From: Spirochaetae bacterium HGW-Spirochaetae-1
GTDB lineage: Bacteria; Spirochaetota; UBA4802; UBA5550
Reading direction: 5' to 3'
DNA: 64,000 bases
Assembly (NCBI GenBank): GCA_002839375.1
Contig: PGXY01000006.1
Coordinates: 124,001 to 188,000 of the forward strand
Shown: piece after piece, positions 1 through 64,000 of the stretch
Position numbering within the stretch: the stretch's first letter is position 1
Layout: every line of letters starts with the position of its first letter
Made by a program: the position numbers and the translations under genes
The notes under the pieces: model-generated
Databases searched by the model: none
Told to the model about the DNA's origin: nothing
Seen by the model: the letters and a program-made list of their open reading frames with translations, nothing else

Positions 1-4
1 TGTA

Positions 5-841
5 ATGCTTGTCAACGATATTGGTGATAATGAGTTTTATCTTTTCAGAGATATCATATACAGGGAAGCCGGTATTAAACTTTCCGATCTGAAAAAAAGC
101 CTGCTGCAGGCACGGTTGTCCCGCCGCTGTCGCTTTCTCGCAATTCCCACATTCAACGATTACTACAATTTCCTTATGGAGAATTACGATGAGGAAAAAA
201 TTCACTTCATAAACGCCATAACGACAAACAAGACGGAGTTTTTCCGGGAGAACAGGCATTTTGAGCATATGCGTGATATTTTTCTTCCGGAATTTGAATC
301 ACGCAATACAAGGGAAATCCGCATCTGGAGCGCCGGCTGCTCAACTGGAGAGGAACCCTACAGTGTCGCCATCACGCTCATGGAATATTATGAAAACCGG
401 AAAAAGCCCGTTATAAAAATTCTGGCCACGGACATCGATACAAATGTTTTGCAGACCGCCGCCGAAGGTATATACAAAAAGGATGTTGTCGAGAATATAG
501 ACATGCCTGTTTTAAAAAAATATTTTCTGCGGGGGAAGGGCGAAAACGGCGGGCTTTTCAGGGTACGCGATGATTTAAAAAAGATGATATATTTCAGGAG
601 GCTGAATCTCATGCAGGAGCACTATCCCATGAAAGACCCCTTTGATATCATTTTCTGCCGGAACGTGATCATATATTTCGACAAGGAAACCCAGGTAAAT
701 GTTTTCAAACGATTTCACCGGTATCTTGATGACAGGGGATGCCTTTTTATAGGGCATTCGGAAAACATAACTACCATCACCGATGATTTTGTGTTAACGG
801 GAAATACAATTTACGCCAAAGCGGGCGGAGGGAAACGGTGA
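5..841 (+). CDS. cheR: Chemotaxis protein methyltransferase CheR
   Basis: SAM-dependent methyltransferase that methylates glutamates on chemoreceptor signalling domains, setting adaptation in the cytoplasm. The 278 residues are normal for CheR. The N-terminal helical domain (about 1-80, starting NEFYLFRDIIYREAGI) is followed by the Rossmann domain with SAM motif I, WSAGCSTGEEPYS (about 109-121), and the late motif FCRNVIIYFDKET. The N-terminal domain looks complete, so ATG 5 is a credible start even though the upstream sequence lies outside the window. It is followed by cheD 31 bp downstream and then cheB, so the three form one adaptation operon. The receptor it acts on is not in this block; a soluble receptor-like protein lies at 26569-28239. 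Confidence 0.95.
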   Translation: MLVNDIGDNEFYLFRDIIYREAGIKLSDLKKSLLQARLSRRCRFLAIPTFNDYYNFLMENYDEEKIHFINAITTNKTEFFRENRHFEHMRDIFLPEFESRNTREIRIWSAGCSTGEEPYSVAITLMEYYENRKKPVIKILATDIDTNVLQTAAEGIYKKDVVENIDMPVLKKYFLRGKGENGGLFRVRDDLKKMIYFRRLNLMQEHYPMKDPFDIIFCRNVIIYFDKETQVNVFKRFHRYLDDRGCLFIGHSENITTITDDFVLTGNTIYAKAGGGKR

Positions 842-872
842 TACGTTTAAGCCGTTAACCCCGGAGGATGAA

Positions 873-1457
873 GTGATGTATGAAAGACATAGTCTGAAAT
901 ATAATAAATTGATCAAGATTATTCATCCCGGCGAGTTCTTCGCCTCCAATGAGGATGAACTCATTGGCACGCTATTGGGCTCCTGTGTGGCCCTTTGTCT
1001 GCATGACGGGAAAAACGGAGTGGCCGGCATGAATCACTTCATGCTTCCCGGCAGAATATCCAGCAGCGATATATTTTCAGACCGCTCGGCCCGGTACGGC
1101 ATTACGGCCGTAAACAAGCTCCTGGCTGCCGTTCAGAATTGCGGTGCGGTTAAGGCGAACCTGACGGCGAAAATTTTCGGCGGCGGGCACGTGCTGGATT
1201 TTATGGGAAACTCCGAGAGTATCCCCATGGACAATATTCGCGTAGCCCGTGTCATGATGGAAATGGAGGATATTGAGATTGTCACCAGTGATGTGGGTGA
1301 CAATTTTACACGAAAACTCATGATGGATGTGCGGAGCGGGAAGGTGTATCTGAAAAAATCCACCAAGGTGGAGGTTTTTGAGAACATTATGCAGCGGGAA
1401 CAGGAGTTCGTTCAAAGGAGATTCCACGGTGGAAAAGATCAAAGTCCTGATAATTGA
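873..1457 (+). CDS. cheD: Chemoreceptor glutamine deamidase CheD
   Basis: CheD deamidates receptor glutamines and, in systems like those of Bacillus and Thermotoga, binds CheC and stimulates its CheY-P phosphatase activity. The signature is plain: IHPGEFFAS, then TLLGSCVALCLHD with the catalytic Cys, GMNHFMLP with the catalytic His, and AKIFGGG. GGAGG at 863-867 fits either GTG 873 (spacing 5) or ATG 876 (spacing 8); the protein differs by one residue. It overlaps the start of cheB by 29 bp, suggesting translational coupling. A CheC-like domain is present in this window, fused to CheA (37749-41042), which gives CheD an obvious candidate partner. Confidence 0.95.
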   Translation: MMYERHSLKYNKLIKIIHPGEFFASNEDELIGTLLGSCVALCLHDGKNGVAGMNHFMLPGRISSSDIFSDRSARYGITAVNKLLAAVQNCGAVKANLTAKIFGGGHVLDFMGNSESIPMDNIRVARVMMEMEDIEIVTSDVGDNFTRKLMMDVRSGKVYLKKSTKVEVFENIMQREQEFVQRRFHGGKDQSPDN

Positions 1458-2493
1458 CGATTCGGCAGTGATGAGGAAATTTCTGACCGACACGCTTTCC
1501 CGGTCGCCCCGGATCGAAGTGGTGGGCACTGCCATTGATCCTTTCATCGCCGTGAATAAAATAAAGGCGCTTAAACCCGATGTCCTCACCCTCGATGTGG
1601 AGATGCCTCGTATGGACGGCCTGACCTTTCTTTCGAAATTGATGATTGCCAGCCCCATGCCGGTTATCATGGTGAGCACACTCACTGTCCAGGGAGCCGA
1701 TGTGACCCTCAAGGCTCTTCATCTGGGGGCCGTTGATTTCATGCTGAAACCTGCCATTGACAACGAAAAGGAGGTGCAGGATTTTTCCCGTCTCATAATG
1801 GAAAAGGTATTCATGGCATCACAGGTGAAAATGAGCGGACGCTTGGCCGCGCCCATGCTCGAGGTGGAAGAGAAATTCAGCGCCGATGTCATTCTCGCCA
1901 AGCGTGATCCCCTGAAGACAAAGGTGCGGAGTGAGCAGATCGTGGCCATAGGCGCGTCCACGGGAGGCACCGAGGTCATAGATGAAATACTGGTGAGCCT
2001 TCCCGATTCGGTGCCCGGCATCGTCATTACACAGCACATGCCGGAAAAATTCACCGAGGCCTTTGCCAACCGGGTCAACACCAAGACAAAAATTCTTGTC
2101 AGGGAAGGGAAGCACGGCGATCGTCTCTACCGGGGCATGGCCCTCATCGCGCCGGGGGGCAGGCACATGCTTCTCCGGGCCGACAGCAACGGCTATTACA
2201 TCGAAGTCAATGACGGGCCTCCCGTCAACCGGCATAAACCGTCCGTGGATGTGCTTTTCCGTTCCGTGAGCCAGGCCGCCGGCAGGGCCGCCACGGGAAT
2301 TCTCTGTACCGGCATGGGAAATGACGGCGCGGCCGGTCTCCTGGAAATGAAAGACGCCGGGGCTTACACCGTGGGCCAGAACGAAGCCTCGTGTATCGTT
2401 TACGGCATGCCCCGCGAGGCCATGAAACTGGGCGCCACCTGTGAGGAGCGGAATATCGGGGGGATAATAGATTTTATAAAAAATATAAAGTGA
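1429..2493 (+). CDS. cheB: Chemotaxis response regulator methylesterase CheB (copy 1)
   Basis: Two-domain CheB: a receiver domain (about 1-120; VLIIDDSAVMR, phospho-Asp in LTLDVEMPRMDGL) and a methylesterase/deamidase domain with the Ser-His-Asp triad in AIGASTGGTE, ITQHMPEKFTEAFA and GMGNDGAAG. GTG 1429 is preferred because AAGGAG lies 8 nt upstream (1415-1420) and VEKIKVLIIDD is the usual CheB N-terminus; the longer reading from 1378 adds 17 residues with no counterpart. The gene starts inside the end of cheD. A second, divergent CheB is encoded at 41035-42108, so this cell probably runs at least two adaptation circuits or shares them. Confidence 0.95.
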   Translation: MEKIKVLIIDDSAVMRKFLTDTLSRSPRIEVVGTAIDPFIAVNKIKALKPDVLTLDVEMPRMDGLTFLSKLMIASPMPVIMVSTLTVQGADVTLKALHLGAVDFMLKPAIDNEKEVQDFSRLIMEKVFMASQVKMSGRLAAPMLEVEEKFSADVILAKRDPLKTKVRSEQIVAIGASTGGTEVIDEILVSLPDSVPGIVITQHMPEKFTEAFANRVNTKTKILVREGKHGDRLYRGMALIAPGGRHMLLRADSNGYYIEVNDGPPVNRHKPSVDVLFRSVSQAAGRAATGILCTGMGNDGAAGLLEMKDAGAYTVGQNEASCIVYGMPREAMKLGATCEERNIGGIIDFIKNIK

Positions 2494-2595
2494 CCTGCGC
2501 AGTACTATCCTGCCGACTCTTATGATGTTACCGGACAAGTGAGTAAATCCACTCCAATGAGTTCATGTAAACAGTTATGCTTTTCAATATTATCG

Positions 2596-2623
2596 TTGAC
2601 TAATTGTCCCGGCCTGTTATGAA
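2596..2623 (+). promoter_or_regulatory. Candidate sigma-70 promoter for the TolC-like gene
   Basis: TTGACT (2596-2601) and TATGAA (2618-2623) are separated by 16 bp. The element lies in the 210-bp gap after cheB and about 80 bp upstream of the start at 2704. The same TTGACT-16-TATnnT layout recurs at 5869-5896 and 32885-32912. Confidence 0.5.
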
Positions 2624-2703
2624 GTGTTCTTCATCTGCGGATTTTTGAAAAGTCCCGATACACAACCATGCACAGTTCAATTGCCTTTGATGCGGAGGAA
2701 GAT

Positions 2704-4299
2704 ATGTTCAGGAACAGGAAAATCATAATTGCGGCTGCCCTGCTGGGCGCCTGTCTATTTTTCAGCCAGTCAATTTTTTCCCAGGAGAATGGCGATAACG
2801 CCGCTGCGGAAAAAGAAAAGACCGTTGCGATAGAGAAAAAAACCGACACCGGCGGCCTGGCGGATAAAATACAGCAGGATAAAAAGCTGAAACTCACCGT
2901 GGACCGCGTCATCGAATATCTTCTGCGCAACAACCTGGACGTGAAGCAGGCCCTTCTGGAATACAAGGGCACGGGCTCGGCCATGAGGAACTACCAGAGC
3001 AAATATGATTATACTGTTTTTGGGAACATCGGCCATAGCTTTGAAAAGAATCCCAATGAAAGCACGGTAATATTTAATGGCGAATCGACCAGAACCACGA
3101 ACATAACAGCCGGTATATTCCGTAATTTTAACACGGGGACAAAAGTAAGTGTCAGTGCGAACAGTGTGATCATTGACAGCCCCCGTGATCCCATCTCGGG
3201 CTTTCCACCCATGGGAGGGAAGGGCTATCAGAACAATCTGAAGGTGGAGCTGGAACAGGACCTCATGAAAAACCTTTTCGGCGCCACGGACCGCATGACG
3301 GAGCAGAGCATCTCCAATGCTGAAAAAATGCAGAAACAGGCCGTGAAGATGAAACTGTCGGGGCTGCTTGTCGAGGCCCTCATAGGGTACTGGAATGTGG
3401 CCATTGCCGAGGAAAACGTGAAGACCGGTCAGGAGAATCTCAAAAGTACCGAGGAAATACGGAATCTTATCGCCCGTAAACTGCGGCTGGGCCTTTCAGA
3501 AAACGAGGACATCATGGACTGGAACAGCAAGGTGCTCCAGGGAAAGACCAACGTGGATATGGCCAGGAAATATCTCTTTGACGCCAGGCTCGCCGTGCTC
3601 CGAACCCTGAATCTCGACGAGGGCCTGGAAATAGAACTGGGCCAGACCTTCCAGAAGACCGGACCGGAAATCAGCGTGGAGCAGGCCCTGAAGGACGCCT
3701 TTGTGAAGCGCATCGACTACAACAACCAGCGCGTCATGATAAAAAACGCCGAACTGGAATATAAAATGGCCTATCGGAACCTCTATCCCTCGTTGAAAAT
3801 GAAGGCCAGTGTGGGAAGCGCCGATTATGACCCGGCCTATGGCGAATCATTCAATACGATAAATGAAAACTATTCCGTGTCCCTTGAAGCAACCTATCCC
3901 CTGGGAAACACGGCGGCAGAGACGCGCCTGCGGGACGCGCGCCTGAATATCCAGAAGTCCCATGTGCAGCTCGAGAGTCTGGAGAAGTCCATGCGCGATG
4001 AGATCAAGTCCCTGGTGATGCAGTGCGATGTGGACTTCAAAGTCTATGAACAGACGAAGCAGGCCCGGGAGTATGCCGAGAACTACTATTTCCAGGTGCT
4101 CACCAAGTTCCGCCGCGGCCGGTACAGCGCGGTACAGCTGAAGCTCGCCCTGGACAGCCTGTTTATGGCGCGCCAGCAGGAGCTGAAGAGCCTGGTGGAT
4201 TACAACATCGCACTCCTGCGGAGGGACTTCGCCCGCAATGTTATTTTTGAAAATTTTGCCATTGATATTGAAACGATTTTAAAGCGGGTGGAGAATTGA
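2704..4299 (+). CDS. TolC-family outer membrane efflux protein
   Basis: Outer-membrane channel of the TolC/OEP superfamily, which forms the exit duct of tripartite efflux or type I secretion pumps. The 531-residue product starts with a signal peptide (MFRNRKIIIAAALLGACLFF, cleavage near SQSIFSQE). A charged linker and two OEP repeats with long helical segments follow, for example LAVEALIGYWNVAIAEEN-like and LDSLFMARQQELKSLVDYNI. ATG 2704 is chosen over 2668 because GGAGG (2694-2698) sits 5 nt upstream and the signal peptide then begins at residue 1. No inner-membrane pump or adaptor gene is adjacent, so its substrate cannot be inferred. Confidence 0.85.
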   Translation: MFRNRKIIIAAALLGACLFFSQSIFSQENGDNAAAEKEKTVAIEKKTDTGGLADKIQQDKKLKLTVDRVIEYLLRNNLDVKQALLEYKGTGSAMRNYQSKYDYTVFGNIGHSFEKNPNESTVIFNGESTRTTNITAGIFRNFNTGTKVSVSANSVIIDSPRDPISGFPPMGGKGYQNNLKVELEQDLMKNLFGATDRMTEQSISNAEKMQKQAVKMKLSGLLVEALIGYWNVAIAEENVKTGQENLKSTEEIRNLIARKLRLGLSENEDIMDWNSKVLQGKTNVDMARKYLFDARLAVLRTLNLDEGLEIELGQTFQKTGPEISVEQALKDAFVKRIDYNNQRVMIKNAELEYKMAYRNLYPSLKMKASVGSADYDPAYGESFNTINENYSVSLEATYPLGNTAAETRLRDARLNIQKSHVQLESLEKSMRDEIKSLVMQCDVDFKVYEQTKQAREYAENYYFQVLTKFRRGRYSAVQLKLALDSLFMARQQELKSLVDYNIALLRRDFARNVIFENFAIDIETILKRVEN

Positions 4300-4312
4300 T
4301 ATTTTCCGTATC

Positions 4313-4340
4313 GTAGAGGCGCTGCATGCGGCGCCTCTAC
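4313..4340. repeat. 28-bp palindromic repeat, copy A
   Basis: Perfect 10-bp arms GTAGAGGCGC (4313-4322) and GCGCCTCTAC (4331-4340) around an 8-base centre. It has the same 10-8-10 layout and related arms (GTAG..CGC / GC....CTAC) as the palindrome at 4713-4740. It lies between the converging TolC-like and lipoprotein genes, so it may also stop transcription, but it has no clear T-tract on either side. Confidence 0.7.
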
Positions 4341-4360
4341 AACCAACAACCGCAATAATC

Positions 4361-4663
4361 CTATTGCGCCTTAACCTCTTTGCATCTCTCCAAACAGCGT
4401 TTGTATTCCTTGTCGCAGCGCACTGAGCAGTTATCGACATGAAAGGTTTCATTGTTGGAGTTGTACCTGTAGCGGTCACGCTCGCTGTTGTTCTGGCGGT
4501 AATCAATGCCGGCGGGCTCGCAGGACTTTCGGCATTCAAGGCTGGTGCATTTGCAGAGCTCCTGGCAGGCCGGGTCCTTTATGCTGCAGGGATTGGCGCA
4601 GGCCGAGAGCATGATGCCTGTTACTGAGAAGAAGGATATAAGAAAGAATAATTTTTTAATCAT
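4361..4663 (-). CDS. Small cysteine-rich lipoprotein
   Basis: A 100-residue exported protein of unknown function. The N-terminus MIKKLFFLISFFSVTGIM followed by LSAC is a lipoprotein signal with lipobox Cys at about residue 21. The mature part is unusually rich in cysteine (CSIKDPACQELCKCTSLECRKSCE, then C-V-R-C and CLERCK near the C-terminus), suggesting disulfides or metal binding in the envelope. GGGG lies about 8 nt upstream of ATG 4663. The gene is flanked on both sides by 28-bp palindromes (4313-4340 and 4713-4740). A VKOR-DsbA oxidase that could make its disulfides is encoded at 19491-20729. I do not recognise a named family. Confidence 0.75.
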   Translation of the reverse strand: MIKKLFFLISFFSVTGIMLSACANPCSIKDPACQELCKCTSLECRKSCEPAGIDYRQNNSERDRYRYNSNNETFHVDNCSVRCDKEYKRCLERCKEVKAQ

Positions 4664-4703
4664 GGGTGTTTCCCCGGAATGGATGTAAAATGGGATATAT
4701 TGT

Positions 4704-4749
4704 GTGGCCTCTGTAGGGACGCGATTAATCGCATCCCTACAGAGGCCAC
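4704..4749. repeat. 46-bp near-perfect palindrome containing 28-bp repeat, copy B
   Basis: Arms of 16 bp (4704-4719 and 4734-4749) are perfectly complementary. After one C/A mismatch, the self-complementary core GCGATTAATCGC (4721-4732) closes the structure with no loop. The inner 28 bp (4713-4740) share the 10-8-10 layout and the GTAG/CTAC ends of copy A at 4313-4340. It lies between two minus-strand lipoprotein genes and could act as a terminator for the 4765-5259 gene, although no T-tract follows. Such GTAGGG/CCCTAC palindromes resemble REP-like intergenic repeats. Confidence 0.75.
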
Positions 4750-4764
4750 TATTTTATTATAGAA

Positions 4765-5259
4765 TCAATATGTTTTTGCTTTGAAATCGCTATCGCCATA
4801 ATTTTCTGTCGTACTACAAATTGAGTTATTTGTAAAATTGCCGTCGGTATATCCATTTGTATTGCTGACAGGTTCATTATCGAAGATGACAGTTCCTGCC
4901 TGTTGACATTTAGTAACGGAATCCCCATTTTTGTAAATTACGGTATATTCTGTATCCGTACTGCTCTTAAAAATCTGAAGATTGAAGGTGTTATCGTTAT
5001 TTCTCAATGAAAGACCCGAATATTGTATATTTTCATATGTACCGTTATAATAAATAATGAGGCACGAAGCACCTGCAACACAAGACTCACCCGCTACACT
5101 GGTATAAACCTTGTTTTCAACCGGTGTAGTTATATCGTCATACGTCGTATCAAAATCCATGGTCACAAATCCCTTTTCCGTGGATGAGTCGAAGTTGCCG
5201 GCACACCCCAGGGCCGCAACCATAAATATAGAAAGCAGTACGGTAATTTTCTTCATCAT
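4765..5259 (-). CDS. Putative lipoprotein of unknown function
   Basis: 164 residues. MMKKITVLLSIFMVA then ALGC is a lipoprotein signal with lipobox Cys near residue 18. The mature part is polar, Asn/Thr/Ser-rich and predicted mostly beta, with three later Cys residues. ATG 5259 (or the next codon, 5256) is chosen because AAGGAA lies just upstream and the lipobox is then at the usual distance; the longer reading from 5325 has no support. It begins 53 bp downstream of the candidate selenoprotein gene on the same strand and could be cotranscribed with it. No family recognised. Confidence 0.7.
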   Translation of the reverse strand: MMKKITVLLSIFMVAALGCAGNFDSSTEKGFVTMDFDTTYDDITTPVENKVYTSVAGESCVAGASCLIIYYNGTYENIQYSGLSLRNNDNTFNLQIFKSSTDTEYTVIYKNGDSVTKCQQAGTVIFDNEPVSNTNGYTDGNFTNNSICSTTENYGDSDFKAKTY

Positions 5260-5311
5260 TGTTCCTTTTCCAGAATATAAATAATCGTAGGACTTACTTA
5301 TGCAGGCAATG

Positions 5312-5488
5312 CTATTTTCTGTCAAGCATATCAGGCTTTTTCATGCTCTTTTCGTCGCTGATATTTTTGTCCGCGGACCCGCGGCATTCCGGCGACATTC
5401 ACGTGGGTATTCCCATTTTGGGGAAGATGACGCGGTTCAGAAGAATCCATACGGCCAGGATGATAATGAGAGTAATATACGAGTCCAT
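5312..5488 (-). CDS. Candidate small membrane selenoprotein with in-frame UGA (Sec30)
   Basis: Read with the UGA at 5401-5399 as selenocysteine, this gives a 58-residue protein. One hydrophobic helix (about residues 4-22, YITLIIILAVWILLNRVIF) is followed by PKMGIPT, Sec30, MSPE, Cys35 and a charged tail, ending at TAG 5314-5312. The Sec-x4-Cys spacing directly after a membrane anchor suggests a redox pair at the membrane face. GAGG lies 5 nt before ATG 5488. The stretch right after the UGA can fold into a SECIS-like hairpin (5354-5396). Read with the standard code the product would be a 29-residue membrane peptide, which is the alternative. I recall similar short proteins with a PKLGVPT-type motif before Sec or Cys, but cannot verify that here. 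Confidence 0.6.
5354..5396 (-). promoter_or_regulatory. SECIS-like hairpin downstream of in-frame UGA
   Basis: On the minus strand, 19 nt after the UGA (5401-5399), a GGTC apical loop (5379-5376) is closed by a 5-bp stem CCGCG/CGCGG (5384-5380 with 5375-5371). An outer stem GTCGC/GCGAC (5396-5392 with 5358-5354) encloses it. Bacterial SECIS elements lie just after the UGA and present unpaired G residues in the apical loop. As I recall it, the Escherichia coli fdhF element has the same GGTC-containing loop about 18 nt after UGA. Function is inferred, not shown. Confidence 0.5.
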
Positions 5489-5632
5489 TCAGTCCTCACT
5501 AATTAAAAGATGCAAAATAAAATATATAAATATAGTAAAATGTTGAGTGTGATATTACACTTGCAACGGTATTAGTATCAGTGTGTCGGGAGTAGCAAAT
5601 GTTTCACCGTATTATCGTTGAAGGCCGAACAG

Positions 5633-5721
5633 GGCTCTGACCCCGCATTGTTTTTGGGGATACGACACGATAGGCTCTGACCCCTGTTTTTCAGACACGG
5701 CACAAAACAGGCTCTGACCCC
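5633..5721. repeat. Three spaced copies of GGCTCTGACCCC
   Basis: Exact copies at 5633-5644, 5673-5684 and 5710-5721, with starts 40 and 37 bp apart. Between copies 2 and 3 the arms CCTGTTTT (5683-5690) and AAAACAGG (5704-5711) form an 8-bp inverted repeat. The rest of the gene-free stretch 5489-5944 is AT-rich and holds the promoter at 5869-5896; I see no supported gene in it. Motifs of this kind often sit near REP-associated transposase genes, but no transposase is visible in the window. Confidence 0.7.
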
Positions 5722-5868
5722 CCTGTTCTTCGCACCCTTCGCGATCTTCCTGTGAATTCCACCCTCTTCGTATTATTTGACAATTGTTCTTAAAATAAGA
5801 TTGGTTTTTGTCTCTATGCCTGCCGAAAGTTACTATAAAGAAGAAATGAAAAATATCCGTGATTTTTC

Positions 5869-5896
5869 TTGACTCCTGTCTGTTTTTCTGTATGAT
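5869..5896 (+). promoter_or_regulatory. Sigma-70 promoter for outer-membrane protein gene
   Basis: TTGACT (5869-5874), 16-bp spacer, TATGAT (5891-5896). The expected start near 5903 leaves a leader of about 42 nt before the TTG start at 5945. Confidence 0.65.
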
Positions 5897-5944
5897 AGAA
5901 ATCAAGTCAGGTCAGGGAAAATCCCGGTAATCAGGAGAAAGACA

Positions 5945-6589
5945 TTGAAAAAGAACGCAATCATTCTGACAGCCATACTCTTCATGTTCGTATCATCGTC
6001 GGCCTTTGCTTTGAATAATTTCTATATTGATGGTTTTGGATCACTAGTAACAACCAATGACGCCAAAACACAGTTTGGCGGGGGGCTTGGTATCGGGTAT
6101 AATATTATTGATAGCTGGAATTTAGTATATAAATTTCAAATGGACCTCTATTCAGAAACTTATCATAATACATCAAAGACCATGGATTACAAATATATGT
6201 CAAATCTCATTGGTGTTGAATATGTCTGGAAATTTGGCAGAATTGGATGGCGTTCATCGATTTTAGCCGGTATGTCTTCGGTCACGATACCTTATGTTGG
6301 AAATGATTTTGGTTCACCTACCATATATACAAATCACGAACTTGATAAAGATGACTACAGCGGTGGTATTGTTATGGCGATAAACACCGGCGCCCAGTTT
6401 GACCTGACCCAGCATGTGGCCCCCTTTTTGGATCTGGGTTTTCACTATGATATTTATTCTAAAGAAAAGAAAGACTATAACTATAACAGTTTGATGAATA
6501 CGTCTCCTATTAAACTTTATGGCATAAACGTCTTAGTGGGTGTCCGTATCACCATCGGCAGCAATAGTAGCATTGGTGCCGATTATTAA
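5945..6589 (+). CDS. Outer-membrane beta-barrel protein, unknown family
   Basis: 214 residues with a clear signal peptide (MKKNAIILTAILFMFVSSSA, cleavage near AFA-LNNF). The mature protein has alternating hydrophobic/aromatic strands typical of a small outer-membrane barrel (GLGIGYNIIDSWNLVYKF, LIGVEYVWKFGRIG, VLVGVRITIG near the end). The start is TTG 5945: AGGAG (5933-5937) lies 7 nt upstream and the signal peptide begins there. A promoter (5869-5896) and a terminator (6618-6650) bracket it, so it is a single-gene unit. No function can be assigned. Confidence 0.75.
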   Translation: MKKNAIILTAILFMFVSSSAFALNNFYIDGFGSLVTTNDAKTQFGGGLGIGYNIIDSWNLVYKFQMDLYSETYHNTSKTMDYKYMSNLIGVEYVWKFGRIGWRSSILAGMSSVTIPYVGNDFGSPTIYTNHELDKDDYSGGIVMAINTGAQFDLTQHVAPFLDLGFHYDIYSKEKKDYNYNSLMNTSPIKLYGINVLVGVRITIGSNSSIGADY

Positions 6590-6617
6590 AATAGTGCATA
6601 TTCCATAGCAGCAAAGC

Positions 6618-6650
6618 AATGCCCGGTCCGCAGCCGGGCATTTCTAATTA
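6618..6650 (+). terminator. Rho-independent terminator
   Basis: AATGCCCGG (6618-6626) pairs with CCGGGCATT (6634-6642) around a 7-nt loop, followed by a T/A-rich tail. It lies 28 bp after the barrel-protein stop. The remaining gap to rpoN (6651-6889) contains a second hairpin, CCCGGTT/AACCGGG (6667-6673 with 6689-6695), and no supported gene. Confidence 0.8.
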
Positions 6651-6889
6651 TTAAAAAATGTATTTTCCCGGTTCTGCACTAAAACTGTAACCGGGCAGGG
6701 AACTATCACCCCTCATATTTATATTTCATTTTATGCAAAAAGTATCTTGATTTTTAGGGCGCCGTGATGTACCTTTTTAACATAGACGTAACTGTTCTTT
6801 GAAGATACACTTTGACACCGGCGCGGTTTGTTCATTACATGGATACGGTTGGATGCGCAGCGTATCATGATCAGTGCAGTGGAGTATAC

Positions 6890-8347
6890 ATGGCAGGTTC
6901 CTACAGATTAGATATAAAACAGTCGCAAAAACTGGTTATGACCCAGTCCCTGAGGCAGAGCATTGAAATGCTTCAGCTCTCGACCCTGGAGATGGCCCAG
7001 AAAATATCGGAAGAGTTCCTGATTAATCCCACCCTGGAAGAAGACTATCAGACCATTGAAACGCCCGAGTCCGATGAAGGCGATATCCTTGAACGGAACC
7101 TCACGGGCGATGATTATTTTTCCGAACGGCATGATGAGCTGGAAGAGCGCTTCGGCGATACCAGCGACAGCGGCATGTCTTCCGATTTTGAGTTCGACCG
7201 GAAACGTCAGTATATTGAGAACGCCGTGTCCCAGGATGAGTCCCTGGTGGAGCATCTCCTCTGGCAGGCGAAAATGACGGCGCGCGATGAAAAGGACTAC
7301 CTGCTCTACGAGGGTGTCATCACCTCCCTGGACGAGAACGGGCTCCTCGCGGCGCCCCTGGAGGACATAGCACGGGACTTCAAGGTCTCCCCGGAGACGC
7401 TGAGGGAAAAGGCCGCTGTGATCCAGCTTTTCGATCCCATAGGCTGCGCCGTGACCTCGATCCGGGAAAGCCTCCTCGTACAGTGCCGCCATTTTTATCC
7501 CCAGGACCATATCCTGTACCGGATAATCGACGAGCATTTCACTGACCTGGAAAAGCTTAATTACGATGTAATTGCGAAGAAGCTTGACATCCCGCTCCAG
7601 GATGTTCTGGAGCACAGCCGGGAGGTGCAGAACCTGAATCCATTCCCGGGGCGTAACTATTCGCGTAAAGATGTGAAATACATCATTCCCGATGTGGAAG
7701 TGCGCCTGGTCGACGGCGAAGTGATTATCACCATGAATGACGACTGGGTGCCGCGCATAAAAATCAATTCGTATTATATGAGCCTTCTGAAGAAAAAAAA
7801 CATTGAAAAAAAACAGCGGGAGTATATTCAGGATAAAATACAGGCTGCGCGCCATTTCATAAAAAACATAAGCAGCAGGCGTGAAACTATCATGAAAGTC
7901 GTGAAGGCTATCGTGGAGCGCCAGGGGGACTTTCTTGTTTCGGGTCCCGGCAATCTTAAATACCTGACGCACCTGGATATCGCCCGGGAACTGGGAATTC
8001 ATGAGTCTACGGTGAGCAGGGTCACCACGGGAAAATACGCACAGACAATGTGGGGAGTTTTTGAACTTAAATATTTTTTTGTCTCGAAGCTGAAGTCGGG
8101 CCCGCAGCAGCAGGCCGGCGAGGAGCATTCATCCGACCAGGTCAAAAGCGAGATAGTAAAACTCGTGGCGGAGGAATCTCCCGACAATCCCTTCAGTGAT
8201 GAAGAGATCGTTGAAATTCTGAGGAAAAAGGGGGTTGATATCGCACGAAGAACAGTGGCGAAATACCGGGGGGTGCTTGACATTCCGTCCTCGGGTAAGC
8301 GGAAAAAAATCAACATGATCAAAACACAGGAGAGTATTACTCTATGA
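6890..8347 (+). CDS. rpoN: RNA polymerase sigma-54 factor RpoN
   Basis: Alternative sigma factor that recognises -24/-12 promoters and needs AAA+ activators such as NtrX (12267-13622). 485 residues. Region I starts LDIKQSQKLVMTQSLRQSIE (about 5-24), an acidic region II follows, then the core-binding and HTH domains, and the RpoN box ARRTVAKYRGVLDIPSS is near residues 453-470. ATG 6890 is preferred to 6812: GGAG lies 5 nt upstream and region I then sits at the N-terminus as in other RpoN proteins. The stop overlaps the hpf start in an ATGA arrangement. Confidence 0.95.
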   Translation: MAGSYRLDIKQSQKLVMTQSLRQSIEMLQLSTLEMAQKISEEFLINPTLEEDYQTIETPESDEGDILERNLTGDDYFSERHDELEERFGDTSDSGMSSDFEFDRKRQYIENAVSQDESLVEHLLWQAKMTARDEKDYLLYEGVITSLDENGLLAAPLEDIARDFKVSPETLREKAAVIQLFDPIGCAVTSIRESLLVQCRHFYPQDHILYRIIDEHFTDLEKLNYDVIAKKLDIPLQDVLEHSREVQNLNPFPGRNYSRKDVKYIIPDVEVRLVDGEVIITMNDDWVPRIKINSYYMSLLKKKNIEKKQREYIQDKIQAARHFIKNISSRRETIMKVVKAIVERQGDFLVSGPGNLKYLTHLDIARELGIHESTVSRVTTGKYAQTMWGVFELKYFFVSKLKSGPQQQAGEEHSSDQVKSEIVKLVAEESPDNPFSDEEIVEILRKKGVDIARRTVAKYRGVLDIPSSGKRKKINMIKTQESITL

Positions 8348-9153
8348 ACATCACAATAACCGGCAGACATCTTACTGTTACTGAGACTTTGCAGGAATAC
8401 GCGGAAAGAAAAATTGAAAAGCTAGAGCAGTATTTCCAGCAACTCATCGATGCTCATGTCATTCTGTACCTGGAAAAACTGGACCGGGGTGCGGAAGTGG
8501 TAATTAACGGTGATGGTATACAGTTCCATGGAAGGGAAAAAGCCGAGACGTTTTTCTCGGCAATCGACCTTCTCGTCGATAAGATGGAAAAGCAGATAGT
8601 AAAATATAAAGAAAAACACCAGATGCATAAAGGCATCCGCAGTGGTGAAGCAGCCGGCATGGTCATGGGCTACGAAGAGGCCACCGGGAAGGCGGTCCGC
8701 CTCAACCAGGTGAGCAATAAACCAATTGACCGTATCGAGGCGTATTTCCAGATGAAGAATAACGCCACGGATTTTTTCCTTTTTAAAAGAGGAGTGAGTG
8801 TTATCGACAGCGACGAGGATTACTCCAATAAATCCTATGCCGCACTGTACCGCGACAAGGACAAGATTAAAATGGTGGAAATTCCTTTCGAGGATATTAA
8901 AGAACATCGTTTCGAGCATGATACCTTCACGGAGTATGAACTGGAGGTACTCGATGATTCCCTGGTTAAACCGAAAATTAAGTTCAGGAAGGTAGAGTCA
9001 TCCCAGGTTAAGAAAATGACGCTGGACGAGGCAATAAAGGAAATTGAAAAGAATGGCGCGGTGTACATGCCGTTTTTCAATGTGGAGTCACAGTATTTCA
9101 ACGTGATATATAAAAACGGCAAGGACTGCGAAGTTATGGTGCCCGCCTTCTGA
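8344..9153 (+). CDS. hpf: Ribosome hibernation factor HPF, unusually long
   Basis: Binds the small subunit and, in long forms, dimerises ribosomes during starvation. The N-terminal HPF/RaiA domain (about 1-95) is typical: MNITITGRHLTVTETLQEYA, VILYLEKLDRGAEVVI. At 269 residues it is much longer than the roughly 180-200 of long HPF. The last 55 residues match the dimerisation domain (MTLDEAIKEIEKNG ... YFNVIYKNGKDCEVMVPAF). A preceding segment (about 126-183; IDRIEAYFQMKN, DFFLFKRG, ALYRDKDKIKMVEIPFED) looks like a second copy of that domain. It sits between rpoN and hprK, the usual rpoN-hpf context, but ptsN is absent. Confidence 0.9.
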   Translation: MNITITGRHLTVTETLQEYAERKIEKLEQYFQQLIDAHVILYLEKLDRGAEVVINGDGIQFHGREKAETFFSAIDLLVDKMEKQIVKYKEKHQMHKGIRSGEAAGMVMGYEEATGKAVRLNQVSNKPIDRIEAYFQMKNNATDFFLFKRGVSVIDSDEDYSNKSYAALYRDKDKIKMVEIPFEDIKEHRFEHDTFTEYELEVLDDSLVKPKIKFRKVESSQVKKMTLDEAIKEIEKNGAVYMPFFNVESQYFNVIYKNGKDCEVMVPAF

Positions 9154-9174
9154 CGGGTGGCCAACTGAAACCAT

Positions 9175-10125
9175 ATGGACAAGAAACTACGAGTTAAAAA
9201 TTTTCTCGATAACACGCCGCGCATCGATCTTCAGATCAGGCTTATCGCCGGTGAGGGCGGGCTGAACAGGGAAATCCGGGTTGGTGATATCAACCGGCCC
9301 GGCCTCACCCTGGCCGGGTTTTATGACTTTTTTGCCTATGACCGCATACAGATTTTCGGTCTCGGCGAGACGGCCTATATGCGGCAGCTTCCACCCGGGG
9401 ACAAGCAAAAGGCCTATGAAAAGTTTTTTTCATACGAAGTTCTATGCTGTGTTTTTACCCACGATGAGCAGCCCGATGAAGATTTCTGCCGTTACGCCGA
9501 CAAAAACAATGTGCCGGTCATGGTTACGACCCGTGATACAACGCGGTTTATCAGCCTGCTCATTCATTTTCTCGATGAAATTTTCGCCCCGTCCGTGACC
9601 ATGCATGCCACCCTGGTGGATGTCTTCGGCGTGGGTGTTCTTATTCTCGGCCAGAGCGGCGTGGGGAAGAGCGAATGCGCCCTGGAGCTTATAGAACGCG
9701 GCCACCGCCTCGTGGCCGATGACATGGTTGAGATCATAAAGGTCGATGAGTCCCTTCTCATGGGGAGCGGCACGCCTCTGCTCCGGCATCATATGGAGAT
9801 CCGTGGTCTCGGTATCATCAACGTGCGGGAGATATTCGGCATCAGGTCCGTGAGGAACAGGAAACGGATAGAAATGGTGGCCATGCTGGAGGAGTGGGAC
9901 AGCAACGTGGAATATGACAGGCTGGGTCTCGATGATAAAAAATACACCATACTGGATATCGACATACCCTATATCACGATCCCGGTTCGTCCGGGTCGGA
10001 ATATCCCCATCATCCTTGAAACCGCCGCGCTGAACCAGAGGTTGAAAAAACTGGGTGTACATTCGGCCCAGGAGCTGGATCGAAGGATACAGGAATGGAT
10101 TAAGACGGAGAACCATAACAAATGA
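9175..10125 (+). CDS. hprK: HPr kinase/phosphorylase
   Basis: Phosphorylates and dephosphorylates the regulatory serine of HPr using ATP or pyrophosphate. 316 residues, normal length. The N-terminal domain (1-130) is followed by the P-loop LGQSGVGKSECALEL (about 159-173), then RLVADDMVEI and the HprK signature MEIRGLGIINVREIFG. Its stop overlaps the ptsH start by 4 bp, so kinase and substrate are translationally coupled. No PTS permease genes are in the window, so the pair probably works in regulation rather than sugar import. Confidence 0.95.
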   Translation: MDKKLRVKNFLDNTPRIDLQIRLIAGEGGLNREIRVGDINRPGLTLAGFYDFFAYDRIQIFGLGETAYMRQLPPGDKQKAYEKFFSYEVLCCVFTHDEQPDEDFCRYADKNNVPVMVTTRDTTRFISLLIHFLDEIFAPSVTMHATLVDVFGVGVLILGQSGVGKSECALELIERGHRLVADDMVEIIKVDESLLMGSGTPLLRHHMEIRGLGIINVREIFGIRSVRNRKRIEMVAMLEEWDSNVEYDRLGLDDKKYTILDIDIPYITIPVRPGRNIPIILETAALNQRLKKLGVHSAQELDRRIQEWIKTENHNK

Positions 10126-10388
10126 TTGAAAAAGAGGTTGTCGTGAAGAGTGATGCCGGTGTACATGCGCGTCCCGCCATGATGCTGGTGAGGGAAGCGA
10201 TGAAATTTCCCTGCCAGGTGGCTCTTGTGAAGGACGGTGTCGAGGCCGATTGTAAATCAATTATGTCCGTACTGGGGCTTGCCATCGTTTCCGGGACCCG
10301 GCTTAAGGTTCGGGCCGACGGGGACAGGGAGGAAGAAATCGTTGATATTATTGTCTCGATGATTGAAAATGGATTCAATTTAAACTAG
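10122..10388 (+). CDS. ptsH: Phosphocarrier protein HPr
   Basis: 88-residue HPr. The phosphohistidine motif is GVHARPAMML (His15 region) and the serine phosphorylated by HprK is in CKSIMSVLGLA. Both regulatory sites are intact, so it can be a target of the HprK encoded just upstream. Enzyme I and EII genes are not in the window. The gap to the next gene (77 bp) has no clear terminator, so ntrY/ntrX may be cotranscribed. Confidence 0.95.
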   Translation: MIEKEVVVKSDAGVHARPAMMLVREAMKFPCQVALVKDGVEADCKSIMSVLGLAIVSGTRLKVRADGDREEEIVDIIVSMIENGFNLN

Positions 10389-10465
10389 TTGGGTGTAATG
10401 CACCGGCAATCAGGTTAAGAACCTCATTCTTTCAGATTCATACGGATTCTTCCGTTTTCAAATTG

Positions 10466-12292
10466 ATGAAAAAAAATATAATCAGAAGATTTATCACCAT
10501 AGATGAGAATGGGCTGCAGGATGCCGTATTCCTCTTGGGCATCTTTGTGTTTTTTGCCGTTCTTGTCATCGGTCTTTTTCCCGATGAGAACACAAAGATG
10601 TTTATCGGTACGGACTTTTTTGTCAATACCATCATGTCCGTTCCTATAATCGCTGCAATTTACTTTATCATTATTTCATTCCGTCGCAATTTAAAAGTGA
10701 AACCTTCTTCCATCGGTGGAAGTTATAAAAACAAACTTGTCCTTGCCTTTATTTTTGTGACCATATTGTCTTCGCTGCCCGTTATTTTTGCTTCAAATAA
10801 CTTTATCCATGAAATACTCTCGCGCTTTGAATCGGAAAAAACCGAGCAGGCCCTGAAAGTGGCCATGGAAATGACCGATGAATCGGTTTTGAACATAAGT
10901 GAGTCTCTATCGGCCGAAATAAGTTCCCTGGATTCATTCATGCGCACGGGCATACTGTCCTGCGGGAGCGAAATGGGACGCGAGAAAATCAAGGCCCTCT
11001 ATGCAGGAAAGGGGCGGACTATCCGATTTTATCGTGAAGTCGGGCGCGGTGATAATCATATGTTGATTCCCCTGGACGAGCGTGTTATTAACGGCAGGGA
11101 CGAATGGTGTGAATTTTATTCCGCCATTGAAATCAGGGAGCCCCGGAGGATTGACAGGATTTTTATAGAGGGGCGGGAACATGTGGCCGTTGCCTTGCGG
11201 AGTAATGGTTTTCTCATATCAATGAGCTCCGAAATACCTCCCGTTGTGGAAAGCAGGGCTCTTCTCTTCAGCAATTCCCTGGAGGACCTGGACCGGCATT
11301 CCTATCTGCAGGATTATTTCAAGAACTGGGGCGGAATATTTCTTCTTTCCATTTCAATAGTTGTCATTTTCATATCAATTCTTATCAGCCTGTATCTTTC
11401 AAAAAACATCACGCGTCCTATTCTTGATCTTGCCGACGCAGCCAAAGACCTGTCACAGGGTAATTTTGATATCAGGCTTGAAAAGAAAAGCGATGATGAA
11501 ATCGGCATTCTGGTGACCTCTTTCAACAAGATGGTGGCCGACCTGGACGCGAACCGCAAGCTCATGTACCAGAAACAGGTTCTGGAGGCCTGGAGGGATA
11601 TGGCACGGCGGGTAGTGCATGAAATTAAAAATCCGTTGACACCCATCAGTCTTTCGGCGGAACGTATGAGAAGGCGGTATATAGAAAAACATCCCGATGT
11701 GGAATCCATTATTCTTACGGGAACACAGACAATCATCGAAGAGGTGAATGTCCTGAAGAATATTCTCAGCGAATTTACAAAATTTGCCAGACTTCCGGAC
11801 ATGAAGCGGGAATGGGTTATTCTTAAGCCGGTTATCGAGAACAGCGTCATGTTTTTCAGCGGTCATGAGAAAATCAGTTTTTCCGTAAGCGTTGATGAAG
11901 ATGTTCCGCCCGTGTTTATCGACAAGGACCTGATCCGGCAGGCTCTGAACAATATAATTCAGAACGCTATTCAGGCCATGAACAATGAGGGCGCTATTGA
12001 TATTCATGCGAAATGCACCCATGAAGGATTCAGTTCCATGGTCCTTGTAAGCGTATGTGACAACGGAACCGGTGTTAGTGAAGAGGACCTGATGAGGATA
12101 TTTATGCCTGGCTTCACGCGGAAAAAATCGGGCACGGGTCTGGGGCTCTCCATTGTGGAAAAGATAATAATTGAGCACGGCGGAATTGTCTATTGCCGGC
12201 GCAACGAAGACAGGGGAACGACATTTTATATTGAACTGCCTGTGGATGCAGGCGAGGGAAGTTTTTATGGCAAGAATACTGATAGTAGATGA
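10466..12292 (+). CDS. ntrY: NtrY-like sensor histidine kinase
   Basis: Membrane histidine kinase paired with NtrX. Four hydrophobic segments lie near residues 20-38, 53-72, 91-110 and 287-309, with a periplasmic region of about 175 residues between the third and fourth. A HAMP domain (SKNITRPILDLADAAKDLSQ) follows, then HisKA with H385 in VHEIKNPLTPI, and HATPase_c with NNIIQNAIQAM, DNGTG and TGLGLSIVEKI. Classical NtrY has a PAS domain between HAMP and HisKA; none is evident here. The start at ATG 10466 lacks a good ribosome-binding site. The 3' end overlaps ntrX by 26 bp. Confidence 0.88.
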   Translation: MKKNIIRRFITIDENGLQDAVFLLGIFVFFAVLVIGLFPDENTKMFIGTDFFVNTIMSVPIIAAIYFIIISFRRNLKVKPSSIGGSYKNKLVLAFIFVTILSSLPVIFASNNFIHEILSRFESEKTEQALKVAMEMTDESVLNISESLSAEISSLDSFMRTGILSCGSEMGREKIKALYAGKGRTIRFYREVGRGDNHMLIPLDERVINGRDEWCEFYSAIEIREPRRIDRIFIEGREHVAVALRSNGFLISMSSEIPPVVESRALLFSNSLEDLDRHSYLQDYFKNWGGIFLLSISIVVIFISILISLYLSKNITRPILDLADAAKDLSQGNFDIRLEKKSDDEIGILVTSFNKMVADLDANRKLMYQKQVLEAWRDMARRVVHEIKNPLTPISLSAERMRRRYIEKHPDVESIILTGTQTIIEEVNVLKNILSEFTKFARLPDMKREWVILKPVIENSVMFFSGHEKISFSVSVDEDVPPVFIDKDLIRQALNNIIQNAIQAMNNEGAIDIHAKCTHEGFSSMVLVSVCDNGTGVSEEDLMRIFMPGFTRKKSGTGLGLSIVEKIIIEHGGIVYCRRNEDRGTTFYIELPVDAGEGSFYGKNTDSR

Positions 12293-13622
12293 TGAGAAAA
12301 ATATTATAACCACTATAAGTTCCATCCTCCAGGATGAGGGACATACGGTTTATTCGAGTGAAAATAGCGGTGATGCCGTTAAGTTTCTCGGAAGTAACGA
12401 GGTGGACCTTATTATTCTCGATGTGTGGCTGCCCGATGCTGATGGAATGAACCTGTTGGAGAGTGCTAAAAAATTATACCCGGAAACAGCGGTTATCATG
12501 ATATCGGGTCACGGTTCCATTGACATTGCGGTAAAGGCAACGCGAATGGGCGCCTTCGATTTTCTCGAGAAGCCGCCGACACTGGAGCGTGTTGTTACGT
12601 CGGTGAATAATGCCGTCGAGCAGGTTCGCCTCAGAAAAGAGAACCTGAAGCTCCGCAGGGAATTCCATATTGAAGATGAGATGGTAGGTCAGTCGGAAAA
12701 GATAATTGATATAAAAAAAGTCATAGAAACCGCTGCGAAAACAAATGCCCGTGTATTCATAACCGGTGAAAGCGGAACGGGAAAGGAGCTTATCGCCAGG
12801 GCCATTTATCAGCGTTCACGGCGATCTGATAAGCCTTTTATAAAAGTAAACTGCGCCGCGATTCCCGATGAACTGATTGAGAGCGAACTTTTCGGTCATG
12901 AAAAAGGGGCCTTCACGGGAGCCGTATCACGGCGCCTGGGGAAGTTTGAGCTTGCCAGCAACGGCACAATATTTCTTGATGAAGTGTGTGATATGAGCCT
13001 CTCTGCCCAGGCCAAGGTTCTCCGGGTCCTGCAGGAACAGCAATTTGAACGGGTGGGTGGGAATGAAACTATCACCGTTGATGTCCGGGTCATCTCGGGC
13101 ACAAATATTGATGTGCGGCGGGCCATTGAAGAGGGAAAATTCAGGGAGGACCTCTATTATCGTCTCAATGTTATTCCTATCGAAGCTCCCACTCTTCTGG
13201 ACAGGATGGAGGATGTGGAGGTACTGATGAATTATTTTCTGAAAAAGTTTTCCGAAGAACACGGCATGGGCTTAAAGGAGATTTCCGACGAGGGACTCAA
13301 TGTGTTGCGGACACATACCTGGCCCGGGAATGTGAGGGAATTGAAAAATGTAATTGAAAGACTGGTTGTCATGGTCCCCGGAGAGGTCATCGGTGGAGAT
13401 GATATACGGAAGCACATGGAATCGTATGATTACGATGATCTTGTCGTGAACGATATCTCGCCGCTTAAAAAGGCACGTGAGGGATTTGAAAAGGATTATA
13501 TAATGGCGGCCCTGAAGAAAAACGGTAAAAACATTACCGGTACCGCCAGGGACCTGGGAATTGAACGAACGAACCTGCATCGTAAAATCAAGCAGTATAA
13601 TATTAACATAGACAAGTTGTAA
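12267..13622 (+). CDS. ntrX: NtrX-like sigma-54-dependent response regulator
   Basis: Activator of RpoN-dependent promoters. The receiver domain has D52 in LIILDVWLPD; the AAA+ domain has Walker A GESGTGKELIARA (about 166) and the sigma-54 contact loop GAFTGA (about 213); the C-terminal Fis-type HTH is GTARDLGIERTNLHRKIKQ. ATG 12267 is used because MARILIVDDEK is the normal receiver N-terminus; the longer frame from 12171 lies inside ntrY. 451 residues, normal for NtrX. rpoN is 4 kb upstream on the same strand. Confidence 0.93.
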   Translation: MARILIVDDEKNIITTISSILQDEGHTVYSSENSGDAVKFLGSNEVDLIILDVWLPDADGMNLLESAKKLYPETAVIMISGHGSIDIAVKATRMGAFDFLEKPPTLERVVTSVNNAVEQVRLRKENLKLRREFHIEDEMVGQSEKIIDIKKVIETAAKTNARVFITGESGTGKELIARAIYQRSRRSDKPFIKVNCAAIPDELIESELFGHEKGAFTGAVSRRLGKFELASNGTIFLDEVCDMSLSAQAKVLRVLQEQQFERVGGNETITVDVRVISGTNIDVRRAIEEGKFREDLYYRLNVIPIEAPTLLDRMEDVEVLMNYFLKKFSEEHGMGLKEISDEGLNVLRTHTWPGNVRELKNVIERLVVMVPGEVIGGDDIRKHMESYDYDDLVVNDISPLKKAREGFEKDYIMAALKKNGKNITGTARDLGIERTNLHRKIKQYNINIDKL

Positions 13623-13624
13623 TA

Positions 13625-14305
13625 ATGGCAAGAAACTATTACAGTGAACTGACCTCTGTTCTAAAGGGTCAATACAGGAAAAGGCTTATGCCTCTTTTTC
13701 GCAGCGAGGAGGAGGTACTTTTTCTTCGGGATTGGCTCGAAAAGGATCAGGTGCCACTCAGGATGGAACCGGTGACGGGAAAAACCTATTCCCGAAGCAG
13801 TGATGAACTGCGGTCGCTCGTTGAATCGTGCGCGCTCTGCGGTGCCACGGAGGAAAGAAAATATGGTTATGGAGATGGAAGCAGCGGGGTCATGATTATA
13901 CTGAATTCTCCCCGGCTTATCAGCCAGGTAGAGATAAGGTTGTACAGAAGGGAATCCGTTGAGATGATAAGGAAAATGGTGGAAGCCATGAATCTCGCGC
14001 CGGCCCGCTGTTATATTACGAATCTGGTCAAATGCGAGTCGTCGGACCGCCTGGTATCGCCGGGGCAGATGATGCAGAACTGCCTGTCTGTAATAAGTCA
14101 GGAAATGGCCGTCATCAATCCGAAGATTATTATTGTAATGGGAGAGATACAGCCGCTTCAGAAAATTGTTCACGGCAGTTCGGGTGTTTTCTGGTACACG
14201 ATTGAACATCCCGTCACGCTGCTGAAGAATACGGAGTTGAAGAGAACTGCCTGGGCAACCCTGAAAAATGTGATGGGCAAAATACAGGAACTGGGCCTGT
14301 CTTAG
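13625..14305 (+). CDS. Divergent uracil-DNA glycosylase superfamily protein
   Basis: 226 residues resembling the C-terminal half of family 4/5 uracil-DNA glycosylases: CALCGATEERK at 69-79, CYITNLVKCESSDR near the middle, C-x(n)-INPKIIIVMGEIQPLQKIV, and an HPVTLL segment near 190. The catalytic-region motif GE(A/E)PG is replaced by LNSPRLIS, and only one of the two Cys pairs of the iron-sulfur family-4 enzymes is clear. It may therefore have lost glycosylase activity or changed role. It follows ntrX by 2 bp and precedes priA by 1 bp, so it is tightly cotranscribed with the primosome helicase. Confidence 0.65.
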   Translation: MARNYYSELTSVLKGQYRKRLMPLFRSEEEVLFLRDWLEKDQVPLRMEPVTGKTYSRSSDELRSLVESCALCGATEERKYGYGDGSSGVMIILNSPRLISQVEIRLYRRESVEMIRKMVEAMNLAPARCYITNLVKCESSDRLVSPGQMMQNCLSVISQEMAVINPKIIIVMGEIQPLQKIVHGSSGVFWYTIEHPVTLLKNTELKRTAWATLKNVMGKIQELGLS

Positions 14306-14306
14306 C

Positions 14307-16265
14307 ATGTTTGCCGATGTTTTAACGGGATATCCCCTGGAATCATCTTTTACCTATCGTATACCCCCGGGAATGAATGTGGAGCCGGGGAAAAGGGTAA
14401 AAGTAAATTTTGCCCGCAGGAATGTTATCGCCTTTGTCATACGGGTGCATGATGAGGAGCCCTCGGGATTTGAAATTAAGGATATACTGGAAGTCATTGA
14501 CAGTGAATCCATTTTTAATGAACGCCTCGTCGATTTGTGCCGTTTCGTCGCATATACCTATATCTCTTCAGTGGGGGAGGCCGTTTCCATGGCCCTTCCT
14601 TCGGGACTGAAACCGTCAGCAAGATACAAGGTCCCTTTTACACGGCAGGAAACGGCGCCCATCGCCCTCACATCGGAACAGGAAAAAGTTTTTCAGGATA
14701 TACTGTTATCCCGGGAGGAGAACAGGCTTCTGCACTGCATTTTCGGCATAACGGGAAGCGGGAAGACCGAGGTCTATATTGAGCTGGCAAAAAAAATGCT
14801 GGAGCAGGGCAGGTCTGTCATTTACCTGGTGCCGGAGATTTCTCTGTCCTCGCAGATTTATGAAAGACTTTTCCACGTCTTCGGTGATGACCTGGTGATT
14901 TACCACAGCCATCTTACGCCGAACCAGCGTCTTTTCAACTGGATGCGCTTTTACCGGGGCGAGGCGCGAGTTGTTATCGGGACACGTTCCGCCATATTTA
15001 TGCAATGCCCGGACCTGGGCCTGATAATAGTCGATGAGGAACATGACGGTTCATATAAGGAACATAGCACCCCCCGGTATAACGCTCGAAGGGTGGCATT
15101 GTACCGTAGCAAAAAAGAGAAGACTCTCGTTGTCATGGGTTCGGCCACACCTTCCCTGGAGACGCTGTATGCCGGTGAAAACGGCATAATACGTATACAC
15201 CGTCTGACACAGCGTTTCGGCGGGGCACGCCTTCCCGAAATAAGTATCGTGAAGGTGTCGGGCGGAAGTCCTGACAAGGTCATTTCCAATCCGCTCAAGC
15301 TTGACACAAAAAGAGCCGTTGACGCGGGGAGGCAGGTGATCTACCTTCTCAACCGCCGCGGGTTTTCACCCTTCGTTATCTGCGAGGACTGCGGCCATGT
15401 TATTGAATGCCCGCATTGTAATATCAGCATGAATTATCATAAGGGCGGCGATCTTCTATGTCATTACTGCGGTTATTCGGTCCAACTGCCTGTTATGTGT
15501 GTGAAATGCGGGTCCCGGGAGCTTACCAAGCTTGGTTCCGGGACACAGCGTGTCGAGGAGATTATTGAAGAAACCTTCCGGGGTATGAGAATTTTCCGTC
15601 TGGACCAGGACTCCTCGAGAAAAAAGGGATCGGTTTTTGAACTCATGGACAGTATGAAGAAAGGAGAAATCGATATTCTTGTGGGAACACAGATGGTGGC
15701 AAAGGGATTCGATTTTCCCAATGTATCCCTCGTGGGAATACTCATGGCCGACATCGGTCTTAATATTCCTGACTTCAGGGCTTCGGAAAGAATATTTTCT
15801 CTCCTTGTGCAGGTGGCCGGCAGGTCGGGGCGCGGCAGTGAGCCCGGAAAGGTTATCCTGCAGACTCTCGATGATGAGCATCCCCTTTTCACTTTTATCA
15901 GGCAGCAGGATTATGAAGGCTTTTACCGGAGCGAAATGCTGGTGAGAAAGTCGCTCAATTATCCTCCCTATACCCGTATTGCCCGTCTCCTGGTGAGGGG
16001 GAAAGAAGAGAGTGATGTCATTGCAGCCATTGGGAAATTAAAGACATCAATTGACAATGCCGTTGTTGCGGCAGGTGCGAATATTCAGGTGTTGGGGCCT
16101 GCGGCTGCTCCCATGGAAAAGATTGGCGGAAATTACCGGCATCATATTATCATGAAATCGAGTTCGGTTGATGTGCTGAGGAAGGTCATTGTTGCGTCTC
16201 GAGGGGCTATTAATTCAAACAATGTTTATCTGGAAATCGATATTGATCCTCATGATATGATGTAG
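14307..16265 (+). CDS. priA: Primosomal replication restart helicase PriA
   Basis: DNA helicase that reloads the replisome at stalled forks. 652 residues. The N-terminal 3'-end-binding domain is followed by Walker A FGITGSGKTEVY, DEEH box IIVDEEHDGSYK, and the zinc cluster CEDCGHVIECPHCNIS ... CHYCGY ... CVKCGS. The helicase motif VGTQMVAKGFDFPNV comes next, then the C-terminal domain. Its ATG overlaps nothing but follows the UDG-like gene directly. It converges with the minus-strand HAMP gene at 16294. Confidence 0.95.
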   Translation: MFADVLTGYPLESSFTYRIPPGMNVEPGKRVKVNFARRNVIAFVIRVHDEEPSGFEIKDILEVIDSESIFNERLVDLCRFVAYTYISSVGEAVSMALPSGLKPSARYKVPFTRQETAPIALTSEQEKVFQDILLSREENRLLHCIFGITGSGKTEVYIELAKKMLEQGRSVIYLVPEISLSSQIYERLFHVFGDDLVIYHSHLTPNQRLFNWMRFYRGEARVVIGTRSAIFMQCPDLGLIIVDEEHDGSYKEHSTPRYNARRVALYRSKKEKTLVVMGSATPSLETLYAGENGIIRIHRLTQRFGGARLPEISIVKVSGGSPDKVISNPLKLDTKRAVDAGRQVIYLLNRRGFSPFVICEDCGHVIECPHCNISMNYHKGGDLLCHYCGYSVQLPVMCVKCGSRELTKLGSGTQRVEEIIEETFRGMRIFRLDQDSSRKKGSVFELMDSMKKGEIDILVGTQMVAKGFDFPNVSLVGILMADIGLNIPDFRASERIFSLLVQVAGRSGRGSEPGKVILQTLDDEHPLFTFIRQQDYEGFYRSEMLVRKSLNYPPYTRIARLLVRGKEESDVIAAIGKLKTSIDNAVVAAGANIQVLGPAAAPMEKIGGNYRHHIIMKSSSVDVLRKVIVASRGAINSNNVYLEIDIDPHDMM

Positions 16266-16293
16266 TGCGGAAATGGTTACGCACGGCTTCCTG

Positions 16294-16827
16294 TCAAATG
16301 CTGTATTTTCCCACCACCTCGTTTATTTTCTCCATGCTTTTTTTCAGCGATTCGGCGTCCTCACCGGCCCTGTCAAGCTCACTGCGTATGCTTTTGATAT
16401 CATCGGCAAGACCGGTCACCAGCCTGTGCATTGAATCGGAAAGTTCAATGAACTGGTCTCCTTCACGGAGGCGAGTGGGGCCTGTGAGATTTTTAGCGCT
16501 TATTGCATCAAGAATGGCGTTGAACCGGTACATTGGCCCGGCGATCCGGTGTGATGCGTACAGGACAAAAATATAAATGATAATCGATGACACAACTATA
16601 TTGATGGTGGAAAGTGTCACTATGATGGGCAGAATCATCTGTTTCATGTTTTTATAGGTTACATGGGCGGTAAAAAGATTTTTGTCAATCTCGCTATCGG
16701 TGAAGAGATACATAAAGATGCCGAAAATAAGAAGAATAAGTATATTGACGGCGATGAATTTGAAAATGAGTTTGATTTGAAAATTTTTATTGATGAGTAT
16801 GATTTTTCTTTTATTGTTGCTGACCAT
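16294..16827 (-). CDS. HAMP-domain inner-membrane protein
   Basis: 177 residues: TM1 about 18-42, a short periplasmic loop of about 25 residues, TM2 about 66-91, then HAMP beginning SHRIAGPMYRFNAIL and a coiled-coil tail (residues about 140-177, SIRSELDRAGEDAESLKK). There is no methyl-accepting tip, kinase or cyclase domain, so it can receive a signal across the membrane but lacks an obvious output of its own. It is 15 bp downstream of a tetraheme cytochrome gene on the same strand, suggesting the two proteins act together. Confidence 0.8.
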   Translation of the reverse strand: MVSNNKRKIILINKNFQIKLIFKFIAVNILILLIFGIFMYLFTDSEIDKNLFTAHVTYKNMKQMILPIIVTLSTINIVVSSIIIYIFVLYASHRIAGPMYRFNAILDAISAKNLTGPTRLREGDQFIELSDSMHRLVTGLADDIKSIRSELDRAGEDAESLKKSMEKINEVVGKYSI

Positions 16828-16842
16828 CTGTTTGTCTCCTCC

Positions 16843-17283
16843 TCAATGGCATTTTTTACAGAGTTCACCATTGGTGTTTCGCGTTTGTAGAAAAAATGTC
16901 TTGTAAGTGGTTTCTTTACGGAAGACCTTTTCATACAGGCTTTCGGCCCTCCATGATGTCGCGTCATATCGTTTCTGCTTGAGATTATGACAGGTCCTGC
17001 ATGCTATTCTCTGATTATCGGTCAGTTCGATGTCGATTACTTTCTTTAAACGTACATCAACGGGGTGATGCTTGCTTCCTATGGTGCTATGGCATGTCAG
17101 ACAATACGGTGTACACGATTTATCAGGGTGCTCGAACGTCTCCTTCTCATGGCATTTTTTGCAAAAGCTGCCGTCCGATACGAAGGGGTGAATATCCTGC
17201 TCTTTTCCGGCTGCAAGGAAAATGTCTGCCGCAATAAGAAGCAGCGAGGCGGTGATGACGATGATTGAAGATTTGCGGATCAT
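16843..17283 (-). CDS. Periplasmic tetraheme c-type cytochrome
   Basis: 146 residues with an N-terminal signal/anchor (about 5-25) and four CxxCH haem sites at residues 41-45, 61-65, 95-99 and 142-146. The last site is the extreme C-terminus of the protein. Additional His residues (HEKE, SKHHPV) could supply distal ligands. It belongs to the small multihaem cytochrome type rather than NrfH, judged only on size and spacing. It is located between the porin gene (91 bp upstream) and the HAMP gene (15 bp downstream), consistent with electron transfer across or within the periplasm. Confidence 0.85.
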   Translation of the reverse strand: MIRKSSIIVITASLLLIAADIFLAAGKEQDIHPFVSDGSFCKKCHEKETFEHPDKSCTPYCLTCHSTIGSKHHPVDVRLKKVIDIELTDNQRIACRTCHNLKQKRYDATSWRAESLYEKVFRKETTYKTFFLQTRNTNGELCKKCH

Positions 17284-17374
17284 GACGGTTTACCTCAATC
17301 CCCAATACAGCTGATATACGAGGCCATGGAAATTATTATTTTTCATTTCATTCATATTCAATCTTTTTTTTTCA

Positions 17375-18649
17375 TCAGAACGTTATCATAAGCTGTATAT
17401 AGAAAAGGTTGGCACTATAATATTCGTCGGCGGTAAAATCATCATACGTCGTGAGATACCGCTGGTATTCGAATTTCAAATACGAAATGTGTGCTATATT
17501 GATATTGATACCGCCCGTGATTCGTGTCAGGTAATTATCCTCTGAAGTTACCTTGTATCTTTGCATATTATACAGGTCGTAGCGGAGAAAAAGAATAAGC
17601 GGGATGGCATTGATATTCTGAAAGTCTATACCCGTCGTTATCTGAAACCCGTTAAAGCGTATGCCTACCAGTTTATTTCGGCGGTAGTACTCTCCCTGCA
17701 GAATGAAGGCGCCCACCTTGCTTTCTATGTCCACAGCCAGCAGATGTTCTGTGCTTGCCCAGGCCTTGTTTACATCATGGATATATGAGAACCCGATATC
17801 AAGAAGGGGAATGCCGCCCTTTTGCAATGAATAGGGATTGCTGAAGGGCGTTACTCCCACTCGTCCACCGAAACTATTGCCGCCGTAGGAATATCCTTCC
17901 TCTATTCCCCTGAGGAGATAAAAGGTGCCGTAGAAGGATACAAAATTAAGCAGTATCCTTCCGCCCACGTCGTTATATCCCCCATCCATAATGAGTTCCG
18001 TTGTGAGAGGGTCGCTCACGGAGATGCGGTCTGTGGCGGCGAAGTGCTGCCAGTCATTGCCGAAGGGGACGTCGAATTTTCCCACCTGTAGATGGACGCC
18101 CTTCTCGCTGAAGAGCCTGCCCCGGGGGGATATCCTGCCGCCGTACAGGTGATAGTCGATGAAGGCTACATCAAGCTCTGCGCCCTTGTTGAACACCAGT
18201 GCAGCTGCTACCTGAAACGACTCATAACTATGTTCGAAGTCCAGTTCAAAATCTCCAATTTCGAAGATATTTGGTTTGTTCTGATAATTGGAAATGAAGA
18301 CGTCAAAAAAACCGCTGATCTTTAACCCGCTTATGACATCGATTCTTTTTTCCGATTCATCGAGCCTTTTTTTCAGATCATCTATCTCCTTTCTCAGTTC
18401 AGCTATATCTGCTGCTCTCTCTTCCGGGGTCTGCTTTACGGCCTCCTTCTCCTCTTTTTTTTCCTCTTTCTTCGCGTCTTCCTTTATGTCCGTTTTTGGG
18501 AGCGGTGGTTCCGTTATTATTAGTCCTTCCGTATTTTTGTTATCTGTGATATTTTCATTGTTCTCCTGGGAGTACAGGGCAATGCCCGGTGCAATGACAA
18601 GTGCATGGAGCAAAATTGCAATTTTCAGTATGTTATAGGTTCTTTTCAT
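17375..18649 (-). CDS. Coiled-coil-anchored outer-membrane porin-like protein
   Basis: 424 residues. After the signal peptide (cleavage near IALYSQ) comes an acidic linker and a coiled coil (about 80-105; AELRKEIDDLKKRLDESEKR). About 310 residues of amphipathic strands with aromatic belts follow (LKISGFFDVFIS, VHLQVGKFDVPFGNDW, YNVLFYIQLMITF-like end), ending in Phe as outer-membrane barrels do. The layout resembles carboxylate/phosphate-selective porins and porins associated with cytochromes. It is the first gene of the porin, cytochrome, HAMP set on the minus strand. Confidence 0.75.
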   Translation of the reverse strand: MKRTYNILKIAILLHALVIAPGIALYSQENNENITDNKNTEGLIITEPPLPKTDIKEDAKKEEKKEEKEAVKQTPEERAADIAELRKEIDDLKKRLDESEKRIDVISGLKISGFFDVFISNYQNKPNIFEIGDFELDFEHSYESFQVAAALVFNKGAELDVAFIDYHLYGGRISPRGRLFSEKGVHLQVGKFDVPFGNDWQHFAATDRISVSDPLTTELIMDGGYNDVGGRILLNFVSFYGTFYLLRGIEEGYSYGGNSFGGRVGVTPFSNPYSLQKGGIPLLDIGFSYIHDVNKAWASTEHLLAVDIESKVGAFILQGEYYRRNKLVGIRFNGFQITTGIDFQNINAIPLILFLRYDLYNMQRYKVTSEDNYLTRITGGININIAHISYLKFEYQRYLTTYDDFTADEYYSANLFYIQLMITF

Positions 18650-18715
18650 TATGGATTAATAATGCCCTGGCTCGCTGTTTCCGGTATCAGAGCATGTATG
18701 CCCTGCTGCCTCTCA

Positions 18716-19378
18716 TTAATTTTCATCTTCGAGGAGGGGTGAATAAATTTCACTGCATTTTGCTTTATCGTCGGCCGTCAGATGGTCGGCCCGTATAATT
18801 TCAATTTCAGGATCAACGGGAATAATAGTTTCAGAACCGTCAATGCTGAAGCCCCGGGAGTTGTAGTGCATGACGGAATAATAATCGTAGGCGTAGTTTT
18901 CTTCCACCAGCAGGGGATTGTTCCTGATCTCGAAATTAAAAGCATATTCAGGCCAGATCTTGTTCCACACGATCGTGACAAAATCGTCCCTGTCGGGGCG
19001 CTGGTGTTCATGAAGGAGTCCCAGGCAATGGCCCAGTTCATGGAGTACGTGACTATAAGCATCTGTGCCGGTTCCGTAGAACATGTGATTGTAGACGTTA
19101 TTTTCCCCGATGCTGGAAGCCCATGTATTCGATCTTCCGGTCTTGATTATTTCATAGGCATAGGAATTTGGGAGCACTTCTTCAAAGGTGACGCCGCAGG
19201 CCGCCTCCCATTCATCCATGGCCGCTTCAACTGTCAGAACCTCCTGCTCAGTGAATTGACCGGAAAAAAAATAGGGGATATTTCCGTCCTCCCAGGGAAT
19301 CAGTACGTTGATGTAACAGCCGGCGGCTATAATTCCCGGTAAAAAGATGAATAGTATGGCATGCAGATATTTTTTCAT
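18716..19378 (-). CDS. Astacin-like zinc metalloprotease lipoprotein
   Basis: Secreted peptidase of the astacin (M12A) type. Signal peptide with lipobox IAAGC (Cys21) implies membrane anchoring. The zinc site HELGHCLGLLHEHQRPDRDD starts at residue 113 (ligands H113, H117, H123; catalytic E114), and the Met-turn SVMHY (M170) supplies the Tyr typical of astacins. 220 residues covers little more than the catalytic domain, and no long propeptide is seen. The Cys residues at 61 and 118 could pair. Its target is unknown; the gene stands alone between the porin set and the VKOR gene. Confidence 0.85.
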   Translation of the reverse strand: MKKYLHAILFIFLPGIIAAGCYINVLIPWEDGNIPYFFSGQFTEQEVLTVEAAMDEWEAACGVTFEEVLPNSYAYEIIKTGRSNTWASSIGENNVYNHMFYGTGTDAYSHVLHELGHCLGLLHEHQRPDRDDFVTIVWNKIWPEYAFNFEIRNNPLLVEENYAYDYYSVMHYNSRGFSIDGSETIIPVDPEIEIIRADHLTADDKAKCSEIYSPLLEDEN

Positions 19379-19404
19379 TCTCTGGCATCTTCACGATGAT
19401 TGCC

Positions 19405-19435
19405 GCACGGTTGATATGTAATCCGGCAACCGTGC
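19405..19435. repeat. Inverted repeat between VKOR-DsbA and astacin genes
   Basis: GCACGGTTG (19405-19413) and CAACCGTGC (19427-19435) form a 9-bp stem with a 13-nt loop. It lies downstream of the VKOR-DsbA stop and just upstream of the astacin start (both minus strand). It could be a terminator without a T-tract or an operator; I cannot tell which. Confidence 0.5.
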
Positions 19436-19490
19436 ATATTTTGAATTATATCATGATTTTGGGGAGGGTCAAATAAAAAAATCTCTTATT

Positions 19491-20729
19491 TTATTTTTTG
19501 AGCTCTGCTGCCACTAGGGCTTCCAGGAGATCCCTGGGAGGAACCCCAACAAGGCGGCGACCCGCTATAAAAAGAGTGGGGGTGGCATCAATTTTAAGAC
19601 GCACAGCGGATTTAATATGATCTTCCGTGATCTGGCGGTTTTTTTTGGAATCCATGTCTTTCTCAAATGTCTTCATATCGCTGGTACGGATATTTCCGCT
19701 TTTAACCAGGTCACGGAGCACGGTTGTAGCCCATTCGGCAGTGTATTCATGCTTGAATTCCTTGTAACGGGCGAAATGTGCAATGAGATAATCAACCAGG
19801 ATGTTCTGGTCCGCCGCGGCGTTGACGGCTCTGGAGGCCGTACATGAATTGGCGTATACGGTTCTGCCCACATCGCTGTTGCACAGAGAATCAAGGGGAT
19901 AATGGTAATAGAGTATTTTAACCTGTCCCTTGAAGCGAGACAGGAGGTATTTCTCGGTTTTATAAAAGGAATAACAGGCGCTGCAGAGAAAGTCGGTAAA
20001 AACGATGATTGTCACATCCGCGTCGGGGTTTCCCAGGACCAGCTTCGTGTCCGGAAGGTCCAGCTCTTCAATTTCCGATGCATAGAACTTTGTCAAAAAG
20101 GATTGAATCTGTTTGTCCGAAGCCCTGTTTCCCGAGGTTTTTGCGTTCATGATGAAATTGGTGGCGAAAATAGAGAAGGCCAGGAGAAAAATAAAAAGTG
20201 TGTATGATGACAGCGCGGCCCTTTTATCGGCTGTCTGTGGTCCCGTTTTGACGGTCTCCTTTGCCATGGAAAGAAGCGCTATGGTTCCGCTGCTCCGGAC
20301 GTGCCTGTACCAGAACAGGGCGAGAATGAATATAAGTGCGTTCACCATGTAGGTGTAGAAACAGAGTGTACAGAAATCACCGATGGAAATCATGATCGCG
20401 GCGAGGATGATATCGGCAACGAGAGCCAGCAGCGATAGGGGGAGTGTAAGTGCCGTTGTCGCTGTCAGGTACCAGTCCCTGGCATAATCGGCAATGAGAA
20501 GGGTGAATATTATGATAAGATAATATAACAGGCCGAAGGCGGCTATGGGTATCCCCAGTATTTTTGAATAGGGGGACTGGCCAACGGAAATGCATGGATT
20601 TTCCAGGCCATTCCCGCAGGAGAGAATGCCCATGCTGGCGTCGGGATCATAGTGCTGGTAGAAAAGGGCGCCGGCCAGGACCGCCCCCAGGATTGCGAGA
20701 AGAAGAATGGAGTAGAGATATTTTTTCAT
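19491..20729 (-). CDS. VKOR-DsbA fusion, disulfide-bond-forming membrane oxidoreductase
   Basis: 412 residues. The N-terminal half is a four-to-five-helix VKOR domain with loop cysteines C38 and C46 and the quinone-side pair C120-T-L-C123. After a further TM (about 176-195) comes a periplasmic DsbA/thioredoxin domain with C249-S-A-C252 and a cis-Pro loop IDATPTLFI. Such fusions pass electrons from substrate cysteines to quinone in one protein, replacing DsbA plus DsbB. It is the last gene of the minus-strand run from ribH and lies 1 bp after the DUF1285-like gene. Likely substrates here include the Cys-rich lipoprotein (4361-4663) and the astacin. Confidence 0.9.
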   Translation of the reverse strand: MKKYLYSILLLAILGAVLAGALFYQHYDPDASMGILSCGNGLENPCISVGQSPYSKILGIPIAAFGLLYYLIIIFTLLIADYARDWYLTATTALTLPLSLLALVADIILAAIMISIGDFCTLCFYTYMVNALIFILALFWYRHVRSSGTIALLSMAKETVKTGPQTADKRAALSSYTLFIFLLAFSIFATNFIMNAKTSGNRASDKQIQSFLTKFYASEIEELDLPDTKLVLGNPDADVTIIVFTDFLCSACYSFYKTEKYLLSRFKGQVKILYYHYPLDSLCNSDVGRTVYANSCTASRAVNAAADQNILVDYLIAHFARYKEFKHEYTAEWATTVLRDLVKSGNIRTSDMKTFEKDMDSKKNRQITEDHIKSAVRLKIDATPTLFIAGRRLVGVPPRDLLEALVAAELKK

Positions 20730-20730
20730 G

Positions 20731-21231
20731 TCAACCGTCCTGTTTCAAAGGTATGCGCCTGCCGCACATAGTAAGATAGTACTGCCCGTTGTTTTCATCG
20801 AGCCGGTCCAGGACATGGAAGGCCGGTGAGCGCATGAATTTAGCCGGGAATTCTCCGTTTCCCACGGTGCAGTACAGTGTGCTGTTGCGGTATACCAGTG
20901 TGTTTACGTCCAGTATTTCCTCGGTTCCCGAAGAAAGGTTCATGATGACTTTTTCAAAGTCGGAGAAGCCTTCAAATCGCACACCGGTGATGAAAATGGG
21001 AACATCCTCCACCGTGATGGGGTAAATGTATTTATCATACTGCAGGACCCAGATTCCCTCATTGGCCTTGGCGATGGACTTGTTGAAAAAATCAATGATT
21101 TTCCTGTTTTTAAAAGGGTTGCCGTTATGCCACCAGTTTCCGTTTCTGTCCAGCACTATCGTATCTTCAAGCGTGCCGTTTTCCAACTGTTCGATCAGAT
21201 ACTCAGGCATCTCTATTGAATTATTTTCCAT
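20731..21231 (-). CDS. DUF1285-like protein
   Basis: 166 residues with the pattern of DUF1285 proteins: IVLDRNGNWWHNGNPFKNRKII, then IYPITVEDVPIFITGV. These are small soluble beta-rich proteins of unknown role. ATG 21231 is chosen over 21252 because GGAGC lies 7 nt upstream and the next gene (dgt) ends at 21245. The family link is from pattern recall and not tested. Confidence 0.6.
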   Translation of the reverse strand: MENNSIEMPEYLIEQLENGTLEDTIVLDRNGNWWHNGNPFKNRKIIDFFNKSIAKANEGIWVLQYDKYIYPITVEDVPIFITGVRFEGFSDFEKVIMNLSSGTEEILDVNTLVYRNSTLYCTVGNGEFPAKFMRSPAFHVLDRLDENNGQYYLTMCGRRIPLKQDG

Positions 21232-21244
21232 TAAAGGAGCTCCG

Positions 21245-22399
21245 CTAAACACCGATCGTAGGATCGGTTAATTTCTGGTGTTCTTCCAGGGCAAAACGGT
21301 CGGTCATGCCGGCGATATAATCCGTCACCGTCAGGAGAACACCATCACTGGCTATCCGCTTCTGATAATCATCGGGAAGCGTGTCGGGATGTTCCATGTA
21401 AATTGTAAAAAGGTCCCGGACAACCTTTTCGGCTTTTATCGACATCCGTGTAACACGATAGTGCTGATAGAGCCTTTTTTTCAAAAAACGCTTTGTTTCA
21501 TTGGTGGCGGAACGCACGTCGTTGCTGAAACCCGCCATGGCAGTATCCGCTTTCCTGATGTCCATATAATTCGTGAGACCCATTTCGTCAATCCTATTAA
21601 GCGTGACATCGATGAGGTCGGAAACAAGGAGATTTATAATATTCCGAATTATCATCCGCACGGCCAGTTTCGGTTCGGCCGGGATCTGATCAGAAAAGCG
21701 TTTCCTGGCGAGCTGCCAGATGTCCAGCGACATGAGTTCATCCAGGGACAGTATGCCGGAACTGAAGCCATCGTCGAGGTCGTGGTTGTTGTAGGCAATT
21801 TCATCGGCCAGGTCGATGATCTGGGCCTCCAGGGACGGCTGTTCCCCGGGATTGAATTCGGCATATTTATTTTTATCGAGATCGGGACTGTGTTTGATGA
21901 TTCCCTCGCGGGTTTCCCATGTGAGGTTCAGCCCCTCGAAGGGTTCATAGCTTCTCTCGAGAACATCCACGATACGGAGGCTCTGCCGGTTGTGTTCAAA
22001 GCCGCCATGGTCTTTCAACAGCACGTCGAGCTGCCGCTCTCCGGCATGACCGAAGGGAGTGTGTCCCAGGTCGTGGGCCAGGGCAATACTTTCGGCCAGG
22101 TCTTCGTTAAGGCGCATGGCCCTGGCAATCGTCCGGGAAATCTGCGCTACCTCTATTGTGTGCGTCAGGCGGGTCCGGTAATGGTCGCCTTCATGGTTTA
22201 TGAATACCTGGGTTTTATACTCGAGCCTGCGGAAGGCCCGTGAATGGATGATGCGTTCCCTGTCACGCTGGAACTCGGTCCTGTACTGATGCTGTTCTTC
22301 GGTGAATTTTCTTCCACGGGATAGAAAGGAACGGGCCGCGAAAGGGGACAGTGTAGCGTCTTCAGCCGACTCCAGATATTTCAGGTCAATGCGTTTCAT
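21245..22399 (-). CDS. dgt: dGTP triphosphohydrolase-like HD protein
   Basis: Hydrolyses dNTPs to nucleoside and triphosphate, adjusting the nucleotide pool. 384 residues. The N-terminal RTEFQRDRERIIHSRAFRRL is followed by the HD-type metal site TRLTHTIEVAQ and ALAHDLGHTPFGHAGE, the family hallmark, then NRQSLRIVDVLE. The start overlaps the end of the upstream TPR gene by 4 bp (ATGA). Confidence 0.9.
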   Translation of the reverse strand: MKRIDLKYLESAEDATLSPFAARSFLSRGRKFTEEQHQYRTEFQRDRERIIHSRAFRRLEYKTQVFINHEGDHYRTRLTHTIEVAQISRTIARAMRLNEDLAESIALAHDLGHTPFGHAGERQLDVLLKDHGGFEHNRQSLRIVDVLERSYEPFEGLNLTWETREGIIKHSPDLDKNKYAEFNPGEQPSLEAQIIDLADEIAYNNHDLDDGFSSGILSLDELMSLDIWQLARKRFSDQIPAEPKLAVRMIIRNIINLLVSDLIDVTLNRIDEMGLTNYMDIRKADTAMAGFSNDVRSATNETKRFLKKRLYQHYRVTRMSIKAEKVVRDLFTIYMEHPDTLPDDYQKRIASDGVLLTVTDYIAGMTDRFALEEHQKLTDPTIGV

Positions 22400-24447
22400 C
22401 TATCAAGCGACAACTCTCGTTCGTAGGCCTGTGTGGCCGCCTTCCTGTTCATCCTGATCTCTTCATTGACCGGGTCTTCCTCGATGCCGCGGGTGAAGGC
22501 CTGAAGTGCTTTACGGTACTCCTTTTTTTTGCAATAGCATTTTCCGATATTGTTGTAGGCCCTGGCGATCAGCGCGTTATCGCTGGAATTTTTGATGGCC
22601 TGGTAGAAGGACTCGATGGCCCTGTCGGTCATTTCCTTTTTCGTATAAAGAACACCGAAAGCGAGAAGCGCTTCGGCGTCGCTGGGCTTGATAAGGAGTG
22701 CTTTCTGAACCATCTGCAGAGATTGGTTGATGCTGTCTTCCGTGTCCGTCAGCTCCGAATTGATGATGGCCATATTGATGTAGGCCTTTCTTGAGAGCTC
22801 ATTGTTCTCATTGATTTCAACGGTCCGCTGGAATGCCTTCAAAGCATAGGGCAGCTGGTTGCGTTTGTAATAGATGGTGCCCATCTTGAAATGCGCTTCC
22901 TGGAGCCCGGGCCATCGGAGAAGGATGTCCTGGTATTCCTTTTCCGCCAGATCGTAAAACTTGTATTCATAATAATAATCGGCGATTGCAAGTCGTGCCC
23001 GGGGATTCTCGGGATTCAGGCGTGATGCTTCTTTCCAGGACTGAATAGCCAGTTCCGGCTTCTGGGCATTGCGGTAGGTAAGCCCAAGGTTGTAATGGGC
23101 CGCGTCGTCCTTGGGGTTTATACTCAGGGCTTTTTTGTAGGCCTCGATGGCCTCGTCAAAGCGCTGGGCGTCATCGAGAATGTTCCCCATGTTCAGATAG
23201 GCGACCCGTGCGTTTTCCGTGACCGGTTCAAGCATGGTTATTTTTTTGTAGACCTCGTAGGCGCGGTCCAGTTCACCCTTCTGGTAATAAATCTCGCCGA
23301 TTTTCGAAAGTATCTTTATGTTTCTCTTGTTTGTTTCCAGCAGCTTTTCAAAGGCTTTCAGACTCCGGTCAAACTGGTTCATGTCCAGGTACACGTTGCC
23401 GAGATTTTCCAGCATGGTATTGTCACCTGAAGAAAGGGATTCGGCCCGGATAAATTCCTCCAGGGCGGGGTCCTTTTTATCCTGCCTGAGATAAGCGATG
23501 CCCAGGTTGTAATGGTTCACGGGATCCGTTGGGCGGATGGACACGGCCTGCTTAAGGTACTGTTCTGCCAGGGCGAAGTCCTTCCGGTCAATGTAGATGA
23601 CACCGAGACGTGAATAGGCCTGGTGGGCGATATCGCCGATGCGGTCCGTGGCTCCCGCCTTCTTGAAATATTCCACGGCGGAGAATTCATCGCCTTTTTT
23701 CATGAGCGCCGAGGCGATGTTGTACATGACCTTGGCATTGTCCGGGGAGACTTCCAGAACGGCCCGGTACTGTTCTATGGCCTCGTCGTACCGTCCCGTT
23801 TCAAAATAGATGTTGCCCATGAGGATACGGATATCCACATCATTGGGGTGTAGCGAGAGCGCCGTTTTAAGGTTCTCCAGGGCTTTGTCGTATTGTTTTG
23901 TATGGCGGTATGAAACGGCCAGGTATTTCAGTATCTCGGGATTGCTTTTATCATACACCAGGGCCCGGGAATAGAACTCGATGGCTCGTTCGTATTCACC
24001 CCGGTCATCGCTGATCATTCCGAGATAGGCCAGGGCGATGGCCTTGTCCTGGTCGCCGGCGTCCGATTCCAGGACCTCGTTGAATTCGGTTATGGCATCG
24101 GTATAATATTTTTTCTGGTAAGAATCCTTGCCGCGTTTTATATGGATGTTCTCCGATTCGAGGATCGGTGTTTTGTTATCGTTATCGAATAATTTTTCTT
24201 TGCCGGCCGGCGTGTCGCCATTGCCCGGTGACAGGAAGCTTCCCGGTTTCGTATAAAAGAGAGTCACCGCGACGAGAAGGGCCGTCACGGCCAGTATGGC
24301 TATGGAAGAGACTATTATCAGGGCCTTTTTCCGTGATACAGGCTCCTGTCCATCCTTTTCGATGGATTTGATACGGTTGGTCTGCAGCTGGTCTTCGTCG
24401 ATTTTGAAAAATTTTTTTTTCACGGAACTGTCATTCCTTGGTTTCAA
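22396..24447 (-). CDS. Membrane-anchored TPR-repeat protein
   Basis: 683 residues: a basic cytoplasmic N-terminus, one TM (about 42-65, ALIIVSSIAILAVTALLVAV), then roughly fifteen tetratricopeptide repeats (for example AIEFYSRALVYDKSNPEIL, NLGIAYLRQDKKDPALEEF). It is a scaffold facing the periplasm; the partner is unknown. It overlaps nusB by 17 bp and dgt by 4 bp, so it is within the same operon. Confidence 0.8.
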   Translation of the reverse strand: MKPRNDSSVKKKFFKIDEDQLQTNRIKSIEKDGQEPVSRKKALIIVSSIAILAVTALLVAVTLFYTKPGSFLSPGNGDTPAGKEKLFDNDNKTPILESENIHIKRGKDSYQKKYYTDAITEFNEVLESDAGDQDKAIALAYLGMISDDRGEYERAIEFYSRALVYDKSNPEILKYLAVSYRHTKQYDKALENLKTALSLHPNDVDIRILMGNIYFETGRYDEAIEQYRAVLEVSPDNAKVMYNIASALMKKGDEFSAVEYFKKAGATDRIGDIAHQAYSRLGVIYIDRKDFALAEQYLKQAVSIRPTDPVNHYNLGIAYLRQDKKDPALEEFIRAESLSSGDNTMLENLGNVYLDMNQFDRSLKAFEKLLETNKRNIKILSKIGEIYYQKGELDRAYEVYKKITMLEPVTENARVAYLNMGNILDDAQRFDEAIEAYKKALSINPKDDAAHYNLGLTYRNAQKPELAIQSWKEASRLNPENPRARLAIADYYYEYKFYDLAEKEYQDILLRWPGLQEAHFKMGTIYYKRNQLPYALKAFQRTVEINENNELSRKAYINMAIINSELTDTEDSINQSLQMVQKALLIKPSDAEALLAFGVLYTKKEMTDRAIESFYQAIKNSSDNALIARAYNNIGKCYCKKKEYRKALQAFTRGIEEDPVNEEIRMNRKAATQAYERELSLDR

Positions 24448-24871
24448 TTTCGGATTTATTGACAGCGTCGAGAATGCCGTTTATAAACTGGCCCGAACCC
24501 TCTCCGCCGTAGATCTTTCCCAGTTCGATCCCTTCATTGATCGTTACCGCCACGGGAATCTCGGGAAGATAAACCATCTCGAAGATGGAAAGCCGTAGTA
24601 TCGATTTATCCACGATGCTGAGCCGTTCCAGCTTCCAGTTCCGGGAATGCCTGTCGATGAGCGTATCAATGGTGTCCCGGTTTGTCAGCGCTCCCATAAT
24701 CAGCGTTACGGCAAATTCCCTGATATCGGGGGATATTTCCACATCGACCCATTCCAGTGATGTCACATCCTTTCTAAGCGCTTCGGAACTGACGGTACCT
24801 TCCCTCATCCGGAGTTCATGCATATACAAACCCTGGAGGGCATATTCACGGGCTTTTCTTCTATGGCCCAT
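24431..24871 (-). CDS. nusB: Transcription antitermination factor NusB
   Basis: 146 residues, all-helical RNA-binding protein of the rRNA antitermination complex with NusE. Typical motifs: HRRKAREYALQGLYMHE at the N-terminus, VDKSILRLSIFEMVYLPEIP and VTINEGIELGKIYGGEGSGQFINGILD in the C-terminal half. It shares one base with the ribH stop, the common ribH-nusB pairing. Confidence 0.95.
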   Translation of the reverse strand: MGHRRKAREYALQGLYMHELRMREGTVSSEALRKDVTSLEWVDVEISPDIREFAVTLIMGALTNRDTIDTLIDRHSRNWKLERLSIVDKSILRLSIFEMVYLPEIPVAVTINEGIELGKIYGGEGSGQFINGILDAVNKSEIETKE

Positions 24872-25335
24872 TATCCGATCTGTCTGTAGAGGTTCGCCAT
24901 CTCGATGGCGGACAGGGCGGCGTCGAATCCCTTGTTTCCCGATTTTGTACCGGCCCGCTCGATGGCCTGTTCGATGGTGTCCGTTGTCAGAACGCCGAAG
25001 ACCACGGGCATGACGGCGTTAATGGCAACCTGTGCGACGCCCTTTGATACCTCGGACGACACGTAATCGAAATGCGGTGTGGATCCCCGTATAACGGCTC
25101 CCAGGCAGATAACGGCGTCGTAGTTGCCCGAATCGGCTATTTTCCGCGTGATGGCCGGAATTTCGAAGGCACCGGGCACCCAGACAACGGTAATTTTCCC
25201 ATCATCGGCATTGTTGCGCCGCAGGCAGTCCAGAGCACCGCCGAGAAGTTTGCCCGTGATAAATTCATTGAAACGGGAGATGATAATGGCGAATCGCAAT
25301 CCCGTCGCGTCAAGTTTGCCTTCAATTGTTTTCAT
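24871..25335 (-). CDS. ribH: 6,7-dimethyl-8-ribityllumazine synthase
   Basis: Penultimate step of riboflavin synthesis. 154 residues, normal. Motifs: [41 protein letters not shown] (with the catalytic His) and [17 protein letters not shown]. No other rib genes are nearby and no FMN riboswitch is visible upstream. Confidence 0.96.
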
Positions 25336-25373
25336 ATGATATATGCCTTTTGTTTAAATTAAGGGAAATTCAG

Positions 25374-25413
25374 ACCCCATGTAAATAAAAATTACTGATT
25401 AATTACATGGGGT
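25374..25413 (-). terminator. Hairpin, probable terminator of the crotonase gene
   Basis: ACCCCATGTAA (25374-25384) pairs with TTACATGGGGT (25403-25413), an 11-bp stem with an 18-nt AT-rich loop. It lies 28 bp after the crotonase stop and 38 bp before the ribH start on the minus strand. There is no clean T-tract, so a leader element for ribH is the alternative. Confidence 0.5.
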
Positions 25414-25441
25414 TTAATAGCGAAAGAGTCAAGTATTTTCT

Positions 25442-26203
25442 TTATCCCATCATCTTTTGGACCAATTCCAGTGTGGCTCTGGTCTGGGGATCGAACATGC
25501 ATTTGAATCCATCCTGCCAGTTCTCGTTTTTCAGTCGCTGTCTCATCCTCTCTTCCATGGGGCGTCTCAGTGATACCTTCAGCAGGGAGAAAGCCCTGGC
25601 AGGATTGTCTATCCAGGTCGTAACAATCTGTTTGGCCCTGGCGATGAGTTGATCTTCTTCAACTATCTCGTCGACTATGCCCAGTTCCTTGGCCTTTTCC
25701 ACGCCGAAACGCTCACCGAAGTACATGATATCGCGGTACATTCTGTCGCTGTCGAGGCCGAAACGCATGATTTCGGTCTGGACAATGGACAGTCCCAGGC
25801 CGATTTTTATCTCTGTCATGCCGAGCTGGATTTTCGGATGGTTTTTTACTATACGGTAATCACATGCCATGGAAAGGATCATGCCGCCGGCCATGGCTGC
25901 GCCGTTTATGGCAGCTATTACCGGTTTTCTGCACATGAAGAAATCAATGAATACGTCCTCGGCCTCTTCAAAAAAAGCCACTGCTTCCTTAAGGTCCTTA
26001 AAACCGAGAAACATGGGGAGGTCGAAACCGGAGCTGAATACCTTTCCAGCGCCGGTTAGAACGAGCCCTTTTATGGAGTCATCTTCGTTGACTTTTTTTA
26101 CCATGGCTCTCAGCTGTTGTACTGATTCATGGGTTATGGAGTTGAACTTTCCATGCTCGAAACTGGCAATAAGTATATTGTCCTCAATTCTTTCTGTAAT
26201 CAT
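25442..26203 (-). CDS. Enoyl-CoA hydratase/isomerase (crotonase) family protein
   Basis: 253 residues. The oxyanion-hole segments are VLTGAGKVFSSGFDLPMFL and AAINGAAMAGGMILSMACD. The first glutamate position of classical hydratases (about E144) lies in MTEIKIGLGLSIVQTE, so hydratase versus isomerase activity cannot be decided from sequence alone. ATG 26203 follows AGGAGAAGG. It has its own upstream region and no fatty-acid genes beside it. Confidence 0.85.
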   Translation of the reverse strand: MITERIEDNILIASFEHGKFNSITHESVQQLRAMVKKVNEDDSIKGLVLTGAGKVFSSGFDLPMFLGFKDLKEAVAFFEEAEDVFIDFFMCRKPVIAAINGAAMAGGMILSMACDYRIVKNHPKIQLGMTEIKIGLGLSIVQTEIMRFGLDSDRMYRDIMYFGERFGVEKAKELGIVDEIVEEDQLIARAKQIVTTWIDNPARAFSLLKVSLRRPMEERMRQRLKNENWQDGFKCMFDPQTRATLELVQKMMG

Positions 26204-26568
26204 GATCCTTCTCCTCTGTATGTTTTACAATTACGGTCGTCCCCTGCAGGAGGGATGCAAGTCCCGCTTTTTTTATGGATACCCGTGAGTATATTCACTG
26301 GTACTCAATATGGCACATGATGAAATTAGACAAGAAAAAAATAATCATTAATAAGGAACGGATTGAAAAAAAAGCTTTTCACGCGTATTTTTTTGTTTTA
26401 ATAATATAGAGAAGACATTATAATTTAAATTTTAGATGATCATTGAAGAAAAAGAGTATATTTGTCTGCACGGTATTTCGAGATTAAATACAGGCAAAGT
26501 TATAAATAAGCATGAGGCATCTCGATAGTTTTCCCGAGGAGGGATTATTCCGGTTAGAATAATAGAAT
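26204..26568. other. AT-rich divergent intergenic region
   Basis: 365 bp between the minus-strand crotonase gene and the plus-strand receptor-like gene. The stem CGAGAT/ATCTCG (26479-26484 with 26519-26524) encloses 34 nt rich in A. GAGGAGGG (26536-26543) lies too far (about 25 nt) from ATG 26569 to be its ribosome-binding site. No small ORF with a ribosome-binding site and no known riboswitch is recognised. Confidence 0.5.
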
Positions 26569-28239
26569 ATGGAAAATAAAAACAAAGATAAAATAGAAGA
26601 AATTGGGAACGTAGTCCAGGCCATTATTCAGACGGCGCTGGATGTAAACCGCCACTCACACACGAGGAAGGAAATCACAGCGGATAGCCTTGAACTGGTG
26701 CGCTCCCTTATTGACCGTAACAAACTGCTCAAGGAGAAATATGAAAAGGTATACACGAACTTCCGGGTTTCCCTGGAGAGTATCGTGGATAATTCCGAAC
26801 AGCTCGACAGGAACGTTCAGTATTTCTCCGAGATAATTGAAACTATAAACAATATCAAAGCAACGCTCAATACACTGGAAGGGGAGATCAATAAACTCAC
26901 TTCCATTGCCATAGACATCCGCAACGATACGGACGAGATATTTACCCTGGCCCTGAATGCCTCAATCGTATCGAGCAAGTACGCCCACACATCGGGTGTT
27001 TTCGATATTCTCGCCAACAAGCTCAACGAGATGTCTAATTTCATCAATCAGAACCTGGCCAGCATTATGGCCGTGGTCACTCCCATTACCGAAGGCATAG
27101 TCAAGCTTATATCCAATAACGAAAAGGTTCTCGACGATATCGAAAGCGGATATCTCAGTTTTATCGGGTTTAATGATATTCTCGGTAAACAGAAGGATTC
27201 CATCGATCAGCTGGTATCGCGGGCCGCTGACTCGGGCGGTCAGATCGATGAGCAAAAGGTAATGCTTTCTGAACTGGACGGTAAAATATCGCAGATGGAT
27301 GAGGATGCCGTGGGTGCTATTAACGGATCAGCCAACGTGGCCAAGACCGGTGAGGGGCTCAATTCCTCGGTAAAAAATACACTTGAGCTTATCGGGAAGG
27401 AAAAGCAGTACGGCGGCGCCATATCGAGTATAATGGACCAGGCCGCAATGGTGTGGCAGACGGCCCAGGATGTCAATGCCAGGTCCAGGAGTCAGCTTGA
27501 TTTTTCCCTGAGCAGCGTGGAGTTTTGCGACAGTCTCATCGATGAGTCGTCAACGCTCAGGGAAATGACGGAAATTCTGAGCAACCAGGCCGCGGAGAGC
27601 AATAATATAGCCGGATATCTTTCCAATAATCTCGGGGAGCTGAGTATGCAGCTCAACGAGATCGAAAAAAATCTGGGAGATTCCAACGGTACCATTCACA
27701 AGTTCAATGAGGACTACGGCGAGATCGACAATATCGTGAAATTTCTCAAGAACATCCTCAATTCCATGAACGTCATCGGCATGATGTCGCGCATCGAGTC
27801 TGCGCGGAAACCCGATGAGTTCAGCCAGTTCATGACCATCTCCGAGAATATCAGTGAACTGCAGAACCATATCCACAATAATATCCCCAATATTGAGGAT
27901 AACATAAACAGTACCCATGATCTTATAAAGAATGTTAATGACTTTTTCGAATCCATATCCTCTAAATTTTTTGTTATTGCCGAGAGCACAAAGAATATCA
28001 TCGACAAGCTGGGAGAAATAACCGCTATCAGCTCCGAGTCGCAGGATTTCAGCAGGGAAATACTGGAAAATTCCACGGAACAGGTGAAAAATGTGACGGG
28101 TCTCAGGGAGTCTCTCATGGGGCTTACGGAGGTTGTTAAAAAGCCCATTGAGGGATCAGCGGCCAATATTGATCGGGGAAAAACCATTGAAGAGATATGC
28201 CTGGGGATATTCCAGGAAGAAACCGTAAAAAGTAGTTGA
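26569..28239 (+). CDS. Soluble chemoreceptor-like coiled-coil protein with two degenerate tips
   Basis: 556 residues, no signal peptide or TM, almost wholly helical coiled coil. Residues 125-150 (FTLALNASIVSSKYAHTSGV, then FDILANKLNEMS) align position by position with the receptor tip LALNAAIEAARAGE...GFAVVA.EVR.LA. Residues 400-425 (MNVIGMMSRIESARKPDEF) look like a second, more degenerate tip. It may be a cytoplasmic receptor, a scaffold for CheA/CheW arrays, or a derived protein that no longer binds them. In-frame stops upstream fix the start at ATG 26569. It lies far from both che blocks, next to tRNA-Val. Confidence 0.7.
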   Translation: MENKNKDKIEEIGNVVQAIIQTALDVNRHSHTRKEITADSLELVRSLIDRNKLLKEKYEKVYTNFRVSLESIVDNSEQLDRNVQYFSEIIETINNIKATLNTLEGEINKLTSIAIDIRNDTDEIFTLALNASIVSSKYAHTSGVFDILANKLNEMSNFINQNLASIMAVVTPITEGIVKLISNNEKVLDDIESGYLSFIGFNDILGKQKDSIDQLVSRAADSGGQIDEQKVMLSELDGKISQMDEDAVGAINGSANVAKTGEGLNSSVKNTLELIGKEKQYGGAISSIMDQAAMVWQTAQDVNARSRSQLDFSLSSVEFCDSLIDESSTLREMTEILSNQAAESNNIAGYLSNNLGELSMQLNEIEKNLGDSNGTIHKFNEDYGEIDNIVKFLKNILNSMNVIGMMSRIESARKPDEFSQFMTISENISELQNHIHNNIPNIEDNINSTHDLIKNVNDFFESISSKFFVIAESTKNIIDKLGEITAISSESQDFSREILENSTEQVKNVTGLRESLMGLTEVVKKPIEGSAANIDRGKTIEEICLGIFQEETVKSS

Positions 28240-28265
28240 CAATATCACCTTCCAAAAAATATTTA
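28236..28265 (+). promoter_or_regulatory. Possible promoter for tRNA-Val / thrS
   Basis: A consensus TTGACA (28236-28241) overlaps the stop of the receptor-like gene. The best -10 match is TATTTA (28260-28265, spacer 18), which is weak. Upstream of the tRNA at 28312. Confidence 0.3.
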
Positions 28266-28311
28266 CATTTGATCAAGTCGGTAAATACTCATCTTGTATC
28301 TACTACAAATA

Positions 28312-28385
28312 GGGCGATTAGCTCAGCTGGTTAGAGTGCCTGCTCGACATGCAGGAGGTCACTGGTTCGATTCCAGTATCGCCCA
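28312..28385 (+). tRNA. tRNA-Val(GAC), C at position 33
   Basis: Complete cloverleaf. Acceptor GGGCGAT/ATCGCCC (28312-28318 with 28378-28384), discriminator A 28385, D arm, anticodon stem CCTGC/GCAGG (28339-28343 with 28351-28355) and T arm with loop TTCGATT. The anticodon loop is TCGACAT (28344-28350), so the anticodon is GAC (28346-28348) and position 33 is C instead of the near-universal U. CCA is not encoded. thrS starts 31 bp downstream. Confidence 0.9.
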
Positions 28386-28415
28386 ATTTGCACTTTATTA
28401 AACCTGGTAAAAACA

Positions 28416-30335
28416 ATGGGCAATCAGATTAAAATTTCTCTCCCCGACGGTTCTCAGATAGAGTCGGAGAAGGGAAATAGTGTTTATGATATTATTGGTA
28501 CAATAGGCAAGGGACTCCAGGCCGCAGCTCTTGCGGCCGAGATAAACGGTGAAAAGGTTGACCTTGCCGCACCGGTAAACGGCGATGCGCAGATGAACGT
28601 TATCACCTTCACCTCTGAAGGAGGGAAGGATATATTCTGGCACTCGGCCTCGCACCTCATGGCCCAGGCCATTAAGAGGCTGTATCCCGAGGCAAAATTT
28701 GCCATCGGTCCCGCCATTGAATCGGGTTTCTATTATGATATCGACGTTGCCGTCAACTTTACGCCCGAGGACCTGGAAAAAATTGAAGGCGAAATGCAGA
28801 AGATCGTTGATGAGGCCCTTGAGATCAGGCGCGAGATTATTTCTCGCCAGGAGGCCCTGAAACTCTTCGGTGATATGGGCGAGACATACAAGGTGGAGAT
28901 GATTGGTGAGTTTTCCGATGATACTGTCTCCATGTACCGCCAGGGTGAGTTCGTCGATCTTTGCCGCGGTCCCCATCTCCGCAATACCTCGCAGATAAAG
29001 GCCTTCAAGCTTGTTGCCATTGCCGGCGCATACTGGCGCGGCGATGAAAAAAATAAAATGCTTCAGCGTATTTACGGCATCGCCTTCCCCGACAAGAAAG
29101 AACTGAAGAAGCACCTGGAACTCATTGAGGAAGCTAAAAAGCGTGATCACCGCAGGCTCGGGAAAGAGCTGGATCTCTTTTCCTTCAGCAACGATGTGGG
29201 CGCCGGTCTTCCCCTGTGGCATCCCAATGGGGCCATTCTTCGTTTTGTGATTGATAAATTCGAAACCATGGAACACCTGAAGAGGGGATACAAACTTTAC
29301 GGTGTCCCTCATATAGCCCGTTCGAATCTCTATGAAACGTCGGGGCACCTTGGTTTCTATACCGAGAACATGTATTCTCCCATCCAGATCGACGGTCAGG
29401 ATTATTATCTCAAGCCCATGAACTGCCCGTCGCAGATACAGATATTCAACAGTTCCATGAAGAGCTACCGGGATCTTCCCTACAGGGCTTTCGAGATGGG
29501 CACCGTGTACCGCTATGAGCGGTCCGGCGTACTTCATGGACTCACCCGGGTCAGGGGATTTACCCAGGACGATGCCCATATCTTCTGCCGCGAGGACCAG
29601 ATAGAGGATGAAATTCGCAATGTGCTTGAATTTACCCTGGAGATGCTGGCTGTTTTTGGCTTCCAGGAAAAGAGTATTTATCTCTCAACGCGACCGGAAA
29701 AATCCGTGGGCACCGATGCCAACTGGGAAGTGGCTACAAATGCACTGAGAAGCGCCCTGGAGAAGAATTCAATCAAGTACACGCTCGATCCCGGAGAAGG
29801 TGTCTTCTACGGTCCCAAAATCGATATCAAGATCAGGGACGCCATTGGACGCGAGTGGCAGTGCAGCACCATTCAGGTGGATTTTAACCTCCCGGAGCGA
29901 TTTGATATCTCATACATCGGTTCCGATGGCCAGAAGCACCGGCCCATCATGATTCACCGTGCACTTCTGGGATCGCTGGAGCGGTTTATCGGTATACTGA
30001 TCGAGCACTACAGCGGGAAATTCCCTCTCTGGCTGGCTCCTATTCAGGTGATCCTGGCATCCCTGTCGGAGGAACAGGCGGAATACATAGAAACCCTGAA
30101 AAACAGGCTGCTTCTTGAAGAGCTTCGTCCCGAAATTGACATAAGAAATGAATCCATAGGATATAAAATCAGGGAAGCCATTGCAAAGAAGGTTCCTTTT
30201 ATCGCTGTTGTGGGCAAGAAAGAGGCAGAAGAGGGAACGGTTTCCGTTCGTCGACGCGGGGAAAATAAATCGGAAAACATGCAGCTTGATGATTTCATAT
30301 CACTGTTAAAGACTGAAATACGTGAAAAAAAATAG
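28416..30335 (+). CDS. thrS: Threonyl-tRNA synthetase
   Basis: Charges tRNA-Thr. 639 residues: TGS domain (1-62), editing domain with HSASHLMAQAIKRLYP and YYDID, the class II core with MNCPSQIQIF (zinc Cys), YRYERSGVLHGLTRVRGFTQ (motif 2) and PIMIHRALLGSLERF (motif 3), then the anticodon-binding domain. The gene is followed by infC-rpmI-rplT, the usual order. The ribosome-binding site is weak. No T-box is seen. Confidence 0.97.
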   Translation: MGNQIKISLPDGSQIESEKGNSVYDIIGTIGKGLQAAALAAEINGEKVDLAAPVNGDAQMNVITFTSEGGKDIFWHSASHLMAQAIKRLYPEAKFAIGPAIESGFYYDIDVAVNFTPEDLEKIEGEMQKIVDEALEIRREIISRQEALKLFGDMGETYKVEMIGEFSDDTVSMYRQGEFVDLCRGPHLRNTSQIKAFKLVAIAGAYWRGDEKNKMLQRIYGIAFPDKKELKKHLELIEEAKKRDHRRLGKELDLFSFSNDVGAGLPLWHPNGAILRFVIDKFETMEHLKRGYKLYGVPHIARSNLYETSGHLGFYTENMYSPIQIDGQDYYLKPMNCPSQIQIFNSSMKSYRDLPYRAFEMGTVYRYERSGVLHGLTRVRGFTQDDAHIFCREDQIEDEIRNVLEFTLEMLAVFGFQEKSIYLSTRPEKSVGTDANWEVATNALRSALEKNSIKYTLDPGEGVFYGPKIDIKIRDAIGREWQCSTIQVDFNLPERFDISYIGSDGQKHRPIMIHRALLGSLERFIGILIEHYSGKFPLWLAPIQVILASLSEEQAEYIETLKNRLLLEELRPEIDIRNESIGYKIREAIAKKVPFIAVVGKKEAEEGTVSVRRRGENKSENMQLDDFISLLKTEIREKK

Positions 30336-30413
30336 GTTAATCATAAAAAATACGATATTAAAAAATAAAATAATTGAATTTATATTACGATCCGTCAAAT
30401 CTGTCCGGATATA

Positions 30414-30422
30414 TGATATACT
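30414..30422 (+). promoter_or_regulatory. Possible extended -10 promoter for infC operon
   Basis: TGATATACT (30414-30422) matches an extended -10 (TGnTATAnT); there is no good -35. It lies in the 251-bp thrS-infC gap. Downstream, CTGTTTT/AAAACAG (30471-30477 with 30482-30488, GGAA loop) forms a small hairpin in the would-be leader. No gene is supported in this gap. Confidence 0.4.
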
Positions 30423-30586
30423 ATGCCCTGTTATCCGGGTCCCCATTATTATCATGATCACATGTAAAAACTGTTTTGGAAAAAACAGGACCGAATGTGA
30501 GAATTTTTGTTGATTTTAACAACTATTAGCATTCAATCTGACTTTTAAGATGAAAAATTAAACGGAATGGGGGTATCCAGGAATAT

Positions 30587-31141
30587 ATGAAAAAAGCGAG
30601 AAGGCCTGAACCAAGCAGGTCTGAGGAATTCAGGACTAATGAGGAAATAAGGTCTGACAAAGTCCGGCTTGTTGGTGAAGAAGGATTAGAATCGGACGTA
30701 ATTGACACAAAAGCAGCACTGGAGATGGCAAAAAGCAGAGAACTTGACTTGGTTGAAATATCACCGAATCAGGATCCTCCCATCGTTAAGATCGTTGATT
30801 ATAGTAAATTCAAGTTTGAGCAGACCAAAAAAGCGCGGGAAGCGAAAAAGAAACAGAAAATCATTCATATAAAAGAAATAAAGATGAGACCATCCATTGA
30901 TTCCCATGATTTCGAACATAAGGTCAAGCATGCCAAGGAATTTCTGGAAAAAGGCGACAAGGTAAAATTTACTCTCATGTTCAGAGGCAGGGAAATGGTC
31001 CACTCCGAACTGGGATTTGAGGTTATGAAAAGAATACAGGAAAACCTCGATGAAATGGCTCTCGTGGAAAAGAATGCGTCCCAGGAAGGGCGGAATATAA
31101 CCATGGTTATGAGTCTCAAAGCGGGAATTAAGAAAAAATAA
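30587..31141 (+). CDS. infC: Translation initiation factor IF-3
   Basis: 184 residues, normal. The N-domain has RTNEEIRSDKVRLVGEEG; the linker runs through LVEISPNQDPPIVKIVDYSKF; the C-domain has KEIKMRPSIDSHDFEHK and GDKVKFTLMFRGREMVHS. The start codon is ATG, unlike the ATT/ATA often used by infC. First gene of infC-rpmI-rplT. Confidence 0.97.
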   Translation: MKKARRPEPSRSEEFRTNEEIRSDKVRLVGEEGLESDVIDTKAALEMAKSRELDLVEISPNQDPPIVKIVDYSKFKFEQTKKAREAKKKQKIIHIKEIKMRPSIDSHDFEHKVKHAKEFLEKGDKVKFTLMFRGREMVHSELGFEVMKRIQENLDEMALVEKNASQEGRNITMVMSLKAGIKKK

Positions 31142-31174
31142 GGTACAGACAAAGGAAATAGAGGAGTTTGAGCA

Positions 31175-31372
31175 ATGCCGAAACTTAAGACCAACAGCGG
31201 AGCAAAAAAGCGATTCAAGCTTTCTAAAACCGGCAAGGTAATCCGGGCCAAGGGATTTAAAAGTCACCTCCTGGAGAGCAAGAGTTCCAAAAGGAAAAGA
31301 GGTCTTCGCGGAACAACGGTAGTAAGTGAATCCGAAACGAGGCGCGTTAAGCGCATGATGCCCTACGCATAG
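31175..31372 (+). CDS. rpmI: 50S ribosomal protein L35
   Basis: 65 residues, MPKLKTNSGAKKRFKLSKTG through KRMMPYA. Strongly basic. GAGG is upstream of ATG 31175. Middle gene of the IF3-L35-L20 unit. Confidence 0.97.
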   Translation: MPKLKTNSGAKKRFKLSKTGKVIRAKGFKSHLLESKSSKRKRGLRGTTVVSESETRRVKRMMPYA

Positions 31373-31415
31373 ATTGCATTTATATCTTTGAAAATACATC
31401 GATTTCATGAACGCA

Positions 31416-31445
31416 TCATCGTGTGATTGAATAATCATGCGATGG
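31416..31445 (+). promoter_or_regulatory. Hairpin in the rpmI-rplT spacer, possible L20 autoregulation site
   Basis: The 177-bp spacer between rpmI and rplT is long for this operon. 31416-31428 pairs with 31433-31445 (13 pairs, three of them G-U) around a GAAT loop. L20 represses its own operon in other bacteria by binding a structured mRNA near this point, so the hairpin is a candidate site. The sequence after it has no T-tract, so it is unlikely to be a terminator. Confidence 0.45.
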
Positions 31446-31549
31446 AGGAATACGAACCCCGGGATAAAAGCGAATCATAATGATTCCCCCCATGTTCTGT
31501 TCCCGGCCGGTGTTCATGGACGATATTTTAATAAACAGGATGGTTTACT

Positions 31550-31906
31550 ATGGCACGAGCAACGACAGGCCGAATTCACCGCAGGCGGGCAAAAAAAATT
31601 CTGAAGGACGTGAAAGGCTTTATAGGCAGCCGCAGCACGCTTTACAGAACAGCTAAGGACGCACGCCGGAGAGCGTTAACGAATTCATACAAGGATCGCA
31701 GAAGGAAAAAAAGAGATATGCGCGCACTGTGGATTGTCAGGATCAGCGCCGCTGCAAAAATCTGCGATATGTCCTACAGCAAGCTTATAGGCGCGTTAAA
31801 GGCGTCGGGAGTTGTCATCAACCGGAAGATGCTGGCTGAACTGGCTGTTTCCGACATGAGCGCCTTTCAGAAAATTGTCGATAAAGTCAGGGGTAAAGCC
31901 GCATAA
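31550..31906 (+). CDS. rplT: 50S ribosomal protein L20
   Basis: 118 residues, MARATTGRIHRRRAKKILKD then the C-terminal globular part FQKIVDKVRG. Binds 23S rRNA early in assembly and is a translational repressor of its operon in studied bacteria. Confidence 0.97.
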   Translation: MARATTGRIHRRRAKKILKDVKGFIGSRSTLYRTAKDARRRALTNSYKDRRRKKRDMRALWIVRISAAAKICDMSYSKLIGALKASGVVINRKMLAELAVSDMSAFQKIVDKVRGKAA

Positions 31907-31922
31907 CGGTCCCTCTCCGGCA

Positions 31923-32840
31923 ATGAACATCAGAAGAAAACGGAAAATCAGCGCACTTGTAACGGCGCTGATTTTTTTATGCCCATGGGATAAATCCGCC
32001 GATGCACTGCCCCTTACCGATACAGTATATACCATAACAGAAGAAAATTTTGAATTTATTTTCAGGGAAGAAGTTCATCGGGTAAATGATTATTACCGGA
32101 AGGAAAGAATTGGCATGGGATTCGGCATCCTGCCCCGGTTTTCTTTCTGGCTCATGGCTGATTACCTGCACCGGGGCATTGCTGACACCCGCGAAGACGT
32201 CATGGGGGATATGCTTCTGAAGCTCTGGTATTATGCCGGAGACTATGCCGGAAATACGCTGCACCTGGGCTTCAAGCTGCAGTTCAGAATTCCTTCAGGC
32301 CCCGATGCATATGGCGGCGGTGATTGGAGCAGTCTGGCCCTGGGGCGCCATGAGCTTGAAGCGGGAGTTGCGGGCAAGTATGATATCCTTCCGTGGCTTT
32401 TTCTTCATTTCAATCTCGATTATATTTTTCGACAGGGGAATAATGAAAGCTTTTACGGTGGTTTTCACATCAATCCCGTGAGCGCCGATACGTATCGCAC
32501 CCTGCTGGGCCTGAATCCCTTTGCCCGCGATGCATTTTTATCGGGCCCGAGGCTCAAAAATGATTTTATGAACCTGGCCTGCGCCCTGAATACCGATGGC
32601 ATCTACCCTTTCATTCCCTATTTTGAGGCTTCATGGTCATTCCGTCTCTATAGAGGAAAAATAATGGAGGATGATATTCCCATGGAAGGGGGCGCTGTTG
32701 AACCATTTCTGCTCTCCCTGGGAGGGCGTTGGTTTTTTACCCGATCCTTCTATGTCGGGTTTTATGCCGTGGTGAATCCCGTCTGGAATGATAATTTTAC
32801 AAAAGCCGTTTTCGGTATTGATATGGGTGTTGAATTTTAA
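31923..32840 (+). CDS. Predicted outer-membrane beta-barrel protein
   Basis: 305 residues: basic start MNIRRKRKISALVTALIFLC, signal cleavage near SADA-LPLT. Long amphipathic strands with many aromatic residues follow (RFSFWLMADYLHRGIAD, HLGFKLQFRIP, FYVGFYAVVNPVWNDNF), ending in a terminal Phe. ATG 31923 is used because the signal peptide begins there. The stop codon lies in the loop of an inverted repeat (32825-32851). Family not identified. Confidence 0.7.
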   Translation: MNIRRKRKISALVTALIFLCPWDKSADALPLTDTVYTITEENFEFIFREEVHRVNDYYRKERIGMGFGILPRFSFWLMADYLHRGIADTREDVMGDMLLKLWYYAGDYAGNTLHLGFKLQFRIPSGPDAYGGGDWSSLALGRHELEAGVAGKYDILPWLFLHFNLDYIFRQGNNESFYGGFHINPVSADTYRTLLGLNPFARDAFLSGPRLKNDFMNLACALNTDGIYPFIPYFEASWSFRLYRGKIMEDDIPMEGGAVEPFLLSLGGRWFFTRSFYVGFYAVVNPVWNDNFTKAVFGIDMGVEF

Positions 32841-32851
32841 TATCAACACCC
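32825..32851 (+). terminator. Hairpin spanning the barrel-protein stop codon
   Basis: GGGTGTTGA (32825-32833) pairs with TCAACACCC (32843-32851) around a 9-nt loop that contains the TAA stop. There is no T-tract after it, so termination is uncertain. Confidence 0.45.
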
Positions 32852-32884
32852 TGAAGTGTCCCCAGTTTCGTTGAAAATATCTAC

Positions 32885-32912
32885 TTGACTTGATCTATTT
32901 CCTATGTATACT
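32885..32912 (+). promoter_or_regulatory. Sigma-70 promoter for the zapB-like/zapA unit
   Basis: TTGACT (32885-32890), 16-bp spacer, TATACT (32907-32912). It gives a leader of about 165 nt before ATG 33087; the leader contains an AT-rich hairpin near 33013-33040 but no ORF. Confidence 0.65.
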
Positions 32913-33086
32913 GGAATAAGGTGTGATGTCTCTTTGATGGAATTGATGCCTGGCAATAATTATTGTCAAAATTTGCATATATGACTTAAAGAGTTGTCCA
33001 AAGGAGCCGAATATAATAGTACCATATTGGTATTTATTATTATTTCAAACTTGTTTGTTTAGAAGAGTATCCTGGAGGTATATAAC

Positions 33087-33848
33087 ATGATAACTATGCA
33101 GCAACTGGAAGAACTGGAAAGCAGAGTAGTAAAGGCCCTGCAACTTATAGGGGATTTGAGATCGGAAAACGCCAAGCTGGAAAGCGATAATGAAAACCTG
33201 AAGGGCGAAGTCGAAGAAGTAAGGCTGAGCCTGGAAGAAAAAGAACAGGAAATAGCCAGGATCAAAAAGGAACTGGATGAGACTTCCAGGGAGTTGCGCG
33301 AAATCAAGGAGAAAGAGGAAGTCCTTGAGAAGAAGATTATTGCTCTTCTCGGCAAGCTCGATGTTCTGCATACCGGCGGTGCCATTCCCATTTCACCTTC
33401 ACCTCGGGAAACGAGAGAGCCGGTCAGGGAAGCTCCGCGGGCAGCAGCAGTAAAACCAGCCCCGGTATCCAAACCTGTCGAGGACGAGATAATCATTACC
33501 GATGATGAACCGATAATCGAAGAAGTGGGTGAGGATGAAATCACGGTGGAAACCGTGGATGACTCCGATGAGATGACCCTTTCCGAAGGCGAAGAGGACA
33601 TCATTATCATAGACGATGAAGAAACGGGTGCTGGTGATGACATTATCATTGAATCATCCCCGGGAGACGAGGATGATATCATCCTTCTCGACGATGATGA
33701 AGACGAAATAGTCATTGATGATGTTGATGAAGACACGATTATAATCGATGAGTCTGAACCGGGCGAAGAAGAGATAAAAGGAAAAAAGAGCAGCAAAGAC
33801 GATTTTGATGATGATGAATTCCTTATCATAGAAGAAGATGACAAGTAG
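33087..33848 (+). CDS. ZapB-like coiled-coil protein with long acidic tail
   Basis: 253 residues. Residues 1-90 are a continuous coiled coil (LEELESRVVKALQLIGDLRS ... LEKKIIALLGKLD) resembling ZapB or other short cell-division coiled coils. After a Pro-rich hinge, residues about 130-253 are extremely acidic with repeated I-I-[IL]-x-D-D and [DE]-I-I-I units (DEIIITDDEP, EEDIIIIDDEE, DDIIIESSPGDEDDIILLDD). GGAGG is 8 nt before ATG 33087. zapA follows by 35 bp, which supports a division role. The tail is unlike any domain I know. Confidence 0.7.
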   Translation: MITMQQLEELESRVVKALQLIGDLRSENAKLESDNENLKGEVEEVRLSLEEKEQEIARIKKELDETSRELREIKEKEEVLEKKIIALLGKLDVLHTGGAIPISPSPRETREPVREAPRAAAVKPAPVSKPVEDEIIITDDEPIIEEVGEDEITVETVDDSDEMTLSEGEEDIIIIDDEETGAGDDIIIESSPGDEDDIILLDDDEDEIVIDDVDEDTIIIDESEPGEEEIKGKKSSKDDFDDDEFLIIEEDDK

Positions 33849-33883
33849 GATTATTCCGGCATCCCTTATGGGGAGGACAGGTC

Positions 33884-34216
33884 ATGGAAACAAATAAAGT
33901 AAAGGTAAATATATTCGGACAAACCTACACCATCAAGGGTGATGCGCCTCCCGAATATATTCTCCAGCTTTCCGATTATGTAAACGGGAAAATGGAGGAA
34001 GTGAGCGCCAATATTGCCAATGCCAGTATGACGCAGGTGGCCATACTGGTGGCTCTCAATATCGCCGATGAGTATTTCCAGGTTAAAAAACTGAAAAGCG
34101 GGTTCGATAGCGCCGTGGAAGAAAAGGCGCAAAATCTTATATCGATGCTCGATGAAGGGCTGATCGGCGATATATTCTCCAGAAAAGACGCCATCATGCA
34201 GGAGCAGGAAAGATAA
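33884..34216 (+). CDS. zapA: Cell division protein ZapA
   Basis: Promotes FtsZ filament bundling. 110 residues: VKVNIFGQTYTIKGDAPPEY is the ZapA N-terminal sheet, followed by helix YVNGKMEEV and the coiled coil. It is paired with the ZapB-like gene immediately upstream. Confidence 0.88.
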   Translation: METNKVKVNIFGQTYTIKGDAPPEYILQLSDYVNGKMEEVSANIANASMTQVAILVALNIADEYFQVKKLKSGFDSAVEEKAQNLISMLDEGLIGDIFSRKDAIMQEQER

Positions 34217-34306
34217 TTACAGGCGCTGCTGATTTAGGCTCCTTCCCGGATCCGCAGGGGTTTTTATTCCCGAAAACCATTATAATCAGCGTGCGTAATA
34301 CCGGTC

Positions 34307-34876
34307 ATGAATGAATTCAGCCAAACCAGCGATGAGGACCTGGTAAAAATTTTCAGGGCAGGGGACGAAAAGGCCTTTAATGCATTGTATGCCCGTTATT
34401 ATCAGAAACTATTCAAACTGATTTATTATTATGTGAGAGACACAGATCTTGTTGAAGATGTGCTCCATAATGTTTTCATCCGTGTTTTCCGGCATGTCCA
34501 TACATTTAACCCTCAGAAATCATTTTCCGCATGGATCTATCAGATAGCCGTCAATTGCAGTAAAAATGAATTAAAGAAGCGCAAAAGGCATGATGACCTG
34601 GTCAGGCAGGCGGCCCTCGTCATCAGTGAAAAGGATGAGGCGGAACCGTCCCCCGAAGATGTAATCCTTACCCGCCATGACATACAGGCCTTCAGTGACG
34701 CGGTGAACAGTCTGAAAGAACGTTTTCGTGATGTTTTCCTGCTTCGTTTTGATCATAAAATGAAATACAGTGATATCGCTACGGTGCTGAAGTGCTCGGA
34801 GCGCACGGCGAAATGGAGAATGAAGAGGGCCGTGGAAAATATTGCGCTATTTTTAAGTGACCGTGGTATAATCTAG
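34307..34876 (+). CDS. ECF-type RNA polymerase sigma factor
   Basis: 189 residues with region 2 (AFNALYARYYQKLFKLIYYY ... VEDVLHNVFIRVFRHV) and region 4 (LKERFRDVFLLRFDHKMKYS then DIATVLKCSERTAKWRMKRA). 13 bp separate it from the FecR-propeller gene, so that protein is its probable regulator. Confidence 0.9.
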   Translation: MNEFSQTSDEDLVKIFRAGDEKAFNALYARYYQKLFKLIYYYVRDTDLVEDVLHNVFIRVFRHVHTFNPQKSFSAWIYQIAVNCSKNELKKRKRHDDLVRQAALVISEKDEAEPSPEDVILTRHDIQAFSDAVNSLKERFRDVFLLRFDHKMKYSDIATVLKCSERTAKWRMKRAVENIALFLSDRGII

Positions 34877-34889
34877 TGGATGGATTACT

Positions 34890-36866
34890 ATGCATGATGA
34901 CCTAATACAGTATGCCGCGTCAGCGGTGTCAAAGGGACGGCAGGGAACGTTAAATACGCATAAACTTACTGCCCTGCTCGAAAGAACTGAAGTGTTTGCA
35001 CCGGCCCCTGCTCTGGATCCCCGGTATGCCCTGCAGCGCATTAAAACGGCAGCTGCCGGTGACAGGATGCGCCTTTCTCCCATGGACATGCTTCGCCGGT
35101 ACGGAAAAGTCGGTATTCCGGCACTCGTGAGTGTAGCCATTGCTGCGGGTCTGACCTGGCATCTGATGCGCATCCCCGCCATGACCACGGTAATCACTGC
35201 CGCGGGAGGGAAAGTGCAGGTCTTTCAGGGCGGTCTTCTCTCGGAAACGCATTCCCCTATGCCGTTGCAGGAAGGTGCGGTGATCACAACTGAAACCGGG
35301 TCCGGCATCTCCCTGGAGACGGGAACGGGCTCGGGAGGGAAAATTTCGGTTCAAGCCGGTGAAAACAGCAGGTTTGTTTTAAGCCGCGCCGGGATATTGC
35401 AGGGAAAAATGTACTTCACCCTGACTCTGGAGAAGGGAAGCGTTGTCCTGCATGTGAACAGACTTGCCGCCGGGGATTCTGTGATGGTCAGAGCAGCCGA
35501 TTCCATGGCCGAGGTGAAAGGGACCGTTTTCGGCGTTGCTGTCATGGATAACGGGGAAACGGTATACGAGGTTCTCCAGGGTAAAATAAGGATGAGCAGA
35601 AGGATCCCATCTGGTGTCAGCCTGGACAGTGAAATAACGGACAGGATAAAGTCGGAATTGATGAATCAATCGGTTATACTGGAAGAAAAACAGTCCTGCC
35701 GCATACGGGAAACCATTTCCCTTTACAGGGGTATGACGGAGGAGAATTTTACCGCGAGGATAGAAAAGATACAGAAACCCCGGGTAAAAAACACACCGAT
35801 ACAGGAAATGATACTTGGTCTTGCCATGACGAGTCCGTGGGAAAAACCTTTCCCGGTTATTGTCACCGACCGCATTGAAAAGTCATCGGTTCCGGTAAGG
35901 CAACAAACTCTCCAGGAGAAAACCGCCGGACTGCTGTCAGTAGATAAAATCGTGCCTTCATCTTTTATCATATACTCACGCTACGGGGATTCCCTCATCA
36001 TGGCCGGGAGCAACGGTTATTTCGCGGCTGCCGGTTCCGGTGGTGCGCAATGGGACCTGGACCTGAAGAGGAGTATCCATATAAAACCTTTGCTTATGGC
36101 CGATTCTATGTATGTGGCTTCGGAAGACGGTGCGATCGTATCACTGGATATATTGAAAGGCTCCCTGCGATGGCAGAAACGGACTTTTTCATCACCGGAC
36201 AGGACAGTAAAACTGGCAGGGGATGGCGACTCAGTGTATCTCCTTTCCAGCCGGGGAACGGTACTGCGGCTGAAAAAGGATGGAACCGAGATATGGCGCA
36301 ACACGCTGGGAGAAGGGCCGGCGGCTCTCATTGTGACTCAGCATATGATTTTTGTACCGGGTAAAAACGGAATTATGGTGGGCTTTGATAAAAGAAAAGG
36401 CATCAAGGTGTTTAAAAGACAGTTTGACTCTATAATTACCATGGCTGTCAGTGGGGATTCCAGGATGTACCTGTTGACCGATACGGGCGCTGTCATCTGC
36501 TATGATTTCAAGAATGACGAAAAGTTATGGACTCTTGACCTTCATGAGCGCTCCCATGCTTCCATGCAGGTTGAAAAAGGATATCTCTATACTTTCAGCA
36601 CCGCTGGGCGGATCAGTAAAATCAGCAACCATGGTGAAATTCTATGGAGTTCCCAGGTGCGAAATGTCATCTCCCGCGACCCTGTTTTTGATGAAAGGAG
36701 GATATATATTCTCTGCGATCAGAGTTTTTACGTCCTGAAAAAGGATAATGGCCTCATAGTATGGTCCATGGTTTCACCGCCCGTACTCACCGGAAATATC
36801 ACCCTCTCGGAAAATAATATATACTTTGCCGCCCGTAAAAAGGGAGTTGTTATTTTAAAAAAATAA
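34890..36866 (+). CDS. FecR-domain protein with C-terminal PQQ-type beta-propeller
   Basis: 658 residues. A cytoplasmic N-terminus of about 70 residues is followed by one TM (about 74-92, VGIPALVSVAIAAGLTW), a FecR domain (about 105-240; AGGKVQVFQGG, ISLETGTGSGGKISVQAGEN, AEVKGTVFGVAVMDNGETVY), a linker, and from about residue 350 a BamB-like propeller of W-x-x-x-L blades (GAQWDLDLKRSI, GSLRWQKRTF, GTEIWRNTLGEG, EILWSSQVRN). FecR proteins control ECF sigma factors; the ECF gene is directly upstream. Fusion to a propeller would give the sensor a periplasmic ligand- or protein-binding module. Confidence 0.85.
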   Translation: MHDDLIQYAASAVSKGRQGTLNTHKLTALLERTEVFAPAPALDPRYALQRIKTAAAGDRMRLSPMDMLRRYGKVGIPALVSVAIAAGLTWHLMRIPAMTTVITAAGGKVQVFQGGLLSETHSPMPLQEGAVITTETGSGISLETGTGSGGKISVQAGENSRFVLSRAGILQGKMYFTLTLEKGSVVLHVNRLAAGDSVMVRAADSMAEVKGTVFGVAVMDNGETVYEVLQGKIRMSRRIPSGVSLDSEITDRIKSELMNQSVILEEKQSCRIRETISLYRGMTEENFTARIEKIQKPRVKNTPIQEMILGLAMTSPWEKPFPVIVTDRIEKSSVPVRQQTLQEKTAGLLSVDKIVPSSFIIYSRYGDSLIMAGSNGYFAAAGSGGAQWDLDLKRSIHIKPLLMADSMYVASEDGAIVSLDILKGSLRWQKRTFSSPDRTVKLAGDGDSVYLLSSRGTVLRLKKDGTEIWRNTLGEGPAALIVTQHMIFVPGKNGIMVGFDKRKGIKVFKRQFDSIITMAVSGDSRMYLLTDTGAVICYDFKNDEKLWTLDLHERSHASMQVEKGYLYTFSTAGRISKISNHGEILWSSQVRNVISRDPVFDERRIYILCDQSFYVLKKDNGLIVWSMVSPPVLTGNITLSENNIYFAARKKGVVILKK

Positions 36867-36904
36867 ACCGATATTTTAAAATGATAATGCCATTAAAAAA
36901 AGGG

Positions 36905-36932
36905 TTGAAATATGGCAAAAAATTTTTAGTAT
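36905..36932 (+). promoter_or_regulatory. Candidate promoter for the cheW-cheA unit
   Basis: TTGAAA (36905-36910), 16-bp spacer, TAGTAT (36927-36932), in the 242-bp AT-rich gap before cheW. No sigma-28-like or sigma-54-like element is convincing. Confidence 0.4.
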
Positions 36933-37108
36933 TAAATAAAAGTGTGCATTTTTATACTACTGAAATGGCACTTTTCCCGGTTTTGTCCCGGATACATGGC
37001 CGTGTGGAAGTAGCAGAAAAGACAATTTTTTCATCATAAATATTTTTATATTTGGAAATTATTTTAAAGAATGAGATAATTGATATAAATAACTTTCAGG
37101 ATAGAAAC

Positions 37109-37657
37109 ATGGATATAAGAGAACTACTGAAAAAAGATAAGGAACAAAAGGAAAATGACCAGTCCATTGAAGTGGAGGAGGTGATCAGCGGTTCCAGTAT
37201 TATCCAGCTGGTCAGTTTTGTCCTCGATGATGTGGAATATGGTGTTGATATCCTGGCGGTTCATGAGATATTACGTATTCCCGACATCACGCGTCTTCCC
37301 AACACCCCTCATTTTATCAAGGGTGTGATCAACCTGCGGGGGAATGTGATCCCCGTTGTGGATGTAAGAAAGCGTTTCGGTTATACCCAGGGAAAAATAA
37401 CCGATCTGACGCGTATTATTGTCATTGAAACCAATGACAAACAGATAGGTCTTCTCGTTGACAATGTCCACCAGGTTGTGAGGATCCCCGTGAGTCACGT
37501 AGATCCTCCCTCGGAACTTATTGAAGGTGTATCCGATGAATTCATAACCGGTATCGGCCGCCTCAAGGACAGGCTTATAGTCATTCTGAATATCAGCAAT
37601 ATCATTTTTGAAGAAGAAGATGAAACGGCCCTTGTTCAGAGCGAATTGATGCGATAA
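37109..37657 (+). CDS. cheW: Chemotaxis coupling protein CheW
   Basis: 182 residues with a charged N-terminal extension of about 28 residues before the CheW fold (IIQLVSFVLDDVEYGVDILA, then HFIKGVINLRGNVIPVVDVR). Couples receptors to CheA. ATG 37109 is preferred to TTG 37052 because AGGA lies 7 nt upstream. First gene of the cheW-cheA-cheB-cheY block. Confidence 0.93.
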   Translation: MDIRELLKKDKEQKENDQSIEVEEVISGSSIIQLVSFVLDDVEYGVDILAVHEILRIPDITRLPNTPHFIKGVINLRGNVIPVVDVRKRFGYTQGKITDLTRIIVIETNDKQIGLLVDNVHQVVRIPVSHVDPPSELIEGVSDEFITGIGRLKDRLIVILNISNIIFEEEDETALVQSELMR

Positions 37658-37674
37658 TCAGATTCGGATTGTAG

Positions 37675-37693
37675 AGATCCCTTCCGGGGATCT
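37675..37693 (+). terminator. Small hairpin between cheW and cheA
   Basis: AGATCCC (37675-37681) pairs with GGGATCT (37687-37693) with a 5-nt loop. A T-poor tail follows, so it is at most an attenuator lowering cheA relative to cheW, or an RNA-processing site. Confidence 0.4.
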
Positions 37694-37748
37694 TTGCGGT
37701 TTCCATTGATGTAATAAAAAATTGTGAGAGCAAAAACGGAGTAAATGT

Positions 37749-40700
37749 ATGACATTTTCCCTCGGCGAATATCAGGATATTTTTCTCGAAGAAGCGGATG
37801 AACAGCTTCAGGAATTAAATCAAAACCTGCTGGAACTGGAAAAAAATCCCGGCAACAGTGATATCATCAACAATATTTTCCGCGCAGCCCATTCTCTCAA
37901 GAGTTCTGCGGCTTTTGTGGGTCTCAACGATCTCAGTGATCTGGCTCACAAGATGGAAAATCTTCTGCAGGGCATACGGGACCAGACCATGGAAATAACC
38001 CCGCAGATTGTTGATGTAATATTCAAGTGTTTCGATGCCATCAATTCCGTCATTGAAACTGTTTCATCGGGTGAGGAACCGACGCAGGACCTGACCTGGA
38101 TAATAGATGAAATAATTGCCGTTAGTGAACGCGGCCGCAAGGGAGAAAAAGCACAGGGCAAGAAGGAGACTGCGGGGAAGAAGGGTTCTCAGGTTGAGAA
38201 TGCACCCAAAACCGTCCTTGATGCCGAAGACAGCAAGAGTATCCGCGATTATATCGAGCAGGGAAGTCTCTGCTTTGAAATAACCGTCACGATTGAATCG
38301 GGAGCACAGATGAAGTGGATCAAGGGCCAGCTTGTCATGAGTAACCTGGAAAAGCTTGGTCACGTGGTGAAAACCATCCCCTCACTGGAAGACCTCAGCG
38401 ATGATAGTTCCGGCAATATATTCAAGATCATCCTGTGTACTGACAAGAATAAAAACGATATTATCAAATCCTGCAATATCGATCAAATAGCCGGCGTTGC
38501 TCTGAAAACCATAGGGATAGAACGCAAGGACGGCAAGCTGATGCTGAAATTCGGTTCACTCGAAGATGTGAATCTCGTCTCACAGGATGGAGCGGGTCCC
38601 ATTGCAGCGGAAAAACCTGAAGCGATCGAAATTGCCGTGGAAGATGTTGTTGATGAATATGTAGAGCCCGATGCGGAAGATGAACCGATTGTAGCTGAAA
38701 TAGAGAAGGATGAGCACAAGGGCCTGGATCGGGACGAGACCGATAAAAGACGGGGCCCCATCCTGAAAACGGTCAAGGTTTCTATCGATAAACTGGACCA
38801 TCTCCTGAACAATGTGGGGGAACTGGTCATTGCCAATTCCGGTTTCTACCGCCTCTATGAAGAGCTCAGGAAGTTGAGCGGCGACAAATCCATTGTCAAT
38901 GAATTTAAAAACAGAATGGAGCAGATGTCCCGAATCGCCAAAGACCTGCAGACCGGCATCATGAAAACCAGGATGGTGCCCATCGGGCAGGTTCTCACCA
39001 GGTTTAACAGGCTGGTCCGCGACCTTGCCAAGGAACATGGCAAAAAGATTGAACTCATTATCCAGGGAGAGGAGACTGAGCTGGATAAAAAAGTTATTGA
39101 TGCGATCGGCGAACCACTGATGCACCTGATCCGGAATGCCATGGATCACGGCATTGAACTGCCTGAAGAACGGCGGAAGCTGGGTAAATCGGAAATAGCC
39201 CATGTCACTCTCAACGCGCACCAGGGAGGCAACCAGATATTCGTGGAAGTCAGTGACGACGGTCGCGGCCTTGATGCCGACCTGATAAAAAGAAAGGTTA
39301 TAGAAAAAAATATGACAACCGCGGAAGCGCTGGCCAATATGGATAACAGCGATATCTACAACTTCATATTCGCTCCCGGTTTTTCAACGGCGAAAAAGGT
39401 AACGGACATTTCCGGGCGCGGCGTTGGAATGAATGTTGTGAAGGAAATAGTCAATGAGCTCAATGGAAACGTGAGCATAGAAACCGAGTTCGGTATGGGA
39501 ACCCGTTTTGTCATGGCATTCCCGCTGACTCTAGCCATCATTCCGGCCATCATGACCAGGGTGCGGAAGGAAATGTTTGCCATTCCTCTTTCCGATGTTA
39601 ACGAAACTATTAAAATATCACAGTCCGATATCACCACCATCGAGGGCCATGAGGTTATAAATCTGCGTGGTGAAATACTCTCACTGCTGCGTCTGAACCA
39701 GTTTGTTACAATGAAAAGTGCCCTTAAGCCCGACGATAAGATTCCTGTCGTTGTTGTGGCCTATGGGAACAGGAAAATAGGACTCATGGTGGATTTTCTC
39801 GAAGGGAAGCTGGAGATCGTTATCAAGTCCCTGGAACAGAATTATAAGACAGTGGAGGGTCTTGCCGGCGCTTCCATTCTCGGTGACGGGAGCATCTGTC
39901 TTATTCTTGACGTGGCAGCCATGATCAATAAAACCATCATTGATCAGGAAAAGATGTCACACCTTGACAGGGATGCCGTTCTTCGTTTCCGCGAGGCGGA
40001 AATCGAGGAAATGGATGAGATTGAGGATTATGTGCAGAAATCGTCAAAGCAGGTTGCCGTAAGGGAATCCGCTCTCCCGCCGCTGGATTTGGGCAAGGAA
40101 CGGATCAGGAAGGATGAACCGCTGCCTTTTGAACCAACAACTGAGACGATCGGAAAAAAAGATATACCTCTTCCCGGGATAAGCATGGCCGGGAGTCCGG
40201 AAGTGGAGACAAAACCGGACTTTAAAGAACCTGAAAGCAGCAAGATAAAAGAAGAGCCCATACCGGAAGAGCTGATTGAAGATATGACTGATGAAGAAGA
40301 AGCTCATCCTGAAGAAGGGGAAGTGGAGGTTGAGGAAAAAGTCCACGCAGCCCTGGCTGATTTCAGAAAGGAGCTCAAGGATAATATACAGAGCACCATT
40401 GGCGGCGATCCCAATGCCCACATGATTTCCACCCTGGATATCGGGCCCGATGCGCTCCGGGAATTCCAGCTCATCGCCAACATCGGCGCTGCCAATGCCG
40501 CGGAATCGCTTTCTAAAATTCTCCAGAAGAGGATTGACCTTTCAATTCCGGAAGTAAATGTGTGGCCTACGGAAAAAATTCCGGAAAAAGTGGGGAACAT
40601 CGACAGTGCCTATATTGGTGTCATGCTTCCCGTGGTAGGCGAGGCCCAGGGAACCATGCTGTTTATTATTGATGAAAATGTCGGTTTTGAACTGATTGAT

Positions 40701-41042
40701 ATGCTGTATGGTTCATCCTCGAAGGAATCAAAAATTCTTAACGAGGACGGCGAATCAGCCCTTATGGAGATAACGAATATTATCGGATCTTCGGTGCTCA
40801 ACGTTTTTGCTGAGAAGACAGCCCTGGCAATAAAACCCGAGGTTCCAACCATAGTGCATGATTATATGCAATCTATCATGGACTCAATTCTCATTAAATA
40901 TAATATGACCAGTGATTATGCCATTATAATGGATACGGCATTCTATTTTGAGAATGATCAGGTTATCGGAAATCTGCTTCTTCTGCCGGAAACGAATTCA
41001 ATGAAACGGATGGTTGATAAGCTGAGGTCGACTCATGTCTAA
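37749..41042 (+). CDS. cheA: Chemotaxis kinase CheA fused to a C-terminal CheC-type phosphatase domain
   Basis: 1097 residues, about 400 longer than typical CheA. The HPt domain has H48 in AAHSLKSSAAFVG; a P2-like region covers about 165-275; P3 about 345-420; the P4 kinase has EPLMHLIRNAMDHGIELPEE (about 451) and GRGVGMNVVKE; P5 is about 600-745. An acidic/Pro linker (about 760-885) leads to a CheC domain (about 890-1095) with two related helices. The first (from D901) has Leu908 where the catalytic Glu would be (N911 present). The second keeps S1003, E1007, N1010 and P1033, matching the CheC pattern S-x3-E-x2-N-x22-P. The protein would phosphorylate CheY and dephosphorylate CheY-P. GGAG is 7 nt before ATG 37749; the 3' end overlaps cheB2 by 8 bp. 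Confidence 0.93.
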   Translation: MTFSLGEYQDIFLEEADEQLQELNQNLLELEKNPGNSDIINNIFRAAHSLKSSAAFVGLNDLSDLAHKMENLLQGIRDQTMEITPQIVDVIFKCFDAINSVIETVSSGEEPTQDLTWIIDEIIAVSERGRKGEKAQGKKETAGKKGSQVENAPKTVLDAEDSKSIRDYIEQGSLCFEITVTIESGAQMKWIKGQLVMSNLEKLGHVVKTIPSLEDLSDDSSGNIFKIILCTDKNKNDIIKSCNIDQIAGVALKTIGIERKDGKLMLKFGSLEDVNLVSQDGAGPIAAEKPEAIEIAVEDVVDEYVEPDAEDEPIVAEIEKDEHKGLDRDETDKRRGPILKTVKVSIDKLDHLLNNVGELVIANSGFYRLYEELRKLSGDKSIVNEFKNRMEQMSRIAKDLQTGIMKTRMVPIGQVLTRFNRLVRDLAKEHGKKIELIIQGEETELDKKVIDAIGEPLMHLIRNAMDHGIELPEERRKLGKSEIAHVTLNAHQGGNQIFVEVSDDGRGLDADLIKRKVIEKNMTTAEALANMDNSDIYNFIFAPGFSTAKKVTDISGRGVGMNVVKEIVNELNGNVSIETEFGMGTRFVMAFPLTLAIIPAIMTRVRKEMFAIPLSDVNETIKISQSDITTIEGHEVINLRGEILSLLRLNQFVTMKSALKPDDKIPVVVVAYGNRKIGLMVDFLEGKLEIVIKSLEQNYKTVEGLAGASILGDGSICLILDVAAMINKTIIDQEKMSHLDRDAVLRFREAEIEEMDEIEDYVQKSSKQVAVRESALPPLDLGKERIRKDEPLPFEPTTETIGKKDIPLPGISMAGSPEVETKPDFKEPESSKIKEEPIPEELIEDMTDEEEAHPEEGEVEVEEKVHAALADFRKELKDNIQSTIGGDPNAHMISTLDIGPDALREFQLIANIGAANAAESLSKILQKRIDLSIPEVNVWPTEKIPEKVGNIDSAYIGVMLPVVGEAQGTMLFIIDENVGFELIDMLYGSSSKESKILNEDGESALMEITNIIGSSVLNVFAEKTALAIKPEVPTIVHDYMQSIMDSILIKYNMTSDYAIIMDTAFYFENDQVIGNLLLLPETNSMKRMVDKLRSTHV

Positions 41043-42108
41043 GCAGATACGAGTCCTGGTTGTGGATGATTCTGCTCTTGTGAGAAAAATAACCACGGAC
41101 ATTCTTGAGAGTGATCCACAGATCAAGGTCATCGGTACCGCCAATAACGGAAAAACCGCCATATATAAGAATGAAGAATTGGATCCTGATGTTATTACCA
41201 TGGACATCGAGATGCCCATACTGGATGGCCTGTCAGCACTGAAAGCCATCATAGAAACAAGACCAAAGCCGGTCATAATGATGAGCGTGCTGACACAGCA
41301 TGGAGCAGATGCAACATTCAAGGCCCTTGATCTGGGTGCGGTTGATTTTATTCCTAAACCATCCTCGATGCTTTCCCTGTCCGTTGATGAAATCGGCGAT
41401 CTTCTCATTACGAAAGTAAAATCCGTTGCCGGTATAACTGTCGCCAAAAGGGCACAGAAGAAGGACCCGGAAATAATGAAGATGGTCGGTCCCCAGTTGG
41501 AGGATGTCGTCAAGAACCGTGTTTTCGGCAAGGAGAGTAAAAGCCAGAAGGTTGTGGGAATAGGAACTTCCACGGGAGGCCCCTCGGCCCTTCTCCAGGT
41601 TTTTAAGGCCTTTCCTGAAAACTTTCCGGCGCCTGTCCTGGTCGTGCAGCATATGCCCGAGGGCTTTACCAAGGCTTTTGCAGATCGTCTGAACAGCAGT
41701 TCCTATCTGGATATAAAAGAGGCCGAAGATGGAGACAGGGCTCTGCCGGGCTGCGGGTTTATAGCGCCGGGACATTCTCACTTGCTCCTGGAAAAAAGAC
41801 GCAATGACCTGGTTGTACGAGTAGTTAAAGGGGAAAAAGTGTCGGGTCATCGGCCATCAATAGATGTGCTTTTCAATTCGCTGGCTGAAACAGTGGGGAG
41901 AGAAACTGTTGCCGTCATCATGACCGGGATGGGGAAGGATGGTGCCGACGGCATAGGCTATATCAGAAAGAGCGGCGGTTATACTATTGCCCAGAATGAA
42001 GAAACTTCCGTGGTATTCGGTATGAACAGGGTTGCCGTGGAAAAGGGTGGAGTAAAAGAAGTGGTGCCTCTTTCCGATATTACAAAAAAAATTGTTGAAC
42101 ATATATAA
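41035..42108 (+). CDS. cheB: Chemotaxis methylesterase CheB (copy 2)
   Basis: 357 residues: receiver VLVVDDSALVRKI with VITMDIEMPILDGL, then methylesterase motifs GIGTSTGGPSALL, VVQHMPEGFTKAFAD and MTGMGKDGADG. It is more typical in sequence than copy 1 at 1429-2493. It overlaps cheA by 8 bp. With cheR/cheD elsewhere, it completes adaptation for this block. Confidence 0.95.
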   Translation: MSKQIRVLVVDDSALVRKITTDILESDPQIKVIGTANNGKTAIYKNEELDPDVITMDIEMPILDGLSALKAIIETRPKPVIMMSVLTQHGADATFKALDLGAVDFIPKPSSMLSLSVDEIGDLLITKVKSVAGITVAKRAQKKDPEIMKMVGPQLEDVVKNRVFGKESKSQKVVGIGTSTGGPSALLQVFKAFPENFPAPVLVVQHMPEGFTKAFADRLNSSSYLDIKEAEDGDRALPGCGFIAPGHSHLLLEKRRNDLVVRVVKGEKVSGHRPSIDVLFNSLAETVGRETVAVIMTGMGKDGADGIGYIRKSGGYTIAQNEETSVVFGMNRVAVEKGGVKEVVPLSDITKKIVEHI

Positions 42109-42277
42109 TAACGTGCTATGCTGAAGGGGCGCAGGGCATATATTGCTTTAAAAATTGAATGGTTCGGTCGATATTTTAATTGATTTTTATTACCATAACG
42201 GTTTAACTGGTATGGTAGAAAGATGTGATGAATAAATAGATTTTCTTCTTTTAGACAAAAATTTGTGGAGATAAAAA

Positions 42278-42637
42278 ATGGCGAGAGTTTTAATCGTTGA
42301 TGATGCAAAATTCATGAGAACGCTTGTCAAGGATGCGCTTGTTCCTGCGGGACATGAAATTGTTGGTGAAGCCGAAAACGGAAATGAAGCGGTAAATCTG
42401 TATAAAAAGCTGAAACCTGATCTTACAACCATGGATATTACCATGAGGGAGAAAGACGGGATTGAGGCTGCTGAGGAAATACTGACTTTTGATCCTGACG
42501 CACGGATAATTATGGTAACGGCTCTCGGACAGGAAAATCTGCTTACCAAGGCAATAAAGCTTGGTGTTAAGGATTTTGTTGTTAAACCATTTCCACCGGA
42601 AAGACTCCAGAAAGCCGCAGAGAAAGCCCTTTCATAA
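42278..42637 (+). CDS. cheY: Chemotaxis response regulator CheY
   Basis: 119-residue single receiver domain. LIVDDAKFMRTLVKDAL supplies the acidic pocket, LTTMDITMREKDGIEA contains the phospho-Asp, and K in DFVVKPFPPERL is the conserved Lys. Substrate of the CheA-CheC protein; 169 bp after cheB2, so it may have its own promoter. A strong terminator follows. Confidence 0.93.
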   Translation: MARVLIVDDAKFMRTLVKDALVPAGHEIVGEAENGNEAVNLYKKLKPDLTTMDITMREKDGIEAAEEILTFDPDARIIMVTALGQENLLTKAIKLGVKDFVVKPFPPERLQKAAEKALS

Positions 42638-42670
42638 GTTTTATCTGATACATATAATGTGAAATCGCCA

Positions 42671-42710
42671 ACCCCTCTTCCTGTTGAGACTGAAGAGGGG
42701 TTTTAATTTT
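42671..42710 (+). terminator. Strong rho-independent terminator after cheY
   Basis: ACCCCTCTTC (42671-42680) pairs perfectly with GAAGAGGGGT (42692-42701) with an 11-nt loop, followed by TTTAATTTT. It ends the chemotaxis block. The 200 bp to scpA contain no gene. Confidence 0.9.
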
Positions 42711-42913
42711 CTGAGGATTTTTTTGATTACCTTTCGTGCTCTTATTGGGAGTCTTGGGCAACATTTGAAGTAAAGAAAAAAAGCTTTCCAGCAGAAATGT
42801 TATTGTAATTTTTGTGTATTTTTCAAGTCTGATTCATTACTATACCACACTAATCAAAAAACAGACATCATCGTAAAACTACAGGATCAAATTAATCTCG
42901 GTAAGTAGACGGC

Positions 42914-43696
42914 ATGCTAGAAGAAAGAGAAGAACTCCAGAATAATGACGCGGATAACAAATATGTCATCCATATCGATAATTTTGACGGTCCGCTGGAT
43001 ATCTTGTGGGATTTGATAAAAAAAGCCAAAATTGATATTACTGAAATTTCTATTTCCGATATAACGATACAATACATTGAATACCTCAAAATGATGGAAA
43101 AAATGAATGTCCGTATTGCCTCGGAATTTATCTGGATGGCTTCGGAACTGCTTTTTTATAAAAGCAGGGCCCTTCTACCTTCGGAAAACATCGAGGATGA
43201 ATATTTTACACCGCCCCTACCGCCTGAACTTATCAATAAACTGCTGGAATATAAAAAATTTCAGCAATCTTCCCGGTTTTTCAGGGAGAGTTTTGAATTT
43301 CAGGCCGATGTATACACGCGGCATAATGAACCCGAAGATCTCGAGGCCGGAACGGAAGAATATCTGGACGTGTCCCTTTTCGATCTTTTAAGGGCCTTTG
43401 CCAATGTTCTGGAATCCCAGAGCACGGTGGAACAGGAAGAAATTATATTTGACGAAATCCTCGTCAGTGACAGGATTGAATATATAACTGAATTGCTGAA
43501 AGAGAACGATTTCATCGTTTTCATTGAAATTTTTCAGAATCGGCCCAGTAGGCCCGAAGTAGTGGCTACATTCCTGGCTATTCTGGAAATGGCTAAAACG
43601 AAGATCATCAAAATAGTACAACACAGGGTTTTTGGTGAAATTCGCCTGGTCCGCAATTTTTCTTCAAAGCAAATTGATGCCGGTGAAGGCGACTGA
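42914..43696 (+). CDS. scpA: Segregation and condensation protein A
   Basis: Kleisin of the SMC condensin complex. 260 residues: the N-terminal SMC-neck-binding domain has VIHIDNFDGPLDILWDLIKK and ITISDI-like IEYLK helices; the C-terminal winged helix ends with VATFLAILEMAKTKIIKIVQ. scpB follows by 31 bp. The smc gene is not in the window. Confidence 0.92.
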   Translation: MLEEREELQNNDADNKYVIHIDNFDGPLDILWDLIKKAKIDITEISISDITIQYIEYLKMMEKMNVRIASEFIWMASELLFYKSRALLPSENIEDEYFTPPLPPELINKLLEYKKFQQSSRFFRESFEFQADVYTRHNEPEDLEAGTEEYLDVSLFDLLRAFANVLESQSTVEQEEIIFDEILVSDRIEYITELLKENDFIVFIEIFQNRPSRPEVVATFLAILEMAKTKIIKIVQHRVFGEIRLVRNFSSKQIDAGEGD

Positions 43697-43727
43697 CCCG
43701 CGCATATCTACCATATCATGAGGAGCC

Positions 43728-44489
43728 ATGGAAGAAAAGGATGTACAAAATCAGAAGGATGATGATTTAATCCATGATGATTTTTCCGATGAGTCGGACT
43801 CTGAATCCTCTGAAGAGTCCGTCATGTCCGCAGATGACGATGTCGATGATGAATCATCAAAGGACTCTGAAGCCGAAGATATTTCCGGCGATACGTCTGA
43901 GGAAGATGGGTCAGATGATTCATCGGGAGAAGAAGTAGACGATGTCGAGCGGGATGAACTGGAGCTCAAGGGCCTTTTTGAATCGGTTCTCTTTCTGACC
44001 AATGAGCCGCTCTCTTCGTCTTTTTTTGTCAAAAATTTTTCCGTGGATCCCACCCAGGCAAAAATTGTAATGGATTCCCTGGTGGATGAGTACGAGGAAC
44101 GGGATGGCGGTATTCTTCTCGTGGAGATTGCAAATGGATTCCAGTTTGTTACCAATGCCCGCTATGCCGAACAGCTGCGACACGCACTTGGGATGAAGAG
44201 GCGGGAGACACTTAGCAAGGGCATGCTGGAGACCCTGGCAATTGTTTCATATAAACAACCCATAGTGCTGGCCGAGATTGATGATCTGCGCGGAGTCTCT
44301 TCGCGGATGATGGTGGCAAACCTCATGAAGAGGAATCTTATTAAACCTGTAGGCCGGATGAACCTGCCAGGCCGGCCCCTGGCGTACGGTACAACCGATG
44401 AGTTTCTGCGGTTTTTCGGCTTGAACAGATTATCGGACCTGCCAAAACTGTCGGAAATAAAGGAATTTTCCCTGGACAGCGAAGAATGA
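43728..44489 (+). CDS. scpB: Segregation and condensation protein B with acidic N-terminal extension
   Basis: 253 residues. The tandem winged-helix ScpB core starts about residue 75 (LKGLFESVLFLTNEPLSSSF) and includes LAIVSYKQPIVLAEIDDLRG and NLIKPVGRMNLPGRPLAYGT. Residues 1-72 are almost entirely Asp, Glu and Ser, an extension not found in typical ScpB (about 180-200 residues). It could bind a basic partner or be disordered. Confidence 0.92.
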   Translation: MEEKDVQNQKDDDLIHDDFSDESDSESSEESVMSADDDVDDESSKDSEAEDISGDTSEEDGSDDSSGEEVDDVERDELELKGLFESVLFLTNEPLSSSFFVKNFSVDPTQAKIVMDSLVDEYEERDGGILLVEIANGFQFVTNARYAEQLRHALGMKRRETLSKGMLETLAIVSYKQPIVLAEIDDLRGVSSRMMVANLMKRNLIKPVGRMNLPGRPLAYGTTDEFLRFFGLNRLSDLPKLSEIKEFSLDSEE

Positions 44490-44490
44490 C

Positions 44491-45537
44491 GTGAATGACA
44501 AATTACAGAAAATCGATGACAGATTGATGAAGGCTCTGGCCGAATGGTCTGCGCAGTACGCGGAAGACCTGAAGTCGGACGATTCGGTCGCTGAAGGCAC
44601 CCTTTTTTCCGAGAAGGGGCGGATGATTGATTTTTTCAAACAAGGCTATAACGGCCCCCTTCCCATGGAAGCCATTGATAAGGTTCTCACGGAGCTTTTT
44701 TTCGGTATCGTCAATAGCATTCGGCCCATCAGGGTTGCATATCTCGGGCCTGAAGGAACCTTTTCCAGCATTGCCTGTACAACGATATTCGGAACCTCGG
44801 TCAATACTCTTTCGCAGAAAACAATTCCCGACGTATTCCGTGAGGTCGAATCGGGAGACGCGGCCTTCGGCGTGGTACCCATTGAAAACAGCACGGAGGG
44901 AGCTGTAACCTATACACTCGATGAGCTCATAGAAACGGATCTTTCCATCATCGCCGAACAGTATGTTCGTATCTCATACAGTGTGCTTTCCCAGAGTGAG
45001 GATATTTCATCAATAAAAAAAATATATTCCCATCCCCAGCCTCTGGGGCAATGTAAAGGATGGATACGGACCAATGTTCCCGGTGCGGAGATTATATCGG
45101 TGGATTCCACCACTACGGCGGCAGAGGAGGCCCGGAAGGATAAAACCGCAGCTGCCATTGCCGCTCACGTTGCGGCCGAGATATATGGCCTCAATGTACT
45201 GGCTACAAGGGTCGAGGATATACGGCAGAATTACACAAGGTTTTTTGTAATCGGACGTATGGCTAACCGGACAACGGGCAATGATAAGACCTCCATCGTG
45301 TGCGCTGTCAAGGATAAGCCGGCCGCCCTGGTGAAGCTGCTCCAGCCTTTTGCCGATGCAGGCATTAATATGACAAAAATTGAATCACGCCCCGACAAGA
45401 AAAAGATGTGGGAATACAATTTCTTTATCGACTTTATCGGACACAGGGACGAGGTCAAAATCCAGCAGGCTCTTGAACACATGCGCGAGGAGACGGTCTT
45501 CCTGAAAATTCTCGGTTCCTATCCCGTGGGGAAATAA
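44491..45537 (+). CDS. pheA: Prephenate dehydratase with degenerate chorismate-mutase domain
   Basis: 348 residues in P-protein layout. The N-terminal ~80 residues retain the CM-PDT shape (KIDDRLMKAL, and NGPLPMEAIDKVLTELF before RVAYLGPEGTFS). The mutase catalytic positions are lost: Arg of the NER motif is Trp in AEWSAQ, and the DPxRE segment is SEKGR. The dehydratase core has GPEGTFSSIA, VPIENSTEGAVTYTLDEL, SHPQPLGQC and QNYTRFFVIG, then an ACT domain (VKDKPAALVKLLQPFADAGI then NMTKIESRP). GTG 44491 follows the scpB stop by 1 bp. Chorismate mutase must come from another gene. Confidence 0.9.
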   Translation: MNDKLQKIDDRLMKALAEWSAQYAEDLKSDDSVAEGTLFSEKGRMIDFFKQGYNGPLPMEAIDKVLTELFFGIVNSIRPIRVAYLGPEGTFSSIACTTIFGTSVNTLSQKTIPDVFREVESGDAAFGVVPIENSTEGAVTYTLDELIETDLSIIAEQYVRISYSVLSQSEDISSIKKIYSHPQPLGQCKGWIRTNVPGAEIISVDSTTTAAEEARKDKTAAAIAAHVAAEIYGLNVLATRVEDIRQNYTRFFVIGRMANRTTGNDKTSIVCAVKDKPAALVKLLQPFADAGINMTKIESRPDKKKMWEYNFFIDFIGHRDEVKIQQALEHMREETVFLKILGSYPVGK

Positions 45538-45581
45538 TCCCGGCAGCGATTGGATATAATGACAATGTATGGTGAGCGACT

Positions 45582-46268
45582 ATGAACACGGGTAAGCGGA
45601 TTATTGCCGCAATTGACGGCCCTGCGGGTTCGGGCAAGAGCAGCGTTTCAAAGGAAGCGGCGCTGGCCCTGGGAATGAAATATATCGATTCCGGCGCAAT
45701 CTACCGTTCAGTGACCTGGTTTTTTCTGCAGACACATGAATCATTGAGCGAGGGTATGGATTTTGAGAAAGGCCTTCACGGCCTGATTATTGAACAGAAA
45801 TTTAACAGAGATGGAAGCTCGTGCACATATGTAAATTCCGCCGATGTATCGGAGCTCATCAGGAACGAAGTTATTGCCGGAAATATCGGTATTGTATCCG
45901 ACAATAGAGCGGTACGGGAGTTTGTCAATGGCCTACTGAGAAAATGGTCGGAAAAGGATTCCATAATAATGGATGGAAGAGATATAGGTACCATTGTTTT
46001 CCCCGATGCCGACGTGAAGATTTATCTTGATGCCTCTGTTGACATCAGGGCAGAACGGCGTATCAAAGAATACAGGGAAATGGGAAAAAATGTTGACGAA
46101 AATTCCATCAAAACCCAGATTATACAGCGAGATGAACAGGACAGATCTCGGGAATTCGGCGCACTGAAGCAGGCCGATGATGCCATTTACTGTGATACTT
46201 CATCGATGAGCAAAAAGCAGGTTATAGAATTTATTGTAAAAACGATCAAGGGTAAGCTGGAGTTTTAA
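45582..46268 (+). CDS. cmk: Cytidylate kinase
   Basis: 228 residues: P-loop AIDGPAGSGKSSVSKEAALA, DSGAIYRS, VMDGRDIGTIVFPDAD and the LID region RREFGALKQADDAI-like (QDRSREFGALKQADDA). Converts (d)CMP to (d)CDP. It is 54 bp before rpsA, a common cmk-rpsA pairing. Confidence 0.94.
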   Translation: MNTGKRIIAAIDGPAGSGKSSVSKEAALALGMKYIDSGAIYRSVTWFFLQTHESLSEGMDFEKGLHGLIIEQKFNRDGSSCTYVNSADVSELIRNEVIAGNIGIVSDNRAVREFVNGLLRKWSEKDSIIMDGRDIGTIVFPDADVKIYLDASVDIRAERRIKEYREMGKNVDENSIKTQIIQRDEQDRSREFGALKQADDAIYCDTSSMSKKQVIEFIVKTIKGKLEF

Positions 46269-46322
46269 GACTAGCCAGAGCGATCCGCCTGGTTGGTACA
46301 TTATTTTTTAAGGTGGCTGATT

Positions 46323-47990
46323 ATGGACCATTTACAGGCTGAAGAATTCAATGAATCCATCGACATGGAGCAAATAGCAGATTCAGCTCTCGATGAAATC
46401 AAACCAGGACAGATAATACACGGTGAAATCGTTACTATAGATAATGATTATGCGTATGTGAACGTCGGTACTAAATCGGATGGACGAATCTCGCTCGAGG
46501 AATTTGATGTTCCTCCTTCAGTCGGCACAATGGTCGATGTCATGCTGCAGAACAGGAGAATAGTTGACGGTGTCTACCAGTTTTCAAAAAAGGCCGCCGA
46601 AGAAGAACTTGTGTGGAACGAGTTCACCAGGAAGTTGGGTGACGGCGTTGAAACAATAAGCGGTAGGGTCATTGCTGCAACCAGCAAGGGCAAACTCGTC
46701 AGCTGCGATGGTGTGAGGGCCTTTCTCCCATTTTCCCTTAGCGGTGATCTGAAAGGCGAATCCTCTACTGATGGTGAATGCCAGTTTAAAATAAAGAGCA
46801 TAGACCGGAAAAAGAAATCAATCGTAGTATCGCGCAAAGAATTTCTTGATGAGGAAAATGTCAGAAAATGGGAGAGCTTCGCGGCCAACTACTCCGCAGG
46901 CGATAAGGTGGAAGGCGAAGTAATTAAATTTGTCGAATTCGGTGCCTTTGTCCGCGTTGAAGGAATAGATGCTCTGCTTCACCGTAACGATATGTCATGG
47001 AAAAATGTTTTCAAGCAGAGGAAAATACTCAAGCAGCACGAAAAAAGGGAATTTATTATTTTAAACATTAACCGCGAAGAAGGGAAGATATCGCTCGGCC
47101 TGAAGCAGATGGCCGAAGATCCCTGGATCAATCTGGACGCTCAATTCAGGCAGGGAGAGATCCTCAAGGGTACCGTGGTGACCATAGTAAACATGGGCGC
47201 CTTTGTGGATGTGGGAAATGATGTAGAGGGTTTTCTTTCCAATAGTGAGCTAAGCTGGACAAAAAACAACGCATCGGCCAAGGATATCCTTGAGAAGGGA
47301 CAGGAGATAGATGTTGTAATTCTCGATATAAATAAGGATGAAAGGAAGCTCCTTCTCGGCTATCGGCAGACTCAGCCCAATCCCTGGATGACCATCCATG
47401 AGCGCTTTCCCGTTGGATCCGTTCACCGCAAAAAAATTAAAAAAATTGTGAAATTCGGTCTTTTTGTCGAACTTGAAGATGACATAGACGGTTTAATCCA
47501 TATTTCCGATATAAGCTGGGATGACCACAATTCAAATCTTCCGGAGCAGTTCCGTGTGGGTGATGAGGTTGACTTGAAGGTTCTGGAAATAAAAAAAGAA
47601 GAGATGAAAATCGCCTGTGGGATGAAGCAGTTGCTCAAATCACCCTGGGAGGCAATTAGTGAAAAATACCAGCCCAGGATGCAGGTGAGGGGTACCATAT
47701 CGGGTATCACACAATTCGGAATATTCTTAAAACTTGAAGAAAATGTTGAAGGTCTGGTTCATATCTCCGAAGTATCCAAGAGCAGGATTGAGGACCTTGA
47801 TGCGGAGTTTTCCGTTGGTGATGTTGTCAATGCCGTAGTCCTGGGAGTTGATGTTAAACGAAAGAGGCTCTCTCTCAGTATCAAGCAGTTTGATGTGATT
47901 TCTGAAAAAGAAGAACTGGATAAGATATTAAAGGAAACAAGTCCCAGCACCATGACCCTGGGGAATATGGTAAATATTAAGTTAAATTAG
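46323..47990 (+). CDS. rpsA: 30S ribosomal protein S1
   Basis: 555 residues, six S1 RNA-binding repeats. The first lies at about 27-95 (GQIIHGEIVTIDNDYAYVNV); the later copies share GDKVEGEVIKFVEFGAFVRV, KGTVVTIVNMGAFVDV and RGTISGITQFGIFLKLE. ATG 46323 follows AAGGTGG and is preferred to 46293. Ribosome-bound mRNA-binding protein. Confidence 0.94.
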   Translation: MDHLQAEEFNESIDMEQIADSALDEIKPGQIIHGEIVTIDNDYAYVNVGTKSDGRISLEEFDVPPSVGTMVDVMLQNRRIVDGVYQFSKKAAEEELVWNEFTRKLGDGVETISGRVIAATSKGKLVSCDGVRAFLPFSLSGDLKGESSTDGECQFKIKSIDRKKKSIVVSRKEFLDEENVRKWESFAANYSAGDKVEGEVIKFVEFGAFVRVEGIDALLHRNDMSWKNVFKQRKILKQHEKREFIILNINREEGKISLGLKQMAEDPWINLDAQFRQGEILKGTVVTIVNMGAFVDVGNDVEGFLSNSELSWTKNNASAKDILEKGQEIDVVILDINKDERKLLLGYRQTQPNPWMTIHERFPVGSVHRKKIKKIVKFGLFVELEDDIDGLIHISDISWDDHNSNLPEQFRVGDEVDLKVLEIKKEEMKIACGMKQLLKSPWEAISEKYQPRMQVRGTISGITQFGIFLKLEENVEGLVHISEVSKSRIEDLDAEFSVGDVVNAVVLGVDVKRKRLSLSIKQFDVISEKEELDKILKETSPSTMTLGNMVNIKLN

Positions 47991-48009
47991 TTGTAGCACA
48001 GGAGCTTGA

Positions 48010-48702
48010 ATGGCACGAATAAATGTAAGGAACAACATTGATATTGAAAGGAATCCCGTAGAGAAGTTCCTCATGAAAGTGAAGGATGTTATCAAGGGAA
48101 ATCGTAAGCTGGTTTTATATTCTTTTATATCCCTGTTGATAGCCGTTGTTCTGTTAATTGTCTCTTCCATTATTTTTGAAAAACGATCGGAAAGCCAGAT
48201 GGTTCGCTATGAGACTATAATGCAGATGTATCAGCTTCAGGGAACTGAAAATCCTGAAAATATTGAGAAAACTATAGCAGAACTGAAAAAATTGCACGAT
48301 TCCAGCTACTTCGGATTTGTTCATCATATGTCCCTCTACTCTGCCGGGAATCTTTACTATTCAGTAAAGAAATACAAAGAGGCTGAAGAGGCACTCGTAT
48401 CCTTTGCCGGATCGACTCCTTCCGAGTTATTTGCGGCACTGGCCCTGCTGAAGGCTTCCTCTGCGGCGGAAGAACGCGCCGATTTGGACAGGGCAATTGA
48501 AATATACAAGACTCTTGAGGGTAAATATCTGAATGGCATCCTGGATGATCAGATTTTATATAACATGGGACGGGTATACGGCCTGAAAAATGATAAGGCC
48601 ATGGCGAAAAAATATTACAACAATATAATTATGTCATACCCCCAGTCCCCGCTTGCAGAGAAGGCGAAAAAAAGGATGCTTCTTTTGGGGTTGCCTAAGT
48701 AA
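48010..48702 (+). CDS. Single-pass membrane protein with TPR-like repeats
   Basis: 230 residues: basic cytoplasmic N-terminus, one TM (about 35-57, VLYSFISLLIAVVLLIVSSI), then TPR-like helices (YKEAEEALVSFAGSTPSELF, DRAIEIYKTLEGKYLNGILD). The overall plan resembles YfgM-type ancillary proteins of the secretion machinery, but no BamB gene is beside it. 19 bp after rpsA, so probably cotranscribed. Confidence 0.7.
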   Translation: MARINVRNNIDIERNPVEKFLMKVKDVIKGNRKLVLYSFISLLIAVVLLIVSSIIFEKRSESQMVRYETIMQMYQLQGTENPENIEKTIAELKKLHDSSYFGFVHHMSLYSAGNLYYSVKKYKEAEEALVSFAGSTPSELFAALALLKASSAAEERADLDRAIEIYKTLEGKYLNGILDDQILYNMGRVYGLKNDKAMAKKYYNNIIMSYPQSPLAEKAKKRMLLLGLPK

Positions 48703-48732
48703 TAGAAATTTTTATAGATGGTCAAATATAAC

Positions 48733-48760
48733 TTGACATAAAAAGAGCTGATATTAGATA
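48733..48760 (+). promoter_or_regulatory. Sigma-70 promoter for rpmF
   Basis: TTGACA (48733-48738), 16-bp spacer, TAGATA (48755-48760), 112 bp before the GTG start of rpmF. Confidence 0.6.
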
Positions 48761-48871
48761 TTCCCTTTAACTTCCTGAGTTTGAAGGATATTTATTATAT
48801 TCCCGAAAGCAGATGAAAATATGTTCGGCGATGCTGAAGTCTGAGAAAATAAAAGTGAATGGAGAATAGTT

Positions 48872-49063
48872 GTGGCGGTACCAAAGCGTAGGAAATCGAA
48901 GTCTAAAATCCGGATGAGAAGATCTCATGATGCAATAGGTGTTCCCTCATTGAGGCCATGTCCGAAGTGCGGGGCTTATACTATGCCACACCGTGTGTGT
49001 CCTGAATGCGGCTATTATAAAGGGAACCTGGTAGTGGAAAAGAAAGTTAAAATAAAAGACTGA
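48872..49063 (+). CDS. rpmF: 50S ribosomal protein L32
   Basis: 63 residues, [20 protein letters not shown] start, with the zinc ribbon CPKCG ... CPECG, so this is the zinc-containing form. GTG 48872 is used: GGAG (48861-48864) is 7 nt upstream. yceD, the usual upstream neighbour, is absent. A terminator follows at 49091. Confidence 0.97.
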
Positions 49064-49090
49064 ACATGTGAATGGATCAGGTCATTTGCG

Positions 49091-49117
49091 AGGGATGCTG
49101 CATGAGCATCCCTTTTT
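49091..49117 (+). terminator. Rho-independent terminator after rpmF
   Basis: AGGGATGCT (49091-49099) pairs perfectly with AGCATCCCT (49105-49113) around a 5-nt loop, followed by TTTT. Confidence 0.9.
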
Positions 49118-49127
49118 GCATTAACTC

Positions 49128-49154
49128 TTGACAGGAGGTAATGCGCTATATAAC
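49128..49154 (+). promoter_or_regulatory. Candidate promoter for acpP
   Basis: Consensus TTGACA (49128-49133) and TATAAC (49149-49154) separated by 15 bp. It starts 11 bp after the rpmF terminator, so it could restart transcription for acpP-rnc-aroB. Confidence 0.5.
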
Positions 49155-49187
49155 GTGTGACAATGTTTTTCTCCCGGGAGGCATGAC

Positions 49188-49418
49188 ATGGATATTTTTA
49201 ACAAAGTAAAAAACATCATAATAAAGCAGTTGAATATCGAGGAAGAGAACGTTACGAAAGACGCTTCTTTTATTGAAGATCTGGGAGCAGATTCAATTGA
49301 TTCCGTGGAGCTCATAATGGCTTTTGAGGTGGAATTCAATATTGAGATTCCTGAGGAAGATGCTGAACGTCTGCAGACAGTCGACGATGTGGTTAAGTAT
49401 ATTCAGGATCGAATTTAA
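49188..49418 (+). CDS. acpP: Acyl carrier protein
   Basis: 76 residues with the phosphopantetheine Ser in [19 protein letters not shown] is more common than DSI at this point but both occur. GGGAGG is 6 nt before ATG 49188. It sits between rpmF and rnc as in many fatty-acid synthesis regions, though fab genes are not here. Confidence 0.96.
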
Positions 49419-49453
49419 TACTGCGAAATTATTATAATAACGAACAGACGAAT

Positions 49454-50245
49454 ATGACAGCTGAAGAATTAAAAGACAAAAGTATTCCTGAAAAAAAAGA
49501 GAATAAAAAAATTCAGACGGAAAAAGATAATAAGAAAAGCAGATACCGACAGCTTGATAAACTGCAGGGTGTCTTAAAAATTAAATTCAGGGATAGAATT
49601 TTTTTAAACAGGGCATTGGTTCATCGTTCCTATATCAACGAATCGGAATCCGAGGTGCGTGATAATGAAAGGCTGGAGTACCTGGGTGATTCGGTTCTTG
49701 GCCTTATTGTGAATGAATACCTGTTCAAACATTTCGAGGATTACCATGAGGGTGATCTGGCTAAAATTAAATCAGTTGTTGTTTCCGAGGATATTCTGGC
49801 TCAGGTGGCTCAGGAACTGAACCTGGGAAGCTATATCCTCATGGGCCGCGGCGAGGAGATGAGCGGAGGAAGGAACCGGGCATCGATACTCGCCAACACG
49901 CTTGAAGCCATCATCGGGGCCTTCTACCTTGACTCGGGCCTGAAGGAAAGCCGAAAATTCGTTCTTCTCCTGCTGAAGCAGCACATTGACCGCATTGACA
50001 ATCTCACTTATCAGCGTGATCCCAAGACAACCTTGCAGGAATATGTCCAGAAAAAGTACAAGGAAAGGCCAATATATGAAGTGGTGGAGGAGCGCGGTCC
50101 CGACCATCAGAAGGAGTTTTTTGTCAGACTTGTCGTCAACGGCAAAGAGGTCACCCGGGGAAGCGGAAGCAGTAAAAGGAAGGCGGAAATGCATGCCGCC
50201 AGCATAGCGCTCAAGAAAATCGATAAAGGGGATGCGGTATTTTGA
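49454..50245 (+). CDS. rnc: Ribonuclease III
   Basis: 263 residues: Lys/Glu-rich N-terminal extension (1-30), nuclease domain with NERLEYLGDSVLGLIVNEYL and NTLEAIIGAFYLDSGL, and a double-stranded RNA-binding domain (DPKTTLQEYVQKKYKERP ... GSGSSKRKAEMHAASIALKK). Processes rRNA and double-stranded RNA. Its stop overlaps the Nudix start. Confidence 0.95.
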   Translation: MTAEELKDKSIPEKKENKKIQTEKDNKKSRYRQLDKLQGVLKIKFRDRIFLNRALVHRSYINESESEVRDNERLEYLGDSVLGLIVNEYLFKHFEDYHEGDLAKIKSVVVSEDILAQVAQELNLGSYILMGRGEEMSGGRNRASILANTLEAIIGAFYLDSGLKESRKFVLLLLKQHIDRIDNLTYQRDPKTTLQEYVQKKYKERPIYEVVEERGPDHQKEFFVRLVVNGKEVTRGSGSSKRKAEMHAASIALKKIDKGDAVF

Positions 50246-50694
50246 ATTTCGATGAAAAGGATGTCAGGGTCCGTGTTGCGGGTATCGTCATCAACGATAA
50301 ACGGGTTCTTCTTATATCCCACAAGAAGGACGGCAATGAGTACTGGCTGCTTCCCGGCGGCGGGGTCTCTTTTCTGGAGACACTGGAAGAGGCCTTGAAG
50401 AGAGAGTTCAATGAGGAGCTCAATATCGATGTTGCCGTACAGAAAATTGCGCTGGTTTGTGACTCCATTGATCCCGATGAGAAGCGGCACATCATAAATA
50501 TATGCTTTCACTGTTCCTATGAAGGAGGCGATTACCGCCTTGGCGATGATAACCGACTCAGCGGCTATGGATATTTCAATGCCCAGGAGCTGGAACAGCT
50601 TAAAATTTATCCTCCCATTAATGATGAACTGGTCAACATAATAAGAAACAAGCCTCAGACAATATATCTCGGGAAATTATGGCTCGACGAATAG
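50242..50694 (+). CDS. Nudix hydrolase family protein
   Basis: 150 residues. The Nudix box is LLPGGGVSFLETLEEALKRE then FNEELNI; the Gly that ends REUxEExGU is Asn here, while the metal-binding Glu residues are present. The start is TTG 50242, overlapping the rnc stop; AAAGGGGA is about 9 nt upstream. A later start cannot be excluded. Substrate unknown. Overlaps aroB by 16 bp. Confidence 0.85.
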   Translation: MNFDEKDVRVRVAGIVINDKRVLLISHKKDGNEYWLLPGGGVSFLETLEEALKREFNEELNIDVAVQKIALVCDSIDPDEKRHIINICFHCSYEGGDYRLGDDNRLSGYGYFNAQELEQLKIYPPINDELVNIIRNKPQTIYLGKLWLDE

Positions 50695-51773
50695 AAAGCA
50701 TAACCGCCAAAACGGCATCATGGGAATATGACATTCTCATCGGTGAGAGGTTCATCGCACGACAGGAAAATTTTAAAGGGATACTTGATTCCGATAAAAC
50801 GGCCTTTGTCGTCAGCAAAAAGGTATACGGGCTTCACCGGGAATATATCGATTCTTTTGTTTCAATGGCGAAGTCAGGCCACCTTTTTCTCATGGATGAC
50901 GGCGAGGAAAATAAAAATTATCGTTACGCGGAAGAATTTTTGCGCGGATTTATCGAAAAAGGTCTTACCAGGAAGTCGGCCGTGTGCGCTGTCGGCGGCG
51001 GCGTAGTCGGTGATTTCGCCGGTTTTCTGGCATCGCTGTATATGAGGGGAATCCCGATCGTGCACGTGCCCACGACGCTTCTTGCCATGGTGGATTCAAG
51101 TATCGGCGGAAAGGTGGCGGTTAATCTCCAGCTGGGGAAAAATATTGTGGGCGCCTTTCACCAGCCGAAACAGGTATTGACTGATATTTATTTTCTCACC
51201 ACCCTTCCTGAAAATGAGTTCAGGAACGGGCTCGCTGAAATATTCAAACATGGCCTTATTGGTGAGAAAAGAACGCTGGAGATGCTTCAATCGGGATCAT
51301 GGGGAGAAATAAAGAATCCGGCTTTTATATCCGAACTTATCTACAGGTCCGCTCTTTTTAAAACGGGTGTCGTGGAAAAAGACGAAAAGGAATCGGGACT
51401 CAGAGCTATTCTCAACTACGGTCACACCGTGGGCCATGCCATCGAGTCCTTTATGGAATACAGGGGAATATCCCATGGTGAGGCTGTGGCCCTGGGGATG
51501 CTGGCCGAGAGTGAAATCTCTCGTCGGGCTGGCTGGCTTTCAGAGGCCGATATGAACATGATACGGGAGATCCTGGATAAATACGGCCTGATACAACACC
51601 AGATTAACCCCGAAATGGAAAGCATTATGCGGCATATGGCCTATGACAAGAAGAACATTGGCGGGAAAATAAATTTTGTATTGTTGAAAAGGCCGGGTCA
51701 GCCGGTGATAGACCAGCAGGTTGATGAAAACCTGCTGCGGGAAGTGCTGGGAAGCGTTTTTGCAGGAAGTTAA
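50679..51773 (+). CDS. aroB: 3-dehydroquinate synthase
   Basis: Second shikimate-pathway step, feeding pheA. 364 residues: nucleotide-binding VCAVGGGVVGDFAGFLAS, VPTTLLAMVDSSIGGKVAVN and zinc-site LNYGHTVGHAIESF. ATG 50679 lies 16 bp inside the Nudix gene; CGGGA upstream. Confidence 0.95.
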   Translation: MARRIESITAKTASWEYDILIGERFIARQENFKGILDSDKTAFVVSKKVYGLHREYIDSFVSMAKSGHLFLMDDGEENKNYRYAEEFLRGFIEKGLTRKSAVCAVGGGVVGDFAGFLASLYMRGIPIVHVPTTLLAMVDSSIGGKVAVNLQLGKNIVGAFHQPKQVLTDIYFLTTLPENEFRNGLAEIFKHGLIGEKRTLEMLQSGSWGEIKNPAFISELIYRSALFKTGVVEKDEKESGLRAILNYGHTVGHAIESFMEYRGISHGEAVALGMLAESEISRRAGWLSEADMNMIREILDKYGLIQHQINPEMESIMRHMAYDKKNIGGKINFVLLKRPGQPVIDQQVDENLLREVLGSVFAGS

Positions 51774-51800
51774 AATTAACTTAATCAGCAGGTTCATGAC

Positions 51801-52151
51801 GTGGCGGAAACACTAAATTATTCCCTGAGGGAGTTTGAAAACGTAAAGGTTGTTGAACTGAGCGGCAGCCTTACGAACAACACCATTGATACCTTCAGGT
51901 CGCTCATTAATCGCATTTCCGACAAGGAGAGCGCCATTGTCAATCTGGAGAATGTAACCCTGGTTACCTCGGGAGGACTGCATGCCCTTGTAGATGTTTC
52001 CCAGGTGGCGAAAAGGAAGGACAAGCGGGTGATTATTCTCTGGGCGGGAGAGGACGTGGTCAGGATGTCTGAAATTATCGATGTATACAGCCTGCTTATT
52101 TTTGCCGAGAGCCTTGAGGAAGGCGTAAGGAAGATCCGTTATTATACCTGA
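51801..52151 (+). CDS. STAS-domain protein (anti-sigma-factor antagonist type)
   Basis: 116 residues with the STAS fold VKVVELSGSLTNNTIDTFRS and VNLENVTLVTSGGLHALVDV. The phospho-acceptor Ser is in TSGG (usual context DSSG). GTG 51801 follows AGG. Partner kinase and phosphatase are not in the window. 27 bp after aroB; converges with the ABC gene. Confidence 0.8.
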   Translation: MAETLNYSLREFENVKVVELSGSLTNNTIDTFRSLINRISDKESAIVNLENVTLVTSGGLHALVDVSQVAKRKDKRVIILWAGEDVVRMSEIIDVYSLLIFAESLEEGVRKIRYYT

Positions 52152-52176
52152 AATCCTGCATGCGGGCCTTTTCCCT

Positions 52177-52956
52177 TCAGTTGTTGGGGAAAAGATGGAT
52201 ATTGGGCCTGCCGTTGTAAACATTCCGTGATACGAAAACCTCGACTGAATAATATTTCCTGATAGTTTCCGCGTTTAACAAATCGACAGTGCCGTCCTCG
52301 GCGATTTCGCCCCCCTCTATTATTATAATTCTGTCGGCGATTTGAGCAATAAAATTGAGGTCGTGAGTTACAATAACAGCTGTTGTATCTCCCTCTGCAA
52401 CTGAGCGGGTTATTTCACGGGAGAGGGTATGGATGGTGCCGATATCCAGTCCCGCCGTGGGATTGTCCATGAGAAGTATTTTCGGTGTACGGATGAACGA
52501 TACGGCGAGCATTGCCTTTTTCATCTGTATGTCTGAGAGTTCCCCAAGGCGTTTTTTCTGCAGGTCGGTAAGATCGAAATAGCCTATATTCTGTTCTACT
52601 ACCTGCAGATCGTATTCTGAAAAGGCCCGGAAAAAGTTTTTGTGACTGATTCTGGAAAGCATGAGAAAATCAAAGAGTGATTCATCCATGTTGTCCGGTT
52701 TTCTGCCGTTATAATATGAAATGGTTCGGGCCAATTCTTTTCTGCCGAAGGCATTTATTTTTTTATTATGTATTGCTACTGAACCGGACCCGGGGCCTCT
52801 CCTCTGATTCATGCCAGACAGTGTTTTCAGTAACATCGATTTGCCGGTACCTGGTTTTCCTATTATGCCGGCTATTTCTCCCGTATTAATCGTCAGGGAT
52901 ATATCCTTCAGGACGGGATTGTTTTGTGGATAGGTGCAGTGTAATATCTCGATCAT
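52177..52956 (-). CDS. Degenerate ABC transporter ATP-binding protein (FecE type)
   Basis: 259 residues. Walker A GKPGTGKSMLL (K39) is intact, as is the His-switch IVTHDLN. The signature is GELSDIQMKKAML (LSDIQ instead of LSGGQ), and Walker B ends LLMDNPTAGLD with Asn where the catalytic Glu should be. This predicts slow or absent ATP hydrolysis. ATG 52956 overlaps the permease stop as ATGA; the longer reading from 53013 lies inside the permease gene. No substrate-binding protein is adjacent. Confidence 0.85.
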   Translation of the reverse strand: MIEILHCTYPQNNPVLKDISLTINTGEIAGIIGKPGTGKSMLLKTLSGMNQRRGPGSGSVAIHNKKINAFGRKELARTISYYNGRKPDNMDESLFDFLMLSRISHKNFFRAFSEYDLQVVEQNIGYFDLTDLQKKRLGELSDIQMKKAMLAVSFIRTPKILLMDNPTAGLDIGTIHTLSREITRSVAEGDTTAVIVTHDLNFIAQIADRIIIIEGGEIAEDGTVDLLNAETIRKYYSVEVFVSRNVYNGRPNIHLFPNN

Positions 52957-53831
52957 ACCGGTACATATCTCCTTCGCGCGGCCAGGATAATGGTGAAAGT
53001 GTAGGACATGCATAATGAAATTAAAACAGTGATATTAGTGCCCGAAAAGTGCAGGACCAGAAGCAGTAATTGCGAATAGAGGACGGTCATGACCATGGCT
53101 GACAGCATCCTTCCGCTGCGGAGTTGTGACTGAAAAAAATACAAGGCTGTTCCTCCCATGTAGCCAATGGTAATGAACACAAGGGAAAAAACAAGATTGT
53201 AAAAAACCGGGATCAGGCAGGACATGGCACGATAATTGATGCCCGCACCGAGGCAGTGTTCTTTGCCGAGAGAGAAAGCCTTTAATTCCGGCTTTAAAAG
53301 AAAAAAGAGAACGGAAAAAATCAAAATGACCAGGCAATATATAATTACACGCGTTATCGAATGATCACTGGTGTGCAGATATCCCGTGAGCGCTGTATGA
53401 ATATGTTTTTCCGGTCCCCGTGTGCCGGTATTCACCAGGTATGCCGTGATGATAATAACGACGATATTTATCAGGGTTCCATAGATGAACCTGTCCCTGT
53501 TGTCCCTATAAAGAATTTTCTCCATTATCGTGTTATGAAACATCATGGCCAGAAAGATGAAAATAAATATAAGGAGAGGTCTTTCCGTCAAGAGTGCAGC
53601 CGTGAGCACTGTGGCGAGAAAGGCGATGCCGCCTTCACCGCTTTGGTGATAGTCGAGCCGTGATATCGCCGTGGCCTGGGAAAAATACCCCAGCAGTGCA
53701 TACAAGAGCGAGCCGGGGATGTAGAGAAACAACATCGAAGTTCCGGTTTCAAAAAACACGTTGAGCGCAACGGCTGTCATGCATGCCGTGATCAATGCTG
53801 CGGCGATGACGATGCTTGATGCTTTTTTCAA
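52953..53831 (-). CDS. Divergent FecCD-like ABC permease
   Basis: 292 residues with about eight hydrophobic segments (MKKASSIVIAAALITACMTA, LLIFIFIFLAMMFHNTIMEK, RVIIYCLVILIFSVLFFLLK, LVFITIGYMGGTALYFF). The last third resembles the FecCD coupling region (FFQSQLRSGRMLSAMVMTVL). Shorter and weaker than typical FecCD (about 330). Coupled to the degenerate ATPase by a 4-bp overlap. Metal or cobamide uptake is the family's usual role, but none is shown here. Confidence 0.65.
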   Translation of the reverse strand: MKKASSIVIAAALITACMTAVALNVFFETGTSMLFLYIPGSLLYALLGYFSQATAISRLDYHQSGEGGIAFLATVLTAALLTERPLLIFIFIFLAMMFHNTIMEKILYRDNRDRFIYGTLINIVVIIITAYLVNTGTRGPEKHIHTALTGYLHTSDHSITRVIIYCLVILIFSVLFFLLKPELKAFSLGKEHCLGAGINYRAMSCLIPVFYNLVFSLVFITIGYMGGTALYFFQSQLRSGRMLSAMVMTVLYSQLLLLVLHFSGTNITVLISLCMSYTFTIILAARRRYVPV

Positions 53832-53870
53832 AACTTTCCTGTAATTGATGTCTGTTTACCCGATGGCATG

Positions 53871-55436
53871 TCAGGGATTTACCTCCGTATCGGGTTTACT
53901 GTTGATTGTATCGACAGGACCGTTTGCGGGTGTTGTATTGTTGATTTCCTTTTCCTTCTCCCGCCTCATTTCTTCTTTTTTTCTTATTTCTTCCTCTTCG
54001 GTCTTTTTCTGTTTTTCTATCTCCTTCAACAGACGGGACAGCTGGGGGTCCTTCTCAGCCAGCTGACGGTAGTTGTCATAGTACATGAGGGAGTTCATGA
54101 TTTCAATGGCCTGGGATTTTCTGCCGCTGCGGGCATAAGCCTGGCCAAGCATGAATTTATCGTCATTTTTCAGCGACAGCTTTTCAAAAACGTCTATGGC
54201 CTCATCGTACTTTTTCATGCTGAAATATGATTTTGCCTGGAGGAGCGTTATATCATAGCTGACCTGGGACTCGGGCAGGGCGGCAATGATTTCATTGAGG
54301 CGGGCAAAGTTGTTTTTTTCAAAGTGCCCTTTTATCAGGATGATAAAAGTCTTGTTGTATTTTTGAATTTCATCTTTGTTCTGTTTGATAGTGTCGAAGA
54401 GCCGGTCAAAATAGGTGAGGTAACGCCAGTCATTCTGTTTGTAATAAATGCTGCCGATCTGGAAGAGAACCAGGGAATTATCACTCTCCAGCCTGTCGGC
54501 TTCCTGGAGTGTTTTAAGCGCCTCATCATATTTTTGCTGTTTAATCTGAATAGCCGAGAGCAGGATCAGGGGTTTTACAGCCTTCCGGTTCAGTGAGTGG
54601 GCCCTGTCGGCCTTTTCCGCCGATTTGTCATAATCGTTTTCATTATAATAGCTTTCCGCCATTTTCAGGCTGAGGATGTATTCCGTGGAGTTGCTGATAA
54701 AACCGAATTCCAGGGCCTTGGAAAAATGGGTTATGGCGTAAGAATAGGACTGATCCTGGTAGTAGATGTCGCCAAGAGCGATATGGGCCTCAGCGTAATA
54801 GGGAATACGTGACGTTATTTCCCGCAGATATGATGCGGCCTCACTGGTCTGGCCCTTTTTGTATGCAGCCATGGCGATCTCGAATTTTGGAGCAAGGAAG
54901 GAGGAATCCTGGCCCAGGGCGTCTTTGAACAGGGAAATGGCTTCCTCGATGCTGCCGCGCTTCTTTTTTTCTATCCCCTTTTTATACAGGTCGATGGCAT
55001 CCTGATTGTTTGTCCAGAGGCCCTTGTTGATGAGGGATTCGATTTTCTGCCGGGCACCGTCATCCTTGAGGTGATCCCACATCCTCTTGCAGGTAATCAC
55101 CACATTGTCGTAATCACCCTTCTGTTCGGCAAGAACGATGAGATTCCAGTAGGCGTTTCGCAGGAATTTGCCCGTTGTGTTTTTAATTTTGGTGGCTTCG
55201 TTGAAATATTTTGCCGAATCGTCGAAATTTCCCTGGAGCTTTTCTATCTCTCCGAGGAAATAATAAGCGTCACCGTGAGGATTTTTCTCCACGGCTTTAA
55301 GAAACATCTCGCGTGCCTTGTCATATTTCTTGTATACATAGAATTGCCGGCCCTGTTCATAGTAACCTGCCAGGAGGGGGCCTGAAGCGGAAGTGAGCAT
55401 AAGAATCGCGAGCAGAACGGTTTGATAAATTTTCAT
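53871..55436 (-). CDS. Exported TPR-repeat protein
   Basis: 521 residues: signal peptide (MKIYQTVLLAILMLTSASGP, cleavage near LLAG-YYEQ), then about ten TPR units (YYFLGEIEKLQGNFDDSAKY, AYARSGRKSQAIEIMNSLMY), and a charged coiled tail (about 480-505; EKQKKTEEEEIRKKEEMRRE). Periplasmic scaffold of unknown partner. 39 bp before the permease start and divergent from murJ. Confidence 0.75.
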   Translation of the reverse strand: MKIYQTVLLAILMLTSASGPLLAGYYEQGRQFYVYKKYDKAREMFLKAVEKNPHGDAYYFLGEIEKLQGNFDDSAKYFNEATKIKNTTGKFLRNAYWNLIVLAEQKGDYDNVVITCKRMWDHLKDDGARQKIESLINKGLWTNNQDAIDLYKKGIEKKKRGSIEEAISLFKDALGQDSSFLAPKFEIAMAAYKKGQTSEAASYLREITSRIPYYAEAHIALGDIYYQDQSYSYAITHFSKALEFGFISNSTEYILSLKMAESYYNENDYDKSAEKADRAHSLNRKAVKPLILLSAIQIKQQKYDEALKTLQEADRLESDNSLVLFQIGSIYYKQNDWRYLTYFDRLFDTIKQNKDEIQKYNKTFIILIKGHFEKNNFARLNEIIAALPESQVSYDITLLQAKSYFSMKKYDEAIDVFEKLSLKNDDKFMLGQAYARSGRKSQAIEIMNSLMYYDNYRQLAEKDPQLSRLLKEIEKQKKTEEEEIRKKEEMRREKEKEINNTTPANGPVDTINSKPDTEVNP

Positions 55437-55521
55437 GGTTTACTTCTTTATTAATTATTATTTTCTTGATTTATTGTGTGGATACTGCCATTTGTCAACA
55501 TATTTTGTCAGCCAAACATCT

Positions 55522-57063
55522 ATGAATTCAATTATCCGATCCACAGGCATTGTAGCCCTTGCCACTCTAGCCAGCCGTATTCTGGGATTTCTCCGTGATA
55601 TGCTCATGGCGTCATTTTTCGGCGCCAGCGGGACGACCGATGCATTCTTTGTGGCTTTCAAAATTCCCAACCTGTTCCGGCGTTTCGTTGCCGAGGGTGC
55701 ACTGACCATATCATTTATACCCGTGTATACGGAATACCTGGTCAATAAAGGAAGGGATGAGGCCCTGGAGCTGGCCCAGAAGACCCTTACCCTGCAGATA
55801 GTGGCCCTTATCTTCCTCATCGGACTGGGTGAATATTTTTCTCCCGAGATCGTAAGGCTTTTTGCCATAGGCTTCAAGGACCCTTCACTCCTGTCCCTTG
55901 CCACGGATCTTAACATGATTATGTTTCCCTATCTTTTTTTCGTCAGCCTCGTTGCCTTTGCCATGGGTGTACTTAATTCACATAAATATTTTTTCGCGCC
56001 GTCCTTCGCACCCGTGCTGCTCAATGTGGGAATAATCACGGGAATTATTTTTTTAAGCCGTTTTTTTGATCAGCCCCTGCACGGTGTGGCCATCGGGGTT
56101 CTCCTGGGCGGCCTGCTCCAGGTCATATTACAGATACCCTATATGATCAGGGCGGGATTTAAAATGAAAATATCCTTTGATCTCAAGCATCCCGGGATGC
56201 GTAGGATATTCCGCATGCTGGGGCCCGCACTTTATGGTATGGCAATCTACCAGATCAACAGCCTCATTATTACGATCCTTGCGTCCTTCAAGGATAAAGG
56301 GAGCATATCCTATCTCTATTATTCCGACCGGCTCACGGAACTGGTCCTGGGTGTTTTCATCGTTTCCATAGGGAATGTGATTCTTCCCGAGATGTCAAAG
56401 CTGACAGCCACGGACGATCTTGATAAACTGAAAAAGCTTTATATCCAATCCATGAGCGGCGCTCTTTTTCTGGCCGTGCCGGCCACGGTGGCTCTCATGG
56501 GCCTGGGATACCCCGTTATTTCGGTCATATATCTGCACGGCAAGTTTACACCCTTTGATGCCGAGATGACGCAGCTGGCCCTTTTCTACGCCTCGCTGGG
56601 GATCACGGCCGTTTCAATACTGCGTCTGACGACTCCCACCTTTTATTCATTGAAGGATACGGTTACTCCGGTTATAGGCGCTACCATGGCACTGGTTTCC
56701 AATACGGTCCTGGGATATTTTCTCATGGATACGGGACTAAAGCACGCCGGTCTCATGCTGGCCCTTTCCATTTCTACAACTCTCCAGGTGGTTTTTCTTG
56801 TAATCATGCTGCGGAGAAAGATAGGGAGGCTGGGTCTTAAAAAACTTTTTATAGCGGCGATGAAATTTCTCGCTGCCTCACTGCTGATGCTTCTCGTCTG
56901 CCATTTCATCGCGAGGCTCATCGACTGGAACAGCGCCCGCCTCTGGCTCAGGGCCCTGGTCCTTATGGCGATAGTAACGGCGGGAGGACTTGTGTATGCC
57001 CTCTCCTGTTTCATCCTGAAGGTGGAAGAGATGCAGTATGTCTACCGGAGGCTGAAACGCTGA
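55522..57063 (+). CDS. murJ: Lipid II flippase MurJ
   Basis: 513 residues of the MOP superfamily with about 14 TMs: VALATLASRILGFLRDMLMA, FFGASGTTDAFFVAFKIPNL and FRRFVAEGALTISFIPVYTE are the conserved first segments. Moves lipid II across the membrane for peptidoglycan synthesis. ATG 55522 is used because family proteins start at this helix; no clear ribosome-binding site is seen. Confidence 0.95.
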   Translation: MNSIIRSTGIVALATLASRILGFLRDMLMASFFGASGTTDAFFVAFKIPNLFRRFVAEGALTISFIPVYTEYLVNKGRDEALELAQKTLTLQIVALIFLIGLGEYFSPEIVRLFAIGFKDPSLLSLATDLNMIMFPYLFFVSLVAFAMGVLNSHKYFFAPSFAPVLLNVGIITGIIFLSRFFDQPLHGVAIGVLLGGLLQVILQIPYMIRAGFKMKISFDLKHPGMRRIFRMLGPALYGMAIYQINSLIITILASFKDKGSISYLYYSDRLTELVLGVFIVSIGNVILPEMSKLTATDDLDKLKKLYIQSMSGALFLAVPATVALMGLGYPVISVIYLHGKFTPFDAEMTQLALFYASLGITAVSILRLTTPTFYSLKDTVTPVIGATMALVSNTVLGYFLMDTGLKHAGLMLALSISTTLQVVFLVIMLRRKIGRLGLKKLFIAAMKFLAASLLMLLVCHFIARLIDWNSARLWLRALVLMAIVTAGGLVYALSCFILKVEEMQYVYRRLKR

Positions 57064-57085
57064 TATTTCCCCCCGGCCTGTTTTC

Positions 57086-58642
57086 TCAACCCTTCATTTC
57101 ATCCGCCGCTTTAAGGGCCAGCGCGGCAATGGTCAGGCTCGGATTCACTGACCCGCCCGAGGGCATAACACTGGCATCGATTACATAGAGGTTGTCCATG
57201 CCCCATACGCGGCACCGGCTGTCAACGACGGAATTGCCGCTATCCTCGCCCATGCGGCAGGTCCCCAGGGCGTGTGAAAAGGTCTCAATTGGCATATTGT
57301 AGAACATGAGAGCCCCGGCCCTGCGCAGGATTCCCCTGGCTTTGCCATAGAGCGCCTTTCGAACCGCCAGGTCCCGGGCAGTGTAGCGGTGATGTACCAT
57401 GAGAGCAGGCATGCCATAGAGGTCTTTCCGGCTCGTATCACAAAAGACCCGGTTGCGGTACTGGGGCATATCCTCGGCGATGCAGAGAAGATTTATAAGA
57501 TAATCGGAAAAGAAGGCGGCGATATTTTTCAGGCCCATTGGCGCATTGGCCTTGATGACACCCTTGCCGATGCTGGATACATCCTGTATCATCCCCCATG
57601 TACCTGCGGGGGCGAGTTTTTTATCCGGGTCGCCGTAATAAAAATCCGGGATACCGATCTGTTTCTGAAGCTTGTTTTCCGGGTTCGTAACATAGGGGAA
57701 GATGCCCGCCACCACGCCGTTGATGTGACGCATGAGATTGCGGCCGATAAGATCATTACCCGTTATGCCGTCGATGCCCGAGGCCAGGAGGAGATGGGGC
57801 GACGCCAGGGCTCCGCCCGAAACTATGATATTTTTACCCTGGATGGTGTTTCTTTCTCCGGTTTTCAGGGAAATGATATCCACGGAACGGGCTTTCCTTC
57901 CCGAGACGTTTATTTTCAAGACAGCTGTATCGGATAAGATCGTGACTCCTTTTTTCTCGGCCTCGGGAAGCACCATTACGGCCAGGTCGTTTTTTGCCTC
58001 TATTTTACAGAGATAATGGTCGCAGGTCGGACAGAGTATGCATTTCTCTTTGCCGTATTTGCCGCTGAAGTTGATGGCCATGGGAAGAAAAAAGGGATGC
58101 ATGCCCAGTTTTTTAGCGCTGTCCCAAATTATTTTTGATGGCGATGAAAGTCCCGGGTGAGGTGCATGGAGATAGTCATTTTTTATAGGTGGTTCCGTTA
58201 TATCCTGTCCGCGGACTCCGGCTATACCGAGAATCCGCTCAGCCTTGTCGTACCAGGATTTCAGTTCCTTGTACCCGTAGGGCCAGGCGCAGGAAGTATC
58301 GCGTTCCGCGGTTCCTTCCAGGGGAGCGCCGAGAAAATCATCCTCACGCATGCGGAACGATACGGCGCCGTACATTGTTGACATGCCGCCCACCGTATCG
58401 TCGGTATGCTCTTCTTTCAGCGGACCTTTTTTCTGGTCCACGAAAAAGGAGACCGGGCTCCGGTACAGGGGATCCTTCAGATGGAGTCGAACCTCATCCC
58501 AGCAGGAATCGTCGCGCACAACATGCTTTCCCCGTTCTATAATGAGAACCTCTTTGCCGGCTTTGGCCAGGGCATGGGCTGTCATGGCGCCGCCGAAACC
58601 GCTGCCGATTATTATATACTCATAGGATTTTTTTACATGCAT
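57086..58642 (-). CDS. GMC-family flavin oxidoreductase
   Basis: 518 residues: FAD site IIIGSGFGGAMTAHALAKAG (residues about 11-30), the GMC motif in the middle (GNDLIGRNLMRHINGVV), and the C-terminal HALGTCRMGEDSGNSVVD, LYVIDASVMPSGGSVNPSLT. A Cys cluster CILCPTCDHYLCK (about 201-213) is present as in some bacterial GMC enzymes. Substrate cannot be named; the pattern suits a sterol/alcohol or sugar oxidase subgroup. Confidence 0.88.
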   Translation of the reverse strand: MHVKKSYEYIIIGSGFGGAMTAHALAKAGKEVLIIERGKHVVRDDSCWDEVRLHLKDPLYRSPVSFFVDQKKGPLKEEHTDDTVGGMSTMYGAVSFRMREDDFLGAPLEGTAERDTSCAWPYGYKELKSWYDKAERILGIAGVRGQDITEPPIKNDYLHAPHPGLSSPSKIIWDSAKKLGMHPFFLPMAINFSGKYGKEKCILCPTCDHYLCKIEAKNDLAVMVLPEAEKKGVTILSDTAVLKINVSGRKARSVDIISLKTGERNTIQGKNIIVSGGALASPHLLLASGIDGITGNDLIGRNLMRHINGVVAGIFPYVTNPENKLQKQIGIPDFYYGDPDKKLAPAGTWGMIQDVSSIGKGVIKANAPMGLKNIAAFFSDYLINLLCIAEDMPQYRNRVFCDTSRKDLYGMPALMVHHRYTARDLAVRKALYGKARGILRRAGALMFYNMPIETFSHALGTCRMGEDSGNSVVDSRCRVWGMDNLYVIDASVMPSGGSVNPSLTIAALALKAADEMKG

Positions 58643-58707
58643 GGCTCAACCACTCCGTGTTATTTTTTCGGACATCGATGGAAATATAAAAAGGGAGAAT
58701 CCGGTCC

Positions 58708-59205
58708 TTATATAAAGGGCCAGACTCCCAGCTGGTAGGCCCGGATGAAGAGCACGAGATACGCGCCGCCTTCCAGAATCCATGTCCATGCCTGCTCATA
58801 GGTGCCCCTGAAGCTCACCCAGCCGAAGGCCCCCGTATCTGCCCACAGGCTCAGAGTATATCTTTTTCTGGAAAGGGGAAGGAGCAGGGGAAGCCCCACG
58901 CTGCTGGGCATGTCAGACAGGTAATGGATGTACAGACTCACCATGGATAGAATGGCCCACGACAGGTTAAAGGGCCATAGCAGCAACCCCACCACGAGTG
59001 GAAAGAACAGGGAATGCGTCCAGGTGCAGTGGAATGATTTTTTTGCCCATCCCAGCATAATGGGAATGGCGTCCATATTCGGCAGCTGTGTTGCGATAAA
59101 TGTGACTAAAATGGCTTCAGGTGAGAATGCCTCGACGTGACCGCCCGTGAGTTCCGGGGCGAATGATGCTATGGTGAGGGCCACAGCGTAATGTCCAACT
59201 TGCAT
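58708..59205 (-). CDS. YdjM-like inner-membrane metal-dependent hydrolase family protein
   Basis: 165 residues with four hydrophobic segments. HYAVALTIASFAPELTG, FIATQLPNMDAIP and TWTHSLFFPLVVGLLL match the YdjM/DUF457 pattern, in which His and Asp would bind metal; HYLSDMPSSVGLPLLLPLSR follows. Role in the cell is unclear. Confidence 0.75.
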   Translation of the reverse strand: MQVGHYAVALTIASFAPELTGGHVEAFSPEAILVTFIATQLPNMDAIPIMLGWAKKSFHCTWTHSLFFPLVVGLLLWPFNLSWAILSMVSLYIHYLSDMPSSVGLPLLLPLSRKRYTLSLWADTGAFGWVSFRGTYEQAWTWILEGGAYLVLFIRAYQLGVWPFI

Positions 59206-59232
59206 AATGTCCTCCAGGTTATTTTTTGATCG

Positions 59233-59925
59233 TTAAATTTCATTGATTACACGTAAAAATAGTTCTACGTCGCCGAGATCGTCGAAGTAGAAGTCGGGAT
59301 TTTCCGCCAGCAGCACTGAACGGTCGACCCATCCGGTGCCGACAGCAACAGATACGGCCCCGGCGTGCTTTGCACACCGGATGTCATACACGGTATCGCC
59401 GATGATGATCATCCGGCTGAAGTCGATATCCAGGTTGTGGCTTTTCCTTATTTTTTGCCTGGCAATGGCCGGCATTTCGTTGCGCAGGTGTGAATCATCG
59501 CCGTAAACGCCCAGGGCGAAATACCGGTTCAAATCGAACCTGCCGATTTTAATTTGAGCCCCCCGCTCGAAATTTCCCGTGAGAAGACCCAGAATGATAT
59601 CATCCCGATGGGCCAGCAGAGGCACCAGTTTCTCAATGCCGGGCATTATGGTGCACTGGTGATTTTTCATTCTGCCGTCAAGAAGGCGAAAATACTCTTC
59701 TTTCAGGGACGGAATCTTCGCTTCAATATCCTTCTGACCGAATCCCTCATCAATAAGGGATTCGAAAAGTATGAGGGGGTCTGTTTTTCCCTGCATATTC
59801 ATCGTGGACATCTGTCCCGTGGTGCCGAAAACCGATTCCGTGGCCTCCATGAGGGACGTCTTGCCCGCGCTGTGGCAGTTCATGATGGTGCCGTCTATAT
59901 CGAAGAGAACGGCTTTTTTATCCAT
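59233..59925 (-). CDS. HAD-superfamily phosphatase
   Basis: 230 residues: catalytic DxDGT in AVLFDIDGTIMN, motif II LGLLTGNFERG (Thr), and motif IV IIIGDTVYDIRCAKHAGAVS. The cap is helical, so this is a phosphoglycolate-phosphatase-like subgroup. ATG 59925 begins 1 nt after the stop of the upstream small gene; the alternative TTG 59943 overlaps it and has no usable ribosome-binding site. Confidence 0.85.
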   Translation of the reverse strand: MDKKAVLFDIDGTIMNCHSAGKTSLMEATESVFGTTGQMSTMNMQGKTDPLILFESLIDEGFGQKDIEAKIPSLKEEYFRLLDGRMKNHQCTIMPGIEKLVPLLAHRDDIILGLLTGNFERGAQIKIGRFDLNRYFALGVYGDDSHLRNEMPAIARQKIRKSHNLDIDFSRMIIIGDTVYDIRCAKHAGAVSVAVGTGWVDRSVLLAENPDFYFDDLGDVELFLRVINEI

Positions 59926-59926
59926 G

Positions 59927-60193
59927 TTATTTTTGCTGTTCAACCTCTGCCACCAGTTCCTCAGCGGTCTTATCCTGCGTATAGAAGTTGACCTTGAGAT
60001 ATTTGGCCTTCACGCTGGCCGGATAGGGATCGAAAAGCATGGCGATGCCCAGGGCGGGAAGAAAGGCCAGGGCGTAAAGCGCGATGGACTGCCCCACGGT
60101 AAAAGGCCTTGCCGGATCCTCAAAAATGAGCACGCAGCCAATGGATAGCAGGGCCGCGATAAATACAGCCATTGAAAATGTTTTATTTTGCAT
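59927..60193 (-). CDS. Small two-TM membrane protein
   Basis: 88 residues: two hydrophobic helices (about 6-24 and 36-53, FSMAVFIAALLSIGCVLIF and SIALYALAFLPALGIAML), then a soluble tail (VKAKYLKVNFYTQDKTAEEL). Cotranscribed with the HAD gene. No family recognised. Confidence 0.65.
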   Translation of the reverse strand: MQNKTFSMAVFIAALLSIGCVLIFEDPARPFTVGQSIALYALAFLPALGIAMLFDPYPASVKAKYLKVNFYTQDKTAEELVAEVEQQK

Positions 60194-60351
60194 GGTATCC
60201 TCGTTTTGTATATAATATTGCTGGCACTAAATAAGATGGTTCCCTCTGCGGATCGGGATCTGTTACCTTCTCAATATACTGAAAAATACCACTAACGTCG
60301 CCTGACCGTATAAATCAATAAAAAAAAGTATCGGCCGGTGAAATCCTCATT

Positions 60352-60376
60352 GAGAGGATAATTCCTCTCCCTTTTT
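60352..60376 (+). terminator. Hairpin plus T-tract upstream of CapD-like gene
   Basis: GAGAGGA (60352-60358) pairs with TCCTCTC (60363-60369) around a TAAT loop; TTTTT follows at 60372-60376. No plus-strand gene precedes it, so it may attenuate the leader of the gene at 60435. The rest of 60194-60434 holds no gene. Confidence 0.4.
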
Positions 60377-60434
60377 AGAGGCGTTGATAATTTTGTTTGC
60401 ATTTTCAGCGCCTTGCCGGCTATAGTGATCCGTC

Positions 60435-61910
60435 ATGAGAAAAAAGAGTCACATACTCATTGCCGGTGCCGGTGAAGCGGGACGCATGCTCCTGGCGGAA
60501 TTTGTCAAACGGGGCAGGGCCGTGGAAATCATCGGTTTTGTTGACGATGATCCCGGTAAAACCGGGACGGTTATTGACGGCAAAATGGTGCTCGGGAAGA
60601 CTTCCGATGTGACGGTGATCCTGGAGCGCAATGAGGTATCACGGGTCATTATAGCTATGCCGTCGGCTCCCCATGGTTCCGTGAACCGGGTGGTGGGCGC
60701 CATCATCGCCTATAATCCCGGCATTCATATCCATATCATTCCCCAGGGAGAAAAGTTTTTTGATACGGTGCCCCTCTATCCGTCCCTGCAGGAATTCACC
60801 CTGTCGGACCTTCTTAAGCGCGATGAGTATGATGTGGATATCGACGCCATCGAAAAAAAACTGTCGGGTCGAACGATCCTTATAACCGGGGCCGGCGGAA
60901 GCATCGGCTCCGAAATATGCCGCCAGCTCCTGAAGTTCAACGTGGGTAAGATAATAGCCGTGGGACGCGGCGAGTTTTCCATATATACGCTGGTGAAGTC
61001 TCTCAATGAATACATGGATTTCATGGAAAGAAAGCCCCGGATTGTGTACAGGATCGCCGATGTGAAAGAGGGACGCATGCTTGAGAAAGTATTTCAGGAA
61101 CACCGTCCCGAGATCGTTTTTCACGCTGCGGCCCACAAGCACGTTCCCCTCATGGAATATAACGAGGGAGAGGCTATACTCAATAACGTGCAGGGCACAC
61201 GGAATGTATTGGATCTCTCAGTGCGGTACGGCGTCGACCAGTTTATCTTCATATCTACGGACAAGGCGGTCCGTCCCACGAGCGTGATGGGGGCGACGAA
61301 GCGTCTCGCCGAGATGGTCACGGCTCTGTACAACGGCAGGGAAGGCCTCAGGACGGCCATTGTGCGTTTTGGCAATGTCATCGGGAGCCGCGGTTCTGTC
61401 ATACCCCTTTTTCGGGAGCAGATCGAGCGGGGCGGCCCGGTTACGGTCACGGACCCCGGCGTCACGCGGTATTTCATGAGCATTCCCGAGGCATCTCTCC
61501 TGGTGATAAATGCGGCCGCACTTTCCGGCGGCGGAGAGATATTCGTTCTCGATATGGGAGAGCAATACCTGGTCCAGGACATAGCCCGGCGGCTCATCGA
61601 ACTGTACGGGTACCGGCCCGATATCGACATCAAAATAGAATTTACGGGACTCCGACCCGGAGAAAAAGGCTACGAGGAGCTCTTCTACGAAGACGGGGAC
61701 CTGGTGAAAACCGATAATGATAAAATCCTCGTAAAGATGAACAATACCGGTATCCCGGCACAGATGATTTTTGATTTTCTCGACAGGGAAGTGCAGGGGC
61801 TCCATGAACTTTCGTCGCTGGCGATACGGCAGCGCCTGAAAAAACTGGTGCCCGATTATGAATTCACGGAAGACCGAAAGGACGAGACCGAGGGAAGATA
61901 CGTCAACTGA
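60435..61910 (+). CDS. CapD-like nucleotide-sugar 4,6-dehydratase
   Basis: 491 residues. An N-terminal Rossmann-like sensor domain (LIAGAGEAGRMLLAEF, FVDDDPGK) precedes the extended SDR domain: TGAGGSIGSEICRQLLKF, FISTDKAVRPTSVMGATKR with the Ser/Met/Lys catalytic set, and TRYFMSIPEAS. WbpM/CapD proteins usually have four N-terminal TMs; they are missing here, so this may be a soluble form. Acts on UDP-GlcNAc in surface-sugar synthesis. It is alone, with no glycan cluster. Confidence 0.88.
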   Translation: MRKKSHILIAGAGEAGRMLLAEFVKRGRAVEIIGFVDDDPGKTGTVIDGKMVLGKTSDVTVILERNEVSRVIIAMPSAPHGSVNRVVGAIIAYNPGIHIHIIPQGEKFFDTVPLYPSLQEFTLSDLLKRDEYDVDIDAIEKKLSGRTILITGAGGSIGSEICRQLLKFNVGKIIAVGRGEFSIYTLVKSLNEYMDFMERKPRIVYRIADVKEGRMLEKVFQEHRPEIVFHAAAHKHVPLMEYNEGEAILNNVQGTRNVLDLSVRYGVDQFIFISTDKAVRPTSVMGATKRLAEMVTALYNGREGLRTAIVRFGNVIGSRGSVIPLFREQIERGGPVTVTDPGVTRYFMSIPEASLLVINAAALSGGGEIFVLDMGEQYLVQDIARRLIELYGYRPDIDIKIEFTGLRPGEKGYEELFYEDGDLVKTDNDKILVKMNNTGIPAQMIFDFLDREVQGLHELSSLAIRQRLKKLVPDYEFTEDRKDETEGRYVN

Positions 61911-61983
61911 AGGGGCGGCTTTAAGCAGTCCGCGTCATACAGTCATGCTGCCAGGTGCGGATAACGACAGGGAGTAGTAATTC

Positions 61984-63126
61984 ATGATTTCAGACAGGGC
62001 GGAACACGTAACATCATTCATGGTCATGGACGTCATGGCCCGGGCGCAGGAGCTGGAAAAGGCAGGAGAAAATGTCGTCCACCTGGAAGTGGGAGAGCCC
62101 GACTTCGATACGCCGAAAGCGATACAGGACGCGGCCATAGAGGCCATCAGGACCGGGAAGACGCACTATACCCATGCCATGGGCATGATGGAACTCCGCG
62201 AGGCCATATGCCGGCACTATTACGCGGAATACGGCGTAACCATATCGCCGGACCAGATACTGGTTACATCGGGAACATCACCGGCCATGCTTCTCACCAT
62301 GCTTTCCCTGGTGGAAAAGGGCGAGGAGATCATCCTTTCAAACCCGCATTATGCCTGTTATCCCAATTTCGTCGAGGCCGCAGGGGGCCGCGTCGTAGAT
62401 ATAAAAACGCGTCCCCAGGACGGGTTTCAGTACCGGCCTGAAGAAATAGAGAAGCTTATCTCGCCCCGGACAAGGGGCATCATCATTAACTCCCCCTCCA
62501 ATCCCACGGGAATCGTCATGACGGAAAAAAACCTGCAGGATATTGCCCAATTCGACCACCAGTACATTCTTTCCGACGAGATATACCACGGCCTTGTCTA
62601 CGAAGGGAAGGCTCACTCCATTCTGGAATTCACGAAGAATGCCTTTGTCATAAACGGTTTCTCCAAGCTCTATGCCATGACGGGCTGGCGCCTTGGATAC
62701 GTTATTTTTCCCAGGGAATTTAACGGCGTCATGGAGCGGATACACCAGAACTTCATGATCTCGGCCAACAGCTTCGTGCAGCTCGCCGGTATCGCCGCCC
62801 TGACGGAGGTGGGCCCCGACCTGGAAATGATGAAGCGCCACTATAATGAACGGCGCAAATACATGATAGGCCGCCTGCGCGATATGGGTTTCATCATTCA
62901 TACGGAACCCACGGGCGCCTTCTATGTCTTCGCCGACGCCCGGGCCTTCTGCACCGATTCATACGCCGAGGCCTTTAAAATACTGGATGCGGTGAAGGTG
63001 GGAGTCACGCCGGGAGTGGATTTCGGCTCCGGCGGTGAGGGATTCCTGCGCTTTTCCTATGCCAACTCCATTGAGAATATCAGGGAAGGCCTGGACCGCA
63101 TTGAAGGATATCTGAAGAGCCGGTAG
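61984..63126 (+). CDS. Class I/II PLP-dependent aminotransferase
   Basis: 380 residues of the aspartate/aromatic aminotransferase fold: LEVGEPDFDTPKAIQDAAIE, NSPSNPTGIVM, DEIYHGLVY and the PLP lysine in INGFSKLYAMTGWRLGYVIF. Substrate specificity is undecided. ATG 61984 is used because GGGAG precedes it. Confidence 0.92.
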   Translation: MISDRAEHVTSFMVMDVMARAQELEKAGENVVHLEVGEPDFDTPKAIQDAAIEAIRTGKTHYTHAMGMMELREAICRHYYAEYGVTISPDQILVTSGTSPAMLLTMLSLVEKGEEIILSNPHYACYPNFVEAAGGRVVDIKTRPQDGFQYRPEEIEKLISPRTRGIIINSPSNPTGIVMTEKNLQDIAQFDHQYILSDEIYHGLVYEGKAHSILEFTKNAFVINGFSKLYAMTGWRLGYVIFPREFNGVMERIHQNFMISANSFVQLAGIAALTEVGPDLEMMKRHYNERRKYMIGRLRDMGFIIHTEPTGAFYVFADARAFCTDSYAEAFKILDAVKVGVTPGVDFGSGGEGFLRFSYANSIENIREGLDRIEGYLKSR

Positions 63127-63129
63127 ATT

Positions 63130-63654
63130 TCAGGGAATGGCCACGCCCCGGTATCCGCTGATGGCGTCCAGGGTGGCGTGGTCTTCATAATTAAATTGAC
63201 CGTCGGTATAGCATTGTTTCGAACCATCGGGAAGTTTTTCTTCTTCATAGAAAACCTGTCCGACACGGAAGTAATATATGCCGGTGGGTACGGATGATAC
63301 ATTTACAGCGATGCTGTGGAAGCCCAGATTGCTCAGAGCAAGGTTTTCAATAAAAGGAACATTGGGTGGAAATACGATCCCTGAATCAAGCGCATATGGA
63401 GCGGCGATAACTACATAGTTGCTATATTCATTATAGGGCTCAGTGGTCATGTAAATTTCATTTCCCGCGAAGCAATTGGTGCTGGGCGACTCGTCCCAGG
63501 TGACGGTGACAAATCCTCCGGAATACTCAGCCTCGATGGAAAAGCTGGCACGCTTGGTAATGAGGCCTTCCAGTGCATCCATGCCATAGCTGCATGAAAG
63601 CATACACAGTGCGACGGTGAAACTCAGAGATTTGATGATTTGTGGTCCTTTCAT
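63130..63654 (-). CDS. Putative lipoprotein of unknown function
   Basis: 174 residues: signal MKGPQIIKSLSFTVALCM then LSC lipobox (Cys21). The mature part is predicted mostly beta (FVTVTWDESPSTNCFAGNEI then YMTTEPY) with three later Cys residues. Its start overlaps the upstream partial gene by 4 bp, so the two are cotranscribed. Converges with the aminotransferase gene. Confidence 0.7.
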   Translation of the reverse strand: MKGPQIIKSLSFTVALCMLSCSYGMDALEGLITKRASFSIEAEYSGGFVTVTWDESPSTNCFAGNEIYMTTEPYNEYSNYVVIAAPYALDSGIVFPPNVPFIENLALSNLGFHSIAVNVSSVPTGIYYFRVGQVFYEEEKLPDGSKQCYTDGQFNYEDHATLDAISGYRGVAIP

Positions 63655-64000
63655 GGCTGTATCTCCGCAGGCTCCTTAACGTTCCCTTCAGTGTTCTTTG
63701 GGGTCTCTTCTTTTGTTTCACCCCTGGCCAGCTCTTCTTTTGTGTCAAAGGGGTCCCCGGTGTCCCTGAACACCGTCGATGAATTAAAGGAGTAGGTCAG
63801 CTGCAGTTCCAGGTTTACTTTGTCCACGGTTTCCACCAGTTTGTTCAATTGCGCTGCATCGTTATAGGATGTGCGAAATTCGGCGCTTATGTCATTGCCC
63901 ATAATCAGGGACTGAAAGTACAGCGAGAAAAACATGCCCTGGGCCCGGTACCGTACTGATTCGCCGTGAACCCCAACAGCCGGGTCCCAGAAGCTGCTGT
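63651..64000 (-). CDS. C-terminal part of an unidentified protein, cut by window edge
   Basis: The frame stays open from the right edge (64000) to 63651, giving about 116 residues without a start of its own; the Met at 63935 is internal. Strand-like segments (MFFSLYFQSLIMGNDISAEF, LELQLTYSFNSSTVF) followed by a Glu/Thr/Lys-rich tail suggest the end of an outer-membrane or exported protein. 4-bp overlap with the lipoprotein. Confidence 0.55.
   Translation of the reverse strand, partial: SSFWDPAVGVHGESVRYRAQGMFFSLYFQSLIMGNDISAEFRTSYNDAAQLNKLVETVDKVNLELQLTYSFNSSTVFRDTGDPFDTKEELARGETKEETPKNTEGNVKEPAEIQP

Follow-up and report, generated by a model that had tools for sequence, protein, structure and literature searches.

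The minus-strand gene at positions 5312–5488 of the window (the whole stretch of 64,000 nucleotides analysed here) is predicted to encode a 58-residue membrane-anchored selenoprotein that belongs to a widespread and apparently uncatalogued family. The initial annotation had proposed an overlooked small selenoprotein gene at this place, and its reading is now supported by homologues, by exchange of selenocysteine (Sec) and cysteine at the recoded codon, by a covarying hairpin and by the recoding machinery of the genome. Judged from sequence comparison, the identity of the Sec residue and that of its recoding element are, taken jointly, strongly supported and almost certainly correct. The most probable role is that of a membrane-tethered carrier in redox or sulfur-transfer chemistry.

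Gene and predicted product

The reading frame is laid out as first described. A minus-strand ATG at 5488–5486 follows a good ribosome-binding site; an in-frame TGA at 5401–5399 is followed by 28 sense codons and by a TAG that ends at 5312. Translation of 5488–5312 on the minus strand gives MDSYITLIIILAVWILLNRVIFPKMGIPT-U-MSPECRGSADKNISDEKSMKKPDMLDRK, then the TAG. The features of the locus are listed below with the evidence for each.

5312–5488, minus strand: predicted selenoprotein gene, 58 codons plus TAG, with TGA read as Sec at residue 30 (open-reading-frame reading, 86 homologues)
5493–5497, minus strand: Shine–Dalgarno-like GAGGA, 4 nt upstream of the ATG (sequence)
5417–5482, minus strand: single transmembrane helix, residues 3–24 (AlphaFold2 helix with pLDDT ~85; hydrophobic in all members)
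5399–5401, minus strand: Sec codon TGA (Sec30), with P-x2-G-x2-T directly before it (71 TGA and 15 Cys codons in 86 members)
5384–5386, minus strand: Cys35, candidate resolving residue of a U-x4-C motif (Cys at +5 in 55 of 71 Sec members)
5371–5384, minus strand: apical stem-loop of a bacterial SECIS, CCGCG-GGUC-CGCGG (fold and covariation in relatives)
5396–5392 and 5358–5354, minus strand: outer stem GTCGC/GCGAC around the apical hairpin (in the MFE fold; not conserved in the family)
4765–5259, minus strand: lipoprotein-like gene downstream of the selenoprotein gene (adjoins the family gene in seven other loci of the order)

The single membrane helix that had been expected is reproduced by an AlphaFold2 model of the 58-residue product, in which the tail is disordered. 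Across the members, positive charge averages 1.6 K/R after the helix and 0.2 before it; by the positive-inside rule this distribution suggests that the Sec side of the helix is cytoplasmic, with the Sec residue just below the membrane.

Other parts of the window were named from reading translations and include cheR, cheD and cheB (5–2493) and, in a row, rpoN, hpf, hprK and ptsH (6812–10388). About three near-identical AGGCTCTGACCCC repeats lie between divergent genes at 5628–5725.

Homologues and Sec/Cys exchange

A protein search over 393 genomes of the window's phylum, carried out without any condition on the codon, returned 26 true homologues (the window's own included), all with TGA at the same place; two other matches, L035 and L036, were rejected as false positives. 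Cys forms were collected by a contig scan requiring Cys at the Sec position, which yielded 11 from bins labelled Deltaproteobacteria, Acidobacteria, Planctomycetales, Verrucomicrobiota, Chloroflexi and Cyanobacteriota. Profile searches then gave matches in 16 of 189 and 21 of 237 sampled genomes (overlapping samples) from the phylum of the 'Deltaproteobacteria' bins and in 49 of 199, about a quarter, from the phylum of the Acidobacteriia bin, with many further Sec forms in these two phyla. The profile search of a third phylum found nothing beyond the query genomes and the search of plasmids for the family gave no match. The collection comprises 86 different members, with TGA in 71, TGC in nine and TGT in six; the collecting script demanded one of these three codons, so that the absence of TAA and TAG among the 86 is partly by construction. 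Genomes with a Sec form come from at least three bacterial groups, namely the phylum of the window, the group to which the 'Deltaproteobacteria' bins belong, and Acidobacteriota; Cys forms occur in others.

The family shares the motif W-x(n)-P-[KR]-x-G-[VI]-x-T-U-[ML]-S-x-x-C. Numbered from the Sec position, Pro−7 and Gly−4 are found in all 86 members, Thr−1 in 85 and Cys+5 in 67, while some Cys lies downstream of Sec in 68 of the 71 Sec members. Homologues ending at the TGA with no conservation beyond it had been named as grounds against a selenoprotein; instead, the downstream peptide is conserved, above all at Cys+5, and close pairs give a pooled pN/pS of 0.42 for the 12 codons after the TGA (few sites). 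The Sec/Cys exchange at position 30 that had been suggested as a check is seen in 15 homologues, which carry Cys at exactly the TGA codon. A tree of the members needs eight changes of the Sec/Cys label, of which only one is forced by the starred branches, the tree being too short to resolve them. Translation of the UGA as Trp was rejected, as the codon is replaced in homologues by Cys and never by Trp and covariation of the hairpin is confined to the TGA forms.

Sec30 and Cys35 may act as a redox pair. The initial annotation had put forward this pairing, which holds for most Sec members through Cys+5 but not for one subfamily, in which UxxxxC is swapped for a near-C-terminal Cys. There, P-RRSAR stands in place of S-x-x-C and the Cys is mostly close to the C-terminus. 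The pattern U-[AMT]-[VA]-P-x-RRS, with such a Cys replacing U-x4-C, was observed at L061, L062, L066, L069, L070, L113, L121 and L125.

Two members with a Cys codon (L054:4519-4704 and L055:2-175) have a perfect GGUU/GGUC hairpin and come from selB-bearing genomes. These hairpins are probably fossil SECIS elements that have persisted after a recent change from Sec to Cys. This explanation is preferred over insertion of Sec at a sense codon, which is disfavoured because the tRNA-Sec of G399 has the ordinary anticodon tca and none was found in G398.

Recoding element

The SECIS-like layout originally described consisted of an apical hairpin inside an outer stem, and both stems are present in the predicted MFE fold of 5401–5354, with the apical loop beginning 19 nt past the TGA, at 5379. 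The two stems differ in standing: the apical one is a feature of the family at large and covaries, whereas the outer stem is peculiar to the window sequence.

Taken alone, the window fold is unremarkable against dinucleotide shuffles (z of −0.93 for 48 nt and −1.43 for 26 nt), but it is unusual among sequences recoded synonymously for the same peptide (z of −3.5, p of 0.003). It is because of the comparative evidence, and not of the single-sequence fold, that the hairpin can be placed above chance. A stem of at least 5 bp was found in 70 of the 71 Sec members, with the loop mostly 19–23 nt past the UGA; the loop reads GGUC in 19 members and has a G within its first two bases in 66. Two-sided changes occur at five of six pairs in 24 relatives of the window's group and at all seven pairs in 26 other Sec members, and in both groups pairing and covariation lie above all 500 shuffles and every slid control. 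The same structures in the Cys members are at chance level and show no covariation, and, measured against synonymous recoding, the Sec members have a mean z of −1.94 and the Cys members one of −0.73. The window member is without the SLDRE stretch that is usual in the family after Cys35; its perfect hairpin, retained despite this divergence of the peptide, fits selection on the RNA.

Recoding machinery

The source genome (G000; 5.2 Mb, 14 contigs, 96% complete) was searched for selA, selB and tRNA-Sec, as the initial annotation had advised, and all three were found; the absence of selB and tRNA-Sec had been named there as an argument against the gene. An operon at C1:264-267 kb has selA directly upstream of selB, the match to selB lying 312 bits over the cut-off, and a tRNA-Sec (72 bits, anticodon tca) is located just upstream of this operon. 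SelB matches over the cut-off are present in 22 of 24 tested Sec-form genomes versus 7 of 15 Cys-form genomes. The two Sec-form genomes that depart from this are G513, where a tRNA-Sec is accompanied by a truncated SelB-like match at the end of a contig, and G408, where the search found neither selB nor tRNA-Sec, possibly owing to a gap in the draft.

Gene neighbourhood and proposed role

Neighbours on the same strand and within 1.2 kb were counted for 87 loci and named by Pfam. The most frequent are thioredoxin (13), DUF302 (13), a HesB-like selenoprotein (12), the YgaP-type transmembrane domain (12), rhodanese (11) and an FmdB-type zinc ribbon (11), followed by DsbD-type proteins (four), DUF6132 (four) and TauE (three). 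Any sulfur or thiol gene lies within 1.2 kb at 48 of the 87 loci, compared with 7 of 87 at a distance of 2.5–4.9 kb. The Cys forms of the 'Deltaproteobacteria' bins are flanked on one side by a thioredoxin and on the other by a DsbD-type protein that has its own thioredoxin domain, several Acidobacteriota loci have the order YgaP-type transmembrane domain, Sec gene, thioredoxin and FmdB, and the HesB-like selenoprotein is directly upstream in 12 loci of the window's order. DUF302 is fused to the Cys form in L095 (by Pfam) and in L099 (by sequence), and these natural fusions provide a clue to what DUF302 does.

Comparison with the relatives supports a selenoprotein that is recoded through a bacterial SECIS and is predicted to have one membrane helix; its biochemical role we infer from the gene neighbourhoods. 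The best explanation, which we consider probable, is a single-pass inner-membrane selenoprotein that would serve as a carrier, tethered to the membrane, in redox or sulfur-transfer reactions. SelB with Sec-tRNA, bound to the hairpin just past the UGA, would insert Sec at residue 30, placing it on the cytoplasmic face, close beneath the membrane. Rhodanese, YgaP, DUF302 or HesB-like partners would then deliver oxidized or sulfane sulfur, in the form of a disulfide, polysulfide or persulfide, which the selenol could attack; a selenenyl sulfide would next form with Cys35 and would be reduced by thioredoxin.

Several observations count against such a relay. At 39 of the 87 loci there is no sulfur or thiol neighbour within 1.2 kb, and the window's own neighbours are genes for the lipoprotein-like protein, which has no Pfam match, and an OMP-like protein rather than sulfur genes. 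The HesB-like selenoprotein of the source genome is also encoded away from the window gene, with its in-frame TGA at C10:57891. Two further points weigh against the explanation as a whole: the loss of the SLDRE stretch in the window member and the lack of selB and tRNA-Sec matches in the Sec-form genome G408. This HesB-like gene (L219:4877-5332, G000:C10:57891) contains the sequence GFGUGGPRLG and is divergent from a gene for a CoA-disulfide-reductase-like flavoprotein.

A wider proposal, about which we are more tentative and which has somewhat less than an even chance of being right, is that the family forms a selenium-dependent branch of bacterial persulfide handling, in which membrane microproteins would use a Sec at the inner face as a carrier of sulfane sulfur or electrons, with thioredoxin, rhodanese/YgaP, DUF302 and the HesB-like selenoprotein as partners. 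The family itself would link the use of selenium to sulfane-sulfur and thiol redox chemistry, and it offers a way into the function of DUF302 and of the HesB-like selenoprotein, neighbours that are both poorly understood.

The neighbourhoods can also be read in terms of metals. The product would still be a real selenoprotein, with Sec and Cys forming a pair of ligands for a soft metal or metalloid (Hg, Cu, Zn or As) that serves a transporter or sensor. An ArsR-type regulator is found nearby in two loci, RND efflux genes lie 1.6–4 kb away in several Acidobacteriota loci, the FmdB-type zinc ribbon is adjacent in 11 loci and many selenoproteins are tied to metals (PMC13188914, a 2026 review). The closest and commonest neighbours, however, are thioredoxin, rhodanese, DUF302 and YgaP-type genes, whereas the RND and ArsR genes are rarer or farther away, and we regard a metal-binding role as unlikely, at about one chance in a handful. 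Rather less likely still is a membrane-tethered, thioredoxin-dependent peroxidase or antioxidant with Sec as the peroxidatic residue and Cys35 as the resolving one: it would account for the thioredoxin beside the gene in 13 loci and for the thiol-peroxidase-like gene divergently adjacent in L087, but the model, with Sec in an apparently unstructured membrane-side segment, has no peroxidase fold, and the rhodanese, TauE and DUF302 neighbours suggest sulfur over peroxide. That the TGA is a true stop, leaving a 29-residue peptide or a decayed frame followed by a chance hairpin, is extremely improbable and was rejected: standard gene callers would end there and the single-sequence fold is insignificant against dinucleotide shuffles, but downstream conservation across phyla, Cys in place of Sec at the exact codon, covariation of the hairpin limited to the TGA forms and co-occurrence with selB all argue against it.

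Comparison with catalogued families

None of the members scanned matched a relevant model in NCBIfam release 20, Pfam or PHROGs. The NCBIfam models of small selenoproteins (Tso, Sao, OS_HP, GOS and others) gave no relevant match at E values of 0.5–1, TIGR01911 (HesB-like, with an Fe-S_biosyn fold and a GUGGPR motif) matched no member scanned, and 23 members had no Pfam match to PF11127 or PF00581 (YgaP/rhodanese). Weak matches to Pfam, NCBIfam and PHROGs models (ATP synthase 8 or B, Arabinose_trans and others) were set aside as hydrophobic-helix noise. No solved structure matched the family, none of the 119 prokaryotic selenoprotein families tabulated in 2026 (PMC13188914, Table 1) and none of the new families of PMC12013277 fits it, and a text search of the literature for the family motif strings returned only noise. 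That gene callers cut the product at 29 residues would explain how the family came to be missed.

The family thus looks like a new one of a kind of selenoprotein already known. As in other bacterial selenoproteins that depend on UGA, SECIS and SelB, a UGA is followed directly by a hairpin, SelA, SelB and tRNA-Sec are encoded in the genome and Cys homologues exist; the present family differs in lying outside the 119 families of PMC13188914 and in having no NCBIfam or Pfam model. The HesB-like selenoprotein (TIGR01911) is likewise small and its gene directly precedes the family gene in 12 relatives, but it is unrelated in sequence, has a soluble fold like that of iron–sulfur carriers with the GUGGPR motif and is encoded by a separate, adjacent gene. 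TsoA, TsoB, TsoC, TsoX and TsoY (Haft and Tolstoy 2025, as cited in PMC13188914) are also selenoprotein families found recently through gene neighbourhoods; the motifs given for them (LULAxC, GxxU, UxxV and others) are different, and their NCBIfam models match no member scanned. The YgaP-type rhodanese with its transmembrane domain (PF11127/PF00581) is similar in pairing a small membrane anchor with a residue that handles sulfur at the membrane face; the present proteins differ from it in failing to match the YgaP model and in having a single predicted helix that would bear Sec in a short tail of its own.
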